Virus record (IMG/VR): IMGVR_UViG_3300046096_000044
Coordinates: 1-37,634 of that record
Reading direction: 5' to 3' (one strand)
DNA: 37,634 nucleotides
Origin: a virus
The notes under the pieces are model-generated. The model saw only the letters and a list, made by a program, of their open reading frames with translations. It was not told the origin of the DNA and ran no database searches. Shown in pieces: positions 1 to 37,634 of this stretch. The translations under genes were made by a program, and so were the position numbers. Position 1 is the first letter of the stretch, and each line of letters starts with the position of its first letter.

Positions 1-65
1 TCGTAGGAGAGGTAACTCAACAGGGGGAGTAAGCTATACTCTTGACAGGATTTAAGGGAATTCCC

Positions 66-437
66 ATGAAAAAAGCACCCAAACACATCATCAATTACAT
101 TCGTGAGCCTGACACATGGGACGCGACCGTTTTTGAGACTCAGATTCGTAGCGAAGTGGAAAGCTCCACAGGCGCCTTGACTGCGAGTGATGAAACGCTA
201 GTGGGAATGTTGGTGATGACCATGCAAAGCCTGATTGACGCAGAGAAGATTATTCAGGTTCAAGGCATGATTGAGCATTACAACTCCGGCCCTGCAACCT
301 CACCCTATTACAAGATACGAACCGAATGTCTCGACAAGGCTATCAAGATACTGGCAGAGCTTGCGCTTGTGGCCCGTGGTCGCCCAAAGAAGACTTCTAC
401 ACCCACTGCCATAGATGAGTTATTCAACACTGCTTGA
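66..437 (+). CDS. terS: terminase small subunit (P27-like)
   Basis: The 123-residue product sits directly upstream of the large terminase and overlaps it by 23 bases, the usual place of the DNA-recognition subunit that binds cos/pac and hands DNA to the packaging motor. Length and helical composition fit the phage P27-type small terminase; the C-terminus carries a basic GRPKK stretch. I chose the ATG at 66 rather than an in-frame TTG at 42 because AAGGGA lies just upstream. That Shine-Dalgarno is part of the 10-base palindrome GGGAATTCCC at 56-65, which could partly mask the start. A TATACT box at 35-40 may be a -10 element, but no good -35 is visible. Confidence 0.75.
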   Translation: MKKAPKHIINYIREPDTWDATVFETQIRSEVESSTGALTASDETLVGMLVMTMQSLIDAEKIIQVQGMIEHYNSGPATSPYYKIRTECLDKAIKILAELALVARGRPKKTSTPTAIDELFNTA

Positions 438-2088
438 ACCTGCGTTTAAGTACGCCACCGCCGTTGTTCGTGGCGACCAACTTGCGTGTGAAGACGTCAA
501 GATTGCTTGTCAGCGATTCTTGGACATGGTTGAGCGCAAAGATGCGCCTTACGAGTTTGTCCCTGCCAAGGCTGAACACATCCTCAAGTTTGCCAAGTTC
601 TGTCGCCATGTCAAAGGGCCGGACGCAGGCAAGTCGATTGAGCTTGAGGGGTTTCAGGTTCTATTTCTTGCGGCGGTGTACGGCTTTCGAAACAAGAAAG
701 ACCATAGTATTCGATGGGTGACGGACGTTATCCTGTTTGTGCCGCGTAAGTCTGGCAAGACAACCCTTGCGTCCATCATTGCCCTATACGAGCTGCTGTT
801 TGGCGAAGCTGGCCCCGAAGTGTTTACCTTGGCGACCAACCGTGAGCAGGCATCAATCTGTTTCGACTCGTCCAAGGCCATCATGGAAAGCATGGCCCCT
901 GAGTTGCAAAGCCGATTCATTCCGTTCCGAAGTGAGCTGAAAAAGGCTGGCGACTCTACATCCACCTATCGCGCCTTGTCTCGTGAAAACCGTAAGACTG
1001 GTGACGGCAAGAACCCATCCTGCGCCATGATTGACGAGGCTGCGCAGATTACCGAGCGCGGCTCAATTGAGGTTTTGCATTCAGGTATGGCCGCGCGTAA
1101 GAACCCCTTGAGGATGTACTTGACGACTGCGAGCTTCACCAAAGAGACAAAGTTCTTTGAGGACTTGAATCATTTTCGTGCTGTGCTGCGTGGCGCCGCA
1201 GAAGATTCGCATCGTTGGTTTGGCTTACTGTACTCCGTAGACCCGGGCGACGAGTGGTCTGACCCTGCTGTGTGGGGCAAGGCAAACCCCATGCTTGGTG
1301 TGTCGGTCACAACCGAGGCCATTCAGCACATGGCTGATGAGGCCAAGAGTAAACCCGCATCCCTTAATGAGTTTTTGTGCAAACAGCTCAACATTTACGT
1401 CAGCTCTAATGCCGCATGGGTCGATCGCCGATATTGGGATGAGTCCGCGGCTGCTTTGCCTGCTGATAAGCCGGAAGCCACGTTTATTGGATTTGACTTG
1501 GCTCATAGCCGAGACTTGAATGCCGTGGTGACGTTGCACAGATATGCCGAGGAAGACTTGTATGCCAAATTCAAGTTCTTCTTGCCCGAGGAGTCGATTG
1601 AGTTAATTCCGAACCATTACAAATCAATCTTTAGTCAGGCCGTGGCATCTGGCATATTGCACTTGACGCCCGGCAACGTGACCGACTTAAACGAAATCGA
1701 ATCCTATATCCGACAAGAGGCGGAGCTGTATGAAGTTAAAGAAATTGGCTACGACCCTTATAACGCTGCTGCTTTGGTGGCTAATCTGTTCTCCTATGGC
1801 CTACCTGTTAAAAAGGTTGGACAGGGCATGGCGGTGTTGTCGAATCCTTCTAAGACGGCTGAACAGCTCATACTCAAAAAAGCTATCAAGCATGACGGAA
1901 ATCCGTTTGTGGGATGGCAATTAGGCAACTGCGAGGTCTATACGGACGTAAACGGCAACGTAAAAGTGAGAAAAAACGAGGCCGACCCATCCGCCAAGGT
2001 GGACGGAATTATCGCCATGATTATGGCTTTGCATTGCCATTTGGATAACGTATTCGTATCAGACTCCTATGGACTACGATTATTTTGA
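415..2088 (+). CDS. terL: terminase large subunit
   Basis: This is the ATPase and nuclease of the packaging motor (Terminase_1/HK97 type), 557 residues, a normal length. The ATPase domain has a Walker A motif PRKSGKT (residues 110-116) and a Walker B CAMIDE (203-208, with D207 and E208). The C-terminal RNase H-like nuclease shows its acidic residues in the contexts FIGFDLAHSRD (D361, D367), GYDPYN (D447) and KVDGII (D530). It translocates DNA into the prohead and cuts concatemers. The start overlaps the end of terS, suggesting translational coupling; the portal gene follows within 31 bases. Confidence 0.95.
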   Translation: MSYSTLLEPAFKYATAVVRGDQLACEDVKIACQRFLDMVERKDAPYEFVPAKAEHILKFAKFCRHVKGPDAGKSIELEGFQVLFLAAVYGFRNKKDHSIRWVTDVILFVPRKSGKTTLASIIALYELLFGEAGPEVFTLATNREQASICFDSSKAIMESMAPELQSRFIPFRSELKKAGDSTSTYRALSRENRKTGDGKNPSCAMIDEAAQITERGSIEVLHSGMAARKNPLRMYLTTASFTKETKFFEDLNHFRAVLRGAAEDSHRWFGLLYSVDPGDEWSDPAVWGKANPMLGVSVTTEAIQHMADEAKSKPASLNEFLCKQLNIYVSSNAAWVDRRYWDESAAALPADKPEATFIGFDLAHSRDLNAVVTLHRYAEEDLYAKFKFFLPEESIELIPNHYKSIFSQAVASGILHLTPGNVTDLNEIESYIRQEAELYEVKEIGYDPYNAAALVANLFSYGLPVKKVGQGMAVLSNPSKTAEQLILKKAIKHDGNPFVGWQLGNCEVYTDVNGNVKVRKNEADPSAKVDGIIAMIMALHCHLDNVFVSDSYGLRLF

Positions 2089-2118
2089 GTGATAACATCA
2101 CGGAAACTAGGAGTTGAT

Positions 2119-3516
2119 ATGGCTATTCTTGACATTTTTAAACGTAAGTCCACGCAAGCCAATGAAAGCAACTCGCTTTTTGGTCAAACGGCTCTTGGCA
2201 ACAACATTGTTTACTCGGGTAGCAATACTCGCCCCACTGTAAACACTCAAGTCCTGTATGTGACAACTTCCAGCACGAATACCGCTGGTCGTCCAATCGA
2301 CATGAGCATGTTGACGCGCAACAGCACCGTCATGGCTTGCGTTGGCGCAAAAGCTCGCGCGTTGGCTCAGTTGCCAATCAAAATCATGGCCGAGGCTGAT
2401 GACGGCTCTTACTTGGATGCGGTCAAAGACAAATCTGTTGGTATCCGCGACAAGAACAAGGCCAAACAAGTTGCAAAGCTGCTAAACAACCCAAACAACT
2501 TTCAATCGAAATATGAGTTTTGGTATCAGTGGCTCATGTGGTTGGAATTGTCTGGCGAAGCGTTTACTTTGTGGTGGAGAGAAGAACAGAAGAACCCATC
2601 ACAGACTCCAATTGAAATGTATGTGTTGGATTCGACGCTGATTGCTGTGACGATCAATCCAGCTCGTTACCCCTCGTATCGACTGTCTACTCCATCCTAC
2701 GGTTTCAGCAAAGACGAGCCTTTGATGGCTCATCAAGTGATGCACGTCAAAGAGGCGGCATGGCAAGGCTCCGCTGGTTTCAACAAGGGCATCTTGGCGG
2801 CTGAATTGGTGACGCTAGATCAAGACATCGACGTTTACGCCAACTTCATCATGCTGAACGGCGCCAAGCCGACTGGTATGTTCACGACTGAGCAGGTTAT
2901 CCCTGATGGCAAATACAAAGAGTTGGCCGCGCGTCTGAAAGAGGCTTGGTCAAGTATGACTGGTAGCCAACGCACCGACGAATCCAAGCCCGGCCAAGGT
3001 ATGTTGCTCGACCAAGGCATGAAGTACACGCCTTTGGATATTCTGACGTTGCAAGATACTCAAGCTGCCGAGTTGAAGATTCAGACCATGAAACGCATTT
3101 GTGGTTTGTTTGGTGTGCCTCCTGCAATGATCGGAATTGCAGACCAGAAGTACAACAACACTCAAACCATGCTTGATGAGTTTTACAAATCAACGATGTA
3201 CCCAACCATCGTGAACGTGCAAGACAAATTGAAGCAGCAACTGTTCAATGGCTATCCATCACTGAGCATTCAGTTCGACACGGCAAACTTTTTGAAGGGC
3301 GCCCCAATTGACCAAATGAATTATGTGAAAGCTGGCGTGGAAGCTGGCATCTTGACTCCAAACGAAGCTCGTGAATATTTGGGTAAGCCCCAAAAAGAAG
3401 GTGGCAACGAATTGAAGCAAGACGCAAAACCAAGTGACCCAATTGCAGGCTCAAGCGCCCAAGATACTGGTGGAGGCGGTGGTCAACAGCGGAATAAATT
3501 AAATATCGGCAAGTAA
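2119..3516 (+). CDS. portal protein (HK97 family)
   Basis: The 465-residue product follows terL and precedes the prohead protease, the canonical portal position. It forms the dodecameric ring at one capsid vertex through which DNA is pumped. The sequence includes the family-typical stretch MKRICGLFGVPPAMIG followed by NNTQTMLDEFYKSTMYP, and a low-complexity Gly/Gln tail (GGGGGQQ). An in-frame GTG exists at 2089, directly after the terL stop, but the ATG at 2119 has TAGGAG six bases upstream and is preferred. The stop codon overlaps the ATG of the next small gene. Confidence 0.93.
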   Translation: MAILDIFKRKSTQANESNSLFGQTALGNNIVYSGSNTRPTVNTQVLYVTTSSTNTAGRPIDMSMLTRNSTVMACVGAKARALAQLPIKIMAEADDGSYLDAVKDKSVGIRDKNKAKQVAKLLNNPNNFQSKYEFWYQWLMWLELSGEAFTLWWREEQKNPSQTPIEMYVLDSTLIAVTINPARYPSYRLSTPSYGFSKDEPLMAHQVMHVKEAAWQGSAGFNKGILAAELVTLDQDIDVYANFIMLNGAKPTGMFTTEQVIPDGKYKELAARLKEAWSSMTGSQRTDESKPGQGMLLDQGMKYTPLDILTLQDTQAAELKIQTMKRICGLFGVPPAMIGIADQKYNNTQTMLDEFYKSTMYPTIVNVQDKLKQQLFNGYPSLSIQFDTANFLKGAPIDQMNYVKAGVEAGILTPNEAREYLGKPQKEGGNELKQDAKPSDPIAGSSAQDTGGGGGQQRNKLNIGK

Positions 3517-3731
3517 TGTCGTTGATTTTTAAGATTATGGTAGCATCGTTGGTAGCAAATAGACCAACTGTTGCGCCGCCCCCAAAGCGCGGCAGACCGC
3601 CAAAAACAATACACGACATTGATTTATCCAAAGTCGATGAGGTAATCCATGACGCAAAACTTGATGATGGTGTGCGAGGCCAAGCTGGTACTCGAAAAAG
3701 CAGACAACGTAGAGCCAACAGGCAATATTGA
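3516..3731 (+). CDS. small basic hypothetical protein
   Basis: This 71-residue ORF starts on an ATG overlapping the portal stop (TAATG) and overlaps the protease gene by 83 bases in another frame. The product is rich in basic residues with an AT-hook-like KRGRPPK segment (about residues 24-30) and an Arg-rich C-terminus (RKSRQRRANRQY). The junction with the portal suggests it is translated, but no family is recognised. It may be a minor head protein, or simply an open frame around the protease ribosome-binding region; the protease Shine-Dalgarno lies inside it. Confidence 0.45.
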   Translation: MSLIFKIMVASLVANRPTVAPPPKRGRPPKTIHDIDLSKVDEVIHDAKLDDGVRGQAGTRKSRQRRANRQY

Positions 3732-4449
3732 AGCCGTTGTCACAACTTGGGGGCCACGCGAAGGCGCTGATGGTCGCAAGTTCAACTACCAACCCGAGGC
3801 ATTTATGCAATGGGCAGAGTCGTTCAGCAAAGCTGGTCGTCCTCTCCCAATGTTCGTAAACCATGACGCCGACTCCATCCCTGTGGGTGAGTGGACATCG
3901 TTTGAGTTTGACGAAACTGGCATGAAAGCCTGCGGTCGTTTGTATGTGAACACCACTCAAGGCTCTGATTTGTATCAAGTGATGAGCGAGTCGCCAAATA
4001 TGTTTGGTGGCGTGTCTGTTGGCGCATACGCCGAAGAATATCAGTGGACAAAAGAAGACGGCACTCCTATGACCGTTGGTTCTGATGACCCATACGAAGA
4101 CGGCTACTTCCAAATCACCAAGGGTGGTTTGCGTGAGGTGTCAGTCGTGATGTACCCAAACAATCCAATGGCCGAAGTGCAAAAGCTGGAATATTTCCGA
4201 GCTGATGGCACTGCCGACCTGAAAGTTTTGGAACAAGCCCTGCGTGATGCTGGTCTATCCAAGAAAGATGCGGTCGCTGCCGCATCTACCTTCAAAAAAG
4301 TGATTGAGCAGCGTGATGCCGTTCAAGAGCCTATTGAAAATGCGACGACTCAGAGCGATTCTGATGCGGAAGCGACCAACGCAGCAATTCTCGAAGCTCT
4401 TGAGCAACGCGAATTGTTAAAACTCCTCGACAAACGCCTGAAAGGTTAA
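3649..4449 (+). CDS. prohead protease (HK97 gp4, peptidase family U35/S78)
   Basis: This serine protease matures the capsid by removing the scaffold domain of the major capsid protein and then itself. The 266-residue sequence shows the herpesvirus-assemblin-like catalytic set in its usual spacing: His72 in MFVNHDADSIPVGEW, Ser123 in GGVSVGAYAEE and an acidic residue in GGLREVSVVMYPNNPMA (E163). The C-terminal third is Glu/Lys-rich and probably the scaffolding/dispensable part. The ATG at 3649 has GAGG seven bases upstream. It lies between portal and major capsid gene, as in HK97. Confidence 0.92.
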   Translation: MTQNLMMVCEAKLVLEKADNVEPTGNIEAVVTTWGPREGADGRKFNYQPEAFMQWAESFSKAGRPLPMFVNHDADSIPVGEWTSFEFDETGMKACGRLYVNTTQGSDLYQVMSESPNMFGGVSVGAYAEEYQWTKEDGTPMTVGSDDPYEDGYFQITKGGLREVSVVMYPNNPMAEVQKLEYFRADGTADLKVLEQALRDAGLSKKDAVAAASTFKKVIEQRDAVQEPIENATTQSDSDAEATNAAILEALEQRELLKLLDKRLKG

Positions 4450-4451
4450 TC

Positions 4452-5795
4452 ATGTCTCAAGTCATTCTCGACAAATTGGATGCCATCGAAGCTAAACAAG
4501 CTGAGAGCATCGTGGCCGTTGAAGCCAAAATCCCTGCCGCCGTTGAAGCCGTTAAAAACGAATTCAGCGAAATGGTTGCCGCTTTGGAGGCCAAAGTTGC
4601 CGCTATTCCTGCTGCCGCAGTCCACAAAGAAAAAGCCAAGTCAGTTCGCGCTGATGTGAACCGTTCTGTCAAAGAACAGCTCAAGGCAATCGCAGAAGGC
4701 AAGTCGTCTTTTGAGAAGCAACTGCAAGTTTTTGCAGACGAGTCTCAAATGCAAGCCTACATGACAGAAGCTTCGGCTCTGACAGGCGGCGGCAATGGTC
4801 AAGGCGGTCGTACTGCTTATGACCCTGTGTTTGCTGCTCTGCGTTTGGCTAACCCAATGCGCGGCGTGTCTCGCACTGTGGCTACCGATGGCTCAAGCTA
4901 TCAGTTCCGCGTGAAGACTGGCAATGCTGGCGCCGCATGGGGCTACGCAATCCAGAACAACGGCGCGGCTACAACTGAAAACACTTCAATCTGGCAATTG
5001 GTTTTGCAAGACTTGAACGTTCAGTTCCCTATCCGTACTGCTGCTCTTGATGACATCGACGGTTTGGAAGCAAACGTGGTTGACGATATGTTGGCTGAAT
5101 TCGCACAAGCCGAAGCTCTGTCGATGATTCAAAACAACGACCAAGGCGCTACCAGCTTGCCTTACGGCGGCTCTAACGGCTTGCGCGGCTTGAATCAGTA
5201 CGCTGGTGCTGCTGCTACCTACGCTGGTGGTTCTACTACTGTGGCTGCTTTTGGCTCGTCTGGCACTGGTTCTACCAGCGGCTTGCACAGCTTGGCAACC
5301 TATGACCAGTTGACAACCAACGGCAACACTGTCGGTGCTGCAAACATCACCTACAAAGACGTTGTGAACTTCATCTACGCTTTGCCACAACAATACTGGA
5401 CTACTGATGCCAAGTTCATCATTAGCCCTGTCCTGTTGGCTCAAATCCGTGGTTTGACAGACAGCAACGGCACTCCTGTGTTTGAGCGTATGTCTCCTCT
5501 GGAAACAAACGGTATTGTTGGCCGCTTGTTGGGCTTTGACGTTGTTGTGAACAAGTATTTGGACACTCCATCGCAAACCGCAACTGGTTCCGCTGGCACA
5601 ACTAGCCTGTTCCCAATGTACTTTGGTGACTTCTCTCGTGGTCACACAATCATTGATCGTTTGAACATGGTTATGCGCCGCTACGACCAGACACAGCCCG
5701 GCTTCATCACCTTCTTTGGTGAAAAACGTCTGGCTACCTCTGTGCGTGACCCTAACGCCATCGTGCGTTATCGCTCAACTGGCACTGCAACCTGA
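4452..5795 (+). CDS. major capsid protein 1 (HK97 fold, with scaffold domain)
   Basis: The 447-residue protein begins with about 100 residues of Ala/Glu/Lys-rich, predicted coiled-coil sequence, matching the N-terminal delta (scaffold) domain that HK97-type proteases remove. The mature shell domain follows from about residue 105, after the linker LTGGGNGQGG. It contains PVFAALRLANPMRGVSR, SIWQLVLQDLNVQFPIRTAALDDIDGLE and the C-terminal QTQPGFITFFGEKRLATSVRDPNAIVRY. It is preceded immediately by the protease and followed by an intrinsic terminator, then by a second capsid paralogue. Codon choice suggests high expression. Confidence 0.95.
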   Translation: MSQVILDKLDAIEAKQAESIVAVEAKIPAAVEAVKNEFSEMVAALEAKVAAIPAAAVHKEKAKSVRADVNRSVKEQLKAIAEGKSSFEKQLQVFADESQMQAYMTEASALTGGGNGQGGRTAYDPVFAALRLANPMRGVSRTVATDGSSYQFRVKTGNAGAAWGYAIQNNGAATTENTSIWQLVLQDLNVQFPIRTAALDDIDGLEANVVDDMLAEFAQAEALSMIQNNDQGATSLPYGGSNGLRGLNQYAGAAATYAGGSTTVAAFGSSGTGSTSGLHSLATYDQLTTNGNTVGAANITYKDVVNFIYALPQQYWTTDAKFIISPVLLAQIRGLTDSNGTPVFERMSPLETNGIVGRLLGFDVVVNKYLDTPSQTATGSAGTTSLFPMYFGDFSRGHTIIDRLNMVMRRYDQTQPGFITFFGEKRLATSVRDPNAIVRYRSTGTAT

Positions 5796-5806
5796 TAGTT
5801 GCCTTG

Positions 5807-5831
5807 AAGGGGCTTCGGCCCCTTCTCTTTT
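5807..5831 (+). terminator. intrinsic terminator/attenuator between the two capsid genes
   Basis: A perfect 7-bp stem AAGGGGC/GCCCCTT (5807-5813 with 5818-5824) is capped by the very stable TTCG tetraloop and followed by CTCTTTT. It begins 12 bases after the stop of the first capsid gene and 20 bases before the start of the second. It is expected to reduce read-through or to act as a 3' stabiliser of the abundant capsid mRNA. Confidence 0.8.
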
Positions 5832-5850
5832 AACTCTCATTGGAACAACC

Positions 5851-6867
5851 ATGACTATCACCGAAAAAATCCTGAACGGCATTAAGCAAGCCATTACCGA
5901 AGGTGGCAAAGTCACCATTGACCTGAAAGAAGCCTCTGCAATCACTGGTTCTGGTTCGGGTGTTGGTGGTAATGTTGTATTCGACGATGCGTTTGCCGCT
6001 CTGCGTCAAGCAAATCCATTGCGTCAAGGCTCTCGCCAAATTGCCGTGAACGGCTCTGATGCTCAATTCGTTGCCAAGACTGGTAACGCTGCAAACTCCA
6101 CAAATCCTTGGGGTTACGAATTTACTCCCAACTCAGGTTCTCCTGATGTTGATACGTCCATTTGGCAATTGCCAGTGCGCGTGTTGGTTGCACAGCTCCC
6201 AATCCGTACTGCTGTTCTGTCAGATGTGAACGCCCTTGAATCTACCTTGGTTGAAGACTTGGCTCTTGAGTTCGCTCAATTGGAAGGTCAATCAATGATT
6301 TTGAACGACGACCAATCTGGTTCGACCACAGACGCCACTGGCGCTGAGTACGGTCTGCGCGGCTTGGATAGTTACCCATCTGGTTCCGTGAGTGCCTACG
6401 GCTCAAGCGGCACCGCAATGACTGATGGCTTGCATGACATTGCCACCGTGTCTTTGGGCGGCGTTGCTGTGACATACAACAAGATTGTTGCTGCCGCAAA
6501 TGCTTTGCCTGCTCAGTATTGGTCTTTGGAAAGCACAGCTTGGCACATGAGTCCAGCAATGATTCTGGCCTTGCGTCAGTTGAAAGATACCTCTGGTATG
6601 CCTTTGTTCTTGGAGATCGGGGATTCTGATGGCGCGGCTGTTGGTCGCGTCTTTGGTTGGCCTGTTATTCCAAACCCATACCTTTCTGCTGATTTCCCTG
6701 TCTACTTGGCAAACTGGAATCGCTTTTTGACTATTGGTGACACCGAGCAAATGAATGTTCAAATGTATGAGCAAACCAAGCCCGGCTTCATCACCCTGTA
6801 CGCAGAAAAACGTCTGGTAAGCTCTGTGCGTGACCCGTTCGCTGGTGTTCGTATCAGCGCAGCCTAA
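5851..6867 (+). CDS. second major-capsid-like protein (HK97 fold, no scaffold domain)
   Basis: The 338-residue product aligns along its whole length with the mature part of the preceding capsid protein. Shared blocks include FAALRQANPLRQGSRQ, DTSIWQLPVRVLVAQLPIRTAVL, LALEFAQLEGQSMI and TKPGFITLYAEKRLVSSVRDPFAGVR. It begins where the scaffold domain of the first would end, so it lacks the delta domain. A longer open frame extends upstream to 5716 inside the first capsid gene, but the ATG at 5851 fits the protein homology; the terminator hairpin lies in that upstream part. It could form a distinct capsomer (penton versus hexon) or be co-assembled as a minor shell subunit. Confidence 0.9.
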   Translation: MTITEKILNGIKQAITEGGKVTIDLKEASAITGSGSGVGGNVVFDDAFAALRQANPLRQGSRQIAVNGSDAQFVAKTGNAANSTNPWGYEFTPNSGSPDVDTSIWQLPVRVLVAQLPIRTAVLSDVNALESTLVEDLALEFAQLEGQSMILNDDQSGSTTDATGAEYGLRGLDSYPSGSVSAYGSSGTAMTDGLHDIATVSLGGVAVTYNKIVAAANALPAQYWSLESTAWHMSPAMILALRQLKDTSGMPLFLEIGDSDGAAVGRVFGWPVIPNPYLSADFPVYLANWNRFLTIGDTEQMNVQMYEQTKPGFITLYAEKRLVSSVRDPFAGVRISAA

Positions 6868-6877
6868 GAGGTAAAAA

Positions 6878-7549
6878 ATGTCCGCTGATACACAACTCGG
6901 TTACTTGAATTACGGTGCGCCAACGCGCAATCCGTTCAACTACACAAAGACAGAGCAAATCAGTCGCGACATTGCTACGCCTTGGCTAACAATGGATGAA
7001 GTCACCAATCAGTTGAACCTGTTTGATGACGAGAGCCAAGATGGTTATTTGGCTGGCCTTGAAGTGGCTGTTCGGATGACTATCGAGGACTTCCTCGGTA
7101 TGTCCATCTTCCCAACGTCATATCGTGTTTGGTATAACGCCGCAAGCTTGTACGGAACACCTTTAACATTGGACTTGCCAGAAGTCAGTCAGAACTCAAA
7201 TCCAATTTTGTCTGGCGTGACTGTGAATGCGGTCAAGTATTGGAATGACAACAACCCTCCGCAGTTAATCACTGTGGACGTGTCTGAGTATTACTACGAC
7301 CCATCTGGCAACAAAGTGGTTGTGGCAAATTTGCCCACGAACATCAACAGCTCGATGACGGCTCCTGTGATTTGCGAGTACACAACAGCGGCAAACCCCT
7401 TGGCGGCTTACCCCGTAATTAAACAGGCTGGTTTGCTGTTGTTGACTCACCTCTACAACAATCGTAGCGATACAACAGGCCCGATTCAGCACAACATTCC
7501 TTGGGGTGTTCAATGCTTGCTTCGTCCTTACAAGCCATTGGTGATGTGA
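6878..7549 (+). CDS. head-tail connector (phiE125 gp8/HK97 gp6-like)
   Basis: The 223-residue protein follows the capsid genes and precedes a head-closure gene, the position of the connector ring that attaches under the portal. The fold family is suggested by WLTMDEVTNQL near residue 36, the helix AGLEVAVRMTIEDFLG and a C-terminal hydrophobic helix IKQAGLLLLTHLYNNR followed by GVQCLLRPYKP, typical of phage conserved protein gp8-type connectors. A ribosome binding site AGAGG precedes the ATG. Its stop abuts the next start directly. Confidence 0.8.
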   Translation: MSADTQLGYLNYGAPTRNPFNYTKTEQISRDIATPWLTMDEVTNQLNLFDDESQDGYLAGLEVAVRMTIEDFLGMSIFPTSYRVWYNAASLYGTPLTLDLPEVSQNSNPILSGVTVNAVKYWNDNNPPQLITVDVSEYYYDPSGNKVVVANLPTNINSSMTAPVICEYTTAANPLAAYPVIKQAGLLLLTHLYNNRSDTTGPIQHNIPWGVQCLLRPYKPLVM

Positions 7550-7894
7550 ATGTCAATCGCACGTTTTGAGAACATTGCAATCAACAACCTCACTTTCTCT
7601 GAGAGTGGGTTTGGTGAGGGCGAGACAACTCAGACCAAATGGTTTGATACTCGCGCGCGCGTATCTGATGTTGCGAACAGCTTAAAGATTGCTGACAAAT
7701 ATCGTCTGTATCAAGAGTTGACTCAGTTCACTCTGAATTACACGCCGAACATGAAACGAATTGTGGATGCGCAAGACCTTTACTCAATCACTTGGCGTGG
7801 TCAAGATTGGCGCATTACTGACGTTCGCGAAGCAAACGATCGCATGACCGTAATGTTCTTGTGCTACCGCAACGACCCTGTGACCGCAGTATGA
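7550..7894 (+). CDS. head-tail adaptor / head closure protein
   Basis: This 114-residue protein fits the head-tail joining family (SPP1 gp16-like, Phage_H_T_join). It is a small beta-rich protein with the signature ITWRGQDWRITDVREANDRMTVMFLCYR near the C-terminus, corresponding to the 'I.w.G..y.I..v.' core of that family. It would close the connector after packaging and provide the tail docking surface. It starts immediately after the connector stop and its own stop overlaps the next ATG (ATGA). Confidence 0.75.
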   Translation: MSIARFENIAINNLTFSESGFGEGETTQTKWFDTRARVSDVANSLKIADKYRLYQELTQFTLNYTPNMKRIVDAQDLYSITWRGQDWRITDVREANDRMTVMFLCYRNDPVTAV

Positions 7895-8310
7895 CGACAC
7901 AACTCAATCCAGTTCTGTACGGCAAGGCAATCCAATACCAATTGGCAAATATTGTCACACCCGTCCCTGTGTACGCTTCGTTCAACCGCAATTTTGCGAA
8001 AGAGCCAAAGTTCATCACATGGCAATTGCGCAACGTCCACCAGCCTGTATATACAGGCCAGACGCAAAGCAACAAGGGCATTGATCGCCCTGTGTTCCAA
8101 ATCTCTATCTTTACGCAGAAGATTGAAGATGGTTTCACTATTTCCAATCAGGTACTACAATCCTTGCACGGTTATAGTGGTCAATTTGGTAGTCCTGCTG
8201 ATGGGTTCTTCATTGCGAAGGCCGATGTGGTTTGGCTATACAACAGCTATGACAACGAGCAGAATATGGCGCAGGTCTTTTTGGATTGCACCATCGACGT
8301 TCCAGCATAA
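7891..8310 (+). CDS. tail terminator / tail completion protein
   Basis: The 139-residue product starts with an ATG at 7891 that overlaps the previous stop. An in-frame upstream extension to 7861 lies inside the head-closure gene and is rejected. Size, beta-rich character (YQLANIVTPVPVYASF, RPVFQISIFTQKIEDG, VFLDCTIDVPA) and position directly before the tube protein match tail terminators of the lambda gpU/DUF3168 type, which cap the tail tube and join it to the head. The assignment rests mainly on position and fold-like pattern. Confidence 0.65.
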   Translation: MTTQLNPVLYGKAIQYQLANIVTPVPVYASFNRNFAKEPKFITWQLRNVHQPVYTGQTQSNKGIDRPVFQISIFTQKIEDGFTISNQVLQSLHGYSGQFGSPADGFFIAKADVVWLYNSYDNEQNMAQVFLDCTIDVPA

Positions 8311-8345
8311 GACAGTTACATCAACTCTTTTCTAAGGAAATCAAA

Positions 8346-8870
8346 ATGGCTCTCATCAATAAAGTCTTACCCGGCTACGTTGCAACCCTCTGGTGTCAAG
8401 ACGACCCAACCCCAACTCCTCTCACTGATGCTCAATTGAGCACATGGACTGCTCAAGTTGCCGCCATTGTTGGCGCTACCGCTGGCGGCACTGGCACTGC
8501 TGGCATTCAAGTTCCAGTTGAAGCTGTGCCTGCATTTGGCGCCGATGATGCCGTTGCCGCTTACTCTGTGGCTGGCGCTCGTACTGGCGCAAAGATCACC
8601 ACTCAAAACCAAGTGACATCTTTGGCTGTTACCGCTGCATGGAACCCTGCCGACGAAGCTCAGTTGTTGATTCGTGAAGACGGCTACAACGGCACAATCG
8701 TACGCACTTACGTTGTTGCTGTGTATGACGGCACCGACACTGTTGCTTACGCCTTCAATGGTATGGTTGGCGGTATGTCTTGGGATATGTCTCCATCTGC
8801 CGAAGGCAAGTTCAACTTCACAATCCACCCTGTTGGCGGCAACAGCTACGGTTGGTCAAACAACGCTTAA
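8346..8870 (+). CDS. major tail (tube) protein
   Basis: The 174-residue protein sits between the tail terminator and the tail chaperones, the position of the tube subunit. It is rich in small and beta-forming residues with high-expression codon choice; it ends in a region GMVGGMSWDMSPSAEGKFNFTIHPVGGNSYGWSNNA consistent with a tube-protein beta-sandwich. The ATG at 8346 follows TAAGGAAATCAAA, a good binding site; an upstream in-frame extension to 8286 overlaps the previous gene and is not preferred. A strong hairpin follows the stop, as after the first capsid gene. Confidence 0.8.
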   Translation: MALINKVLPGYVATLWCQDDPTPTPLTDAQLSTWTAQVAAIVGATAGGTGTAGIQVPVEAVPAFGADDAVAAYSVAGARTGAKITTQNQVTSLAVTAAWNPADEAQLLIREDGYNGTIVRTYVVAVYDGTDTVAYAFNGMVGGMSWDMSPSAEGKFNFTIHPVGGNSYGWSNNA

Positions 8871-8876
8871 AAATAC

Positions 8877-8906
8877 AAAGCCTCGACATTAAGTTGCCGA
8901 GGCTTT
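8877..8906 (+). terminator. hairpin after the tail tube gene
   Basis: A perfect 9-bp inverted repeat AAAGCCTCG/CGAGGCTTT (8877-8885 with 8898-8906) with a 12-base loop begins 7 bases after the tube stop. It ends in only three Ts, so termination may be partial. It also abuts the start region of the next small gene. Confidence 0.65.
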
Positions 8907-8919
8907 GGTTCCAAAATAT

Positions 8920-9213
8920 ATGACACTTAAAGACAATAACGCAAGCAATGAACTTTTAGATTTTTTTGCGGCGCAAGCCAATGAAAAAAAAGATTGGCCC
9001 GTTAAAAGCGCCGAGCTTTTAAATTTTCTTTTGTCGCAATCAAAAGAAAGAAAAGATTGGTTTAGCTTTACAAGCCAAAGAATAACGGCTGTTGTACTTG
9101 CTCACGACATTGCTCGTTTCCATGCCGATAAAATAACTCCATTGCAGGCGGTTGAATATGCCTTAGAGTTAAATGAAGCCATCTACCACAAGATCATCAA
9201 AACCACACGATAG
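8920..9213 (+). CDS. hypothetical protein between tube and chaperone genes
   Basis: The 97-residue product has no recognised family. Its N-terminal half contains two similar helical segments, LLDFFAAQANEKKDW and LLNFLLSQSKERKDW, an internal duplication of about 24 residues. The C-terminal half is helical (AVEYALELNEAIYHKI). The ATG at 8920 is chosen over a TTG at 8905 that lies inside the hairpin; its ribosome binding site is weak. The location between tube protein and chaperone genes suggests an accessory tail-assembly role, which is inference. Confidence 0.6.
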   Translation: MTLKDNNASNELLDFFAAQANEKKDWPVKSAELLNFLLSQSKERKDWFSFTSQRITAVVLAHDIARFHADKITPLQAVEYALELNEAIYHKIIKTTR

Positions 9214-9221
9214 GACTCAAA

Positions 9222-9692
9222 ATGAGCAAACTCGCCTCTGCCTTTGGCAAGAAGTATGAAAGCGCGGTCGCGCAAATCCGAACAAAGACTTTTAGCATTG
9301 GGGGTCACGAATTTAAAGTTCGCATCCCCTTGACTGCTGAAATGAACGCCTTGCAAGAGCGCATTGCAAAGGTTGATGAAAGCAAGCTTCAAGCCAAGTT
9401 TGAAGAAATGACTAAAGAGCTTCGTAATTCGCCCCCTGTTGGCGTTGAAGTCACTGAAAACGATGTCATTATTGAAGGCAAATCCACCCGTGAATTAGCG
9501 AATGCTGTTCTAATGATGGAGAGCCGAGTGGTTGAGTACATCCGATTGTTGATTCCTGTGAACGGCACGTTGGACGACATCACCTATGCCGAGATTGAGG
9601 AAGAATGGCCTCTGTCGGTGCAAATGGAGATTGTTGAGCGCGTGAACGAGGCAATCCAGCCGGGTTACAAGGACACTCGAAAAAACTCCTAA
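9222..9692 (+). CDS. tail assembly chaperone, short form (lambda gpG-like)
   Basis: This 156-residue acidic, helical protein precedes the tape measure gene and ends just past a perfect -1 slippery heptamer, the hallmark of the lambda gpG/gpGT chaperone pair. Such chaperones bind the tape measure protein and recruit tube subunits. N-terminal strands (FSIGGHEFKVRIPLTAEMNAL) and a central helical region (RIAKVDESKLQAKFEEMTKELR) are visible. It ends TRKNS directly at the slip site. Confidence 0.82.
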   Translation: MSKLASAFGKKYESAVAQIRTKTFSIGGHEFKVRIPLTAEMNALQERIAKVDESKLQAKFEEMTKELRNSPPVGVEVTENDVIIEGKSTRELANAVLMMESRVVEYIRLLIPVNGTLDDITYAEIEEEWPLSVQMEIVERVNEAIQPGYKDTRKNS

Positions 9693-10051
9693 GGGATAAC
9701 CGTCAGCAAGCCCGAGCATACGTTTGGGCGCATGGTGGTTGTCCCGACAACATACCAGCCAATGAAATGCAGAACATTGAGATTATGTTCAGTGACGGAA
9801 TCATAGGGAACAAGGCCACGTTGTTGGCCTTGAGTATGCTTACCACTGGCAATCTCAATTCAAAGCTCAAGCCGAATTCGCCTCCTTTCACAATGAATCA
9901 TGTGCTTCCATCGACACATGAGTACATCATCCCTCCTTTGAGCGATGAGGAGCAAAGAGAGCAAGCAAATCAGAAGCTAATGGCATTCATGGCCTCATCC
10001 CCCAAAGCTCCTGAGAGCTTGAGAAAGGCATTCAATGGTGCAGATATTTAA
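9222..10051 (+). CDS. tail assembly chaperone, frameshifted long form (gpGT-like)
   Basis: Ribosomes shifting -1 at 9680-9686 would read 155 codons of the short form, then 121 codons of the T domain from 9686 to the stop at 10049-10051, giving about 276 residues. The T part begins LLRDNRQQARAYVWAHGGCPDN and continues through EMQNIEIMFSDG to the end FNGADI. An internal ATG at 9767 is in this frame but has no good binding site, so the downstream part is best understood as the fusion tail. In lambda the long form is made at a few percent and binds the tape measure protein. Confidence 0.82.
9680..9686 (+). promoter_or_regulatory. programmed -1 ribosomal frameshift site (A AAA AAC)
   Basis: The zero-frame codons CGA AAA AAC TCC TAA contain the canonical slippery heptamer A AAA AAC at 9680-9686, four to six bases before the zero-frame stop (9690-9692). 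Slipping back one base opens a frame running without stop to 10051. A possible stem (9710-9715 with 9724-9729) lies downstream, but at 23 bases it is farther than is typical for a stimulator. Confidence 0.85.
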
Positions 10052-10502
10052 GGCGGAAGGCTTTGAGAAGCTTGAGCAACAGCTTATTGAGCTTGCTCAA
10101 GGCTTTCGTGGTGACTTGGTAATGCGCAACACCGTCACTAAAGCCGTAGATGCAGCCATGCAACCCGTATTGGCAAGCGTTATCTCCAGAGCGCCGTACG
10201 ACGAGGATAACAAAGGGCCAATCCACCTTAGGGACACCGCAAGAGTTCACGCAAGAATTCCTACGGCGGCAGATAGGAAGTCTGAGTTTGTGTCTCAGAC
10301 TGACGCTGTGATTGGCGTTGTGTCGGTAAAAAAGAGCGCGGTTTCACTGTCTCAAGAGTTTGGCAACGCCAGAACAGCGGCTCAGCCTTATCTTCGAGTT
10401 TCGTTAGAAAGTAATCGCGAGAATATTGTCAACATACTAAAATCAGAGCTGGCTGTGAGCATCCCTGCTTACGCGAAGAAACTAGCCAAACGGAAGATTT
10501 AA
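10035..10502 (+). CDS. HK97 gp10-like tail-completion protein
   Basis: This 155-residue protein resembles the HK97 gp10 family. It has an N-terminal helix GFEKLEQQLIELAQGF, a central SRAPYDEDNKGPIHLRDTARVHAR (the 'RAP...tG.Lr.s' region of the family), a beta segment and AQPYLRVSLESNRENIVNILKSEL at the C-terminus. Such proteins normally sit between head closure and tail terminator genes. Here the gene overlaps the end of the T-domain frame by 17 bases and precedes the tape measure gene, an unusual order. Confidence 0.7.
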   Translation: MVQIFKAEGFEKLEQQLIELAQGFRGDLVMRNTVTKAVDAAMQPVLASVISRAPYDEDNKGPIHLRDTARVHARIPTAADRKSEFVSQTDAVIGVVSVKKSAVSLSQEFGNARTAAQPYLRVSLESNRENIVNILKSELAVSIPAYAKKLAKRKI

Positions 10503-10503
10503 C

Positions 10504-12879
10504 ATGGCCGCATCACAAAACATTGCTCGACTTGGTATTGTCCTTGGCTTGGACTCTGGCGAACTTGTCACCAAGATTGAGGAGGCGCAAAAGAAGTTTG
10601 GCAAATTTAAGGCTCAGATCAAGCGCGATAGTGAAGATGCGGCCAAAGAAATCGTGCGCCTTGAAAATGCAACTCGTAACTATGGAAAGACGCTAACCGA
10701 AGTTGAAAAGATTGAGGAGCAGATTCGCCTTGGGAAATACAAGCACCAGCCTGACATCATCATCAATAGTTTGAAGGCTCAGGCCGCAGCGTACGACAAG
10801 GTTGCCGCATCCGCCAAGGCCGCAGAGCAGGCCAAGATGGGAAAGATGGGCGGCATGACCGCTCAACAGCAAGCCGCTCTTGGCTATCAAACAACCGACA
10901 TTGTTACCAGCTTGGCTGGCGGTCAAAACCCAATGATGGTTCTGCTGCAACAGGGCGGTCAATTGCGCGATCAATTTGGCGGATTTAAGCCATTGTTTCA
11001 AGGTATTGCCGCTGCAATTAGCCCAATGATGGTTGGCATGACGGCTGCTGCCGCATCTGTTGCGCTGTTTACGACTGCGCTATATCAAGGCCGCAGCGAA
11101 AGCGAAAAGTTCCACAACACCATGATTCTCACTGGTCGTTTTGCTGGAATTACCGAAGGCCAATTTAACTCTTTGTCATTGGCAATTAAGCGCGACTTTG
11201 GTGGAACGATTGGCATGGCAAGAGAGGTCATGGACACTCTTGTTGCTTCTGGTCAATTTACTGGCAAAACGCTTTACTCTGTTGGCGCGGCGATTACAAA
11301 GATTGCAAGTCTGTCTGGGGAGTCTGCTGATGACGTTGCAAAGAACCTAATTCCAGCATTGGACGGCTCTGCCTCATCTGCGGCCAACCTGAACAAGCAA
11401 TATCACTTTCTAACTTTTGCTCAATACAAGCAAATTGAGACATTGAACGAGCAAGGCAAAACTCAAGAAGCTATTAAGCTGACTGCTGACGCTTTGACTG
11501 AGAGTTTAGAAAAGCAAGAAAAGCGAGTTGGTTATCTTGGTCGCATGTGGAGTTTCCTAAAAGAGCAAGTAAGTGGACTTTGGGAATGGATGAAAAGCAT
11601 TGGCCGTGACGAAACGCCAATGGAGAAAATGCTCAAGTCTGCCGAGAAATATGCAGAGCTTGCCAAGAATCCAAGATGGGCCAACACAGAGGTTGCAAAA
11701 AAGGCGCTGGCTGAGTACGAGCAATATGCCAAACAAGTTGGCGCGGAAGCCAAAAAGGTAGAAGACGAGTCCATCATTAAAGCGAAAGAAGCAGAGCGAA
11801 TCAAGCTTGAAGAACGTATTGGCGGAAATAAGAAATACCGCGACATTCAAAAGCAGATTGATGATGCTGCCGCAGAAGCTCGTTACCAGCGCGAAGCTTA
11901 CGGTCTTGAAAAGGTAGACCAACTTAAAAAGCAAGCTGCTTTTGATATTGCCAAGGCGCTTAACGAACAAGAGCGTCTAATTGCAGACGAGGGCGGCGCG
12001 ACTAAGATTCAGCGCATGAAATTGTTTTCTGAGAAGGAGAAAGCAATTCTTGAGAAACTTGAGCGAGACAAAGAGGACATTTACAAAGAGTCGCGCAAAA
12101 AGTTTGAAGAACTAGCCAAGACTGAGCAAGATTCGATTGAGAAAGAGCGAGAGCGTCTGCAAGTCTACAAAGAGAACATTCTTGCAAGTCAGCAAGATTT
12201 GGACATTGCCTTATCTCGCTTGAAGACTCAACAGGACTTGGTTGCGCTCAATAGGCAAGAGAACATGAAGGACGAAGACCGAGCGGCTGCGGCTTCTCGT
12301 ATCGAGTACCTTGACAAACAACGCGAAGCAGTCATCATGCAGCGCGAGGAGTTAAAGCGCCTGCAAGACATGAACCAATCTGTGTTTAACAACATGGGTA
12401 GCGCCATCGACAACTTTGTTCGCACTGGTAAGCTGTCATTCAAAGACCTGACTCGCAGCATCATTCAAGACCTCATCTCAATTGCGATGAAGGCTCAAAT
12501 GATGTCCATGTTTAAAGGGTTTGATTTCTTTAAGCTCCCTTCTGGCGGCGGTCAATTTGAAAGCGACATAAACACAAGTGGATTTAACCTTGCTGGAGCA
12601 AGAGCAAGCGGAGGCCCTGTTTCTGGGGGTTCTACTTATCTTGTTGGAGAGCAAGGCCCCGAGCTGTTTGTGCCTCAAGGCGCTGGCACCATTTTGCCAA
12701 ACAAGATGACAAATGCAGCCATGTCAAACAATCAACCTCAAGTTGTCTACAACGGCCCATACATTGCTAGCATGAGCGCCATTGATACGCAGTCTGCCAC
12801 GCAATTCTTGGCAAAGAACAAACAGACAATTTGGGCTGTGAATCAATCTGCCCAACGGTCTTTACCAGTGAGCAAGTAA
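10504..12879 (+). CDS. tail tape measure protein
   Basis: At 791 residues this is one of the largest gene products here and sets tail length; at about 0.15 nm per helical residue it predicts a tail near 120 nm. The N-terminus (MAASQNIARLGIVLGLDSGELVTKIEEAQKKF in type) leads into long coiled-coil stretches. A hydrophobic segment at about 170-195 and a lambda gpH-type C-terminal region around SFKDLTRSIIQDLISIAMKAQ are visible. The end carries GGPVSGGSTYLVGEQGPELFVP, a common tape-measure motif. It starts two bases after the upstream stop. Confidence 0.92.
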   Translation: MAASQNIARLGIVLGLDSGELVTKIEEAQKKFGKFKAQIKRDSEDAAKEIVRLENATRNYGKTLTEVEKIEEQIRLGKYKHQPDIIINSLKAQAAAYDKVAASAKAAEQAKMGKMGGMTAQQQAALGYQTTDIVTSLAGGQNPMMVLLQQGGQLRDQFGGFKPLFQGIAAAISPMMVGMTAAAASVALFTTALYQGRSESEKFHNTMILTGRFAGITEGQFNSLSLAIKRDFGGTIGMAREVMDTLVASGQFTGKTLYSVGAAITKIASLSGESADDVAKNLIPALDGSASSAANLNKQYHFLTFAQYKQIETLNEQGKTQEAIKLTADALTESLEKQEKRVGYLGRMWSFLKEQVSGLWEWMKSIGRDETPMEKMLKSAEKYAELAKNPRWANTEVAKKALAEYEQYAKQVGAEAKKVEDESIIKAKEAERIKLEERIGGNKKYRDIQKQIDDAAAEARYQREAYGLEKVDQLKKQAAFDIAKALNEQERLIADEGGATKIQRMKLFSEKEKAILEKLERDKEDIYKESRKKFEELAKTEQDSIEKERERLQVYKENILASQQDLDIALSRLKTQQDLVALNRQENMKDEDRAAAASRIEYLDKQREAVIMQREELKRLQDMNQSVFNNMGSAIDNFVRTGKLSFKDLTRSIIQDLISIAMKAQMMSMFKGFDFFKLPSGGGQFESDINTSGFNLAGARASGGPVSGGSTYLVGEQGPELFVPQGAGTILPNKMTNAAMSNNQPQVVYNGPYIASMSAIDTQSATQFLAKNKQTIWAVNQSAQRSLPVSK

Positions 12880-12880
12880 C

Positions 12881-13561
12881 ATGAGTCTGCAAGCCATTCT
12901 TTCAATCAGCGAATCGGTTGGCATCAATGACCAACGGTTTGTCGGTCAAACAGTCAGTCGCAACCAAAAGATCACAACCTCTGAGATTTTGACTGTCGTG
13001 CCTTTTGCTTTTGAACTCAAGCCAATGAACTACCTTCTGTATTCGCAGAATCGTGGCGTGTTGAACAGCTTGCGAATTCCTGACAAGGCTCTGACTCAAT
13101 ACATCAACTTTGGCTCAACTGGTTGGGTGAACTACATCCAATATCAGGGTGACATGACTTCGGCGCAAATTGTTGCTTGCCAATGGCAGACATCAAGCGC
13201 AAACAAGACTTTGGTTCTTGGCTCGTTGCCATCCATTGCGGCCACAAAGTATTTGTTTCGAGTTGGCGACTTTGTTCAGGTTGGCTTGTACTCTTACATC
13301 GTCACCGCTGACGTTTTGCGTGGCCCAAATCCAACCGTGAACGTTCCTGTTCATCGTAGCTTGCTCACCGCGCTTACATCGACCGTTCCTTGCGTTGCTG
13401 GAGAGTTTGGCTCAACTGTTTCGATGGGTGGCAACACTTACACAGGCGTAACTTTCCCTGTTGTGCTTCGCGACTACCCAACGTACACTTTGATGCCAAT
13501 CACAAACGACTCGTTCATCAATTGGAGCGGGTCGTTCAAAGCATTTGAAAGTATCCTATGA
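12881..13561 (+). CDS. putative distal tail / tail tip protein
   Basis: The 226-residue protein follows the tape measure directly, the slot of lambda gpM or distal-tail-type proteins that start the tip complex. It is beta-rich (SLRIPDKALTQYINFGSTGWVNYIQYQGDM) with a conserved-looking end VVLRDYPTYTLMPITNDSFINWSGSFKAFESIL, compatible with a ring-forming tip protein. I do not recognise an exact family. It overlaps the next gene by four bases (ATGA), so translation is probably coupled. Confidence 0.6.
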   Translation: MSLQAILSISESVGINDQRFVGQTVSRNQKITTSEILTVVPFAFELKPMNYLLYSQNRGVLNSLRIPDKALTQYINFGSTGWVNYIQYQGDMTSAQIVACQWQTSSANKTLVLGSLPSIAATKYLFRVGDFVQVGLYSYIVTADVLRGPNPTVNVPVHRSLLTALTSTVPCVAGEFGSTVSMGGNTYTGVTFPVVLRDYPTYTLMPITNDSFINWSGSFKAFESIL

Positions 13562-14151
13562 ACGTAATTGCTCCTGTTGATGGAACAAACAATATCAGGA
13601 TTGCTGACTTTGTTCGAGTGAACACAGGCACAGAGACGTATCGCTTCACCACGGCTCCATCAAACACTTTAGTGCCTTCTGTTGATTCAACCGCTTTCAG
13701 TGCTGTTGGTTCTTTAATGAAGGTTGGAGATGTTCAGCGAGACATCAAGAGCACAGCCAACGAGACAACTGTGACTTTGATTGGTATTGATACTGCTTTG
13801 CTTGGTTGGGTGTTGAGTCAGAACGTCAAAGGTGCTCAGATTCAAATGTGGCATGGCTTCTACAACGACAACAATCAGCTCATCACAAGCGGCGGCTCAG
13901 GTGGCTTGTATCAGTTTTTCAATGGCATCATCACATCGTTTGCCATATCTGAGACATGGATGGAAGAATCAAGGTCTTATGTTGGAACGATCACAATTGC
14001 CGCATCTTCAATTCAATTGATTTTGCAAAACCGCATTGCTGGTCGATACACAAATAACAACTCATGGCAATTCTTCAACAGCAATGACACATCAATGAAT
14101 CGCGTGAACTTCATTCAGAACATCAACTATCAGTTTGGCAAAAATATATGA
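13558..14151 (+). CDS. putative tail tip / baseplate hub protein (lambda gpL position)
   Basis: The 197-residue product lies between the distal tail protein and the large tip protein. It is beta-rich and contains VLSQNVKGAQIQMWHGFYNDNNQLI and GGLYQFFNGIITSFAISETWMEESRSYVGTITIAASS, the pattern of phage tip-attachment proteins that describe 'wheel' domains. No cysteine cluster like that of lambda gpL is seen. Its stop overlaps the acetyltransferase start (ATGA), so they form a coupled pair. Function is inferred from position and pattern. Confidence 0.55.
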   Translation: MNVIAPVDGTNNIRIADFVRVNTGTETYRFTTAPSNTLVPSVDSTAFSAVGSLMKVGDVQRDIKSTANETTVTLIGIDTALLGWVLSQNVKGAQIQMWHGFYNDNNQLITSGGSGGLYQFFNGIITSFAISETWMEESRSYVGTITIAASSIQLILQNRIAGRYTNNNSWQFFNSNDTSMNRVNFIQNINYQFGKNI

Positions 14152-14594
14152 TAGTTCGTCACGCTACTCCGTTTGACATCCCCGCGCTGATTGATTTGTT
14201 GCGTGAGTATCGTTCTCACACTCCGCTCAAATTTCTAAGTGAAGTGGATGATGAGCAGTACATAACAACCATGCTAACTGAGATAATCAGTGGCAAAGGC
14301 GTTGCTTTGGTTGCTGAAAACGGAGAAGTGTTTGGAATGCTGTTAGCAAGCATTCACCCAAGCCAATGGTCGCCAAAGCATTTGTTGATGACTGAGTTGG
14401 CGTATTGGGTTGAGCCTGAGTATCGAGGCGGCACAGCGGGCTATCGTCTGTTGGCTATGTATGTTGCAGAAGCAAAGCAGCTCAAAGAGTCTGGACGTAT
14501 TTGCAACTTCTTTATCAGTAAGATGGTAAACAGCCCTGACTTGTCTTACGGCAAGTTGGGATTTGAAAAACTAGAAGAATTTTGGGTGATGTAA
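14148..14594 (+). CDS. GNAT-family N-acetyltransferase in the tail module
   Basis: The 148-residue protein has a GNAT fold pattern: an N-terminal strand-helix (IVRHATPFDIPALIDLLREYR), VALVAENGEVFGMLLAS, a beta-4 strand ELAYWVEPEYRGG and the acetyl-CoA pyrophosphate-binding loop R93-GGTAGYRL, then a C-terminal FFISKM..GKLGFEKLEEFWVM. It would transfer an acetyl group from acetyl-CoA to an unknown amine. Overlaps at both ends (ATGA upstream, TAATG downstream) place it firmly within the tail operon, between tip genes, where lambda carries assembly proteins K and I. Modification of a tail or cell-envelope component is a hypothesis. Confidence 0.82.
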   Translation: MIVRHATPFDIPALIDLLREYRSHTPLKFLSEVDDEQYITTMLTEIISGKGVALVAENGEVFGMLLASIHPSQWSPKHLLMTELAYWVEPEYRGGTAGYRLLAMYVAEAKQLKESGRICNFFISKMVNSPDLSYGKLGFEKLEEFWVM

Positions 14595-17500
14595 TGCCGG
14601 GTTCAGTAGTCGCCACATACCTATTTACAGCCGCCGCATCTGGTACTTGGTACTACATTGCCACGGCTTTTGCGGTCAACATGATCGCTTCGTCAATCAT
14701 TAGCAAGTCTCTTGGCTCTCAGGGGCCAAGCACAAATGACGCAACGCAGAACCCCGGCAGTCGCGCTCAAGTCCCTCCTGCTGGAGACAATAAAGTTCCA
14801 GTTGTGTATGGTTCCGCTTATGTTGGCGGCATCATTACAGACCTAAGCATCACATCTGACAATCAAAAGATGTTCTATGTAATGACGTTGGCCGAAGTGA
14901 CCAACACAGAGACGGGCGGCTCACCTGATACATACACCTTTGGCGATGTGTATTGGGGCGGAAAGAAGTGTATTTTTGACGGCACAGACGCCTACAAAGT
15001 GGTTGGCTTGTTGGATGAATCGACAGGCGTAACAGACACGGCGGTTTCGGGGAAGATGAATATTTATCTTTATCGCAACGGCTCATCTTCTGGCGCAAAC
15101 ACATCTCTAAGCGCGATTCAAGTGATGCAGGCTTCTGGCCTTGTTTATCAATGGGACGGCACAAAGTTGATGACCAATTGCGCTTTTGCAATTATTGAGT
15201 TGACATACAACTCGCAAGCAAACATTACTGGCATTCAACAAACTAAATTTCAACTGACTAACAGCCGTTACAAGCCGGGTGATTGTTTCAGCGACTATTG
15301 GCAATCGACTCGATACGGCGCTGGCTTGCCTCTGTCTCAGATCAACACAACATCCCTGACAGAGTTAAACGCGTACGGAAGCGGCGCATTCACATACACC
15401 CCGTCTACTGGTGGCACAGCTACGCAAGATCGTTTCCGATTTGATGGGACGTTGGACACAAACAATACCATCATGGTAAATATGCAATCAATGGCCTCAT
15501 GCTGTGATTGCTTAATTAAGTACAACGAGATCACGGGCCAATGGGGAGTCATTGTTCAAAAGCCAACCTATACGGTTGCGATGGACATCAATGATTCAAA
15601 CATGGTGTCGGCGATTCAAGTGACGCCAATCGACTTGGCGTCTAGCTACAACATTGCCGAAGTTAAGTTCCCAGACAGTTCCGCCCAAGACGCCTTCAAC
15701 AGTTCTACTTTTGACTTGGCGGAGATTGCCCCTTCATTGCTATACCCAAATGAGCCAATCAACAAGCAAACAATCAGTTTGCCTTTGGTCAACAACAGCG
15801 TTCGCGCACAATATCTTGCCAATCGTTTCTTAGAATCTGCGCGTGAAGATTTGCAAATCAAGGCAGACATTAACTTTTCTGGCATTCAGCTAGAGGCTGG
15901 TGACATAGTGACGGTCACAAGCGCAAATTACGGATGGGCAGCAAAGCCATTTCGTATTTCGCAAGTGGTCGAAAAGTTTAGTGATGACGGTCAAATCACC
16001 GCATCCTTGTCGCTAATGGAGTTCAATGCCCAAGTCTATGACGACAAGGACATCACGCAGTTCACTCCAGCACCAAACACAGGCATTGGTTCACCTTTGG
16101 GTTTTGGAGTTCTCTACGCGCCAAGCGTCACCAACGTACAGACCTCATCACCCGTCCCCTCGTTTGATGTAGCGGTCACAGCGGCGAGCAACGGCATCGT
16201 CCAATACGCAGAGGTGTACTACTCTGCTTACGCTTCTCCTACGCTGTCTCAGAGGTTCTTTGCTGGCACAACTGCGGTGAACCCCGGCGGCAATCCGTAC
16301 AGCCCTGCGACATCAATGGGTGTTGTGACACTAGCCAACATCCCTCAAGGTGATTGGTACTTTGCTGTCAAGTATGTGAACTCGCTTGGCTCAAGCAATT
16401 TTTCTGCTTCGTCTGCCGTATTTCAATGGCGACCTTTGACGTTCCAATTTAGCAAACGATGGTTGGCCGTTGCCTACGCAGACAACGCCACTGGCACAAG
16501 CGGTTTTAGCTTTAGCCCACGAAGCAAAGCGTACTTTGGCATTTACAACAACGACACAGCCAACGGCGGCACAGACCCAACGCTTTACACGTGGTATTCG
16601 GTGGCCGCGTTTGGAACTGCCAACTACCTTTTGTACGCTAACAGACAGAACCGCAAGTTCAGTTTTGACGTTGGTAATGCTGGCTACCTAAACTTAGGCG
16701 GCGCGTTTGTTCCAACTCAAACGTCGGTCTACGACTCAACCCAATGGTCTGCGTTGATTGACCCTGTAAGCGGCATTCAAAGTTTCATCGACTTGGATGT
16801 TCGTACTGGTCAACTCACAATCGCTGGAGCCACTGGTAACAACGTGAACGATGGCTTTTTGGCCGTGACCAACAATACCGATGGTTCTATGAAGGTCAAC
16901 TTGCATGACTTCTTGAACTTTGGTGCCGGTGTTTACTCCAAGTCGTTCACCGCTGCAACCTTAACTGTTGACGTTTACGGTCGCGTGGTCGGCTTCTCAG
17001 AGGCGGATAACTTCTACTACACAGAGCAGGTGTTTAGCGCCACGGCTGGTCAAACAAGTTTTAGCTTCAACCACACGGTTGGTTGGGTTCTCGTATTCCG
17101 CAACGGTGAATTGCTTGACCCAACGGAATACAGCGAAACCAGCACAACCGTAGTGATGAACACTGCCTGCGCTTTGGGCGAAACAGTTGTCATAATCTAT
17201 ATGCGCGGCAACAGCACCAGCGCGTATTACGAACCACTAAACATCGCGATTGCATCAAGCGGCTCAAACACTGTTACTTACTCTGGTTCGCCTTGGAACA
17301 AAGTGATTGTTGGCGATCAAGTCGCGTTTGCCAACACAGGCTCACCAACCTTGTATACGGTTTCTGCGGTCAACCAATCCACCAAAGTCATCACGTTCAC
17401 CACGACAATCTCTGGCGCGACCGTTGGGCTTGATTTGTACCGTTACCGCGCGGCTGGTTCTAACTATGCGCCATTTACCCGCTACGACCAAGATGTGACT

Positions 17501-17920
17501 GCAATCACAAGCTTCTTGCCTACTGAGTATGGAATCAGAAATGGTTTTGAGTACTTGTTTGTGAACGGCGTTCAGATCAGTGAAATTGACTACGATGTGA
17601 ACCCAACGACAAATGCCATTGGCGGCTTTCCTGCGCCTTTGACTGGTCGCTTAACTGTGATTCAGTTCACACCCAACAACTTGGCTGTGCCTGCAAGTAA
17701 CATTGCCAACAATCCTGCTTATTCAGTGGCAGGCCAATCAACCTACCCATTCAACAGCAACCCATTGTCGATGGAGGTCTATGCCAATGGATGCTTGTTG
17801 GCTAAGGGTTCTGGCTATGACTACAACGCTTACGCCGCAAGTTGGGTTTTGACTACGCCATTCGGCAATAATGACACCTTGCTAAATCAGCAAACTTTTG
17901 CGAGAATTGGCGCCGCCTAA
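14594..17920 (+). CDS. large tail tip protein (gpJ-like, host specificity)
   Basis: The 1108-residue protein is the central tip protein. It opens with a hydrophobic segment (about residues 1-40, SVVATYLFTAAASGTWYYIA) and a loop AQVPPAGDNKVPVVYGSAYVGG, typical of J/I-related tip proteins. The hub region (roughly residues 100-520) is followed by domains with fibronectin-like spacing (VTNVQTSSPVPSFDVAVTAASNG) and a C-terminal fibre-like part. The ATG at 14594 overlaps the acetyltransferase stop (TAATG); a TTG at 14582 lies inside that gene. It probably binds the receptor or carries the fibres that do. Confidence 0.82.
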   Translation: MPGSVVATYLFTAAASGTWYYIATAFAVNMIASSIISKSLGSQGPSTNDATQNPGSRAQVPPAGDNKVPVVYGSAYVGGIITDLSITSDNQKMFYVMTLAEVTNTETGGSPDTYTFGDVYWGGKKCIFDGTDAYKVVGLLDESTGVTDTAVSGKMNIYLYRNGSSSGANTSLSAIQVMQASGLVYQWDGTKLMTNCAFAIIELTYNSQANITGIQQTKFQLTNSRYKPGDCFSDYWQSTRYGAGLPLSQINTTSLTELNAYGSGAFTYTPSTGGTATQDRFRFDGTLDTNNTIMVNMQSMASCCDCLIKYNEITGQWGVIVQKPTYTVAMDINDSNMVSAIQVTPIDLASSYNIAEVKFPDSSAQDAFNSSTFDLAEIAPSLLYPNEPINKQTISLPLVNNSVRAQYLANRFLESAREDLQIKADINFSGIQLEAGDIVTVTSANYGWAAKPFRISQVVEKFSDDGQITASLSLMEFNAQVYDDKDITQFTPAPNTGIGSPLGFGVLYAPSVTNVQTSSPVPSFDVAVTAASNGIVQYAEVYYSAYASPTLSQRFFAGTTAVNPGGNPYSPATSMGVVTLANIPQGDWYFAVKYVNSLGSSNFSASSAVFQWRPLTFQFSKRWLAVAYADNATGTSGFSFSPRSKAYFGIYNNDTANGGTDPTLYTWYSVAAFGTANYLLYANRQNRKFSFDVGNAGYLNLGGAFVPTQTSVYDSTQWSALIDPVSGIQSFIDLDVRTGQLTIAGATGNNVNDGFLAVTNNTDGSMKVNLHDFLNFGAGVYSKSFTAATLTVDVYGRVVGFSEADNFYYTEQVFSATAGQTSFSFNHTVGWVLVFRNGELLDPTEYSETSTTVVMNTACALGETVVIIYMRGNSTSAYYEPLNIAIASSGSNTVTYSGSPWNKVIVGDQVAFANTGSPTLYTVSAVNQSTKVITFTTTISGATVGLDLYRYRAAGSNYAPFTRYDQDVTAITSFLPTEYGIRNGFEYLFVNGVQISEIDYDVNPTTNAIGGFPAPLTGRLTVIQFTPNNLAVPASNIANNPAYSVAGQSTYPFNSNPLSMEVYANGCLLAKGSGYDYNAYAASWVLTTPFGNNDTLLNQQTFARIGAA

Positions 17921-17929
17921 AGGGAAAAC

Positions 17930-18406
17930 ATGACTCAAGCTTTTAACCTTTCACAACTAGCAAACAACCTAAATTCGTCTGGTCAACTCGACGCAACGGA
18001 CGGTTTGGTAAACGCTGTTCCTGTTGCCAATGGCGGCACGGGAGCAAGCACTGCTGCTGCGGCTCGTACCAATCTTGGCGTTCCAGCAACAGGCGGCACA
18101 GGAGCCACTGGCACATGGCCTATTAACATTTCAGGCAATGCCGCAACTGCATCTGCCGCAACTGCATTTTCTACCGCCAACTGGACTATTGAACAATCTG
18201 GTTTAAATCTTGTTTTTAAATACAATGGCGTTGCTGTTGGTTCGATTTCAAGTGTTGGAGTGATAAATGCAGCAAGCAATCTAACAACAACCAGCGGCAA
18301 CATCACTGCGTCTGGTTCGATTTCTGCAAATTCAATGTCTTCAACCACAACAATCACCGCTGGCGGCAACATTACCGCATCAGGCACAGTCACAGCAAAC
18401 GGATAA
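17930..18406 (+). CDS. small tail fibre protein with GGTGAST repeats
   Basis: The 158-residue product contains the fibre motif NGGTGASTAAAARTNLG (about residues 35-50), shared with the large fibre gene downstream, then Gly/Thr/Ser-rich repeats such as GNITASGSISANSMS and GNITASGTVTANG. These repeats are characteristic of trimeric phage fibre shafts. It starts 10 bases after the tip gene with AAAGGGAAAAC upstream, a good binding site. It may be a short fibre or the shaft of the next gene's tip domain. Confidence 0.72.
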   Translation: MTQAFNLSQLANNLNSSGQLDATDGLVNAVPVANGGTGASTAAAARTNLGVPATGGTGATGTWPINISGNAATASAATAFSTANWTIEQSGLNLVFKYNGVAVGSISSVGVINAASNLTTTSGNITASGSISANSMSSTTTITAGGNITASGTVTANG

Positions 18407-18416
18407 GGAGTAAATC

Positions 18417-18728
18417 ATGGCAACACTTACAGCGGCGGGCATTAACTGCTCAAACGGTCAGTTAGATGGGTTTTATACTGGAACAGCCGCCAACAATACA
18501 AGTTATCCTATTGGCACTTATCTTGGTAGTGTTGGAAACGGAGCTGGATGTTGTTTCGGTACTCCACTTCCTAATGCAAATATGCCGGGCACTGGTCTTA
18601 GAATAACTGGTAACAATTTTAAGTTTGGCGCTGGCACTACTGGTATTGCAGGAACTTGGCGCTCAAGGTCTTCTGAAACTACACCCGCTACTGGGTCTAT
18701 TTGTATTTTAGTTCAACGAGTGGCCTGA
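18417..18728 (+). CDS. putative fibre tip protein
   Basis: The 103-residue product follows the small fibre gene by 11 bases, with AAGGAG as binding site. Its C-terminal half, GTGLRITGNNFKFGAGTTGIAGTWRSRSSETTPATGSICILVQRVA in outline, resembles the end module of short tail fibres ('GTWR...' then a final strand 'LVQRV'), and is likely the distal receptor-contact part of a two-gene fibre. The N-terminal GINCSNGQLDGFYTG is unassigned. Family assignment rests on the end pattern. Confidence 0.6.
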   Translation: MATLTAAGINCSNGQLDGFYTGTAANNTSYPIGTYLGSVGNGAGCCFGTPLPNANMPGTGLRITGNNFKFGAGTTGIAGTWRSRSSETTPATGSICILVQRVA

Positions 18729-18739
18729 AAGGATATATT

Positions 18740-18997
18740 ATGACACATAAGATTTTGCACATTACTTTTGGCGCTATTAGCAATGTTCGCAAAGATATGT
18801 CGGAAGAAGGCGTATATCTTGCAGATGTTATGATAAGCGAAGACGAGGGGTTCCCAATGACAATGCACTTGTATTGCGCTCGTCACGATGATTACGCTAT
18901 TACTGGGAAATGGGTGTATCAACAAATCATAGATGGTAATTTTGAGGGTGAAATTACGGAACTTCCTGCGTTTGTTTCTGGCGTTCAAGAGCTGTGA
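18740..18997 (+). CDS. hypothetical protein
   Basis: This 85-residue acidic protein starts at the ATG at 18740, which follows GAAAGGATATATT. Its end overlaps the next GTG start. The sequence (HILHITFGAISNVRKDM..., ITGKWVYQQIIDGNFEGEITELP) matches no family I recognise. The open frame continues upstream to 18701, but that part lies inside the fibre tip gene. Its place between fibre and cupin genes suggests a fibre-assembly or host-surface accessory role, which is inference. Confidence 0.55.
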   Translation: MTHKILHITFGAISNVRKDMSEEGVYLADVMISEDEGFPMTMHLYCARHDDYAITGKWVYQQIIDGNFEGEITELPAFVSGVQEL

Positions 18998-19275
18998 TTA
19001 AGCCTACTTTACTTTCTCAGACCGTCACTTATGCTGGTGTAACTTTGAATGTGTACCACGCTGGCAAAGGCGAGGGAATCCCGCGTCATGAGCACGCCTA
19101 CGCTCATTTAACTATGTGCCACGCTGGCTCATGTTTAATCACCAAAGAAGGCAAGTCCCTCACGATGACTAAAGACACGCAGCCCGTGAACCTCACCGCA
19201 AACGAATGGCATGAAATTGAAGCCTTGGAAGACGGCACAGTGTTTGTGAATGTGTTTGCCGAAGGTAAATATTGA
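18994..19275 (+). CDS. cupin-like small protein
   Basis: The 93-residue sequence has the cupin pattern: His residues in PRHEHAYAHLTMCHAGSCLITKEG (H-x-H then a beta strand with Gly) followed by a second strand block NLTANEWHEIEALEDGTVFVNVFAEG. It starts on a GTG at 18994 that overlaps the preceding stop. Cupins bind metal or small molecules, including sugars, in many contexts. In a phage fibre region it could modify or bind a glycan, but no function is shown by the sequence. Confidence 0.6.
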   Translation: MIKPTLLSQTVTYAGVTLNVYHAGKGEGIPRHEHAYAHLTMCHAGSCLITKEGKSLTMTKDTQPVNLTANEWHEIEALEDGTVFVNVFAEGKY

Positions 19276-19361
19276 AGTCATTTTGAGTTTCAGCGACAAT
19301 ACAAGAATCGTAGCCCTGTGAGTACATAGGGAGCGTCACAACCTGAGTTCAGGGAAAAATC

Positions 19362-19844
19362 ATGGCTGTATTTTCGCAAAACACCCTTACGCAAGTAAGC
19401 GGCTTCAACAACCCAATCATTGCTGGTGAACTTGTATGGAACCAGAAAACGTATTGGAATCTCTCACTTAACACCCTTGGTGCGCCAATCAACCTGACTG
19501 GCGTAACCATCGACGCTCAAATTGTTCGTCGCACTGTTTCAAACCTAAACGACACTCGTAACGGTTTGACATTTGATGTTGGCAACTACACCCCAACGCC
19601 AACCCCTGTTTCTCTTTCCATCACAAACCGCAATGACGCCGCAGGCTCGTTCACATTGGTGATTGATGATTCATCTTGGAGTTTGATTTCAAGCGACCCC
19701 GAGTTAGACATCAACGCTGTTGATTGCGTTTGTTTTACTGGTCGCATCAAAATCAGTTTCCCCGCAACAACCCCAACACCCGCAGAGGACAACATCATTT
19801 TCTTGATGTTCTTGGTTCGCTCTGATGGTGTGGTTGTTGTTTAA
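19362..19844 (+). CDS. putative structural protein upstream of the large fibre
   Basis: This 160-residue beta-rich protein has an N-terminal strand pattern (ELVWNQKTYWNLSLNTLGAPINLTGVTIDAQIVRR) resembling the immunoglobulin-like domain found in baseplate and fibre-adjacent proteins. The start follows the palindrome CCTGAGTTCAGG (19342-19353), whose 3' half contains the Shine-Dalgarno AGGG. No specific family is recognised. It is followed at 10 bases by the large fibre gene, suggesting it mediates attachment of that fibre or occupies the tip. Confidence 0.55.
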   Translation: MAVFSQNTLTQVSGFNNPIIAGELVWNQKTYWNLSLNTLGAPINLTGVTIDAQIVRRTVSNLNDTRNGLTFDVGNYTPTPTPVSLSITNRNDAAGSFTLVIDDSSWSLISSDPELDINAVDCVCFTGRIKISFPATTPTPAEDNIIFLMFLVRSDGVVVV

Positions 19845-19853
19845 GGGGATGAC

Positions 19854-22583
19854 ATGGCAAATATTTCTGTGGTGGTGCAGGACGCTAACAACGTCCAACT
19901 GAACTTGACTCCAGCCCCTGCAACGACTTTGATTGCAGAGGGAGGAAACAACGTAACGCTAGAGCTGACGCCAACGCCAACTCAAGTTATTGAACTTGAT
20001 CGCGGCGTGGCTGGCAATGGCATTGCAAGTGTGTCTGTTGTCAGCATTTCGGGTTCTCAATACCTTCGCATTGTCTTTACAAATGGCTCAACATCTGATG
20101 TTGGCCCAATTGCGACATCGACATATTTTGGCGTCTCTCCGATTGTTGTCACTGGCGACCAGATTTCATTAAGCACAGTGCCTCTTACGTTGGGTGGCAC
20201 AGGTGCAACGACTGCCCCTGCTGCAAGAACCAACCTTGGACTTGGGACAATTGCAACTCAAAATGCAAACGCTGTGGCGATTACAGGCGGCTCAGTAACT
20301 GGCATCACCGATTTGGCTATTGCCGATGGTGGCACTGGCGCGTCAACAGCCGCCAACGCTCGAACTAACCTTGGCCTTGGGACAATTGCAACGCAGGCTT
20401 CCAGCGCAGTCTCAATCACTGGTGGCTCAATCACAGGCATTACTGATTTGGCGATTGCTGACGGTGGAACAGGCGCCTCTACCGCTGCAAACGCTCGCAC
20501 CAACCTTGGCCTTGGCTCTGCCGCCGTATTGACCGCAGGAGCTGCTTTAGGCGCCGCAACGCTTGATGCTGGTGGCACTGTACCCCTATCTCAAATTCCA
20601 GCCTCTATTCAAGGCGGAGTGAGCTACCAAGGCGCATGGAATGCTTCGACAAACTCCCCAACGCTAACATCAAGCGTAGGCTCTAAGGGTTATTACTACG
20701 TTGTCAGCGTTGCTGGTTCAACCAACTTAAACGGCGTGACCGATTGGAACATTGGCGATTGGGCCATTTTCAATGGAACCGTTTGGGAGCAGATTGACAA
20801 CACTGACGCTGTGACTTCGGTAAACGGGCTTACAGGAACGGTTGTCTTAACGGCTTCCAGCGTGGGCGCATTGGCAAGCGTAACTTCTGCTGATGGCAGT
20901 ATTACGGTAAGTCAGGTAGGTACTGCTGTTGATTTGGCTGTGTCCGCTGCATCCCCCGCTTCAACTTTGCTTTTGCAAGTCAGAAACAACTCTGGCGCAA
21001 CAATGACAAAGGGTACGGTCGTTTATGTGAACGGCGCCGTGGGCCAACTGCCAACCATTGCAAAGGCTTTGGCAACATCTGATGCCACATCTGCTCAAAC
21101 GCAAGGCTTGGTGACTGCCGATATTTCAAATAACTCCAATGGCTATGTGACCATTGTTGGTTTGGTGACTAACCTTGATACCTCTGCCTACACTGACGGG
21201 CAGCAACTTTATCTGAGCGGCACAACGGCTGGTGCAATGACACCCACAAAGCTTTATGCGCCAATTCATTTGGTTTATGTTGGCGTCGTCACTCACGCCC
21301 ATCCAACTCAAGGCAAGATTCAAGTCAAAGTCCAAAACGGATATGAGTTGGACGAAATCCACAACGTCAGCGCACAGACCCCAAGCAACGGGCAAACCAT
21401 TGTTTACAACAGCACGACAAGTTTGTGGGAGCAAAACACTGTTTCCTTGACCGTGGGTGTAAACGGAACCTTGCCCGTATCAAACGGCGGCACAGGCGCA
21501 ACAACCCGTCAAGACGCAATGGATACTCTTGCTGGGGCTGTAACGTCTGGTCAATACTTGCGCGGCAACGGCACTGACGTTCTCATGTCAGCTATCCAAG
21601 CTGCGGATGTGCCTACGCTCAATCAAAATACAACAGGTTCTGCGGCGACTCTTACAACTGGTCGCACCATTGCAATCACTGGCGACTTGACTTATACCAG
21701 CGGCTCGTTTAACGGTTCCGCAAACGTAACTGGCACAGGAACTCTTGCCGCAAGCGGCGTAACGGCTGGTTCGTACACAACTGCAAACATCACAGTTGAC
21801 GCAAAAGGGCGAGTCACCGCAGCATCAAGCGGCGCTGGTGGCGGCGTTACAAGCGTTACAGGCACTGCGCCTGTTGTTTCAAGCGGTGGTACAACTCCAG
21901 CAATTAGCATGGCTGCGGCATCTTCGGGTGTAAACGGTTACATGACTGGCACATACGCCACCAAATTGGACGGGATTGCCGCTGGCGCAACAGCCAACAC
22001 GGGAACCGTTACATCCATCACGGCTGGCACTGGTTTGTCTGGTGGAACAATTACTACAAGCGGAACTATTGCTCTTGCAAACACAACGGTTACGGCAGGA
22101 TCCTACACAACAGCAAACTTTACCGTGGATGCGCAAGGTCGAATTACTGCTGCGTCAAACGGCTCTGGAGGCGGAGTAATTGGCACAAACACCCAAGTCG
22201 CTTACAACAACGCTGGAACAATGGCTGGTTCTGCCAACCTGACTTTTAACGGCACAAACCTGACTTGCGGCGGAACAGTTACAGCAAACTCTGATGAGTC
22301 ATTAAAAACAAATTGGCGCGGTTACTCTGATGACTTTGTTGAGCAGTTGGCAAAAATCAAGCACGGCACTTATGATCGTCTTGATGTTGAATTGACTCAA
22401 GACGGTGTGTCTGCTCAATCGTTACAAACCTTGCTGCCGCATTCTGTGCTTGTTGGCGAAAATGGAATTTTGTCTGTTGCTTATGGCAACGCGGCTTTAG
22501 TTTCTGTCATTAAACTTGCAGAACGCTTGTTGGCCGCAGAGTCTCGTATTGAACAACTTGAACAACTTTTGAAAGCAAAGTGA
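19854..22583 (+). CDS. large tail fibre with C-terminal S74 intramolecular chaperone
   Basis: The 909-residue protein has an N-terminal attachment region, three 45-residue fibre repeats (from about residue 114), further Gly/Thr/Ala-rich shaft segments, and a C-terminal peptidase S74 (endosialidase chaperone) domain. The S74 signature SDESLK begins at Ser813; Ser813 and Lys818 are the expected self-cleavage dyad. That leaves a C-terminal fragment of about 97 residues, with an end coiled coil (AERLLAAESRIEQLEQLLK) that trimerises the fibre. Cleavage releases this chaperone after folding. The gene is the last of the tail module. Confidence 0.88.
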   Translation: MANISVVVQDANNVQLNLTPAPATTLIAEGGNNVTLELTPTPTQVIELDRGVAGNGIASVSVVSISGSQYLRIVFTNGSTSDVGPIATSTYFGVSPIVVTGDQISLSTVPLTLGGTGATTAPAARTNLGLGTIATQNANAVAITGGSVTGITDLAIADGGTGASTAANARTNLGLGTIATQASSAVSITGGSITGITDLAIADGGTGASTAANARTNLGLGSAAVLTAGAALGAATLDAGGTVPLSQIPASIQGGVSYQGAWNASTNSPTLTSSVGSKGYYYVVSVAGSTNLNGVTDWNIGDWAIFNGTVWEQIDNTDAVTSVNGLTGTVVLTASSVGALASVTSADGSITVSQVGTAVDLAVSAASPASTLLLQVRNNSGATMTKGTVVYVNGAVGQLPTIAKALATSDATSAQTQGLVTADISNNSNGYVTIVGLVTNLDTSAYTDGQQLYLSGTTAGAMTPTKLYAPIHLVYVGVVTHAHPTQGKIQVKVQNGYELDEIHNVSAQTPSNGQTIVYNSTTSLWEQNTVSLTVGVNGTLPVSNGGTGATTRQDAMDTLAGAVTSGQYLRGNGTDVLMSAIQAADVPTLNQNTTGSAATLTTGRTIAITGDLTYTSGSFNGSANVTGTGTLAASGVTAGSYTTANITVDAKGRVTAASSGAGGGVTSVTGTAPVVSSGGTTPAISMAAASSGVNGYMTGTYATKLDGIAAGATANTGTVTSITAGTGLSGGTITTSGTIALANTTVTAGSYTTANFTVDAQGRITAASNGSGGGVIGTNTQVAYNNAGTMAGSANLTFNGTNLTCGGTVTANSDESLKTNWRGYSDDFVEQLAKIKHGTYDRLDVELTQDGVSAQSLQTLLPHSVLVGENGILSVAYGNAALVSVIKLAERLLAAESRIEQLEQLLKAK
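20193..20516 (+). repeat. tandem 135-base coding repeat in the fibre gene
   Basis: Three units of the 45-residue repeat GGTGASTAANARTNLGLGTIATQ... begin at 20193, 20328 and 20463 (the third incomplete, ending about 20516). The protein sequence of units two and three is almost identical in the shared part, while many synonymous bases differ, so the repeat is old or selected at protein level. Related GGTGA.. units recur at about 21487 and in the small fibre gene near 18033. Confidence 0.8.
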
Positions 22584-22762
22584 TGGCAACGATTGATGCA
22601 ACTGATGCACGACTCTCAACCCATGAAGAAATTTGCGCATTACGCTACGAGATCATTAACGCCAGACTCAAGCGCATGGAGACCATCATGATTGCTTGTG
22701 CTGGAACAATGATCTTGAGCATGGGGGGCGCTGTGTTTGCCCTGATAACACACATCAAGTAA
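22583..22762 (+). CDS. small membrane protein, XhlA-like, lysis region
   Basis: The 59-residue protein has an N-terminal helix with charged residues (STHEEICALRYEIINARLKRMETI) followed by one C-terminal transmembrane segment (about residues 36-55, IACAGTMILSMGGAVFALI) and a short cytoplasmic tail. This arrangement resembles the XhlA haemolysin family that acts with holins. The ATG at 22583 overlaps the fibre stop (TGATG). It starts the lysis region. Holin-related function is likely but not certain. Confidence 0.55.
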   Translation: MATIDATDARLSTHEEICALRYEIINARLKRMETIMIACAGTMILSMGGAVFALITHIK

Positions 22763-22763
22763 T

Positions 22764-23492
22764 ATGCTTGACCCAATCACAATTGGGTTGGCCATCAAGG
22801 CAATGCAGGGTGCTTTTCATGGCATCCAATACTGCTGTGAAGCCTTGTCAGACGGCAAGGTTCAGGTTCAGAAAATAAAAAAGGCAGCGGAAGATGCTCA
22901 GGCCATCGTAAAAGAGGTCAAGGGTATTTGGTCTGTTGTCCGTGGATTGTTTGGAGCAGCTCCGCATAAAGCAGAATCAGCTTCGAACACTCAAAGCTCA
23001 CCAAATGAGCCTGCTAAACCAAAGCCAAAAGAAGTGTTCATCAAACACATTCCCACTGAGGCAGAAATTGTCCAACAGTTTGTAAACCATGTTGGTGATT
23101 TCTATCACCATCACAGAGAGTTGTCAGAGCTGTACGACACAAAATCTGAGGAGGTCTATGCAATGGATAGACCAGACCCAAGAGACATTTTGCTGCTGTC
23201 TCAAATCAAACACGAGCTTGATGGCGCGTACATGAAACTAAGTGGGATGATGCGCGGCGCTCATGTTCCTCCGCAGCTTGGCCCTCTATGGGACAACTTC
23301 AACAGAATATACGAAGACGCCAAAGATAAGCAGGCTGCAAGACGTGAACGTGAACGCATTAGGAAGCAACAGGACTCATGGACAAAAGAGGAAGAACTCA
23401 TGCAAAGGTGGGAGTTCTCAATCGCAATGTTCGTGACGTTTTTGTTCTTGATAGAAATATGGGCTATATGGATAAACTCGTTTACAGATTGA
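22764..23492 (+). CDS. hypothetical protein with C-terminal membrane segment
   Basis: The 242-residue protein has an N-terminal amphipathic region (ITIGLAIKAMQGAFHGIQYCCEAL), a Lys/Pro/Ala-rich linker (KAESASNTQSSPNEPAKPKPKEV), a helical, charged middle with RRERERIRKQQD, and one C-terminal transmembrane segment (FSIAMFVTFLFLIEIWAIWI) ending in NSFTD. It is framed by lysis genes. The family is not recognised. Proteins of this outline, beginning MLDPIT.. and ending in a membrane anchor, occur in some phage genomes; their function is unknown. Confidence 0.6.
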   Translation: MLDPITIGLAIKAMQGAFHGIQYCCEALSDGKVQVQKIKKAAEDAQAIVKEVKGIWSVVRGLFGAAPHKAESASNTQSSPNEPAKPKPKEVFIKHIPTEAEIVQQFVNHVGDFYHHHRELSELYDTKSEEVYAMDRPDPRDILLLSQIKHELDGAYMKLSGMMRGAHVPPQLGPLWDNFNRIYEDAKDKQAARRERERIRKQQDSWTKEEELMQRWEFSIAMFVTFLFLIEIWAIWINSFTD

Positions 23493-23662
23493 TTGTGGGC
23501 TTGGCTTGCCTAATATTGGCAATCATTCTCATGGTCACACCAATCGTCACCAAGATGTTTATTGAAATGGACAGGCGTGAGAAACGCATGGCCGACTTGG
23601 AAAAGCGACTACAAAAAAAGATAGAACAGTTTGAACAACCTGATAAATCGAAAGGCGAATGA
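23468..23662 (+). CDS. small membrane/coiled-coil protein (possible spanin-like)
   Basis: This 64-residue protein has a single N-terminal transmembrane segment (VYRLIVGLACLILAIILMVTP) followed by a charged coiled-coil region (MDRREKRMADLEKRLQKKIEQFEQ), the outline of an inner-membrane spanin or holin accessory, but much shorter than Rz. Its start is uncertain: ATGs at 23459 and 23468 share the frame, and the gene overlaps the end of the previous one. It ends overlapping the holin-like gene. Function unproven. Confidence 0.5.
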   Translation: MDKLVYRLIVGLACLILAIILMVTPIVTKMFIEMDRREKRMADLEKRLQKKIEQFEQPDKSKGE

Positions 23663-24165
23663 TGCTATCTTTAATTTCCACCCTTGGTGGCCTGCTTTTA
23701 TCTGGCTTGCCAGAGCTTCTCAAAATCTTCCAAAGTAAAAACGACCAAAAGCATGAAGTTGAATTGGCCCGTATCCAGACAGAGCGTGAGTTGGCTTTGG
23801 CCGCTCAAGGTTTTGCTGCTCAGGCCAAGGTTGAGGAGCTGCGCACAGACCAAGTTTCGATTCAAGCCGAAGCCGCAATGACTCAGGCTGCTTATCAACA
23901 TGAGGCAAGGGTGCTGGAGAAGGCGGCAGGGTGGGTTTCGACCTACGTTGGTACTGTGCGCCCTACCATCACCTATTTGTTCGTCCTAGAACTTGTTTTT
24001 ATCAATGCTGGCCTTGGCTACTATGTTTGGACTCATCCAACCATGATTACAAACGTTGATGACCTCATTCGTATTGGCAACGAGATTTTCAGCGATGATG
24101 AAATGGCAATGCTTGGCGGCATTATTGGCTACTGGTTTGGGTCGCGCGGCTACAACAAGAAATGA
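23659..24165 (+). CDS. holin-like membrane protein (3TM-type)
   Basis: The 168-residue protein has an N-terminal hydrophobic segment, a central coiled coil (EVELARIQTERELALAAQGFAAQAKVEELR), and two hydrophobic segments at about 107-125 (TITYLFVLELVFINAGLGYYVW) and near the C-terminus (LGGIIGYWFGSRGYNKK). The pattern VRPTITYLF ... GYWFGSRG resembles the three-transmembrane phage/gene-transfer-agent holin family. It is directly followed by the lysozyme with a four-base overlap, as expected for a lysis cassette, and would permeabilise the inner membrane. Confidence 0.7.
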   Translation: MMLSLISTLGGLLLSGLPELLKIFQSKNDQKHEVELARIQTERELALAAQGFAAQAKVEELRTDQVSIQAEAAMTQAAYQHEARVLEKAAGWVSTYVGTVRPTITYLFVLELVFINAGLGYYVWTHPTMITNVDDLIRIGNEIFSDDEMAMLGGIIGYWFGSRGYNKK

Positions 24166-24683
24166 TTACCAGCAACCACGGCATCGAACTGATGCACAAG
24201 TTTGAAGGCTATCGTGACAAGCCTTACCAATGCAGCGCCGCCATGTGGACGATAGGTTGGGGTCATGTGATCTATCAAGACCAGATCAAATACCCTATTG
24301 TTCGCAAGGAAGGTTACACAGGGATTCTCAGACCTGAGTATCCATTACGACCAGAAGACAACAGAGTGTGGAGCAAGGATGAACTCGTTAAGATATTCCG
24401 AAATGACCTCAATTCTTTTGAACGTGGTGTTCTTAGACTTGCTCCCAATCTTGTTGGTCGTCAAGGTGCTTTCGACGCTTGCGTTGCGTTTTCCTTCAAT
24501 GTTGGATTGGGGAATTTTCAGCGGTCTACTATTCGGATGAAGATTGGTAGAGGGGAATGGGACGCCGCTGCGGAGGCGTTTATGAGTTGGACAAAGGCAG
24601 GCGGAAAAGAGCTACGTGGCCTTGTGCTTCGTCGCACTGCTGAACGCAAACTCTTTGAGTCATCTAACGAGAAAGAAGAATGA
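24162..24683 (+). CDS. GH24 lysozyme (endolysin)
   Basis: The 173-residue muramidase cleaves the MurNAc-GlcNAc bond of peptidoglycan. The catalytic region reads FEGYRDKPYQCSAAMWTIGWGH with Glu15, Cys24 and Thr30 in the family spacing E-8-D/C-5-T, so the aspartate of T4 lysozyme is replaced by cysteine, as in phage P1 Lyz. A longer loop (YPIVRKEGYTGILRPEYPLRPEDN) follows the GWGH motif, then FDACVAFSFNVGLGNFQRST. There is no signal or SAR segment, so release should depend on the holin. It overlaps both neighbours by four bases. Confidence 0.92.
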   Translation: MITSNHGIELMHKFEGYRDKPYQCSAAMWTIGWGHVIYQDQIKYPIVRKEGYTGILRPEYPLRPEDNRVWSKDELVKIFRNDLNSFERGVLRLAPNLVGRQGAFDACVAFSFNVGLGNFQRSTIRMKIGRGEWDAAAEAFMSWTKAGGKELRGLVLRRTAERKLFESSNEKEE

Positions 24684-24784
24684 TTGCGATTGAGAATGAC
24701 GCAACAGAAAGCGTCACGATCGTGAACATGAACCCGATTAAGTTAATGATGTTTTCCAACGTTGTGCTCCCTTGCTTCGCCTAA
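24680..24784 (+). CDS. small ORF after lysozyme (uncertain)
   Basis: A 34-residue ORF begins at an ATG overlapping the lysozyme stop (ATGA). Its product (MIAIENDATESVTIVNMNPI..., ending NVVLPCFA) resembles nothing known. It overlaps the 3' end of the convergent leftward zinc-finger gene by 42 bases. The junction makes translation possible; otherwise evidence is thin. It spans an inverted repeat TGACGC/GCGTCA (24697-24702 with 24711-24716). Confidence 0.3.
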   Translation: MIAIENDATESVTIVNMNPIKLMMFSNVVLPCFA

Positions 24785-24979
24785 TGTGTCAAAGTATTCA
24801 TCGCAAACCTTGCATCGTATAACGTGCTGAACGATTACACGAGCAAGGTTTTGCTGCCTACCCTGATAACCGCTCACGACTCGCGAATCTCCCCGTAGAG
24901 CCTTGACGCGCTCTAGATTGGGAGGCAACTTTTGATTGATTGATTTGTTCACGAGCTTCTGCGAAATAGTCCAAGTCAC
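24743..24979 (-). CDS. small zinc-finger-like protein (C2H2 at the C-terminus)
   Basis: The C-terminus RCKVCDEYFDTLGEAREHNVGKHH has C-x2-C and H-x4-H spacing of a C2H2 finger, so this end is well supported. The N-terminal start is not: the ATG at 24979 gives 78 residues but overlaps the upstream leftward gene by 122 bases in another frame. A GTG within the frame, at about residue 36 and preceded by GGGAG, would give about 43 residues with little overlap. It is the last gene of the leftward operon and meets the lysozyme region head-on. Confidence 0.5.
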   Translation of the reverse strand: MTWTISQKLVNKSINQKLPPNLERVKALRGDSRVVSGYQGRQQNLARVIVQHVIRCKVCDEYFDTLGEAREHNVGKHH

Positions 24980-25091
24980 CGCTCAAGTTTAACTTTGGCG
25001 CGGGTGGCCTTGGTTTTGTTTTACGGGTCTTTGGCTTTTCAGGTTCATCCCATTTGGGCCAAGGAGCGTTTGGGGCCAATACCGTTTTCAT
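24858..25091 (-). CDS. hypothetical basic, proline-rich protein
   Basis: The 77-residue product begins MKTVLAPNAPWPKWDEPEKPKTRKTKPRPPAPKLNLSG and ends in Ser/Arg-rich sequence. Its ATG overlaps the upstream stop (ATGA), so it is translationally coupled. Strong positive charge and low complexity suggest a nucleic-acid-associated peptide, but no family is recognised. The overlapping downstream zinc-finger frame is discussed separately. Confidence 0.5.
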   Translation of the reverse strand: MKTVLAPNAPWPKWDEPEKPKTRKTKPRPPAPKLNLSGDLDYFAEAREQINQSKVASQSRARQGSTGRFASRERLSG

Positions 25092-25291
25092 TTTTTCTTC
25101 TTTGGCATACCAGCCATAGCGTAAGTGTAAAACTCGGTTGGTTCAAGTGATGGCTTTTTGGAGCGAGAGACTGCGCCATACTTTTTGCCATTTGTGATTT
25201 GGTCTGCTTCTTTGCGGATAACAGACATGAACTCAGGCATATACGTTTTAACGTATGCAGGATGGAATGCGTTAATCAAGAGAGAATCCAA
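25088..25291 (-). CDS. hypothetical protein
   Basis: The 67-residue product starts MDSLLINAFHPAYVKTYMPEFMSVIRKEADQI and ends in a Lys-rich tail MAGMPKKKK. Its start overlaps the end of the tiny membrane ORF upstream by 16 bases, and its stop overlaps the next start (ATGA), so it lies in an overlapping leftward run. Unknown function; helical N-terminus. Confidence 0.55.
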   Translation of the reverse strand: MDSLLINAFHPAYVKTYMPEFMSVIRKEADQITNGKKYGAVSRSKKPSLEPTEFYTYAMAGMPKKKK

Positions 25292-25350
25292 TCTACAAAG
25301 GCGGCAAATAGAACAATGAAAAAGAGAAGGTGTGTGTCCGTTATTTGCAT
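25276..25350 (-). CDS. tiny predicted membrane peptide
   Basis: A 24-residue ORF (MQITDTHLLFFIVLFAAFVDWILS) is almost entirely one hydrophobic segment. The ATG overlaps the end of the winged-helix gene by 10 bases. A longer frame to 25497 lies inside that gene and looks like a shadow. Small single-pass peptides are common in phage early operons, but the length alone gives limited support. Confidence 0.4.
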   Translation of the reverse strand: MQITDTHLLFFIVLFAAFVDWILS

Positions 25351-25637
25351 TTCATAACTCTCTGTTGACGACCTGATCGGCCAACTCTGGTTCCCTCGAT
25401 TTCTATGTAATCCTTCTCCAACAGTGCCTTGTATCTTGCTGTGACGCTTGAATAGGGGAGCGTGGGGAAAAGTTCTAGAACTTGGTCGCTTATACATCCG
25501 TTGTCTCCAAATGATTTGATGGCTTCATAGACCATCTTTTCTAGTTTTGTGGTGTCTACTTTTTCTGCTGCGTCAAATGATGTCTGTGGGTCGTTTCTGC
25601 GAAATAGTTTTGCAATGTGTGTTCCGAAATTCATCAT
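25341..25637 (-). CDS. winged-helix DNA-binding-like protein
   Basis: The 98-residue product starts at an ATG at 25637 preceded by AGGA six bases away; an in-frame upstream extension to 25715 has no comparable site. The sequence NDPQTSFDAAEKV and then LEKMVYEAIKSFGDNGCISDQVLELFPTLPYSSVTARYKALLEKDYIEIEG has the helix-turn-helix and wing pattern of small phage winged-helix proteins, ending in a basic GRSGRQQRVM. It could be a transcriptional regulator or replication accessory. Confidence 0.65.
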   Translation of the reverse strand: MMNFGTHIAKLFRRNDPQTSFDAAEKVDTTKLEKMVYEAIKSFGDNGCISDQVLELFPTLPYSSVTARYKALLEKDYIEIEGTRVGRSGRQQRVMKCK

Positions 25638-25742
25638 GTCATATCCTGTTTTATAGGTGGGGGTACTCGCTGCGTCTGCACCGACCTTCTGGACAAGGAC
25701 ATCCAGTGTCATCATGCAGCATCCGCTTTCCCCCCATGAAAC

Positions 25743-25958
25743 TTACTTCGTTTCTTCGATGTCCATTTGTTCTGGAGCTTTTGCATTCTCCACTGAGCAG
25801 CCTTTGCTGATTGCCTCAACCAAATCATCCTGTGTTGCCACACGGAGAGTCAGCATAGAGTTTGCAACGTGAGACAAAGCCTGTGAGCGAACACTTGCTT
25901 TGACTAATCGAATGTCGCCACTTGGTGTGCCGACGAGATAGATGCGCTGTGTTGCCAT
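25743..25958 (-). CDS. conserved phage hypothetical protein
   Basis: The 71-residue protein begins MATQRIYLVGTPSGDIRLVKASVRSQALSHVANSMLTLRVATQDDLVEAI. This arrangement, with QRIYLV at the start and HVA...VATQDDLV in the middle, is seen in phage early regions of proteobacteria, but the function is unknown. It lies eight bases downstream of the Gp157-like gene. A gap of about 105 bases (25638-25742) follows before the winged-helix gene; no obvious gene is seen there apart from that gene's upstream in-frame extension. Confidence 0.65.
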   Translation of the reverse strand: MATQRIYLVGTPSGDIRLVKASVRSQALSHVANSMLTLRVATQDDLVEAISKGCSVENAKAPEQMDIEETK

Positions 25959-25966
25959 GTTGTGTC

Positions 25967-26458
25967 CTATTTAATGGTTAAACGATCTTTGCGAACGATC
26001 TGAGCGCCGCCAATAGCTTCGCCTGCCAAGATCGCATTCTTGATCTTGGTTTTGCTTGGCTCTGGTGGCTTTGGGTCGTTGCAAAGCTCAGGTGGAAAGG
26101 TTGCCCCTTCGTCAATCTCAACCGACTCGTCGCGGCCAACATACAGCTTCACTTCAAAAGAGCCATCATTGGCTTTAATCTCTGTGATGCCTGAGACTTT
26201 CATGTTGTCAGCAAGGTACTCACGAAGCCGTTTGGCCTTGTTTTCCCTTGATGTTTGGAGAGCCTTGATGCGCTTAATAGCGGTCTTGGCCTGTTCTGCT
26301 TCTGATTCAGTGTTCAACACATAGGCCGCAACCTGTTCGATTTTTGCGCCAAGAACAATGCGGTATGACTCGAACTCAGGTTTGGCTACGCCGTCCTCGT
26401 CAAACAGATCGTCAAGCTGATTGCGAAACTCATGGCTAAGTTGATATAGGGATGTCAT
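25967..26458 (-). CDS. Gp157-like phage protein
   Basis: The 163-residue protein matches the Sipho_Gp157 outline: a start MTSLYQLSHEFRNQL, a long coiled-coil helix (about 40-95, TESEAEQAKTAIKRIKALQTSRENKAKRLREYLADNM), then GITEIKANDGSFEVKLYVG and a C-terminal basic region that resembles single-strand-binding accessory proteins. In other phages such proteins lie in recombination/replication modules and affect host resistance. It is immediately downstream of the SSB-like gene, consistent with a shared role. Confidence 0.8.
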   Translation of the reverse strand: MTSLYQLSHEFRNQLDDLFDEDGVAKPEFESYRIVLGAKIEQVAAYVLNTESEAEQAKTAIKRIKALQTSRENKAKRLREYLADNMKVSGITEIKANDGSFEVKLYVGRDESVEIDEGATFPPELCNDPKPPEPSKTKIKNAILAGEAIGGAQIVRKDRLTIK

Positions 26459-27061
26459 TTAGAACCCTTCGCGCGGCATTGCGGCCAACTCTGCGTACTG
26501 TGGCGACTTCTTGATGGTGTCAGACAACCATTCAGGCAAAGCCTCAAACGCTTGCCAATCAGGTTCATCAAGGTTAAATGTCACAACCTCATGGTCTGGT
26601 TGAGGCTTGGCATTTTTTAAGGCTGATGGCAGCGGAGTGATGGCGGAGATGTTTGTGTACATCTTGCCGTCTTTTTCGCTTGTGGTGATGTTCAACATAC
26701 AGTAAACATTCAGGATGTTTGTGATGTCGAAACCAGCCAACTCCTCGGGAGAGAAGTCACGACCACGCCAAGAGGTCAAATCCTTGCGTAGGCCAGCCTT
26801 TTCATTCAAGGATAGGGTGTAGGTCTTCCCAATGGTCATTTGACGCTGTACGCCCTCATATTCAACCATTAGGGGTGCGCCTGTTTCGTCTTCGCCAAAC
26901 ACTTCCCAACCTAAACGGATTTTGTGTTGTACAGATTGACCAAACTTGCCGTCTGACAATTGTTCGCCCATGTCCACCAAGAGGTAGCAGCGAGCAATGT
27001 AGGAGCCGGGTGGGATGCGTTTAAAGTCCGCATTACCCTTGTCTTTTGCAATAAATCCCAT
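26459..27061 (-). CDS. putative single-stranded-DNA-binding/recombination protein
   Basis: The 200-residue protein starts MGFIAKDKGNADFKRIPPGSYIARCYLLVDMGEQ and contains TYTLSLNEKAGLRKDLTSWRGRDFSPEELAGFDITNILNVYCMLNIT, a pattern common to phage proteins of OB-like, SSB-like annotation. It ends with an acidic tail (FNLDEPDWQAFEALPEWL), as SSB proteins do. Its pairing with the Gp157-like gene, adjacent with no gap, supports a role in recombination or replication. The exact biochemical function is inferred. Confidence 0.6.
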   Translation of the reverse strand: MGFIAKDKGNADFKRIPPGSYIARCYLLVDMGEQLSDGKFGQSVQHKIRLGWEVFGEDETGAPLMVEYEGVQRQMTIGKTYTLSLNEKAGLRKDLTSWRGRDFSPEELAGFDITNILNVYCMLNITTSEKDGKMYTNISAITPLPSALKNAKPQPDHEVVTFNLDEPDWQAFEALPEWLSDTIKKSPQYAELAAMPREGF

Positions 27062-27087
27062 TTTCTTCTTTCGTTTAAAAACCGCAA

Positions 27088-27294
27088 TTACAGGTCTGCG
27101 GAATAACCTTTTTTCATCTGTTCAATCAATTCGCGTTGTCGGTACATGATTTCTTCGGTGTCTTCAAGGACGTGGCACAGTTGACGTATGGTTGTTTCAA
27201 GGTAGCCGACATGAAACCAAGCTTTTGCCAAGCCATCTTGTGAATGAAACTCGGCTGCAATCTTTGCCTTGTCCAACAAAATTTGGGCGTCCAT
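27088..27294 (-). CDS. hypothetical helical protein
   Basis: The 68-residue product starts at the ATG at 27294 with GGGGGTAAT directly upstream. The open frame continues upstream to 27420 inside the neighbouring gene, but that start lacks support. It is helical (MDAQILLDKAKIAAEFHSQDGLAKAWFHVGYLETTIRQLCHVLEDTEEIMYRQRELIEQMKKG in outline), possibly coiled-coil-forming. No family recognised. Its start almost abuts the stop of the membrane protein upstream (27296). Confidence 0.55.
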   Translation of the reverse strand: MDAQILLDKAKIAAEFHSQDGLAKAWFHVGYLETTIRQLCHVLEDTEEIMYRQRELIEQMKKGYSADL

Positions 27295-27295
27295 A

Positions 27296-27487
27296 TTACC
27301 CCCAAATCTTGAAGAAAAAGTAACCAGCAAGAAAAGAAAGAGCCACGTAATACCAAAATTGATAGCCAATTTCTTTAGGTTGATGAGGCTCAAACCAAAT
27401 GCAATTCTCAAGCATGGCATTGTGTTGCACGGTGTTGGGAAACGCCTCGTCCATTGTGCGCGGGTACATACGGGTTGTGTCGTTCAT
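27296..27487 (-). CDS. hypothetical protein with one membrane segment
   Basis: The 63-residue product starts at the ATG at 27487, which overlaps the previous stop (ATGA), and is preferred to one at 27499. It has a soluble N-terminal part (MNDTTRMYPRTMDEAFPNTVQ) and a single C-terminal transmembrane segment (FWYYVALSFLAGYFFFKIWG). The topology suggests an inner-membrane anchor. Function unknown; possibly a phage membrane-targeted early protein. Confidence 0.55.
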   Translation of the reverse strand: MNDTTRMYPRTMDEAFPNTVQHNAMLENCIWFEPHQPKEIGYQFWYYVALSFLAGYFFFKIWG

Positions 27488-27735
27488 GGCTCGTTCCATT
27501 CTTTGATGACTCGTTTCATGTCAAGTTCACAGTATTCCTCAAGCTCCTTCTGTTCGGAAGGGGTGAGGTAATCCCAAATGTCTTTCTTGTCGCGGATGAC
27601 ACTGATCTCAAATTGATCTGGCTCACCTACCGATTTATCGCCCTCTGTGAACACATAGTTCACCAGAACGTCTGGGTATGTTTCTATTGACCATTCATCA
27701 AGGTAATGAATGAAGCTGCTGCTTAGGTTTTTCAT
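27484..27735 (-). CDS. first gene of the leftward operon, hypothetical
   Basis: The 83-residue acidic protein starts at an ATG preceded by AGGAAAC (27735); an upstream ATG at 27753 is too close to AAGG and less likely. The sequence (SFIHYLDEWSIETYPDVLVNYVF..., KKDIWDYLTPSEQKELEEYCELDMKRVIKEWNEP) is helical and acidic, with no recognised family. It is nearest the promoter at 27771-27798, so it would be the first gene transcribed leftward. Acidic small early proteins often mimic DNA or inhibit host factors, but that is speculation. Confidence 0.6.
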   Translation of the reverse strand: MKNLSSSFIHYLDEWSIETYPDVLVNYVFTEGDKSVGEPDQFEISVIRDKKDIWDYLTPSEQKELEEYCELDMKRVIKEWNEP

Positions 27736-27770
27736 GTTGTTTCCTATTTTCATCCTTATTGGACAACCGT

Positions 27771-27798
27771 AGTATACACAACTAAACAGTCGAGTAAA
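27771..27798 (-). promoter_or_regulatory. promoter for the leftward operon
   Basis: On the minus strand TTTACT (27793-27798) and TATACT (27771-27776) are separated by 16 bases, close to the sigma70 consensus. The predicted start is about 28 bases upstream of the first leftward ATG (27735). It lies 62 bases from the divergent Cro-like gene and 24 bases from the palindrome at 27822-27837. Confidence 0.65.
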
Positions 27799-27821
27799 GT
27801 AATCCCGACTAAGTTGAGGGG

Positions 27822-27837
27822 TCTATACAAGTATAGA
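27822..27837. promoter_or_regulatory. palindromic operator candidate
   Basis: TCTATAC AA GTATAGA is a perfect 7-bp inverted repeat with a two-base centre, located between the divergent promoters. A Cro-type dimer is the obvious candidate ligand. It overlaps the -35 position expected for the adjacent rightward promoter (TACAAT at 27847-27852). Confidence 0.6.
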
Positions 27838-27859
27838 AAAATCAACTACAATCCGACAC

Positions 27860-28039
27860 ATGAAAAAACAAGACGCAATCAAGTTGGCTGGCAGTGCCAT
27901 CAAACTCGCCAAGGTTCTCGGCATCACAAAGGGTGCTGTGTCTCATTGGGGTGAAGACATCCCAAAGGGACGAGAGTATGAATTACGATACATCAAACCC
28001 GAATGGTTCGCGGTTGAAAAACAAAAGGAAAAAGCATGA
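27860..28039 (+). CDS. Cro/YdaS-like transcriptional repressor
   Basis: The 59-residue protein (too short for many gene finders) has a clear helix-turn-helix at about residues 12-31 (SAIKLAKVLGITKGAVSHWG). It continues EDIPKGREYELRYI, the pattern of P22 Cro and YdaS-type proteins. It probably binds the palindrome just upstream and switches the divergent early promoters. No Shine-Dalgarno precedes the ATG. TACAAT at 27847-27852 puts a predicted transcript start at about the first base of the ATG, so the mRNA may be leaderless. The stop overlaps the next ATG (ATGA). Confidence 0.85.
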   Translation: MKKQDAIKLAGSAIKLAKVLGITKGAVSHWGEDIPKGREYELRYIKPEWFAVEKQKEKA

Positions 28040-28347
28040 GTTCGTTTCAAGAATTAGAGTTGGCCGTCATTCGTTGGTCAGAAGCTCGAAAAATTATTCC
28101 TAACAGCACACCGCAGGCTCAGTTCATTAAGCTTCAAGAAGAAGTCGATGAATTGCGTGATGCGTTGTTAAAAAACGATATGGAAGAAAGCGTAGATGCC
28201 ATTGGAGATTGCACTGTCGTTTTGCTAAACATCTGTGCTTTGCTTGATGTCAATTTCACTGATTGCTTGGCCCATGCTTATGAACAAATTAAAAATAGGC
28301 GTGGCACTTTGGGTAAGGATGGAATTTTCGTGAAAAGTTCTGTATGA
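28036..28347 (+). CDS. MazG-like nucleotide pyrophosphohydrolase
   Basis: The 103-residue protein has the all-alpha NTP-pyrophosphohydrolase metal-binding motif: E35-E36-x-x-E39 in LQEEVDEL and E51-x-x-D54 in EESVDAIGD, followed by a helix CTVVLLNICALLDV. It would hydrolyse nucleoside triphosphates such as dNTPs or (p)ppGpp-like nucleotides to monophosphates, adjusting host pools for phage replication. It starts with AAGGAAAAAGC upstream and overlaps the Cro-like gene. It is followed by the structured terminator. Confidence 0.82.
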   Translation: MSSFQELELAVIRWSEARKIIPNSTPQAQFIKLQEEVDELRDALLKNDMEESVDAIGDCTVVLLNICALLDVNFTDCLAHAYEQIKNRRGTLGKDGIFVKSSV

Positions 28348-28377
28348 TTTACACATCCCTTGGCGGGGAATCGCAGT

Positions 28378-28461
28378 AAGACTTAGACGGAGTTCTGCTG
28401 GTACTGCCCAGTCCGCCAACACCCTTAAAAAAGGTGAGAACTCCGCCTAAGTCTTTTTTTT
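28378..28461 (+). terminator. branched intrinsic terminator
   Basis: A long stem pairs AAGACTTAG (28378-28386) and CGGAGTTCT (28388-28396) with AGAACTCCG (28437-28445) and CTAAGTCTT (28447-28455), one A-C mismatch, and ends in eight Ts. The 40-base loop contains two small hairpins (CTGG/CCAG at 28398-28411; CCTT/AAGG at 28423-28434), so the RNA could fold as a three-way junction. It separates the MazG-like gene from the homing endonuclease gene. Confidence 0.8.
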
Positions 28462-28471
28462 GGACAAAAAG

Positions 28472-29218
28472 ATGACCATAAATGAATTTCATCTAAAGCA
28501 TTTGACAACAGATGATTTACGATTGATGAAAAACAGCATAACTCAAGAGCTTTCAATCAGAAGGCAAGAGGAAAGCAAGGCTAGATTTACAAAAGCAAAA
28601 AGCAAACTTGCTGCTGTTTCTTATGATGATGTGAGGTCTGTTTGTAAAGAGATTTTTACGTTTAATCGCTCGAAACCTTTACACGTTCCATCAATCTATA
28701 CGTCTTCACCTCATCAAACAAAAAAATACCTTAGTGATTTGATGAATCAGAATTGGGTCGATTTGTTTGATTGCGAAAGTGAATCTGGAAATTTTTACGT
28801 TTACGCTCACATAGACCCAAGACAAAAAGCATTTGTTTCCGAGGTGTGTAATGGCGGAAATTGGATGGGTCAACCTTTTTACATTGGTAAAGGTTCGTCA
28901 AACAGAGCTTGGGATATGAAAAGAAACCAAGGTCATGGATTGATGATTAAACAAATTGCCAATGATGGCTACGATTTAGGCTCTATTGTAAAAATTGTTG
29001 CAAAAGGGCTTTCAGAAAAAAAGGCGCTTGAACTTGAAAGTAAATTGATTTATTTTTTTGGATTGACTTATGACAAAAGCAGGAAATTTGGATGGCTTTT
29101 GAATCTTGATGTTCCAAAGATTCCAAATTTCAATGGATACATGATTCGATACCCAAATTTAAAAAGTGAGTCAATGCTCCAAAAAGCAAAAAACCGCTTA
29201 CAAAAAGAGGTTGAATAA
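28472..29218 (+). CDS. GIY-YIG endonuclease (homing-endonuclease-like)
   Basis: The 248-residue protein contains the GIY-YIG nuclease core: YVY (residues 109-111) in FYVYAHID, FYIGKG (136-141), R145 in SNRAWD, and a catalytic Glu likely E189 in ALELESKLI. The N-terminal 100 residues are helical and probably bind DNA. The ATG at 28472 is used; a TTG at 28460 lies in the terminator Ts. Its AT-rich codons contrast with those of neighbours, which supports independent transfer. The structure immediately upstream and the overlap with the downstream replication gene are described separately. Confidence 0.82.
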   Translation: MTINEFHLKHLTTDDLRLMKNSITQELSIRRQEESKARFTKAKSKLAAVSYDDVRSVCKEIFTFNRSKPLHVPSIYTSSPHQTKKYLSDLMNQNWVDLFDCESESGNFYVYAHIDPRQKAFVSEVCNGGNWMGQPFYIGKGSSNRAWDMKRNQGHGLMIKQIANDGYDLGSIVKIVAKGLSEKKALELESKLIYFFGLTYDKSRKFGWLLNLDVPKIPNFNGYMIRYPNLKSESMLQKAKNRLQKEVE

Positions 29219-30033
29219 TGGCGCGAATCAGAACAATTAAGCCAGACTTTTGGCGCGACGAATCATTGGCCTCTGTAACTCCAGAAGCAGCACTGTTGGC
29301 GATTGGATTGCTCAACCATGCTGATGACGAAGGTTACTTCAATGCTCATCCCAAGCTCATTGAGTCAGACATATTTCCACTACGGGATCTTTCCAACACC
29401 ATTACGGTAATGATTGATGAGCTTAACCGTATTGGTTACATAGAGCTATACAAGGGCTATGACGGAAAGCGATATGGTCATATCTGCAACTTTGCCAAGC
29501 ACCAAGTCATCAACAAGAAAAACCCAAGCAAAATCAAGGTTTTGTGTGAGGTGTTGGATGATTCCGTTACCACTACGGTAGTGCTACCAGTGGGAATGGA
29601 AGGGAATGGAAAGGAAAAGGAAAGGGAAAAGAAAGCAGCCAAGGCTGCGGCAACTGTCGTTGCCTGTCCACCAGATGTTGATAAACAGGTTTGGGATGAT
29701 TGGGTATCGCTTCGCAAAGCAAAGAGCGCCAAGGTCACACAAACGGCTGTTGATGGCGCAAGGTCTGAGGCTGGTAAGGCTGGAATGTCCTTGGAAGACT
29801 TTTTCCGAGTTTGGTGTTTGCGCGGTTCGCAGGGTTTGATGGCTGAATGGCTAAAGCCTGACGAGCGTAAAGCCATGAGCAACAAGTTCGATGTAGCGCA
29901 CACCACTACACCGCCGCCGCCAAACCAAGACGCTGCTCTCAAGAAGATTGCGGAAGACCGAAAAAAGGCTGTGCCAATGCCTGCCGACATCAAGGCGAAG
30001 ATGGCTGAATTGACAAAGGGGATGAAGGTATGA
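29218..30033 (+). CDS. replication-initiator-like protein
   Basis: The 271-residue protein starts MARIRTIKPDFWRDESLASVTPEAALLAIGLLNHADDEGYF, then FPLRDL...IDELNRIGYIELYKGYDGKRYGHICNFAKHQVINKKNPSKI. This is the winged-helix pattern of phage replisome organisers (lambda O/DnaD-type). The middle has a Lys-rich linker (GNGKEKEREKKAAKAAATVV). AGAGG precedes the ATG, which overlaps the endonuclease stop (TAATG). It should melt or recruit replication proteins at the phage origin; no helicase loader was recognised nearby. Confidence 0.72.
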   Translation: MARIRTIKPDFWRDESLASVTPEAALLAIGLLNHADDEGYFNAHPKLIESDIFPLRDLSNTITVMIDELNRIGYIELYKGYDGKRYGHICNFAKHQVINKKNPSKIKVLCEVLDDSVTTTVVLPVGMEGNGKEKEREKKAAKAAATVVACPPDVDKQVWDDWVSLRKAKSAKVTQTAVDGARSEAGKAGMSLEDFFRVWCLRGSQGLMAEWLKPDERKAMSNKFDVAHTTTPPPPNQDAALKKIAEDRKKAVPMPADIKAKMAELTKGMKV

Positions 30034-30036
30034 CCG

Positions 30037-30330
30037 ATGGCAACGAAAAAACAGAAAGAAGCCCCAAGACTGTTTGGGCCACCACTGGAGCGCCCAAGCA
30101 CCTACAAAGGCGGAATAACCCAAGCGGAGCTGGAACACATGAGGGACTGCGAAGCCCGAGAGTGGATAAAAAGGTACAAAGAGAAGGCCCAGACCACTTC
30201 TGCTATCGAAGCATCGAATTGGTGGCAGCACCATTTAGAACAAATGCAGCGAATCAGAGGCGAATCCGCTACTTTGGATTTGAGGCGGCGCATGACTGAA
30301 CAACAGAAGAAAGCAAAGAATGCGAATTGA
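30037..30330 (+). CDS. hypothetical protein, replication module
   Basis: The 97-residue product (MATKKQKEAPRLFGPPLERPSTYKGGITQAELEHMRDCEAREWIKRYKEKAQTT...) is helical, basic and Glu/Arg-rich. I chose this frame over an alternative ORF at 30030-30299 because GAAGG lies at good spacing before 30037 and the composition looks like a real protein. It overlaps the start of the RusA gene by 11 bases. Function unknown. Confidence 0.6.
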   Translation: MATKKQKEAPRLFGPPLERPSTYKGGITQAELEHMRDCEAREWIKRYKEKAQTTSAIEASNWWQHHLEQMQRIRGESATLDLRRRMTEQQKKAKNAN

Positions 30331-30673
30331 ACTTGATTTTCCTCCTGCCGAACTATTTCCAAATCGCGCAAAGGGAACACATTGGGCCAAGCTGTATCAA
30401 ACTCGCAGTGACTACCGCGAAGGTTCAACATGGCTTGCCAAACACCAGATTAAAGATTGGAAGCATGACGGTGGAGACATTCGCCTCAAGCTGACATTCA
30501 TCATGCCCGACAAACGGATGCGTGATGCTGATAACTGCCTTGCGGCAGCTAAAGGTGCGTTGGATGGACTGTCAGATGCCTTGATGGTGAATGACAAGTT
30601 CTTTCAACCCATCGAAATCCATCGTCAATTTGGCGATAAATCAACCCGTAAACTTATCGTGGAGATAGCATGA
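30320..30673 (+). CDS. rusA: RusA-like Holliday junction resolvase
   Basis: The 117-residue protein shows the RusA signature in IMPDKRMRDADNCLAAAKGALDGLSDALMVNDK: Asp69, Asp71, Lys78 and Asp92 fit the metal-binding set of the family. It forms a dimer that cleaves four-way junctions in recombination or replication intermediates. Length agrees with RusA. It overlaps the upstream gene by 11 bases and the next by four (ATGA). Confidence 0.9.
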   Translation: MRIELDFPPAELFPNRAKGTHWAKLYQTRSDYREGSTWLAKHQIKDWKHDGGDIRLKLTFIMPDKRMRDADNCLAAAKGALDGLSDALMVNDKFFQPIEIHRQFGDKSTRKLIVEIA

Positions 30674-30882
30674 CTCGTAAATCATTGAAAAAGCAAGTGG
30701 CTGGTAGTCACTACAAAGAGCTTCCAATTCAACCTGTGGAATACGTTTACCGCAATGATGTTGGATTCTTTGAAGGCAATGTCATCAAGTACGTCACACG
30801 CTGGCGCGATAAAGGTGGCATTGATGATTTGGAAAAGGCCAAGCACTACCTTGAAATGCTCATTGAGTTTGAATCTGAATGA
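30670..30882 (+). CDS. DUF3310 protein
   Basis: The 70-residue sequence VAGSHYKELPIQPVEYVYRNDVGFFEGNVIKYVTRWRDKGGIDDLEKAKHYLEMLIEFE is a textbook DUF3310 pattern. Members are small, widely spread phage proteins, sometimes called nucleotide kinase-like, without established function. It overlaps RusA upstream (ATGA) and NinB downstream (ATGA), so it belongs to the recombination operon. Confidence 0.85.
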   Translation: MTRKSLKKQVAGSHYKELPIQPVEYVYRNDVGFFEGNVIKYVTRWRDKGGIDDLEKAKHYLEMLIEFESE

Positions 30883-31298
30883 AGTACAAGCTCTACGAAG
30901 AAAAGCAAGCCCACGCCACTATGCTGGCTGTGTGGAACATTGTGAAGGAATCAATCTATGGCGGCAAGAAAGTCATATTGGAGGTCACTGAGGAAAAGCG
31001 TTCTGACCCACAGAACAAGAAATTCCACGCCATCATTGGTCAAATTGCGAAGCAGGCGCAACACGCTGGAGCGAGTTGGGATGTTGAAGACTGGAAACGA
31101 TTTTTACTCGACCAGTTTGCAACTGATCGCGGAATGGAGGGCGGCTCCGTGATTCAATCGTTGGACGGCCATCGCGTTATTCAACTTGGCATCCAAAGCC
31201 GCAAGTTCACCAAAGCCGAAGGCGCTGAATTCATTGAATGGCTCTTGATGTGGTCTGCAACCAACGGAATCGACATCAAAGAACCAGATTGGCAATAA
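30879..31298 (+). CDS. ninB: NinB-like recombination protein
   Basis: The 139-residue protein carries the NinB pattern: LEVTEEKRSDPQNKKFHAIIGQIAKQAQ, DVEDWKRFLLDQFATDR and RKFTKAEGAEFIEWLLMWSATNGI...PDW near the end. NinB (Orf of lambda) binds single-stranded DNA and promotes RecA-dependent recombination in the RecFOR manner. Neighbouring RusA and YbcO support a recombination module. Its stop (31296-31298) falls at the edge of the promoter element that follows. Confidence 0.9.
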   Translation: MKYKLYEEKQAHATMLAVWNIVKESIYGGKKVILEVTEEKRSDPQNKKFHAIIGQIAKQAQHAGASWDVEDWKRFLLDQFATDRGMEGGSVIQSLDGHRVIQLGIQSRKFTKAEGAEFIEWLLMWSATNGIDIKEPDWQ

Positions 31299-31301
31299 CT
31301 A

Positions 31302-31310
31302 TGGTATAGT
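31302..31310 (+). promoter_or_regulatory. extended -10 promoter within an inverted repeat
   Basis: TGGTATAGT matches an extended -10 (TGnTATAAT). It lies in the perfect inverted repeat AACTAT GGT ATAGTT (31297-31311). A -35 is not apparent. It would start the small-gene set from 31351. The flanking palindrome hints at repressor control. Confidence 0.45.
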
Positions 31311-31350
31311 TATCTCAACTCGGAATGAGTTAAACAAGAAAGGACAATAT

Positions 31351-31578
31351 ATGCCGTATGTAAATGTATGGGTCGATAACGATGATTTGCTTGATGAAAT
31401 TGATGATGATGATTTGGTTGAAAAGCTAAACCGACGAGGATATGCCTGCTTTAAAAATGGCGTGGCTAATGGGCATGAATTTTCATCCGTTAAGCATTTG
31501 ATGGATTGCGGAATGATCAACGAAGCAAAAGCAGAGGCTTTTTTGATTGTTGGCAGAGCAATTGGGAGGTCGCTATGA
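31351..31578 (+). CDS. acidic hypothetical protein
   Basis: The 75-residue protein is strikingly acidic at the N-terminus (VDNDDLLDEIDDDDLVEKL), then contains a short ordered part (RGYACFKNGVANGHEFSSVKHLMDCGMINEAKAEAFLIVG). AAGGAC precedes the ATG. Its stop overlaps the next ATG. Unknown function; high acidity is a feature of some DNA mimics, but that is not evidence of one. Confidence 0.6.
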   Translation: MPYVNVWVDNDDLLDEIDDDDLVEKLNRRGYACFKNGVANGHEFSSVKHLMDCGMINEAKAEAFLIVGRAIGRSL

Positions 31579-31679
31579 ACTGGCCTTTCTCAAACTTTCC
31601 ACCTGCTTCTTGGACTGCCAAACAAGAACAAGCGTATCAACAAGCGCAACGCGCACAACTGCCAGAAAGCCCAATGTAA
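31575..31679 (+). CDS. small hypothetical protein
   Basis: A 34-residue ORF (MNWPFSNFPPASWTAKQEQAYQQAQRAQLPESPM) begins with a strong GGGAGGT site in the preceding gene and overlaps both neighbours by one to four bases (ATGA upstream, TAATG downstream). Aromatic/Gln-rich. Unknown function, but the ribosome binding site and overlaps indicate translation. Confidence 0.55.
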   Translation: MNWPFSNFPPASWTAKQEQAYQQAQRAQLPESPM

Positions 31680-31861
31680 TGAAAACATACTGGACTGTAA
31701 TTTTGACCGTGTGGACAACTGCATGGGTGACGCATATGGCAACTAAGGTTGGTCAAATGACCGCGCCAAGTGAAATCACACCCATGCTACCTTTTACATT
31801 TTTTATGTTTATTGTTTTTCCAGCGCTGCTTGGATTTTTAATTGGAAAGGAAAGCAAATGA
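31679..31861 (+). CDS. small membrane protein, two segments
   Basis: The 60-residue product has hydrophobic segments at about 4-20 (YWTVILTVWTTAWVTHM) and 38-56 (PFTFFMFIVFPALLGFLIG) with a soluble loop. The ATG overlaps the previous stop and the TGA overlaps the next start, so it sits in a coupled chain. The upstream frame to 31547 belongs to other genes. Function unknown. Confidence 0.55.
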   Translation: MKTYWTVILTVWTTAWVTHMATKVGQMTAPSEITPMLPFTFFMFIVFPALLGFLIGKESK

Positions 31862-32799
31862 GTAAAGAAGCAAACAAAACACAACGTGCTTTGTCGCTGG
31901 CGCTTGGGGCTTTGCAGCCTGAATCATATTTAGCTGAATGGTATGTTGAACAAGAGATCATTCCTGCTGCCATCAAAGCCCTAGAAGAAGCACTAGCCAA
32001 GCAAGAACTGTTGTTTGAAGTTGATGGGGAAATGCTTACAGCTAGTCAGGTTGCTGGTGTTGCTTTATTTGATTTTCAAGAAGCAACAGGATGCAATACG
32101 GCTGAAGAATTTAAAGCCAAGCAAGAGCATGACTGCACACGAAGCCACCCGCATGAGGAAATGAGCAAAGAGTGTGAGTTGCGTACCGAAATTGCACGAC
32201 TGACAAATCAACTTGCCAACACCAAGCAAGAGCAGGGTGAGCAAGACACACTCGCCTATCGTGAGGCGGCAAGCCTAGCTCAGTGGCTTTTCAATAAACA
32301 TTTTGCACGCGAAGAACACTACGCATCTGGTCGTGTTGTTTGGGGGCTGTGCGATACAACTGCTGGTGTAATTTCTCAGATTGACAACATGGTTTGCAAA
32401 CTTGTTCGTGAGCAAGAGCAGGGGAGCACTACGTGCGACAAGCCTGTGGCAGTCAAACACATGATGAAATGGGTTGACTACTTGAAGCGCAAGTCTGACT
32501 ACGGACAGCATATGCAAATCCCGTCAGGAATGAGTGCTGGTGCTTGTTGGGATTTGGCTATTGAACTTGAGCAGTTTATTAACACCACACCACCGAGCAT
32601 GAAATGCGAAGGCCCACAACAACGCAAGCCGCTGACGGCAGATGAGGTGTTCGTGCCTTTGGAAATATTAGAGGCTGCGGAAGGTTCACTTGGCGCATTT
32701 TGCAGCGACCACGGTTGGAGCGACCAAGACATGCAAAACATGGACAACCTGTCGGCGTACATAGCCCAACACAAAGCCGCCCACGGCATTAAGGAGTAA
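31858..32799 (+). CDS. hypothetical protein, large
   Basis: The 313-residue protein is helical and repeat-like in sequence (ALEEALAKQELL, ARLTNQLANTKQEQ), with HPHEE, Cys-containing segments (CELRTEIARLT, CDTTAGVISQID) and a C-terminal VPLEILEAAEGSLGAFCSDHGWSDQDMQNMDNLSAYIAQHKAAHG. No family is recognised. It starts with AAGGAAAGCAA upstream. Proteins with this type of composition occur in phages of betaproteobacteria, but I cannot assign a role. Confidence 0.6.
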   Translation: MSKEANKTQRALSLALGALQPESYLAEWYVEQEIIPAAIKALEEALAKQELLFEVDGEMLTASQVAGVALFDFQEATGCNTAEEFKAKQEHDCTRSHPHEEMSKECELRTEIARLTNQLANTKQEQGEQDTLAYREAASLAQWLFNKHFAREEHYASGRVVWGLCDTTAGVISQIDNMVCKLVREQEQGSTTCDKPVAVKHMMKWVDYLKRKSDYGQHMQIPSGMSAGACWDLAIELEQFINTTPPSMKCEGPQQRKPLTADEVFVPLEILEAAEGSLGAFCSDHGWSDQDMQNMDNLSAYIAQHKAAHGIKE

Positions 32800-32802
32800 G
32801 AC

Positions 32803-33069
32803 ATGGAACAGTGTATGAATTGCACAGTTAGAGGTGACATTGATGCTTGCATGAAAACGCCATGCAGTCAGCATGAATCTTGGTATGCACAGACATTGAA
32901 AGCACAACAACGCACATGGGTTGGGCTGACGGATGCGCAGATTGAAATAGCTGAAAACCAGATTTGGAACACAGATCAACTAGACGAAGTTGAGCGACAA
33001 GCAAACAAAGAGTTTGTCAGAGCAATCGAAGCCGCCCACGGCATAGCACCAGAAGGGAGCGACAAATGA
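32803..33069 (+). CDS. small Cys-rich N-terminus hypothetical protein
   Basis: The 88-residue protein starts MEQCMNCTVRGDIDACMKTPCSQHESW with four cysteines (C-x2-C ... C-x4-C) that could bind zinc. The remainder is helical (AQIEIAENQIWNTDQLDEVERQANKEFVRAIEAAHG). The ATG is preceded by AAGGAG. It overlaps the next start (ATGA). Unknown function. Confidence 0.6.
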   Translation: MEQCMNCTVRGDIDACMKTPCSQHESWYAQTLKAQQRTWVGLTDAQIEIAENQIWNTDQLDEVERQANKEFVRAIEAAHGIAPEGSDK

Positions 33070-33203
33070 CAGACCGTGAACTATTCCTCAAGGCATTAGA
33101 TAACGCTATTGCTTGGCAAAACAGATGCGTTCATTTGTATGAAGTCATTGAATTGCTGTGCTTAGATGCAGAAATTGAACTCAAGGAAAAGAACAATGCG
33201 TAA
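33066..33203 (+). CDS. small helical hypothetical protein
   Basis: A 45-residue ORF (MTDRELFLKALDNAIAWQNRCVHLYEVIELLCLDAEIELKEKNNA), shorter than usual gene-calling limits, starts on an ATG overlapping the previous stop (ATGA), and its stop overlaps the next gene's start region. Predicted helical. The tight spacing supports translation. Confidence 0.5.
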   Translation: MTDRELFLKALDNAIAWQNRCVHLYEVIELLCLDAEIELKEKNNA

Positions 33204-33657
33204 ACACTGCCGCCGCCGTGTGTGGTCTACATCAATCAACCCTATTGCCCATGCAATCTCAGGCGCTTGCATTGCTGACACAGCATCATTGAATGAGCTT
33301 CGCAAGAATGAGCTGAGATCATTGGAAGCCATGAAGTCTGGTGAGGCTGGTGTGCAAGAGTGGCAAATCCTGTGTGACATGATGAACATTGCTGAAATGA
33401 TGGGTAGGAACGGTATTGGCCCAGAAGTCTTAGACCATTGCCAAGCAGCCACCGAAGCACTCCACCGCGCGGCCAAACGATATGAAGCCACAAAGAAGAT
33501 GGGATTGTCTGGTGAAGGTCTGAGAGCATTGGGTGACATCATGGAATACCATGACCTCCAAAGAACCAGCATTTCACGGTCGCAGTATGAGAAGATGATT
33601 CAAAAGACAACCAACTACCTTAAGTCGCATGGTAAAAATGTGACGCATATCGAATGA
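33196..33657 (+). CDS. conserved phage hypothetical protein
   Basis: The 153-residue basic protein begins MRKHCRRRVWSTSINPIAHAISGACIADTASLNELRKNELRSLEAMKSGEAGVQEWQILCDMMNIAEM in type and is helical with a Lys-rich end (YEKMIQKTTNYLKSHGK). The ATG at 33196 has AAGGA upstream; an upstream frame start at 33166 is not needed. Proteins beginning MRKH..R with a similar helical layout occur in proteobacterial phages. Function unknown. Confidence 0.6.
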   Translation: MRKHCRRRVWSTSINPIAHAISGACIADTASLNELRKNELRSLEAMKSGEAGVQEWQILCDMMNIAEMMGRNGIGPEVLDHCQAATEALHRAAKRYEATKKMGLSGEGLRALGDIMEYHDLQRTSISRSQYEKMIQKTTNYLKSHGKNVTHIE

Positions 33658-34019
33658 TGTACCCCAAGCACGAATACGTCCGTAGCCCCAAACTGCTCAA
33701 AGCGGTAAGGGAGCTATCCTGCCAATCCTGTGGCTCAGATTACGGCGTACAGGCTGCTCACACCAATTGGGGTGGAGGCAAGGGTAGGGCAATCAAGGCG
33801 TCAGACAATCACATTGCAGCCCTTTGCCACACTTGCCATACAGCAATTGACCAAGGCAACCTGTTAAGCCGTGAACAGCGTATGAAACTATGGGTTGTCG
33901 CCCATTACAGGACTGTGAGAAAATTAGTCCAATCAGGTATGTGGCCTAGTGAAGTGCCAATCCCATTTGATCAACAGTACGAGGACATCTGGAATGAAGA
34001 AATATACAGCCAGCATTGA
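33654..34019 (+). CDS. YbcO-like nuclease (DUF1364 family)
   Basis: The 121-residue protein has zinc-binding pairs C23-x2-C26 and C58-x2-C61-H62, with VQAAHTNWGGGKGRAIKASDNHIAALCHTCH matching the YbcO/DUF1364 pattern (AAH...GKG...K..D...ALC..CH), a His-Me finger-type nuclease of lambdoid phages. The second ATG at 33657 is an alternative start. It is placed downstream of the recombination genes as in lambdoid ninR regions. Likely DNA-processing function. Confidence 0.78.
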   Translation: MMYPKHEYVRSPKLLKAVRELSCQSCGSDYGVQAAHTNWGGGKGRAIKASDNHIAALCHTCHTAIDQGNLLSREQRMKLWVVAHYRTVRKLVQSGMWPSEVPIPFDQQYEDIWNEEIYSQH

Positions 34020-34398
34020 AGCACAGCACAAAGGGCCAGACCCAGTGATGACATTCGTTATGTGCCTATTGCATAGCGTGACCAATGCTCACATCCTGCA
34101 TCTGTCAACCAACAGCTACTCCATCCACCAAGCACTTGGAAATTTTTACGGTGAGATAGGCGACCTTGTTGACAGCTTTGTTGAGGCGTTCCAAGGTAAG
34201 TACGGTCTGTTGACTGACTACAAAGCTGAGTACGCACTGCCACCAGAACCAATCGCATACATGAACTACCTCAAGGCCGAGGTAGAGAAGCTGCGCCGCG
34301 ACCCTGCGTTCCCACAAGACTCAGAGTTGCAGAACGAGGTGGACACCATTGCAAACCTCATCAACTCAACCCTCTACAAGCTGCGCTTCCTCAAGTAA
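33994..34398 (+). CDS. DUF5856-like protein (ferritin-like helical fold)
   Basis: The 134-residue protein has PVMTFVMCLLHSVTNAHILHLSTNSYSIHQALGNFYGEIGDLVDSFVEAFQGKYGLL, a pattern seen in phage proteins of DUF5856 with H-x-x-H and E..D..D residues of a Dps/ferritin-like bundle, and ends NLINSTLYKLRFLK. The ATG at 33994 has GAGG upstream and overlaps the YbcO-like gene by 26 bases. The metal-binding role, if any, is inference. Confidence 0.75.
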   Translation: MKKYTASIEAQHKGPDPVMTFVMCLLHSVTNAHILHLSTNSYSIHQALGNFYGEIGDLVDSFVEAFQGKYGLLTDYKAEYALPPEPIAYMNYLKAEVEKLRRDPAFPQDSELQNEVDTIANLINSTLYKLRFLK

Positions 34399-34400
34399 TC

Positions 34401-34574
34401 ATGCCATTACGTCACACAAAGTCTGGATGGATGTGGGGAAGCAAAGGCCCATTTCCATCAAAGGCCAAGGCTTTGTCCGTGGCTAGGGCCGCTTACGCGC
34501 ATGGTTACAAGGGTGAGCAGAAAAATAATCAGCCACCGTTGGTGCTGGAGTCTGTGAAAAAAAGTTCCAGCTAA
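34401..34574 (+). CDS. small basic hypothetical protein
   Basis: A 57-residue ORF starts two bases after the previous stop (MPLRHTKSGWMWGSKGPFPSKAKALSVARAAYAHGYKGEQKNNQPPLVLE...). Its first half, basic with Trp, looks like a small conserved phage protein; the end is Ser/Lys-rich. It is the last gene of the rightward early operon. An intrinsic terminator begins at its stop codon. Confidence 0.55.
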   Translation: MPLRHTKSGWMWGSKGPFPSKAKALSVARAAYAHGYKGEQKNNQPPLVLESVKKSSS

Positions 34575-34598
34575 AAATTGGTCGCTCAATTTTTTTTT
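34574..34598 (+). terminator. intrinsic terminator of the rightward operon
   Basis: AAAATTG (34574-34580) pairs with CAATTTT (34587-34593) around GTCGCT, followed by a total run of nine Ts (34590-34598). The stem is AT-rich but the T tract is strong. It ends the rightward transcription unit. Confidence 0.65.
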
Positions 34599-34884
34599 CA
34601 AAAACCTAGGGTGGGGGGTCGAAAAATAACCGCTTTTTTAGTGCCGTTTGATGTAAGTGCTTACTAACTTAGGTTTTGATCTAATGTAAGCACTCACTCA
34701 CTTAAAGTGTGTAAAGCAAGAAACGCACCCCGCTACAGTAACCCTATAAGCCATCAAAACCGCCTACAGTGCCCCTAAAATTTCTTGTTAAGGGTTTGTA
34801 TAGGGTTTACTTAAATAAACGCTTAAACGGGTTTTAAATTGTTTGTTTTGTTAGTTGGCACTCACTAACTTAGCACCCCTAAAA
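34599..34884. repeat. non-coding convergent region with degenerate repeats
   Basis: This stretch has no supported gene. It contains three similar 22-base units (34651-34672, 34684-34705, 34852-34873) with the common core CACTCACTAACTTAG-like, and a direct pair CTACAGTnnCCCTA at 34733-34746 and 34764-34777, plus two AGGGTTT elements. The layout between two terminators suggests a regulatory, origin or recombination site; it is not clearly assigned. Confidence 0.55.
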
Positions 34885-34907
34885 AATCCCCGCGCATGGC
34901 GGGGATT
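34885..34907 (-). terminator. intrinsic terminator of the leftward mini-gene array
   Basis: AATCCCCGC (34885-34893) pairs with GCGGGGATT (34899-34907) around a five-base loop. On the minus strand the stem is followed by TTTTTT, so it is a strong terminator for the leftward genes ending at 34923. Confidence 0.82.
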
Positions 34908-34922
34908 ACTTAGGGCTGTAAG

Positions 34923-35132
34923 TTAAGCGGAAAAAGAATCCAGCAAAACCCATAGATCAGTGGCGTTTACAATTTCGGAACGCTTAACCGCTTCAAAGCC
35001 GTTATCTATAGTTTCTAGCGGGATAATTTCGGCATTCTTTGAACCGTCAAAAGGCATTAGATTAGTAACTATCCACAGCCCCGCTTCGCCATCCAGCCGC
35101 GCACATACGTTATTTTCAAATATTGTTTGCAT
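34923..35132 (-). CDS. array gene 1, hypothetical
   Basis: The 69-residue product (MQTIFENNVCARLDGEAGLWIVTNLMPFDGSKNAEIIPLETIDNGFEAVKRSEIVNATDLWVLLDSFSA) is small and mixed alpha/beta. It is the last gene of the leftward array, with leader AAAAGGGGATAACC before its ATG. Unknown function. Terminator follows at 34885-34907. Confidence 0.6.
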   Translation of the reverse strand: MQTIFENNVCARLDGEAGLWIVTNLMPFDGSKNAEIIPLETIDNGFEAVKRSEIVNATDLWVLLDSFSA

Positions 35133-35147
35133 GGTTATCCCCTTTTG

Positions 35148-35309
35148 TTACTTAACATGCCCCGCGCGTTTCCAGTCTTCATATGTAATCCAGTCATTGA
35201 AAATTACATACATTCCAGCCTGTGAATTAACGTGAAAATTTAAGACTTTACGCACTATGGCGTTAGGAAAAGCCTTCTTTGCTTCATGCTTTGTATAAAA
35301 GTAATTCAT
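35148..35309 (-). CDS. array gene 2, hypothetical
   Basis: The 53-residue product starts at the ATG at 35309 (leader AAGGGATTAACT), not at the longer frame's start at 35447. It reads MNYFYTKHEAKKAFPNAIVRKVLNFHVNSQAGMYVIFNDWITYEDWKRAGHVK, with a basic, aromatic composition and a DUF-like 'W..W' end. Unknown function. Confidence 0.6.
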   Translation of the reverse strand: MNYFYTKHEAKKAFPNAIVRKVLNFHVNSQAGMYVIFNDWITYEDWKRAGHVK

Positions 35310-35319
35310 AGTTAATCCC

Positions 35320-35544
35320 TTAAATTCCATAAATTGCACAATGTGTGCGAAATTGATAACGCGCCATAGAATCCGCATAATGCCGCGCTTTTCCCCTTGT
35401 TTTATGCTTTTCTCGGCTTGATAAATAACCGAAAATTGAACCGTCAATATCTTCTATCCTTTCCACAATGGAAACAAAACATCCATTTTCTTTTGTAGTT
35501 CGAGTGTTAAAAGTGACGCCCGTTCTTTTGTTTGTTAATTGCAT
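35320..35544 (-). CDS. array gene 3, hypothetical
   Basis: The 74-residue product starts MQLTNKRTGVTFNTRTTKENGCFVSIVERIEDIDGSIF, preceded by AAAGGGTTACACA. The TNKRTG start is shared with array gene 9, and the KENGC piece with array gene 6 (a 17-base identical stretch). Ends CAIYGI. Unknown function; probably built from exchangeable segments. Confidence 0.6.
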   Translation of the reverse strand: MQLTNKRTGVTFNTRTTKENGCFVSIVERIEDIDGSIFGYLSSREKHKTRGKARHYADSMARYQFRTHCAIYGI

Positions 35545-35687
35545 TGTGTAACCCTTTCCTTTAAACCGAAATAGAAGAACCTATCAAACCCTTTTACATA
35601 AGCGGTGCAAGTGGATTTCTTCACCCATTCATTACCGCCGAAAGTAAAAGCCGCGCCTATAGGTAATGTAGAAAATTCTTTTAACAT
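35535..35687 (-). CDS. array gene 4, small hypothetical
   Basis: A 50-residue ORF below usual gene-calling size (MLKEFSTLPIGAAFTFGGNEWVKKSTCTAYVKGFDRFFYFGLKERVTQCN) uses the leader AAAGGGGTAACC. The pattern 'iGaaFtfggnewvKkStctAy' resembles small phage proteins of beta-barrel appearance. The end overlaps array gene 3's start by 10 bases; the shared leader codes RVTQ. Confidence 0.6.
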   Translation of the reverse strand: MLKEFSTLPIGAAFTFGGNEWVKKSTCTAYVKGFDRFFYFGLKERVTQCN

Positions 35688-35689
35688 GG

Positions 35690-35860
35690 TTACCCCTTTA
35701 AACATTCCGCGCACACACCGCGCATTTCTTCATCTTCATTGACAAAAGATATTGCCGCGCTTTTAGTGTCAAACCGCATACGCTGGATGAAACCATCCGC
35801 ATGGAAACGGTAACAAACAATCCAACCCCATTCATTAAATTTCAGTTTTGACGGTTTCAT
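35690..35860 (-). CDS. array gene 5, hypothetical
   Basis: The 56-residue product (MKPSKLKFNEWGWIVCYRFHADGFIQRMRFDTKSAAISFVNEDEEMRGVCAECLKG) starts at 35860 with AAAGGC upstream. Its ATG overlaps the previous stop (ATGA). Its stop TAA is part of array gene 4's leader (AAGGGGTAACC). Two Cys and basic residues in the first half; function unknown. Confidence 0.6.
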   Translation of the reverse strand: MKPSKLKFNEWGWIVCYRFHADGFIQRMRFDTKSAAISFVNEDEEMRGVCAECLKG

Positions 35861-36036
35861 TCTGTAAAGCCTTTCGTTAAGCAAATTTGAGAACATCCAT
35901 TTTCTTTTACGGTGTGCCTTTCGTAAGTAATTTTGCCCTTATAAGATAGAAATTCCATTTCTGAGCATTCCACAATATCGGGTTCTTCTAGATCAAAATC
36001 TAGAATGAAGAAACGCACATTCATGCTATTAAACAT
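35857..36036 (-). CDS. array gene 6, hypothetical
   Basis: The 59-residue product (MFNSMNVRFFILDFDLEEPDIVECSEMEFLSYKGKITYERHTVKENGCSQICLTKGFTE) starts with leader AAGGGGCTAACC at 36036. An upstream frame to 36108 lies inside the next gene. It shares the KENGC piece with array gene 3. Acidic middle; unknown function. Confidence 0.6.
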   Translation of the reverse strand: MFNSMNVRFFILDFDLEEPDIVECSEMEFLSYKGKITYERHTVKENGCSQICLTKGFTE

Positions 36037-36358
36037 GGTTAGCCCCTTCTTTTGTTTCTTCTTGATATTCGCCATGCGTGATTTCATTAGCAAACCATTC
36101 CGAAGCAAACCATACTAAAGCGTTAGCAAACCTTACATCATCACCCATTTCATCCATTACATATGATGGCCATTCACCGCTACATTCTTTGTATTCCTGT
36201 AATGTTTCATGTAATGCCGCGCTAAACTTTAAATATAGATCGTAAGTTTCTTTGTAATAGATCATCCCGCTTACACCGCCTGTGCATCCATGGTTTGAAA
36301 TATCGGACAATTCATTGTGCGAATAGTTATCTAGCAACCATTGTTTAAAAGCATTCAT
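36029..36358 (-). CDS. array gene 7, hypothetical
   Basis: The largest array product, 109 residues: MNAFKQWLLDNYSHNELSDISNHGCTGGVSGMIYYKETYDLYLKFSAALHETLQEY ... VMDEMGDDVRFANALVWFASEWFANEITHGEYQEE. It is helical with GCTGGVSG, resembling small phage proteins of a DUF-type fold, but I cannot name the family with confidence. AAGGGG lies about 10 bases upstream. Unknown function. Confidence 0.65.
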   Translation of the reverse strand: MNAFKQWLLDNYSHNELSDISNHGCTGGVSGMIYYKETYDLYLKFSAALHETLQEYKECSGEWPSYVMDEMGDDVRFANALVWFASEWFANEITHGEYQEETKEGANHV

Positions 36359-36369
36359 TATTTTTCCCC

Positions 36370-36465
36370 TTATTTAGTCAAAACATCACAGCTAGCCAAC
36401 ATGAAGCAAACCCATGTGACAAACATCAAAACGCCTATTACAGCCTTAAAGAATGAATTTTTCAT
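36370..36465 (-). CDS. array gene 8, 31-residue lipoprotein-like peptide
   Basis: The ORF codes MKNSFFKAVIGVLMFVTWVC..LASCDVLTK: a Lys-containing start, a hydrophobic core, and a perfect SPase II lipobox L-A-S-C (cysteine at residue 26) followed by Asp. If processed, the mature lipopeptide would be only six residues; Asp at +2 typically retains lipoproteins at the inner membrane. Leader AAGGGGTTACACA. Possible superinfection-exclusion or lysis peptide; speculative. Confidence 0.6.
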   Translation of the reverse strand: MKNSFFKAVIGVLMFVTWVCFMLASCDVLTK

Positions 36466-36725
36466 TGTGTAACCCCTTCTATCTGTGCCGCTTCACGCAT
36501 AAGCCATGCGGTATGCAATTCACAATCGGGGAAATCTTCACAATTAATTTCACCCAAAATTTCATGTGAAGCGTATACGTTACAAAAGTGCCCCATTACG
36601 TCAAATTGCAAACCATACATAAGCACTATCTGTGCGCGTGCAATTTCGGCGGTTAATGCTGTGGAGCGTGCGTGCTCCACTCGGCCAGTGCGTTTGTTTG
36701 TCATTTCATATTCATATTGTTTCAT
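36462..36725 (-). CDS. array gene 9, hypothetical (promoter-proximal)
   Basis: The 87-residue product (MKQYEYEMTNKRTGRVEHARSTALTAEIARAQIVLMYGLQFDVMGHFC...CELHTAWLMREAAQIEGVTQ) has the leader AAGGGGTTATCCACA, which contains a DnaA box. The TNKRTG piece recurs in array gene 3. The end VTQ is encoded by the next gene's leader. It should be the first gene transcribed. Possible -35/-10 on the minus strand: TTTACT (36835-36840) and TTAAAT (36812-36817). Unknown function. Confidence 0.6.
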   Translation of the reverse strand: MKQYEYEMTNKRTGRVEHARSTALTAEIARAQIVLMYGLQFDVMGHFCNVYASHEILGEINCEDFPDCELHTAWLMREAAQIEGVTQ

Positions 36726-36958
36726 TGTGGATAACCCCTTTTTTTAAGTCAAACGGCATTCCGCCGTCAATTTAGTGTTGCTAGAAGCGTGCCAAGCTGT
36801 AAACCCTTTAAATTTAAAACCTATGGTTTAGAAAAGTAAACTACAGAAAAAGTATCAATGCACTATGAATGTGCGCACGCACCAAAGTAAACCGTTTACA
36901 CACCTAAACGGTGCGCGGTGTGGATAGTGTGGATAAGTTAGCGGGGTGTGGATAATGT
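36726..36958. other. candidate replication origin (DnaA-box cluster)
   Basis: Four DnaA boxes of the form TGTGGATAA (perfect at 36726-36734, 36928-36936 and 36947-36955; TGTGGATAG at 36919-36927) lie in one orientation within 230 bases. Between them is an AT-rich segment (about 36801-36870) and perfect inverted repeats: ACCGTTTA/TAAACGGT (36891-36898 with 36905-36912), which overlaps GTAAAC C GTTTAC (36887-36899). The arrangement fits an origin with a melting region next to DnaA sites. No gene is supported in 36735-36947. Confidence 0.6.
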
Positions 36959-36962
36959 ATGT

Positions 36963-37391
36963 ATGGCAACATTACCTAAACCTGTAAAGTGCGAAGCGTT
37001 ACGCTGTAAAGCGGAACGGGTGACGGGTTCCGCTTATTGTGTAGAACATGGCGGTAAACCTAAGTTAAGCGTTCAAAGAAGGGAAAGTAACGCCCCTTAT
37101 AAGACTGTGGCATGGTTATCTATGCGAGATAGGCAACTATCCACACAGCCGCTATGCCAGTGCTGTAAGTTAGAAGGGAAGATTATTCAAGCTAACCATG
37201 TAGATCACGTTATCGCATGGCGTGCTGTAGGCGCGTTTGCTTTTAAGCGTGCGAAACTACAAAGCCTGTGCAATTCCTGTCACTCTGTCAAAACATCATT
37301 AGAAACTACAGGCATTTATAGGCACTACACAGAGACAGGCGCCATTGACTACACACCCCAAGATTACGCACGCTTAACCCGTGATCTATAA
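36963..37391 (+). CDS. HNH endonuclease
   Basis: The 142-residue protein has an N-terminal zinc-like cluster (C10, C15, C26, H29) and an HNH core: CQCC (65-68), HVDH (79-82) and CNSCHS (103-108). In phages, HNH genes sit beside terS and assist terminase cutting at cos. The ATG at 36963 is used; an upstream GTG at 36948 overlaps the last DnaA box. No clear Shine-Dalgarno is seen. It faces the terminase genes across the window ends, supporting a circular or cos-joined genome. Confidence 0.88.
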   Translation: MATLPKPVKCEALRCKAERVTGSAYCVEHGGKPKLSVQRRESNAPYKTVAWLSMRDRQLSTQPLCQCCKLEGKIIQANHVDHVIAWRAVGAFAFKRAKLQSLCNSCHSVKTSLETTGIYRHYTETGAIDYTPQDYARLTRDL

Positions 37392-37426
37392 CCCCAAGCG
37401 GCAACCATGGCCCCAAGCGGCAACCA
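37392..37426. repeat. 16-base direct repeat pair
   Basis: CCCCAAGCGGCAACCA occurs at 37392-37407 and 37411-37426, separated by three bases and starting just at the end of the HNH gene. Paired direct repeats near terS are typical terminase-binding (cosB-like) sites. Binding is inferred. Confidence 0.6.
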
Positions 37427-37634
37427 ATAACCCTATTATTTAACCTTAAAGCGTTAATTAGTATGCTAGATCAAGCACGCCTGTGCGTTTATTGATGATC
37501 TAAATGTATGTAATGAAGCAACAAACGCACTTGCCATGCGTTTAATTTAATACATACGCACTAACCTTAAACGTCAAACGCTTAAAAAATAGGAATAAAA
37601 TAGTTGATTAGAAACTAAAACATACCTAATTGGC
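37427..37634. other. non-coding end region with inverted repeats (cos/terminase-binding candidate)
   Basis: No gene is supported. Inverted repeats include TAGATCA/TGATCTA (37467-37473 with 37496-37502) enclosing GCAC/GTGC (37475-37478 with 37483-37486), and AAACGCA/TGCGTTT (37523-37529 with 37537-37543). AACCTTAAA occurs at 37443 and 37564, and AAACGCTTAAA-type sequence is shared with 34822. It is AT-rich. Position between HNH and terS suggests the packaging start, but no cut site can be identified. Confidence 0.5.

Follow-up and report, generated by a model that had tools for sequence, protein, structure and literature searches.

The stretch of DNA analysed here (the window) is the complete 37,634-base virus record IMGVR_UViG_3300046096_000044 (positions 1–37,634) and belongs to a tailed phage. 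Its genes run in the order terminase, portal, S78 prohead protease, two capsid genes, connector and tail (Table 1). The two capsid genes, referred to here as MCP1 and MCP2, occupy different reading frames and are separated by a stop codon. Both products score well above the 24.2-bit cut-off of the Pfam Phage_capsid family PF05065 (MCP1, 106.8 bits over residues 124–440; MCP2, 80 bits over residues 48–329), and each is the other's closest relative: MCP2 residues 13–334 align with MCP1 residues 92–439 at 41% identity (BLASTP, 213 bits, E 3e-70). These matches confirm the proposal of a first-pass annotation that tandem HK97-fold capsid paralogues are encoded at this position.

Table 1. Features of the head-gene region (window coordinates)
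Feature	Position	Strand	Basis or remark
Terminase large subunit	415..2088	+	phrog_9, E 1.8e-131
Portal protein	2089..3516	+	phrog_12, E 6.5e-65
Prohead protease, Peptidase_S78 type	3649..4449	+	PF04586, 41.6 bits; phrog_80 head maturation protease
MCP1, HK97-fold major capsid protein with N-terminal scaffold (delta-like) domain, 447 aa	4452..5795	+	PF05065
MCP1 residues 1–105, predicted helical scaffold domain	4452..4766	+	Predicted helices 3–51, 65–81, 97–108
MCP1 EASALTGG motif, residues 106–113	4767..4790	+	Conserved in both families
MCP1 axial (A) domain, approximate	5352..5642	+	32% identity to MCP2, extra loops
GC-rich hairpin GAAGGGGC-TTCG-GCCCCTTC with T-rich tail, intrinsic-terminator-like, between MCP1 and MCP2	5806..5832	+	Conserved
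MCP2, HK97-fold capsid paralogue without scaffold domain, 338 aa	5851..6867	+	PF05065
MCP2 residues 1–26, short N-terminal extension, predicted helix 3–17	5851..5928	+	AF2 model
MCP2 EASAITGS motif, residues 27–34	5929..5952	+	Counterpart of MCP1 motif
MCP2 axial (A) domain, approximate	6475..6726	+	Predicted secondary structure
Head-tail adaptor	6878..7549	+	phrog_442, E 1.3e-8

MCP1 has the layout of an HK97-type capsid protein: its first 100 or so residues form a predicted helical domain, and an S78 protease is encoded upstream. This scaffold domain is confined to the first protein, as the annotation had claimed, and finds no counterpart in MCP2 apart from a short N-terminus. The annotation had further described MCP2 as matching the mature part of MCP1 along its full length and lacking about 100 residues of scaffold. 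The paralogy stands, but MCP2 carries an N-terminal extension of its own: about 105 residues precede the common EASA(L/I)T motif in MCP1 and about 26 in MCP2, a net deficit of about 80. The motif is a candidate processing region, or start of the N-arm, and the S78 protease is presumed to act on MCP1 and perhaps on MCP2 too.

Residues L8, I11 and E27 of MCP2 are invariant among 60 sequences. Homology of its N-terminal helix to the first MCP1 scaffold helix is unsupported, with a mean ungapped score of 15.5 against 13.8 +/- 3.6 for shuffles. MCP2 begins with the ATG at 5851, and all complete relatives begin with ATG. A longer version starting with TTG at 5716 (the mechanical ORF 5716–6867) was rejected, because it would overlap MCP1 and because every complete relative starts at the ATG equivalent to 5851.

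Predicted folds and domain divergence

Structure models of each protein alone were computed with AF2 from alignments built solely of window and contig sequences. The MCP2 model (pLDDT 72.8) superposes on the Rhodobacter capsulatus gene transfer agent (GTA) capsid with a VIA Z of 20.7 and an rmsd of 4.5 over 253 aligned residues; confidence is low for the MCP1 model (pLDDT 58.1), which is likewise nearest to the GTA capsid (VIA Z 15.7). Both models are closest to this protein and to HK97-type capsids, so that the HK97 fold assumed by the annotation is predicted for MCP1 and MCP2 alike.

The N-arm, E-loop, P and A domains are all complete in MCP2. Between the paralogues, identity falls from 58% in the N-arm to 49% in the spine helix and P region, 48% in the C-terminal P strands and 32% in the A domain, where about 14 alignment columns are gapped and MCP1 has extra loops (domain limits are approximate and drawn from predicted secondary structure). 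The A domain sets capsomer packing, and its divergence could reflect separate capsomer roles. However, few regions vary more than this domain within either family (67% and 56% identity); the argument from capsomers loses weight, and the divergence is suggestive only.

The tandem pair in related phages

We assembled 405 loci from six viral-contig scans, one genome-contig scan and a few loci found with other tools. Many are overlapping fetches of the same contig as another locus, and together they hold 185 distinct intergenic sequences. A plus-strand profile scan detected MCP1 followed by MCP2 in 382 of the 405, which are all of the 382 loci with room for both genes. Another 20 contain a single gene, every one truncated by a contig end, and three from the genome search, not being oriented to the plus strand, went unscored. 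Contig ends aside, no relative among the 405 loci has MCP1 without MCP2. The pairing is therefore far beyond chance; the tandem homologues that the annotation had proposed to seek in relatives are present throughout, and the loss of the second gene in close relatives, which it had named as a refuting outcome, is not seen in any of the 382 loci with room for both.

In loci up to L250, MCP1 spans 437–474 aa and MCP2 336–357 aa. The gap between the genes is 47–77 nt over all loci (50–77 nt up to L250), a five-locus fusion sub-lineage excepted. The same pair in the same order occurs in a cultured isolate, Methylophilaceae phage P19250A (KX815270), whose host is Methylophilaceae IMCC19250, at 62% and 56% identity to the window proteins. 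Its record labels the two products 'gene transfer agent capsid protein' and 'hypothetical protein', and the pair goes unremarked there.

Locus L212 lies in a genome titled a Betaproteobacteria MAG (G001). A tandem-capsid census of 369 genomes of the same class listed no further pair, but it missed G001's own second gene, and its negative result therefore carries no weight. A search of those 369 genomes for intermediate single-MCP relatives gave one distant match (E 3e-7).

Several individual loci deserve separate mention. In the fusion sub-lineage (L328, L329, L331, L332 and L333; e.g. L329:5369-5671), about 100 aa matching phrog_2859 are fused in frame to the N-terminus of MCP2, a possible replacement prodomain; this module is also found near the start of a long capsid protein in Synechococcus phage S-CBS1 and in Roseobacter CRP phages. 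On one 75,987-bp contig (IMGVR_UViG_3300022748_000017; G005/L150/L203), a second, different tandem capsid pair lies about 40 kb from the first, which suggests two joined phage genomes, perhaps a chimeric assembly. A capsid-pair phage contig (L215, JAHEYD010000010.1) sits inside a MAG labelled Candidatus Nitrosotalea, an archaeon, probably through a binning error.

A terminator-like hairpin between the capsid genes

A GC-rich hairpin can be folded from each of the 185 distinct intergenic sequences. In 180 the stem runs unbroken for six or more pairs, four or more of them G-C (compared with 67 of 1850 shuffled sequences), and in the other five it is broken by an internal loop. Under a strict terminator rule combining a hairpin with a U-rich tail, 153 of 185 qualify; the same rule passes 6 of 3700 shuffles and, elsewhere in these loci, 26 of 3603 windows. 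The hairpin persists while its stem and loop sequences vary widely among lineages. It would leave MCP2 on the low-output side.

Hairpins also follow the capsid gene in four of five distant single-MCP outgroup phages (VW-6S, Bcep176, Cd and SfIV), and the element may therefore be an ancestral, inherited post-capsid feature. It lies ahead of every tail gene as well, that of the abundant major tail protein among them, so any effect would not have to be specific to MCP2. Elsewhere in the window, a strong 13-pair terminator-like hairpin on the minus strand (8876–8907) adjoins the end of the presumed major tail protein gene (8870) and is possibly a bidirectional terminator.

Phylogeny, selection and codon use

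MCP1 and MCP2 sequences form two clean clades separated by a branch of 1.15 substitutions per site (split support 1.0). When five single-MCP outgroups are added, the two families cluster together on a long branch (SH-aLRT 97.3, UFBoot 79), a grouping more in keeping with duplication than with a capsid gene taken in from outside.

Both genes are under strong purifying selection, with median dN/dS of 0.12–0.14 for MCP1 and 0.10–0.13 for MCP2. The equality of these values indicates that MCP2 is not decaying. It bears directly on the idea that MCP2 is a duplicate without a role, or a leftover of mosaic recombination. Some pairs do differ in their identity to the window: in L087, MCP1 is 95% and MCP2 64% identical to the window proteins, which implies that the two genes recombine apart. 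Yet zero losses in 382 loci and a dN/dS near 0.1 leave this explanation with next to no probability, and we disfavour it. As a separate observation, three loci (L087, L088 and L074) have an MCP1 about 95% identical to that of the window and an MCP2 64–83% identical, with recombination breakpoints between the capsid genes.

The pattern of selection also speaks to a role for MCP2 in assembly alone, as a scaffold-less decoy or a regulator of size. Such a factor would act on the procapsid and then be lost from it, or would stay in a few copies near the portal. MCP2 lacks the domain needed for HK97-type capsid assembly and is encoded past the terminator, among low-copy head-tail genes, both of which would suit such a factor. 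Its complete set of N-arm, E-loop, P and A domains and its MCP1-like purifying selection are instead what a lattice subunit would be expected to show, and we regard an assembly-only role as unlikely.

MCP2 diverges faster between lineages than MCP1 (mean tree distance 0.73 versus 0.42). The distance matrices of the two families are correlated (r 0.35, Mantel p 0.001), as expected for co-evolving or co-inherited partners. Within the window, MCP1 has the strongest codon bias (Nc 37.7), followed by the presumed major tail protein (38.5) and MCP2 (43.3), with other genes at 45–59; the rank of MCP2 fits a well-expressed yet less abundant structural protein. One could also read the pair the other way round, with MCP2 as the principal protein of the mature head and MCP1 as a minor, scaffold-carrying subunit that nucleates assembly, given that both proteins have the predicted HK97 fold and that the codon bias of MCP2 is fairly strong too. 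The stronger bias of MCP1, its place ahead of the hairpin and its slower evolution all run counter to this reversal, which strikes us as very unlikely.

Comparison with known HK97-fold systems

Phage T4 builds its hexons from gp23 and its vertices from gp24, and these, like MCP1 and MCP2, are two HK97-fold paralogues; gp24 probably arose by duplication of gp23 (PMC9958956). The T4 protease trims 65 residues off gp23 and 10 off gp24, and of the mutations that bypass gp24 some fall in the gp23 A domain (PMC9958956). The long and short N-terminal extensions of MCP1 and MCP2 (about 105 and 26 residues) repeat this asymmetry at the sequence level, so that the gp23/gp24 analogy drawn by the first-pass annotation turns out stronger than it had claimed.

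The two systems also differ. T4, a large prolate myovirus, has its scaffold as a separate core, whereas the phages described here have genomes of 37–40 kb and a scaffold fused to MCP1. Identity between the paralogues is 17–20% in T4 (PMC9958956, PMC12407261) and 41% here. MCP1 and MCP2 match PF05065, unlike the T4 pair. At the thresholds used, their family matches comprised PF05065, phrog_10, phrog_15928 and phrog_617 and included no T4 capsid family, which argues that the duplication was independent of the one behind gp23 and gp24.

HK97 itself has the same portal, S78 protease and capsid gene order and a scaffold domain of 103 residues (PMC10275583). HK97 and the single-MCP outgroups that we examined have one capsid gene, whereas in the present lineage a scaffold-less paralogue follows. 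By both sequence (MCP1 profile E 2.2e-8) and fold, the nearest solved relative is the GTA capsid protein Rcc01687 of R. capsulatus, for which we know of no tandem partner. A search of the open-licence literature found no earlier description of a tandem or second major capsid protein in a siphovirus, consistent with the annotation's view that an asymmetric pair of this kind is unusual.

Family 2B two-component encapsulins, such as that of Streptomyces lydicus, offer another comparison. Like the present pair, they are HK97-fold paralogues encoded together, and they co-assemble into one shell with variable composition and irregular tiling (PMC12407261). They are bacterial compartments rather than viruses and lack maturation by scaffold and protease. 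Their behaviour is nonetheless a precedent for the main rival to the interpretation that we prefer, in which MCP1 and MCP2 would share hexamers and pentamers in variable or patterned mixtures and MCP2 would dilute the scaffold domains, making room inside the shell or setting its size. HK97-type capsids carry one scaffold domain per subunit (PMC10275583), and 41% identity, far above that of gp23 and gp24, makes hetero-contacts plausible. Against free mixing around one axis is the A domain, which together with its loops is the part that differs most between the paralogues, and the conserved hairpin suggests unequal dosage. We consider shared capsomers possible, if doubtful.

A proposed division of labour

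The reading that we favour is a T4-like one, with which the long/short asymmetry, the dosage element and the A-domain divergence fit. The major capsid gene would have been duplicated long ago in this siphovirus lineage, and the two copies would then have divided the labour. MCP1, having kept the scaffold domain, would be made in excess, nucleate the procapsid around the portal and form the hexons. The hairpin 3' of MCP1 would stop or trim much of the message and so lower the level of MCP2.

Deprived of its scaffold domain, the HK97 capsid protein aggregates (PMC10275583), and MCP2 is thus probably unable to assemble alone and would have to join a procapsid organized by MCP1. It would enter through conserved peripheral-domain contacts and, by analogy with gp24 beside gp23, would most likely occupy the eleven non-portal five-fold vertices; its place in the virion is thus probably the pentons. 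The common protease would then strip the scaffold from MCP1 and perhaps the short extension from MCP2.

A T=7 shell is usual for genomes near 40 kb, and with this geometry 11 pentons would amount to 55 MCP2 per 360 MCP1. The relative amounts, co-assembly, processing and vertex location of the two proteins are what we infer, and we give the whole model (duplication, hexons and scaffold-driven assembly by MCP1, and a low-copy MCP2 most likely at pentons) a probability of about 0.5. The earlier interpretation is partly supported: the tandem paralogy, the scaffold on the first protein alone and the unusual nature of the pair hold, and a place for MCP2 in the virion, at the pentons, is the likelier reading. 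The intergenic hairpin, the N-terminal extension of MCP2 and the fact that the pair defines a large environmental lineage including an isolate go beyond it.

Significance

In almost all HK97-fold shells a single flexible protein supplies both the pentamers and the hexamers. According to a 2025 paper, T4 is the only virus known to assign distinct roles to two HK97-fold proteins (PMC12407261). The pair described here looks like an independent second case of a T4-like two-protein shell. We judge it slightly better than an even bet that this is a second, independently evolved lineage with two HK97-fold proteins in separate roles, in which assembly of MCP2 depends on the scaffold of MCP1 and a terminator hairpin sets dosage. 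Two-protein HK97 shells are not new as such; what is new is the lineage, the asymmetry of a scaffold fused to one partner, and the hairpin.

The lineage consists of small siphoviruses known mostly from environmental metagenomes. With a large environmental phage group, a cultured isolate and paralogues at 41% identity, it offers a simpler and less diverged second system than T4, one in which to study how a duplicated capsid protein comes to divide into hexon and penton forms, and whether two such proteins can share a single scaffold domain.
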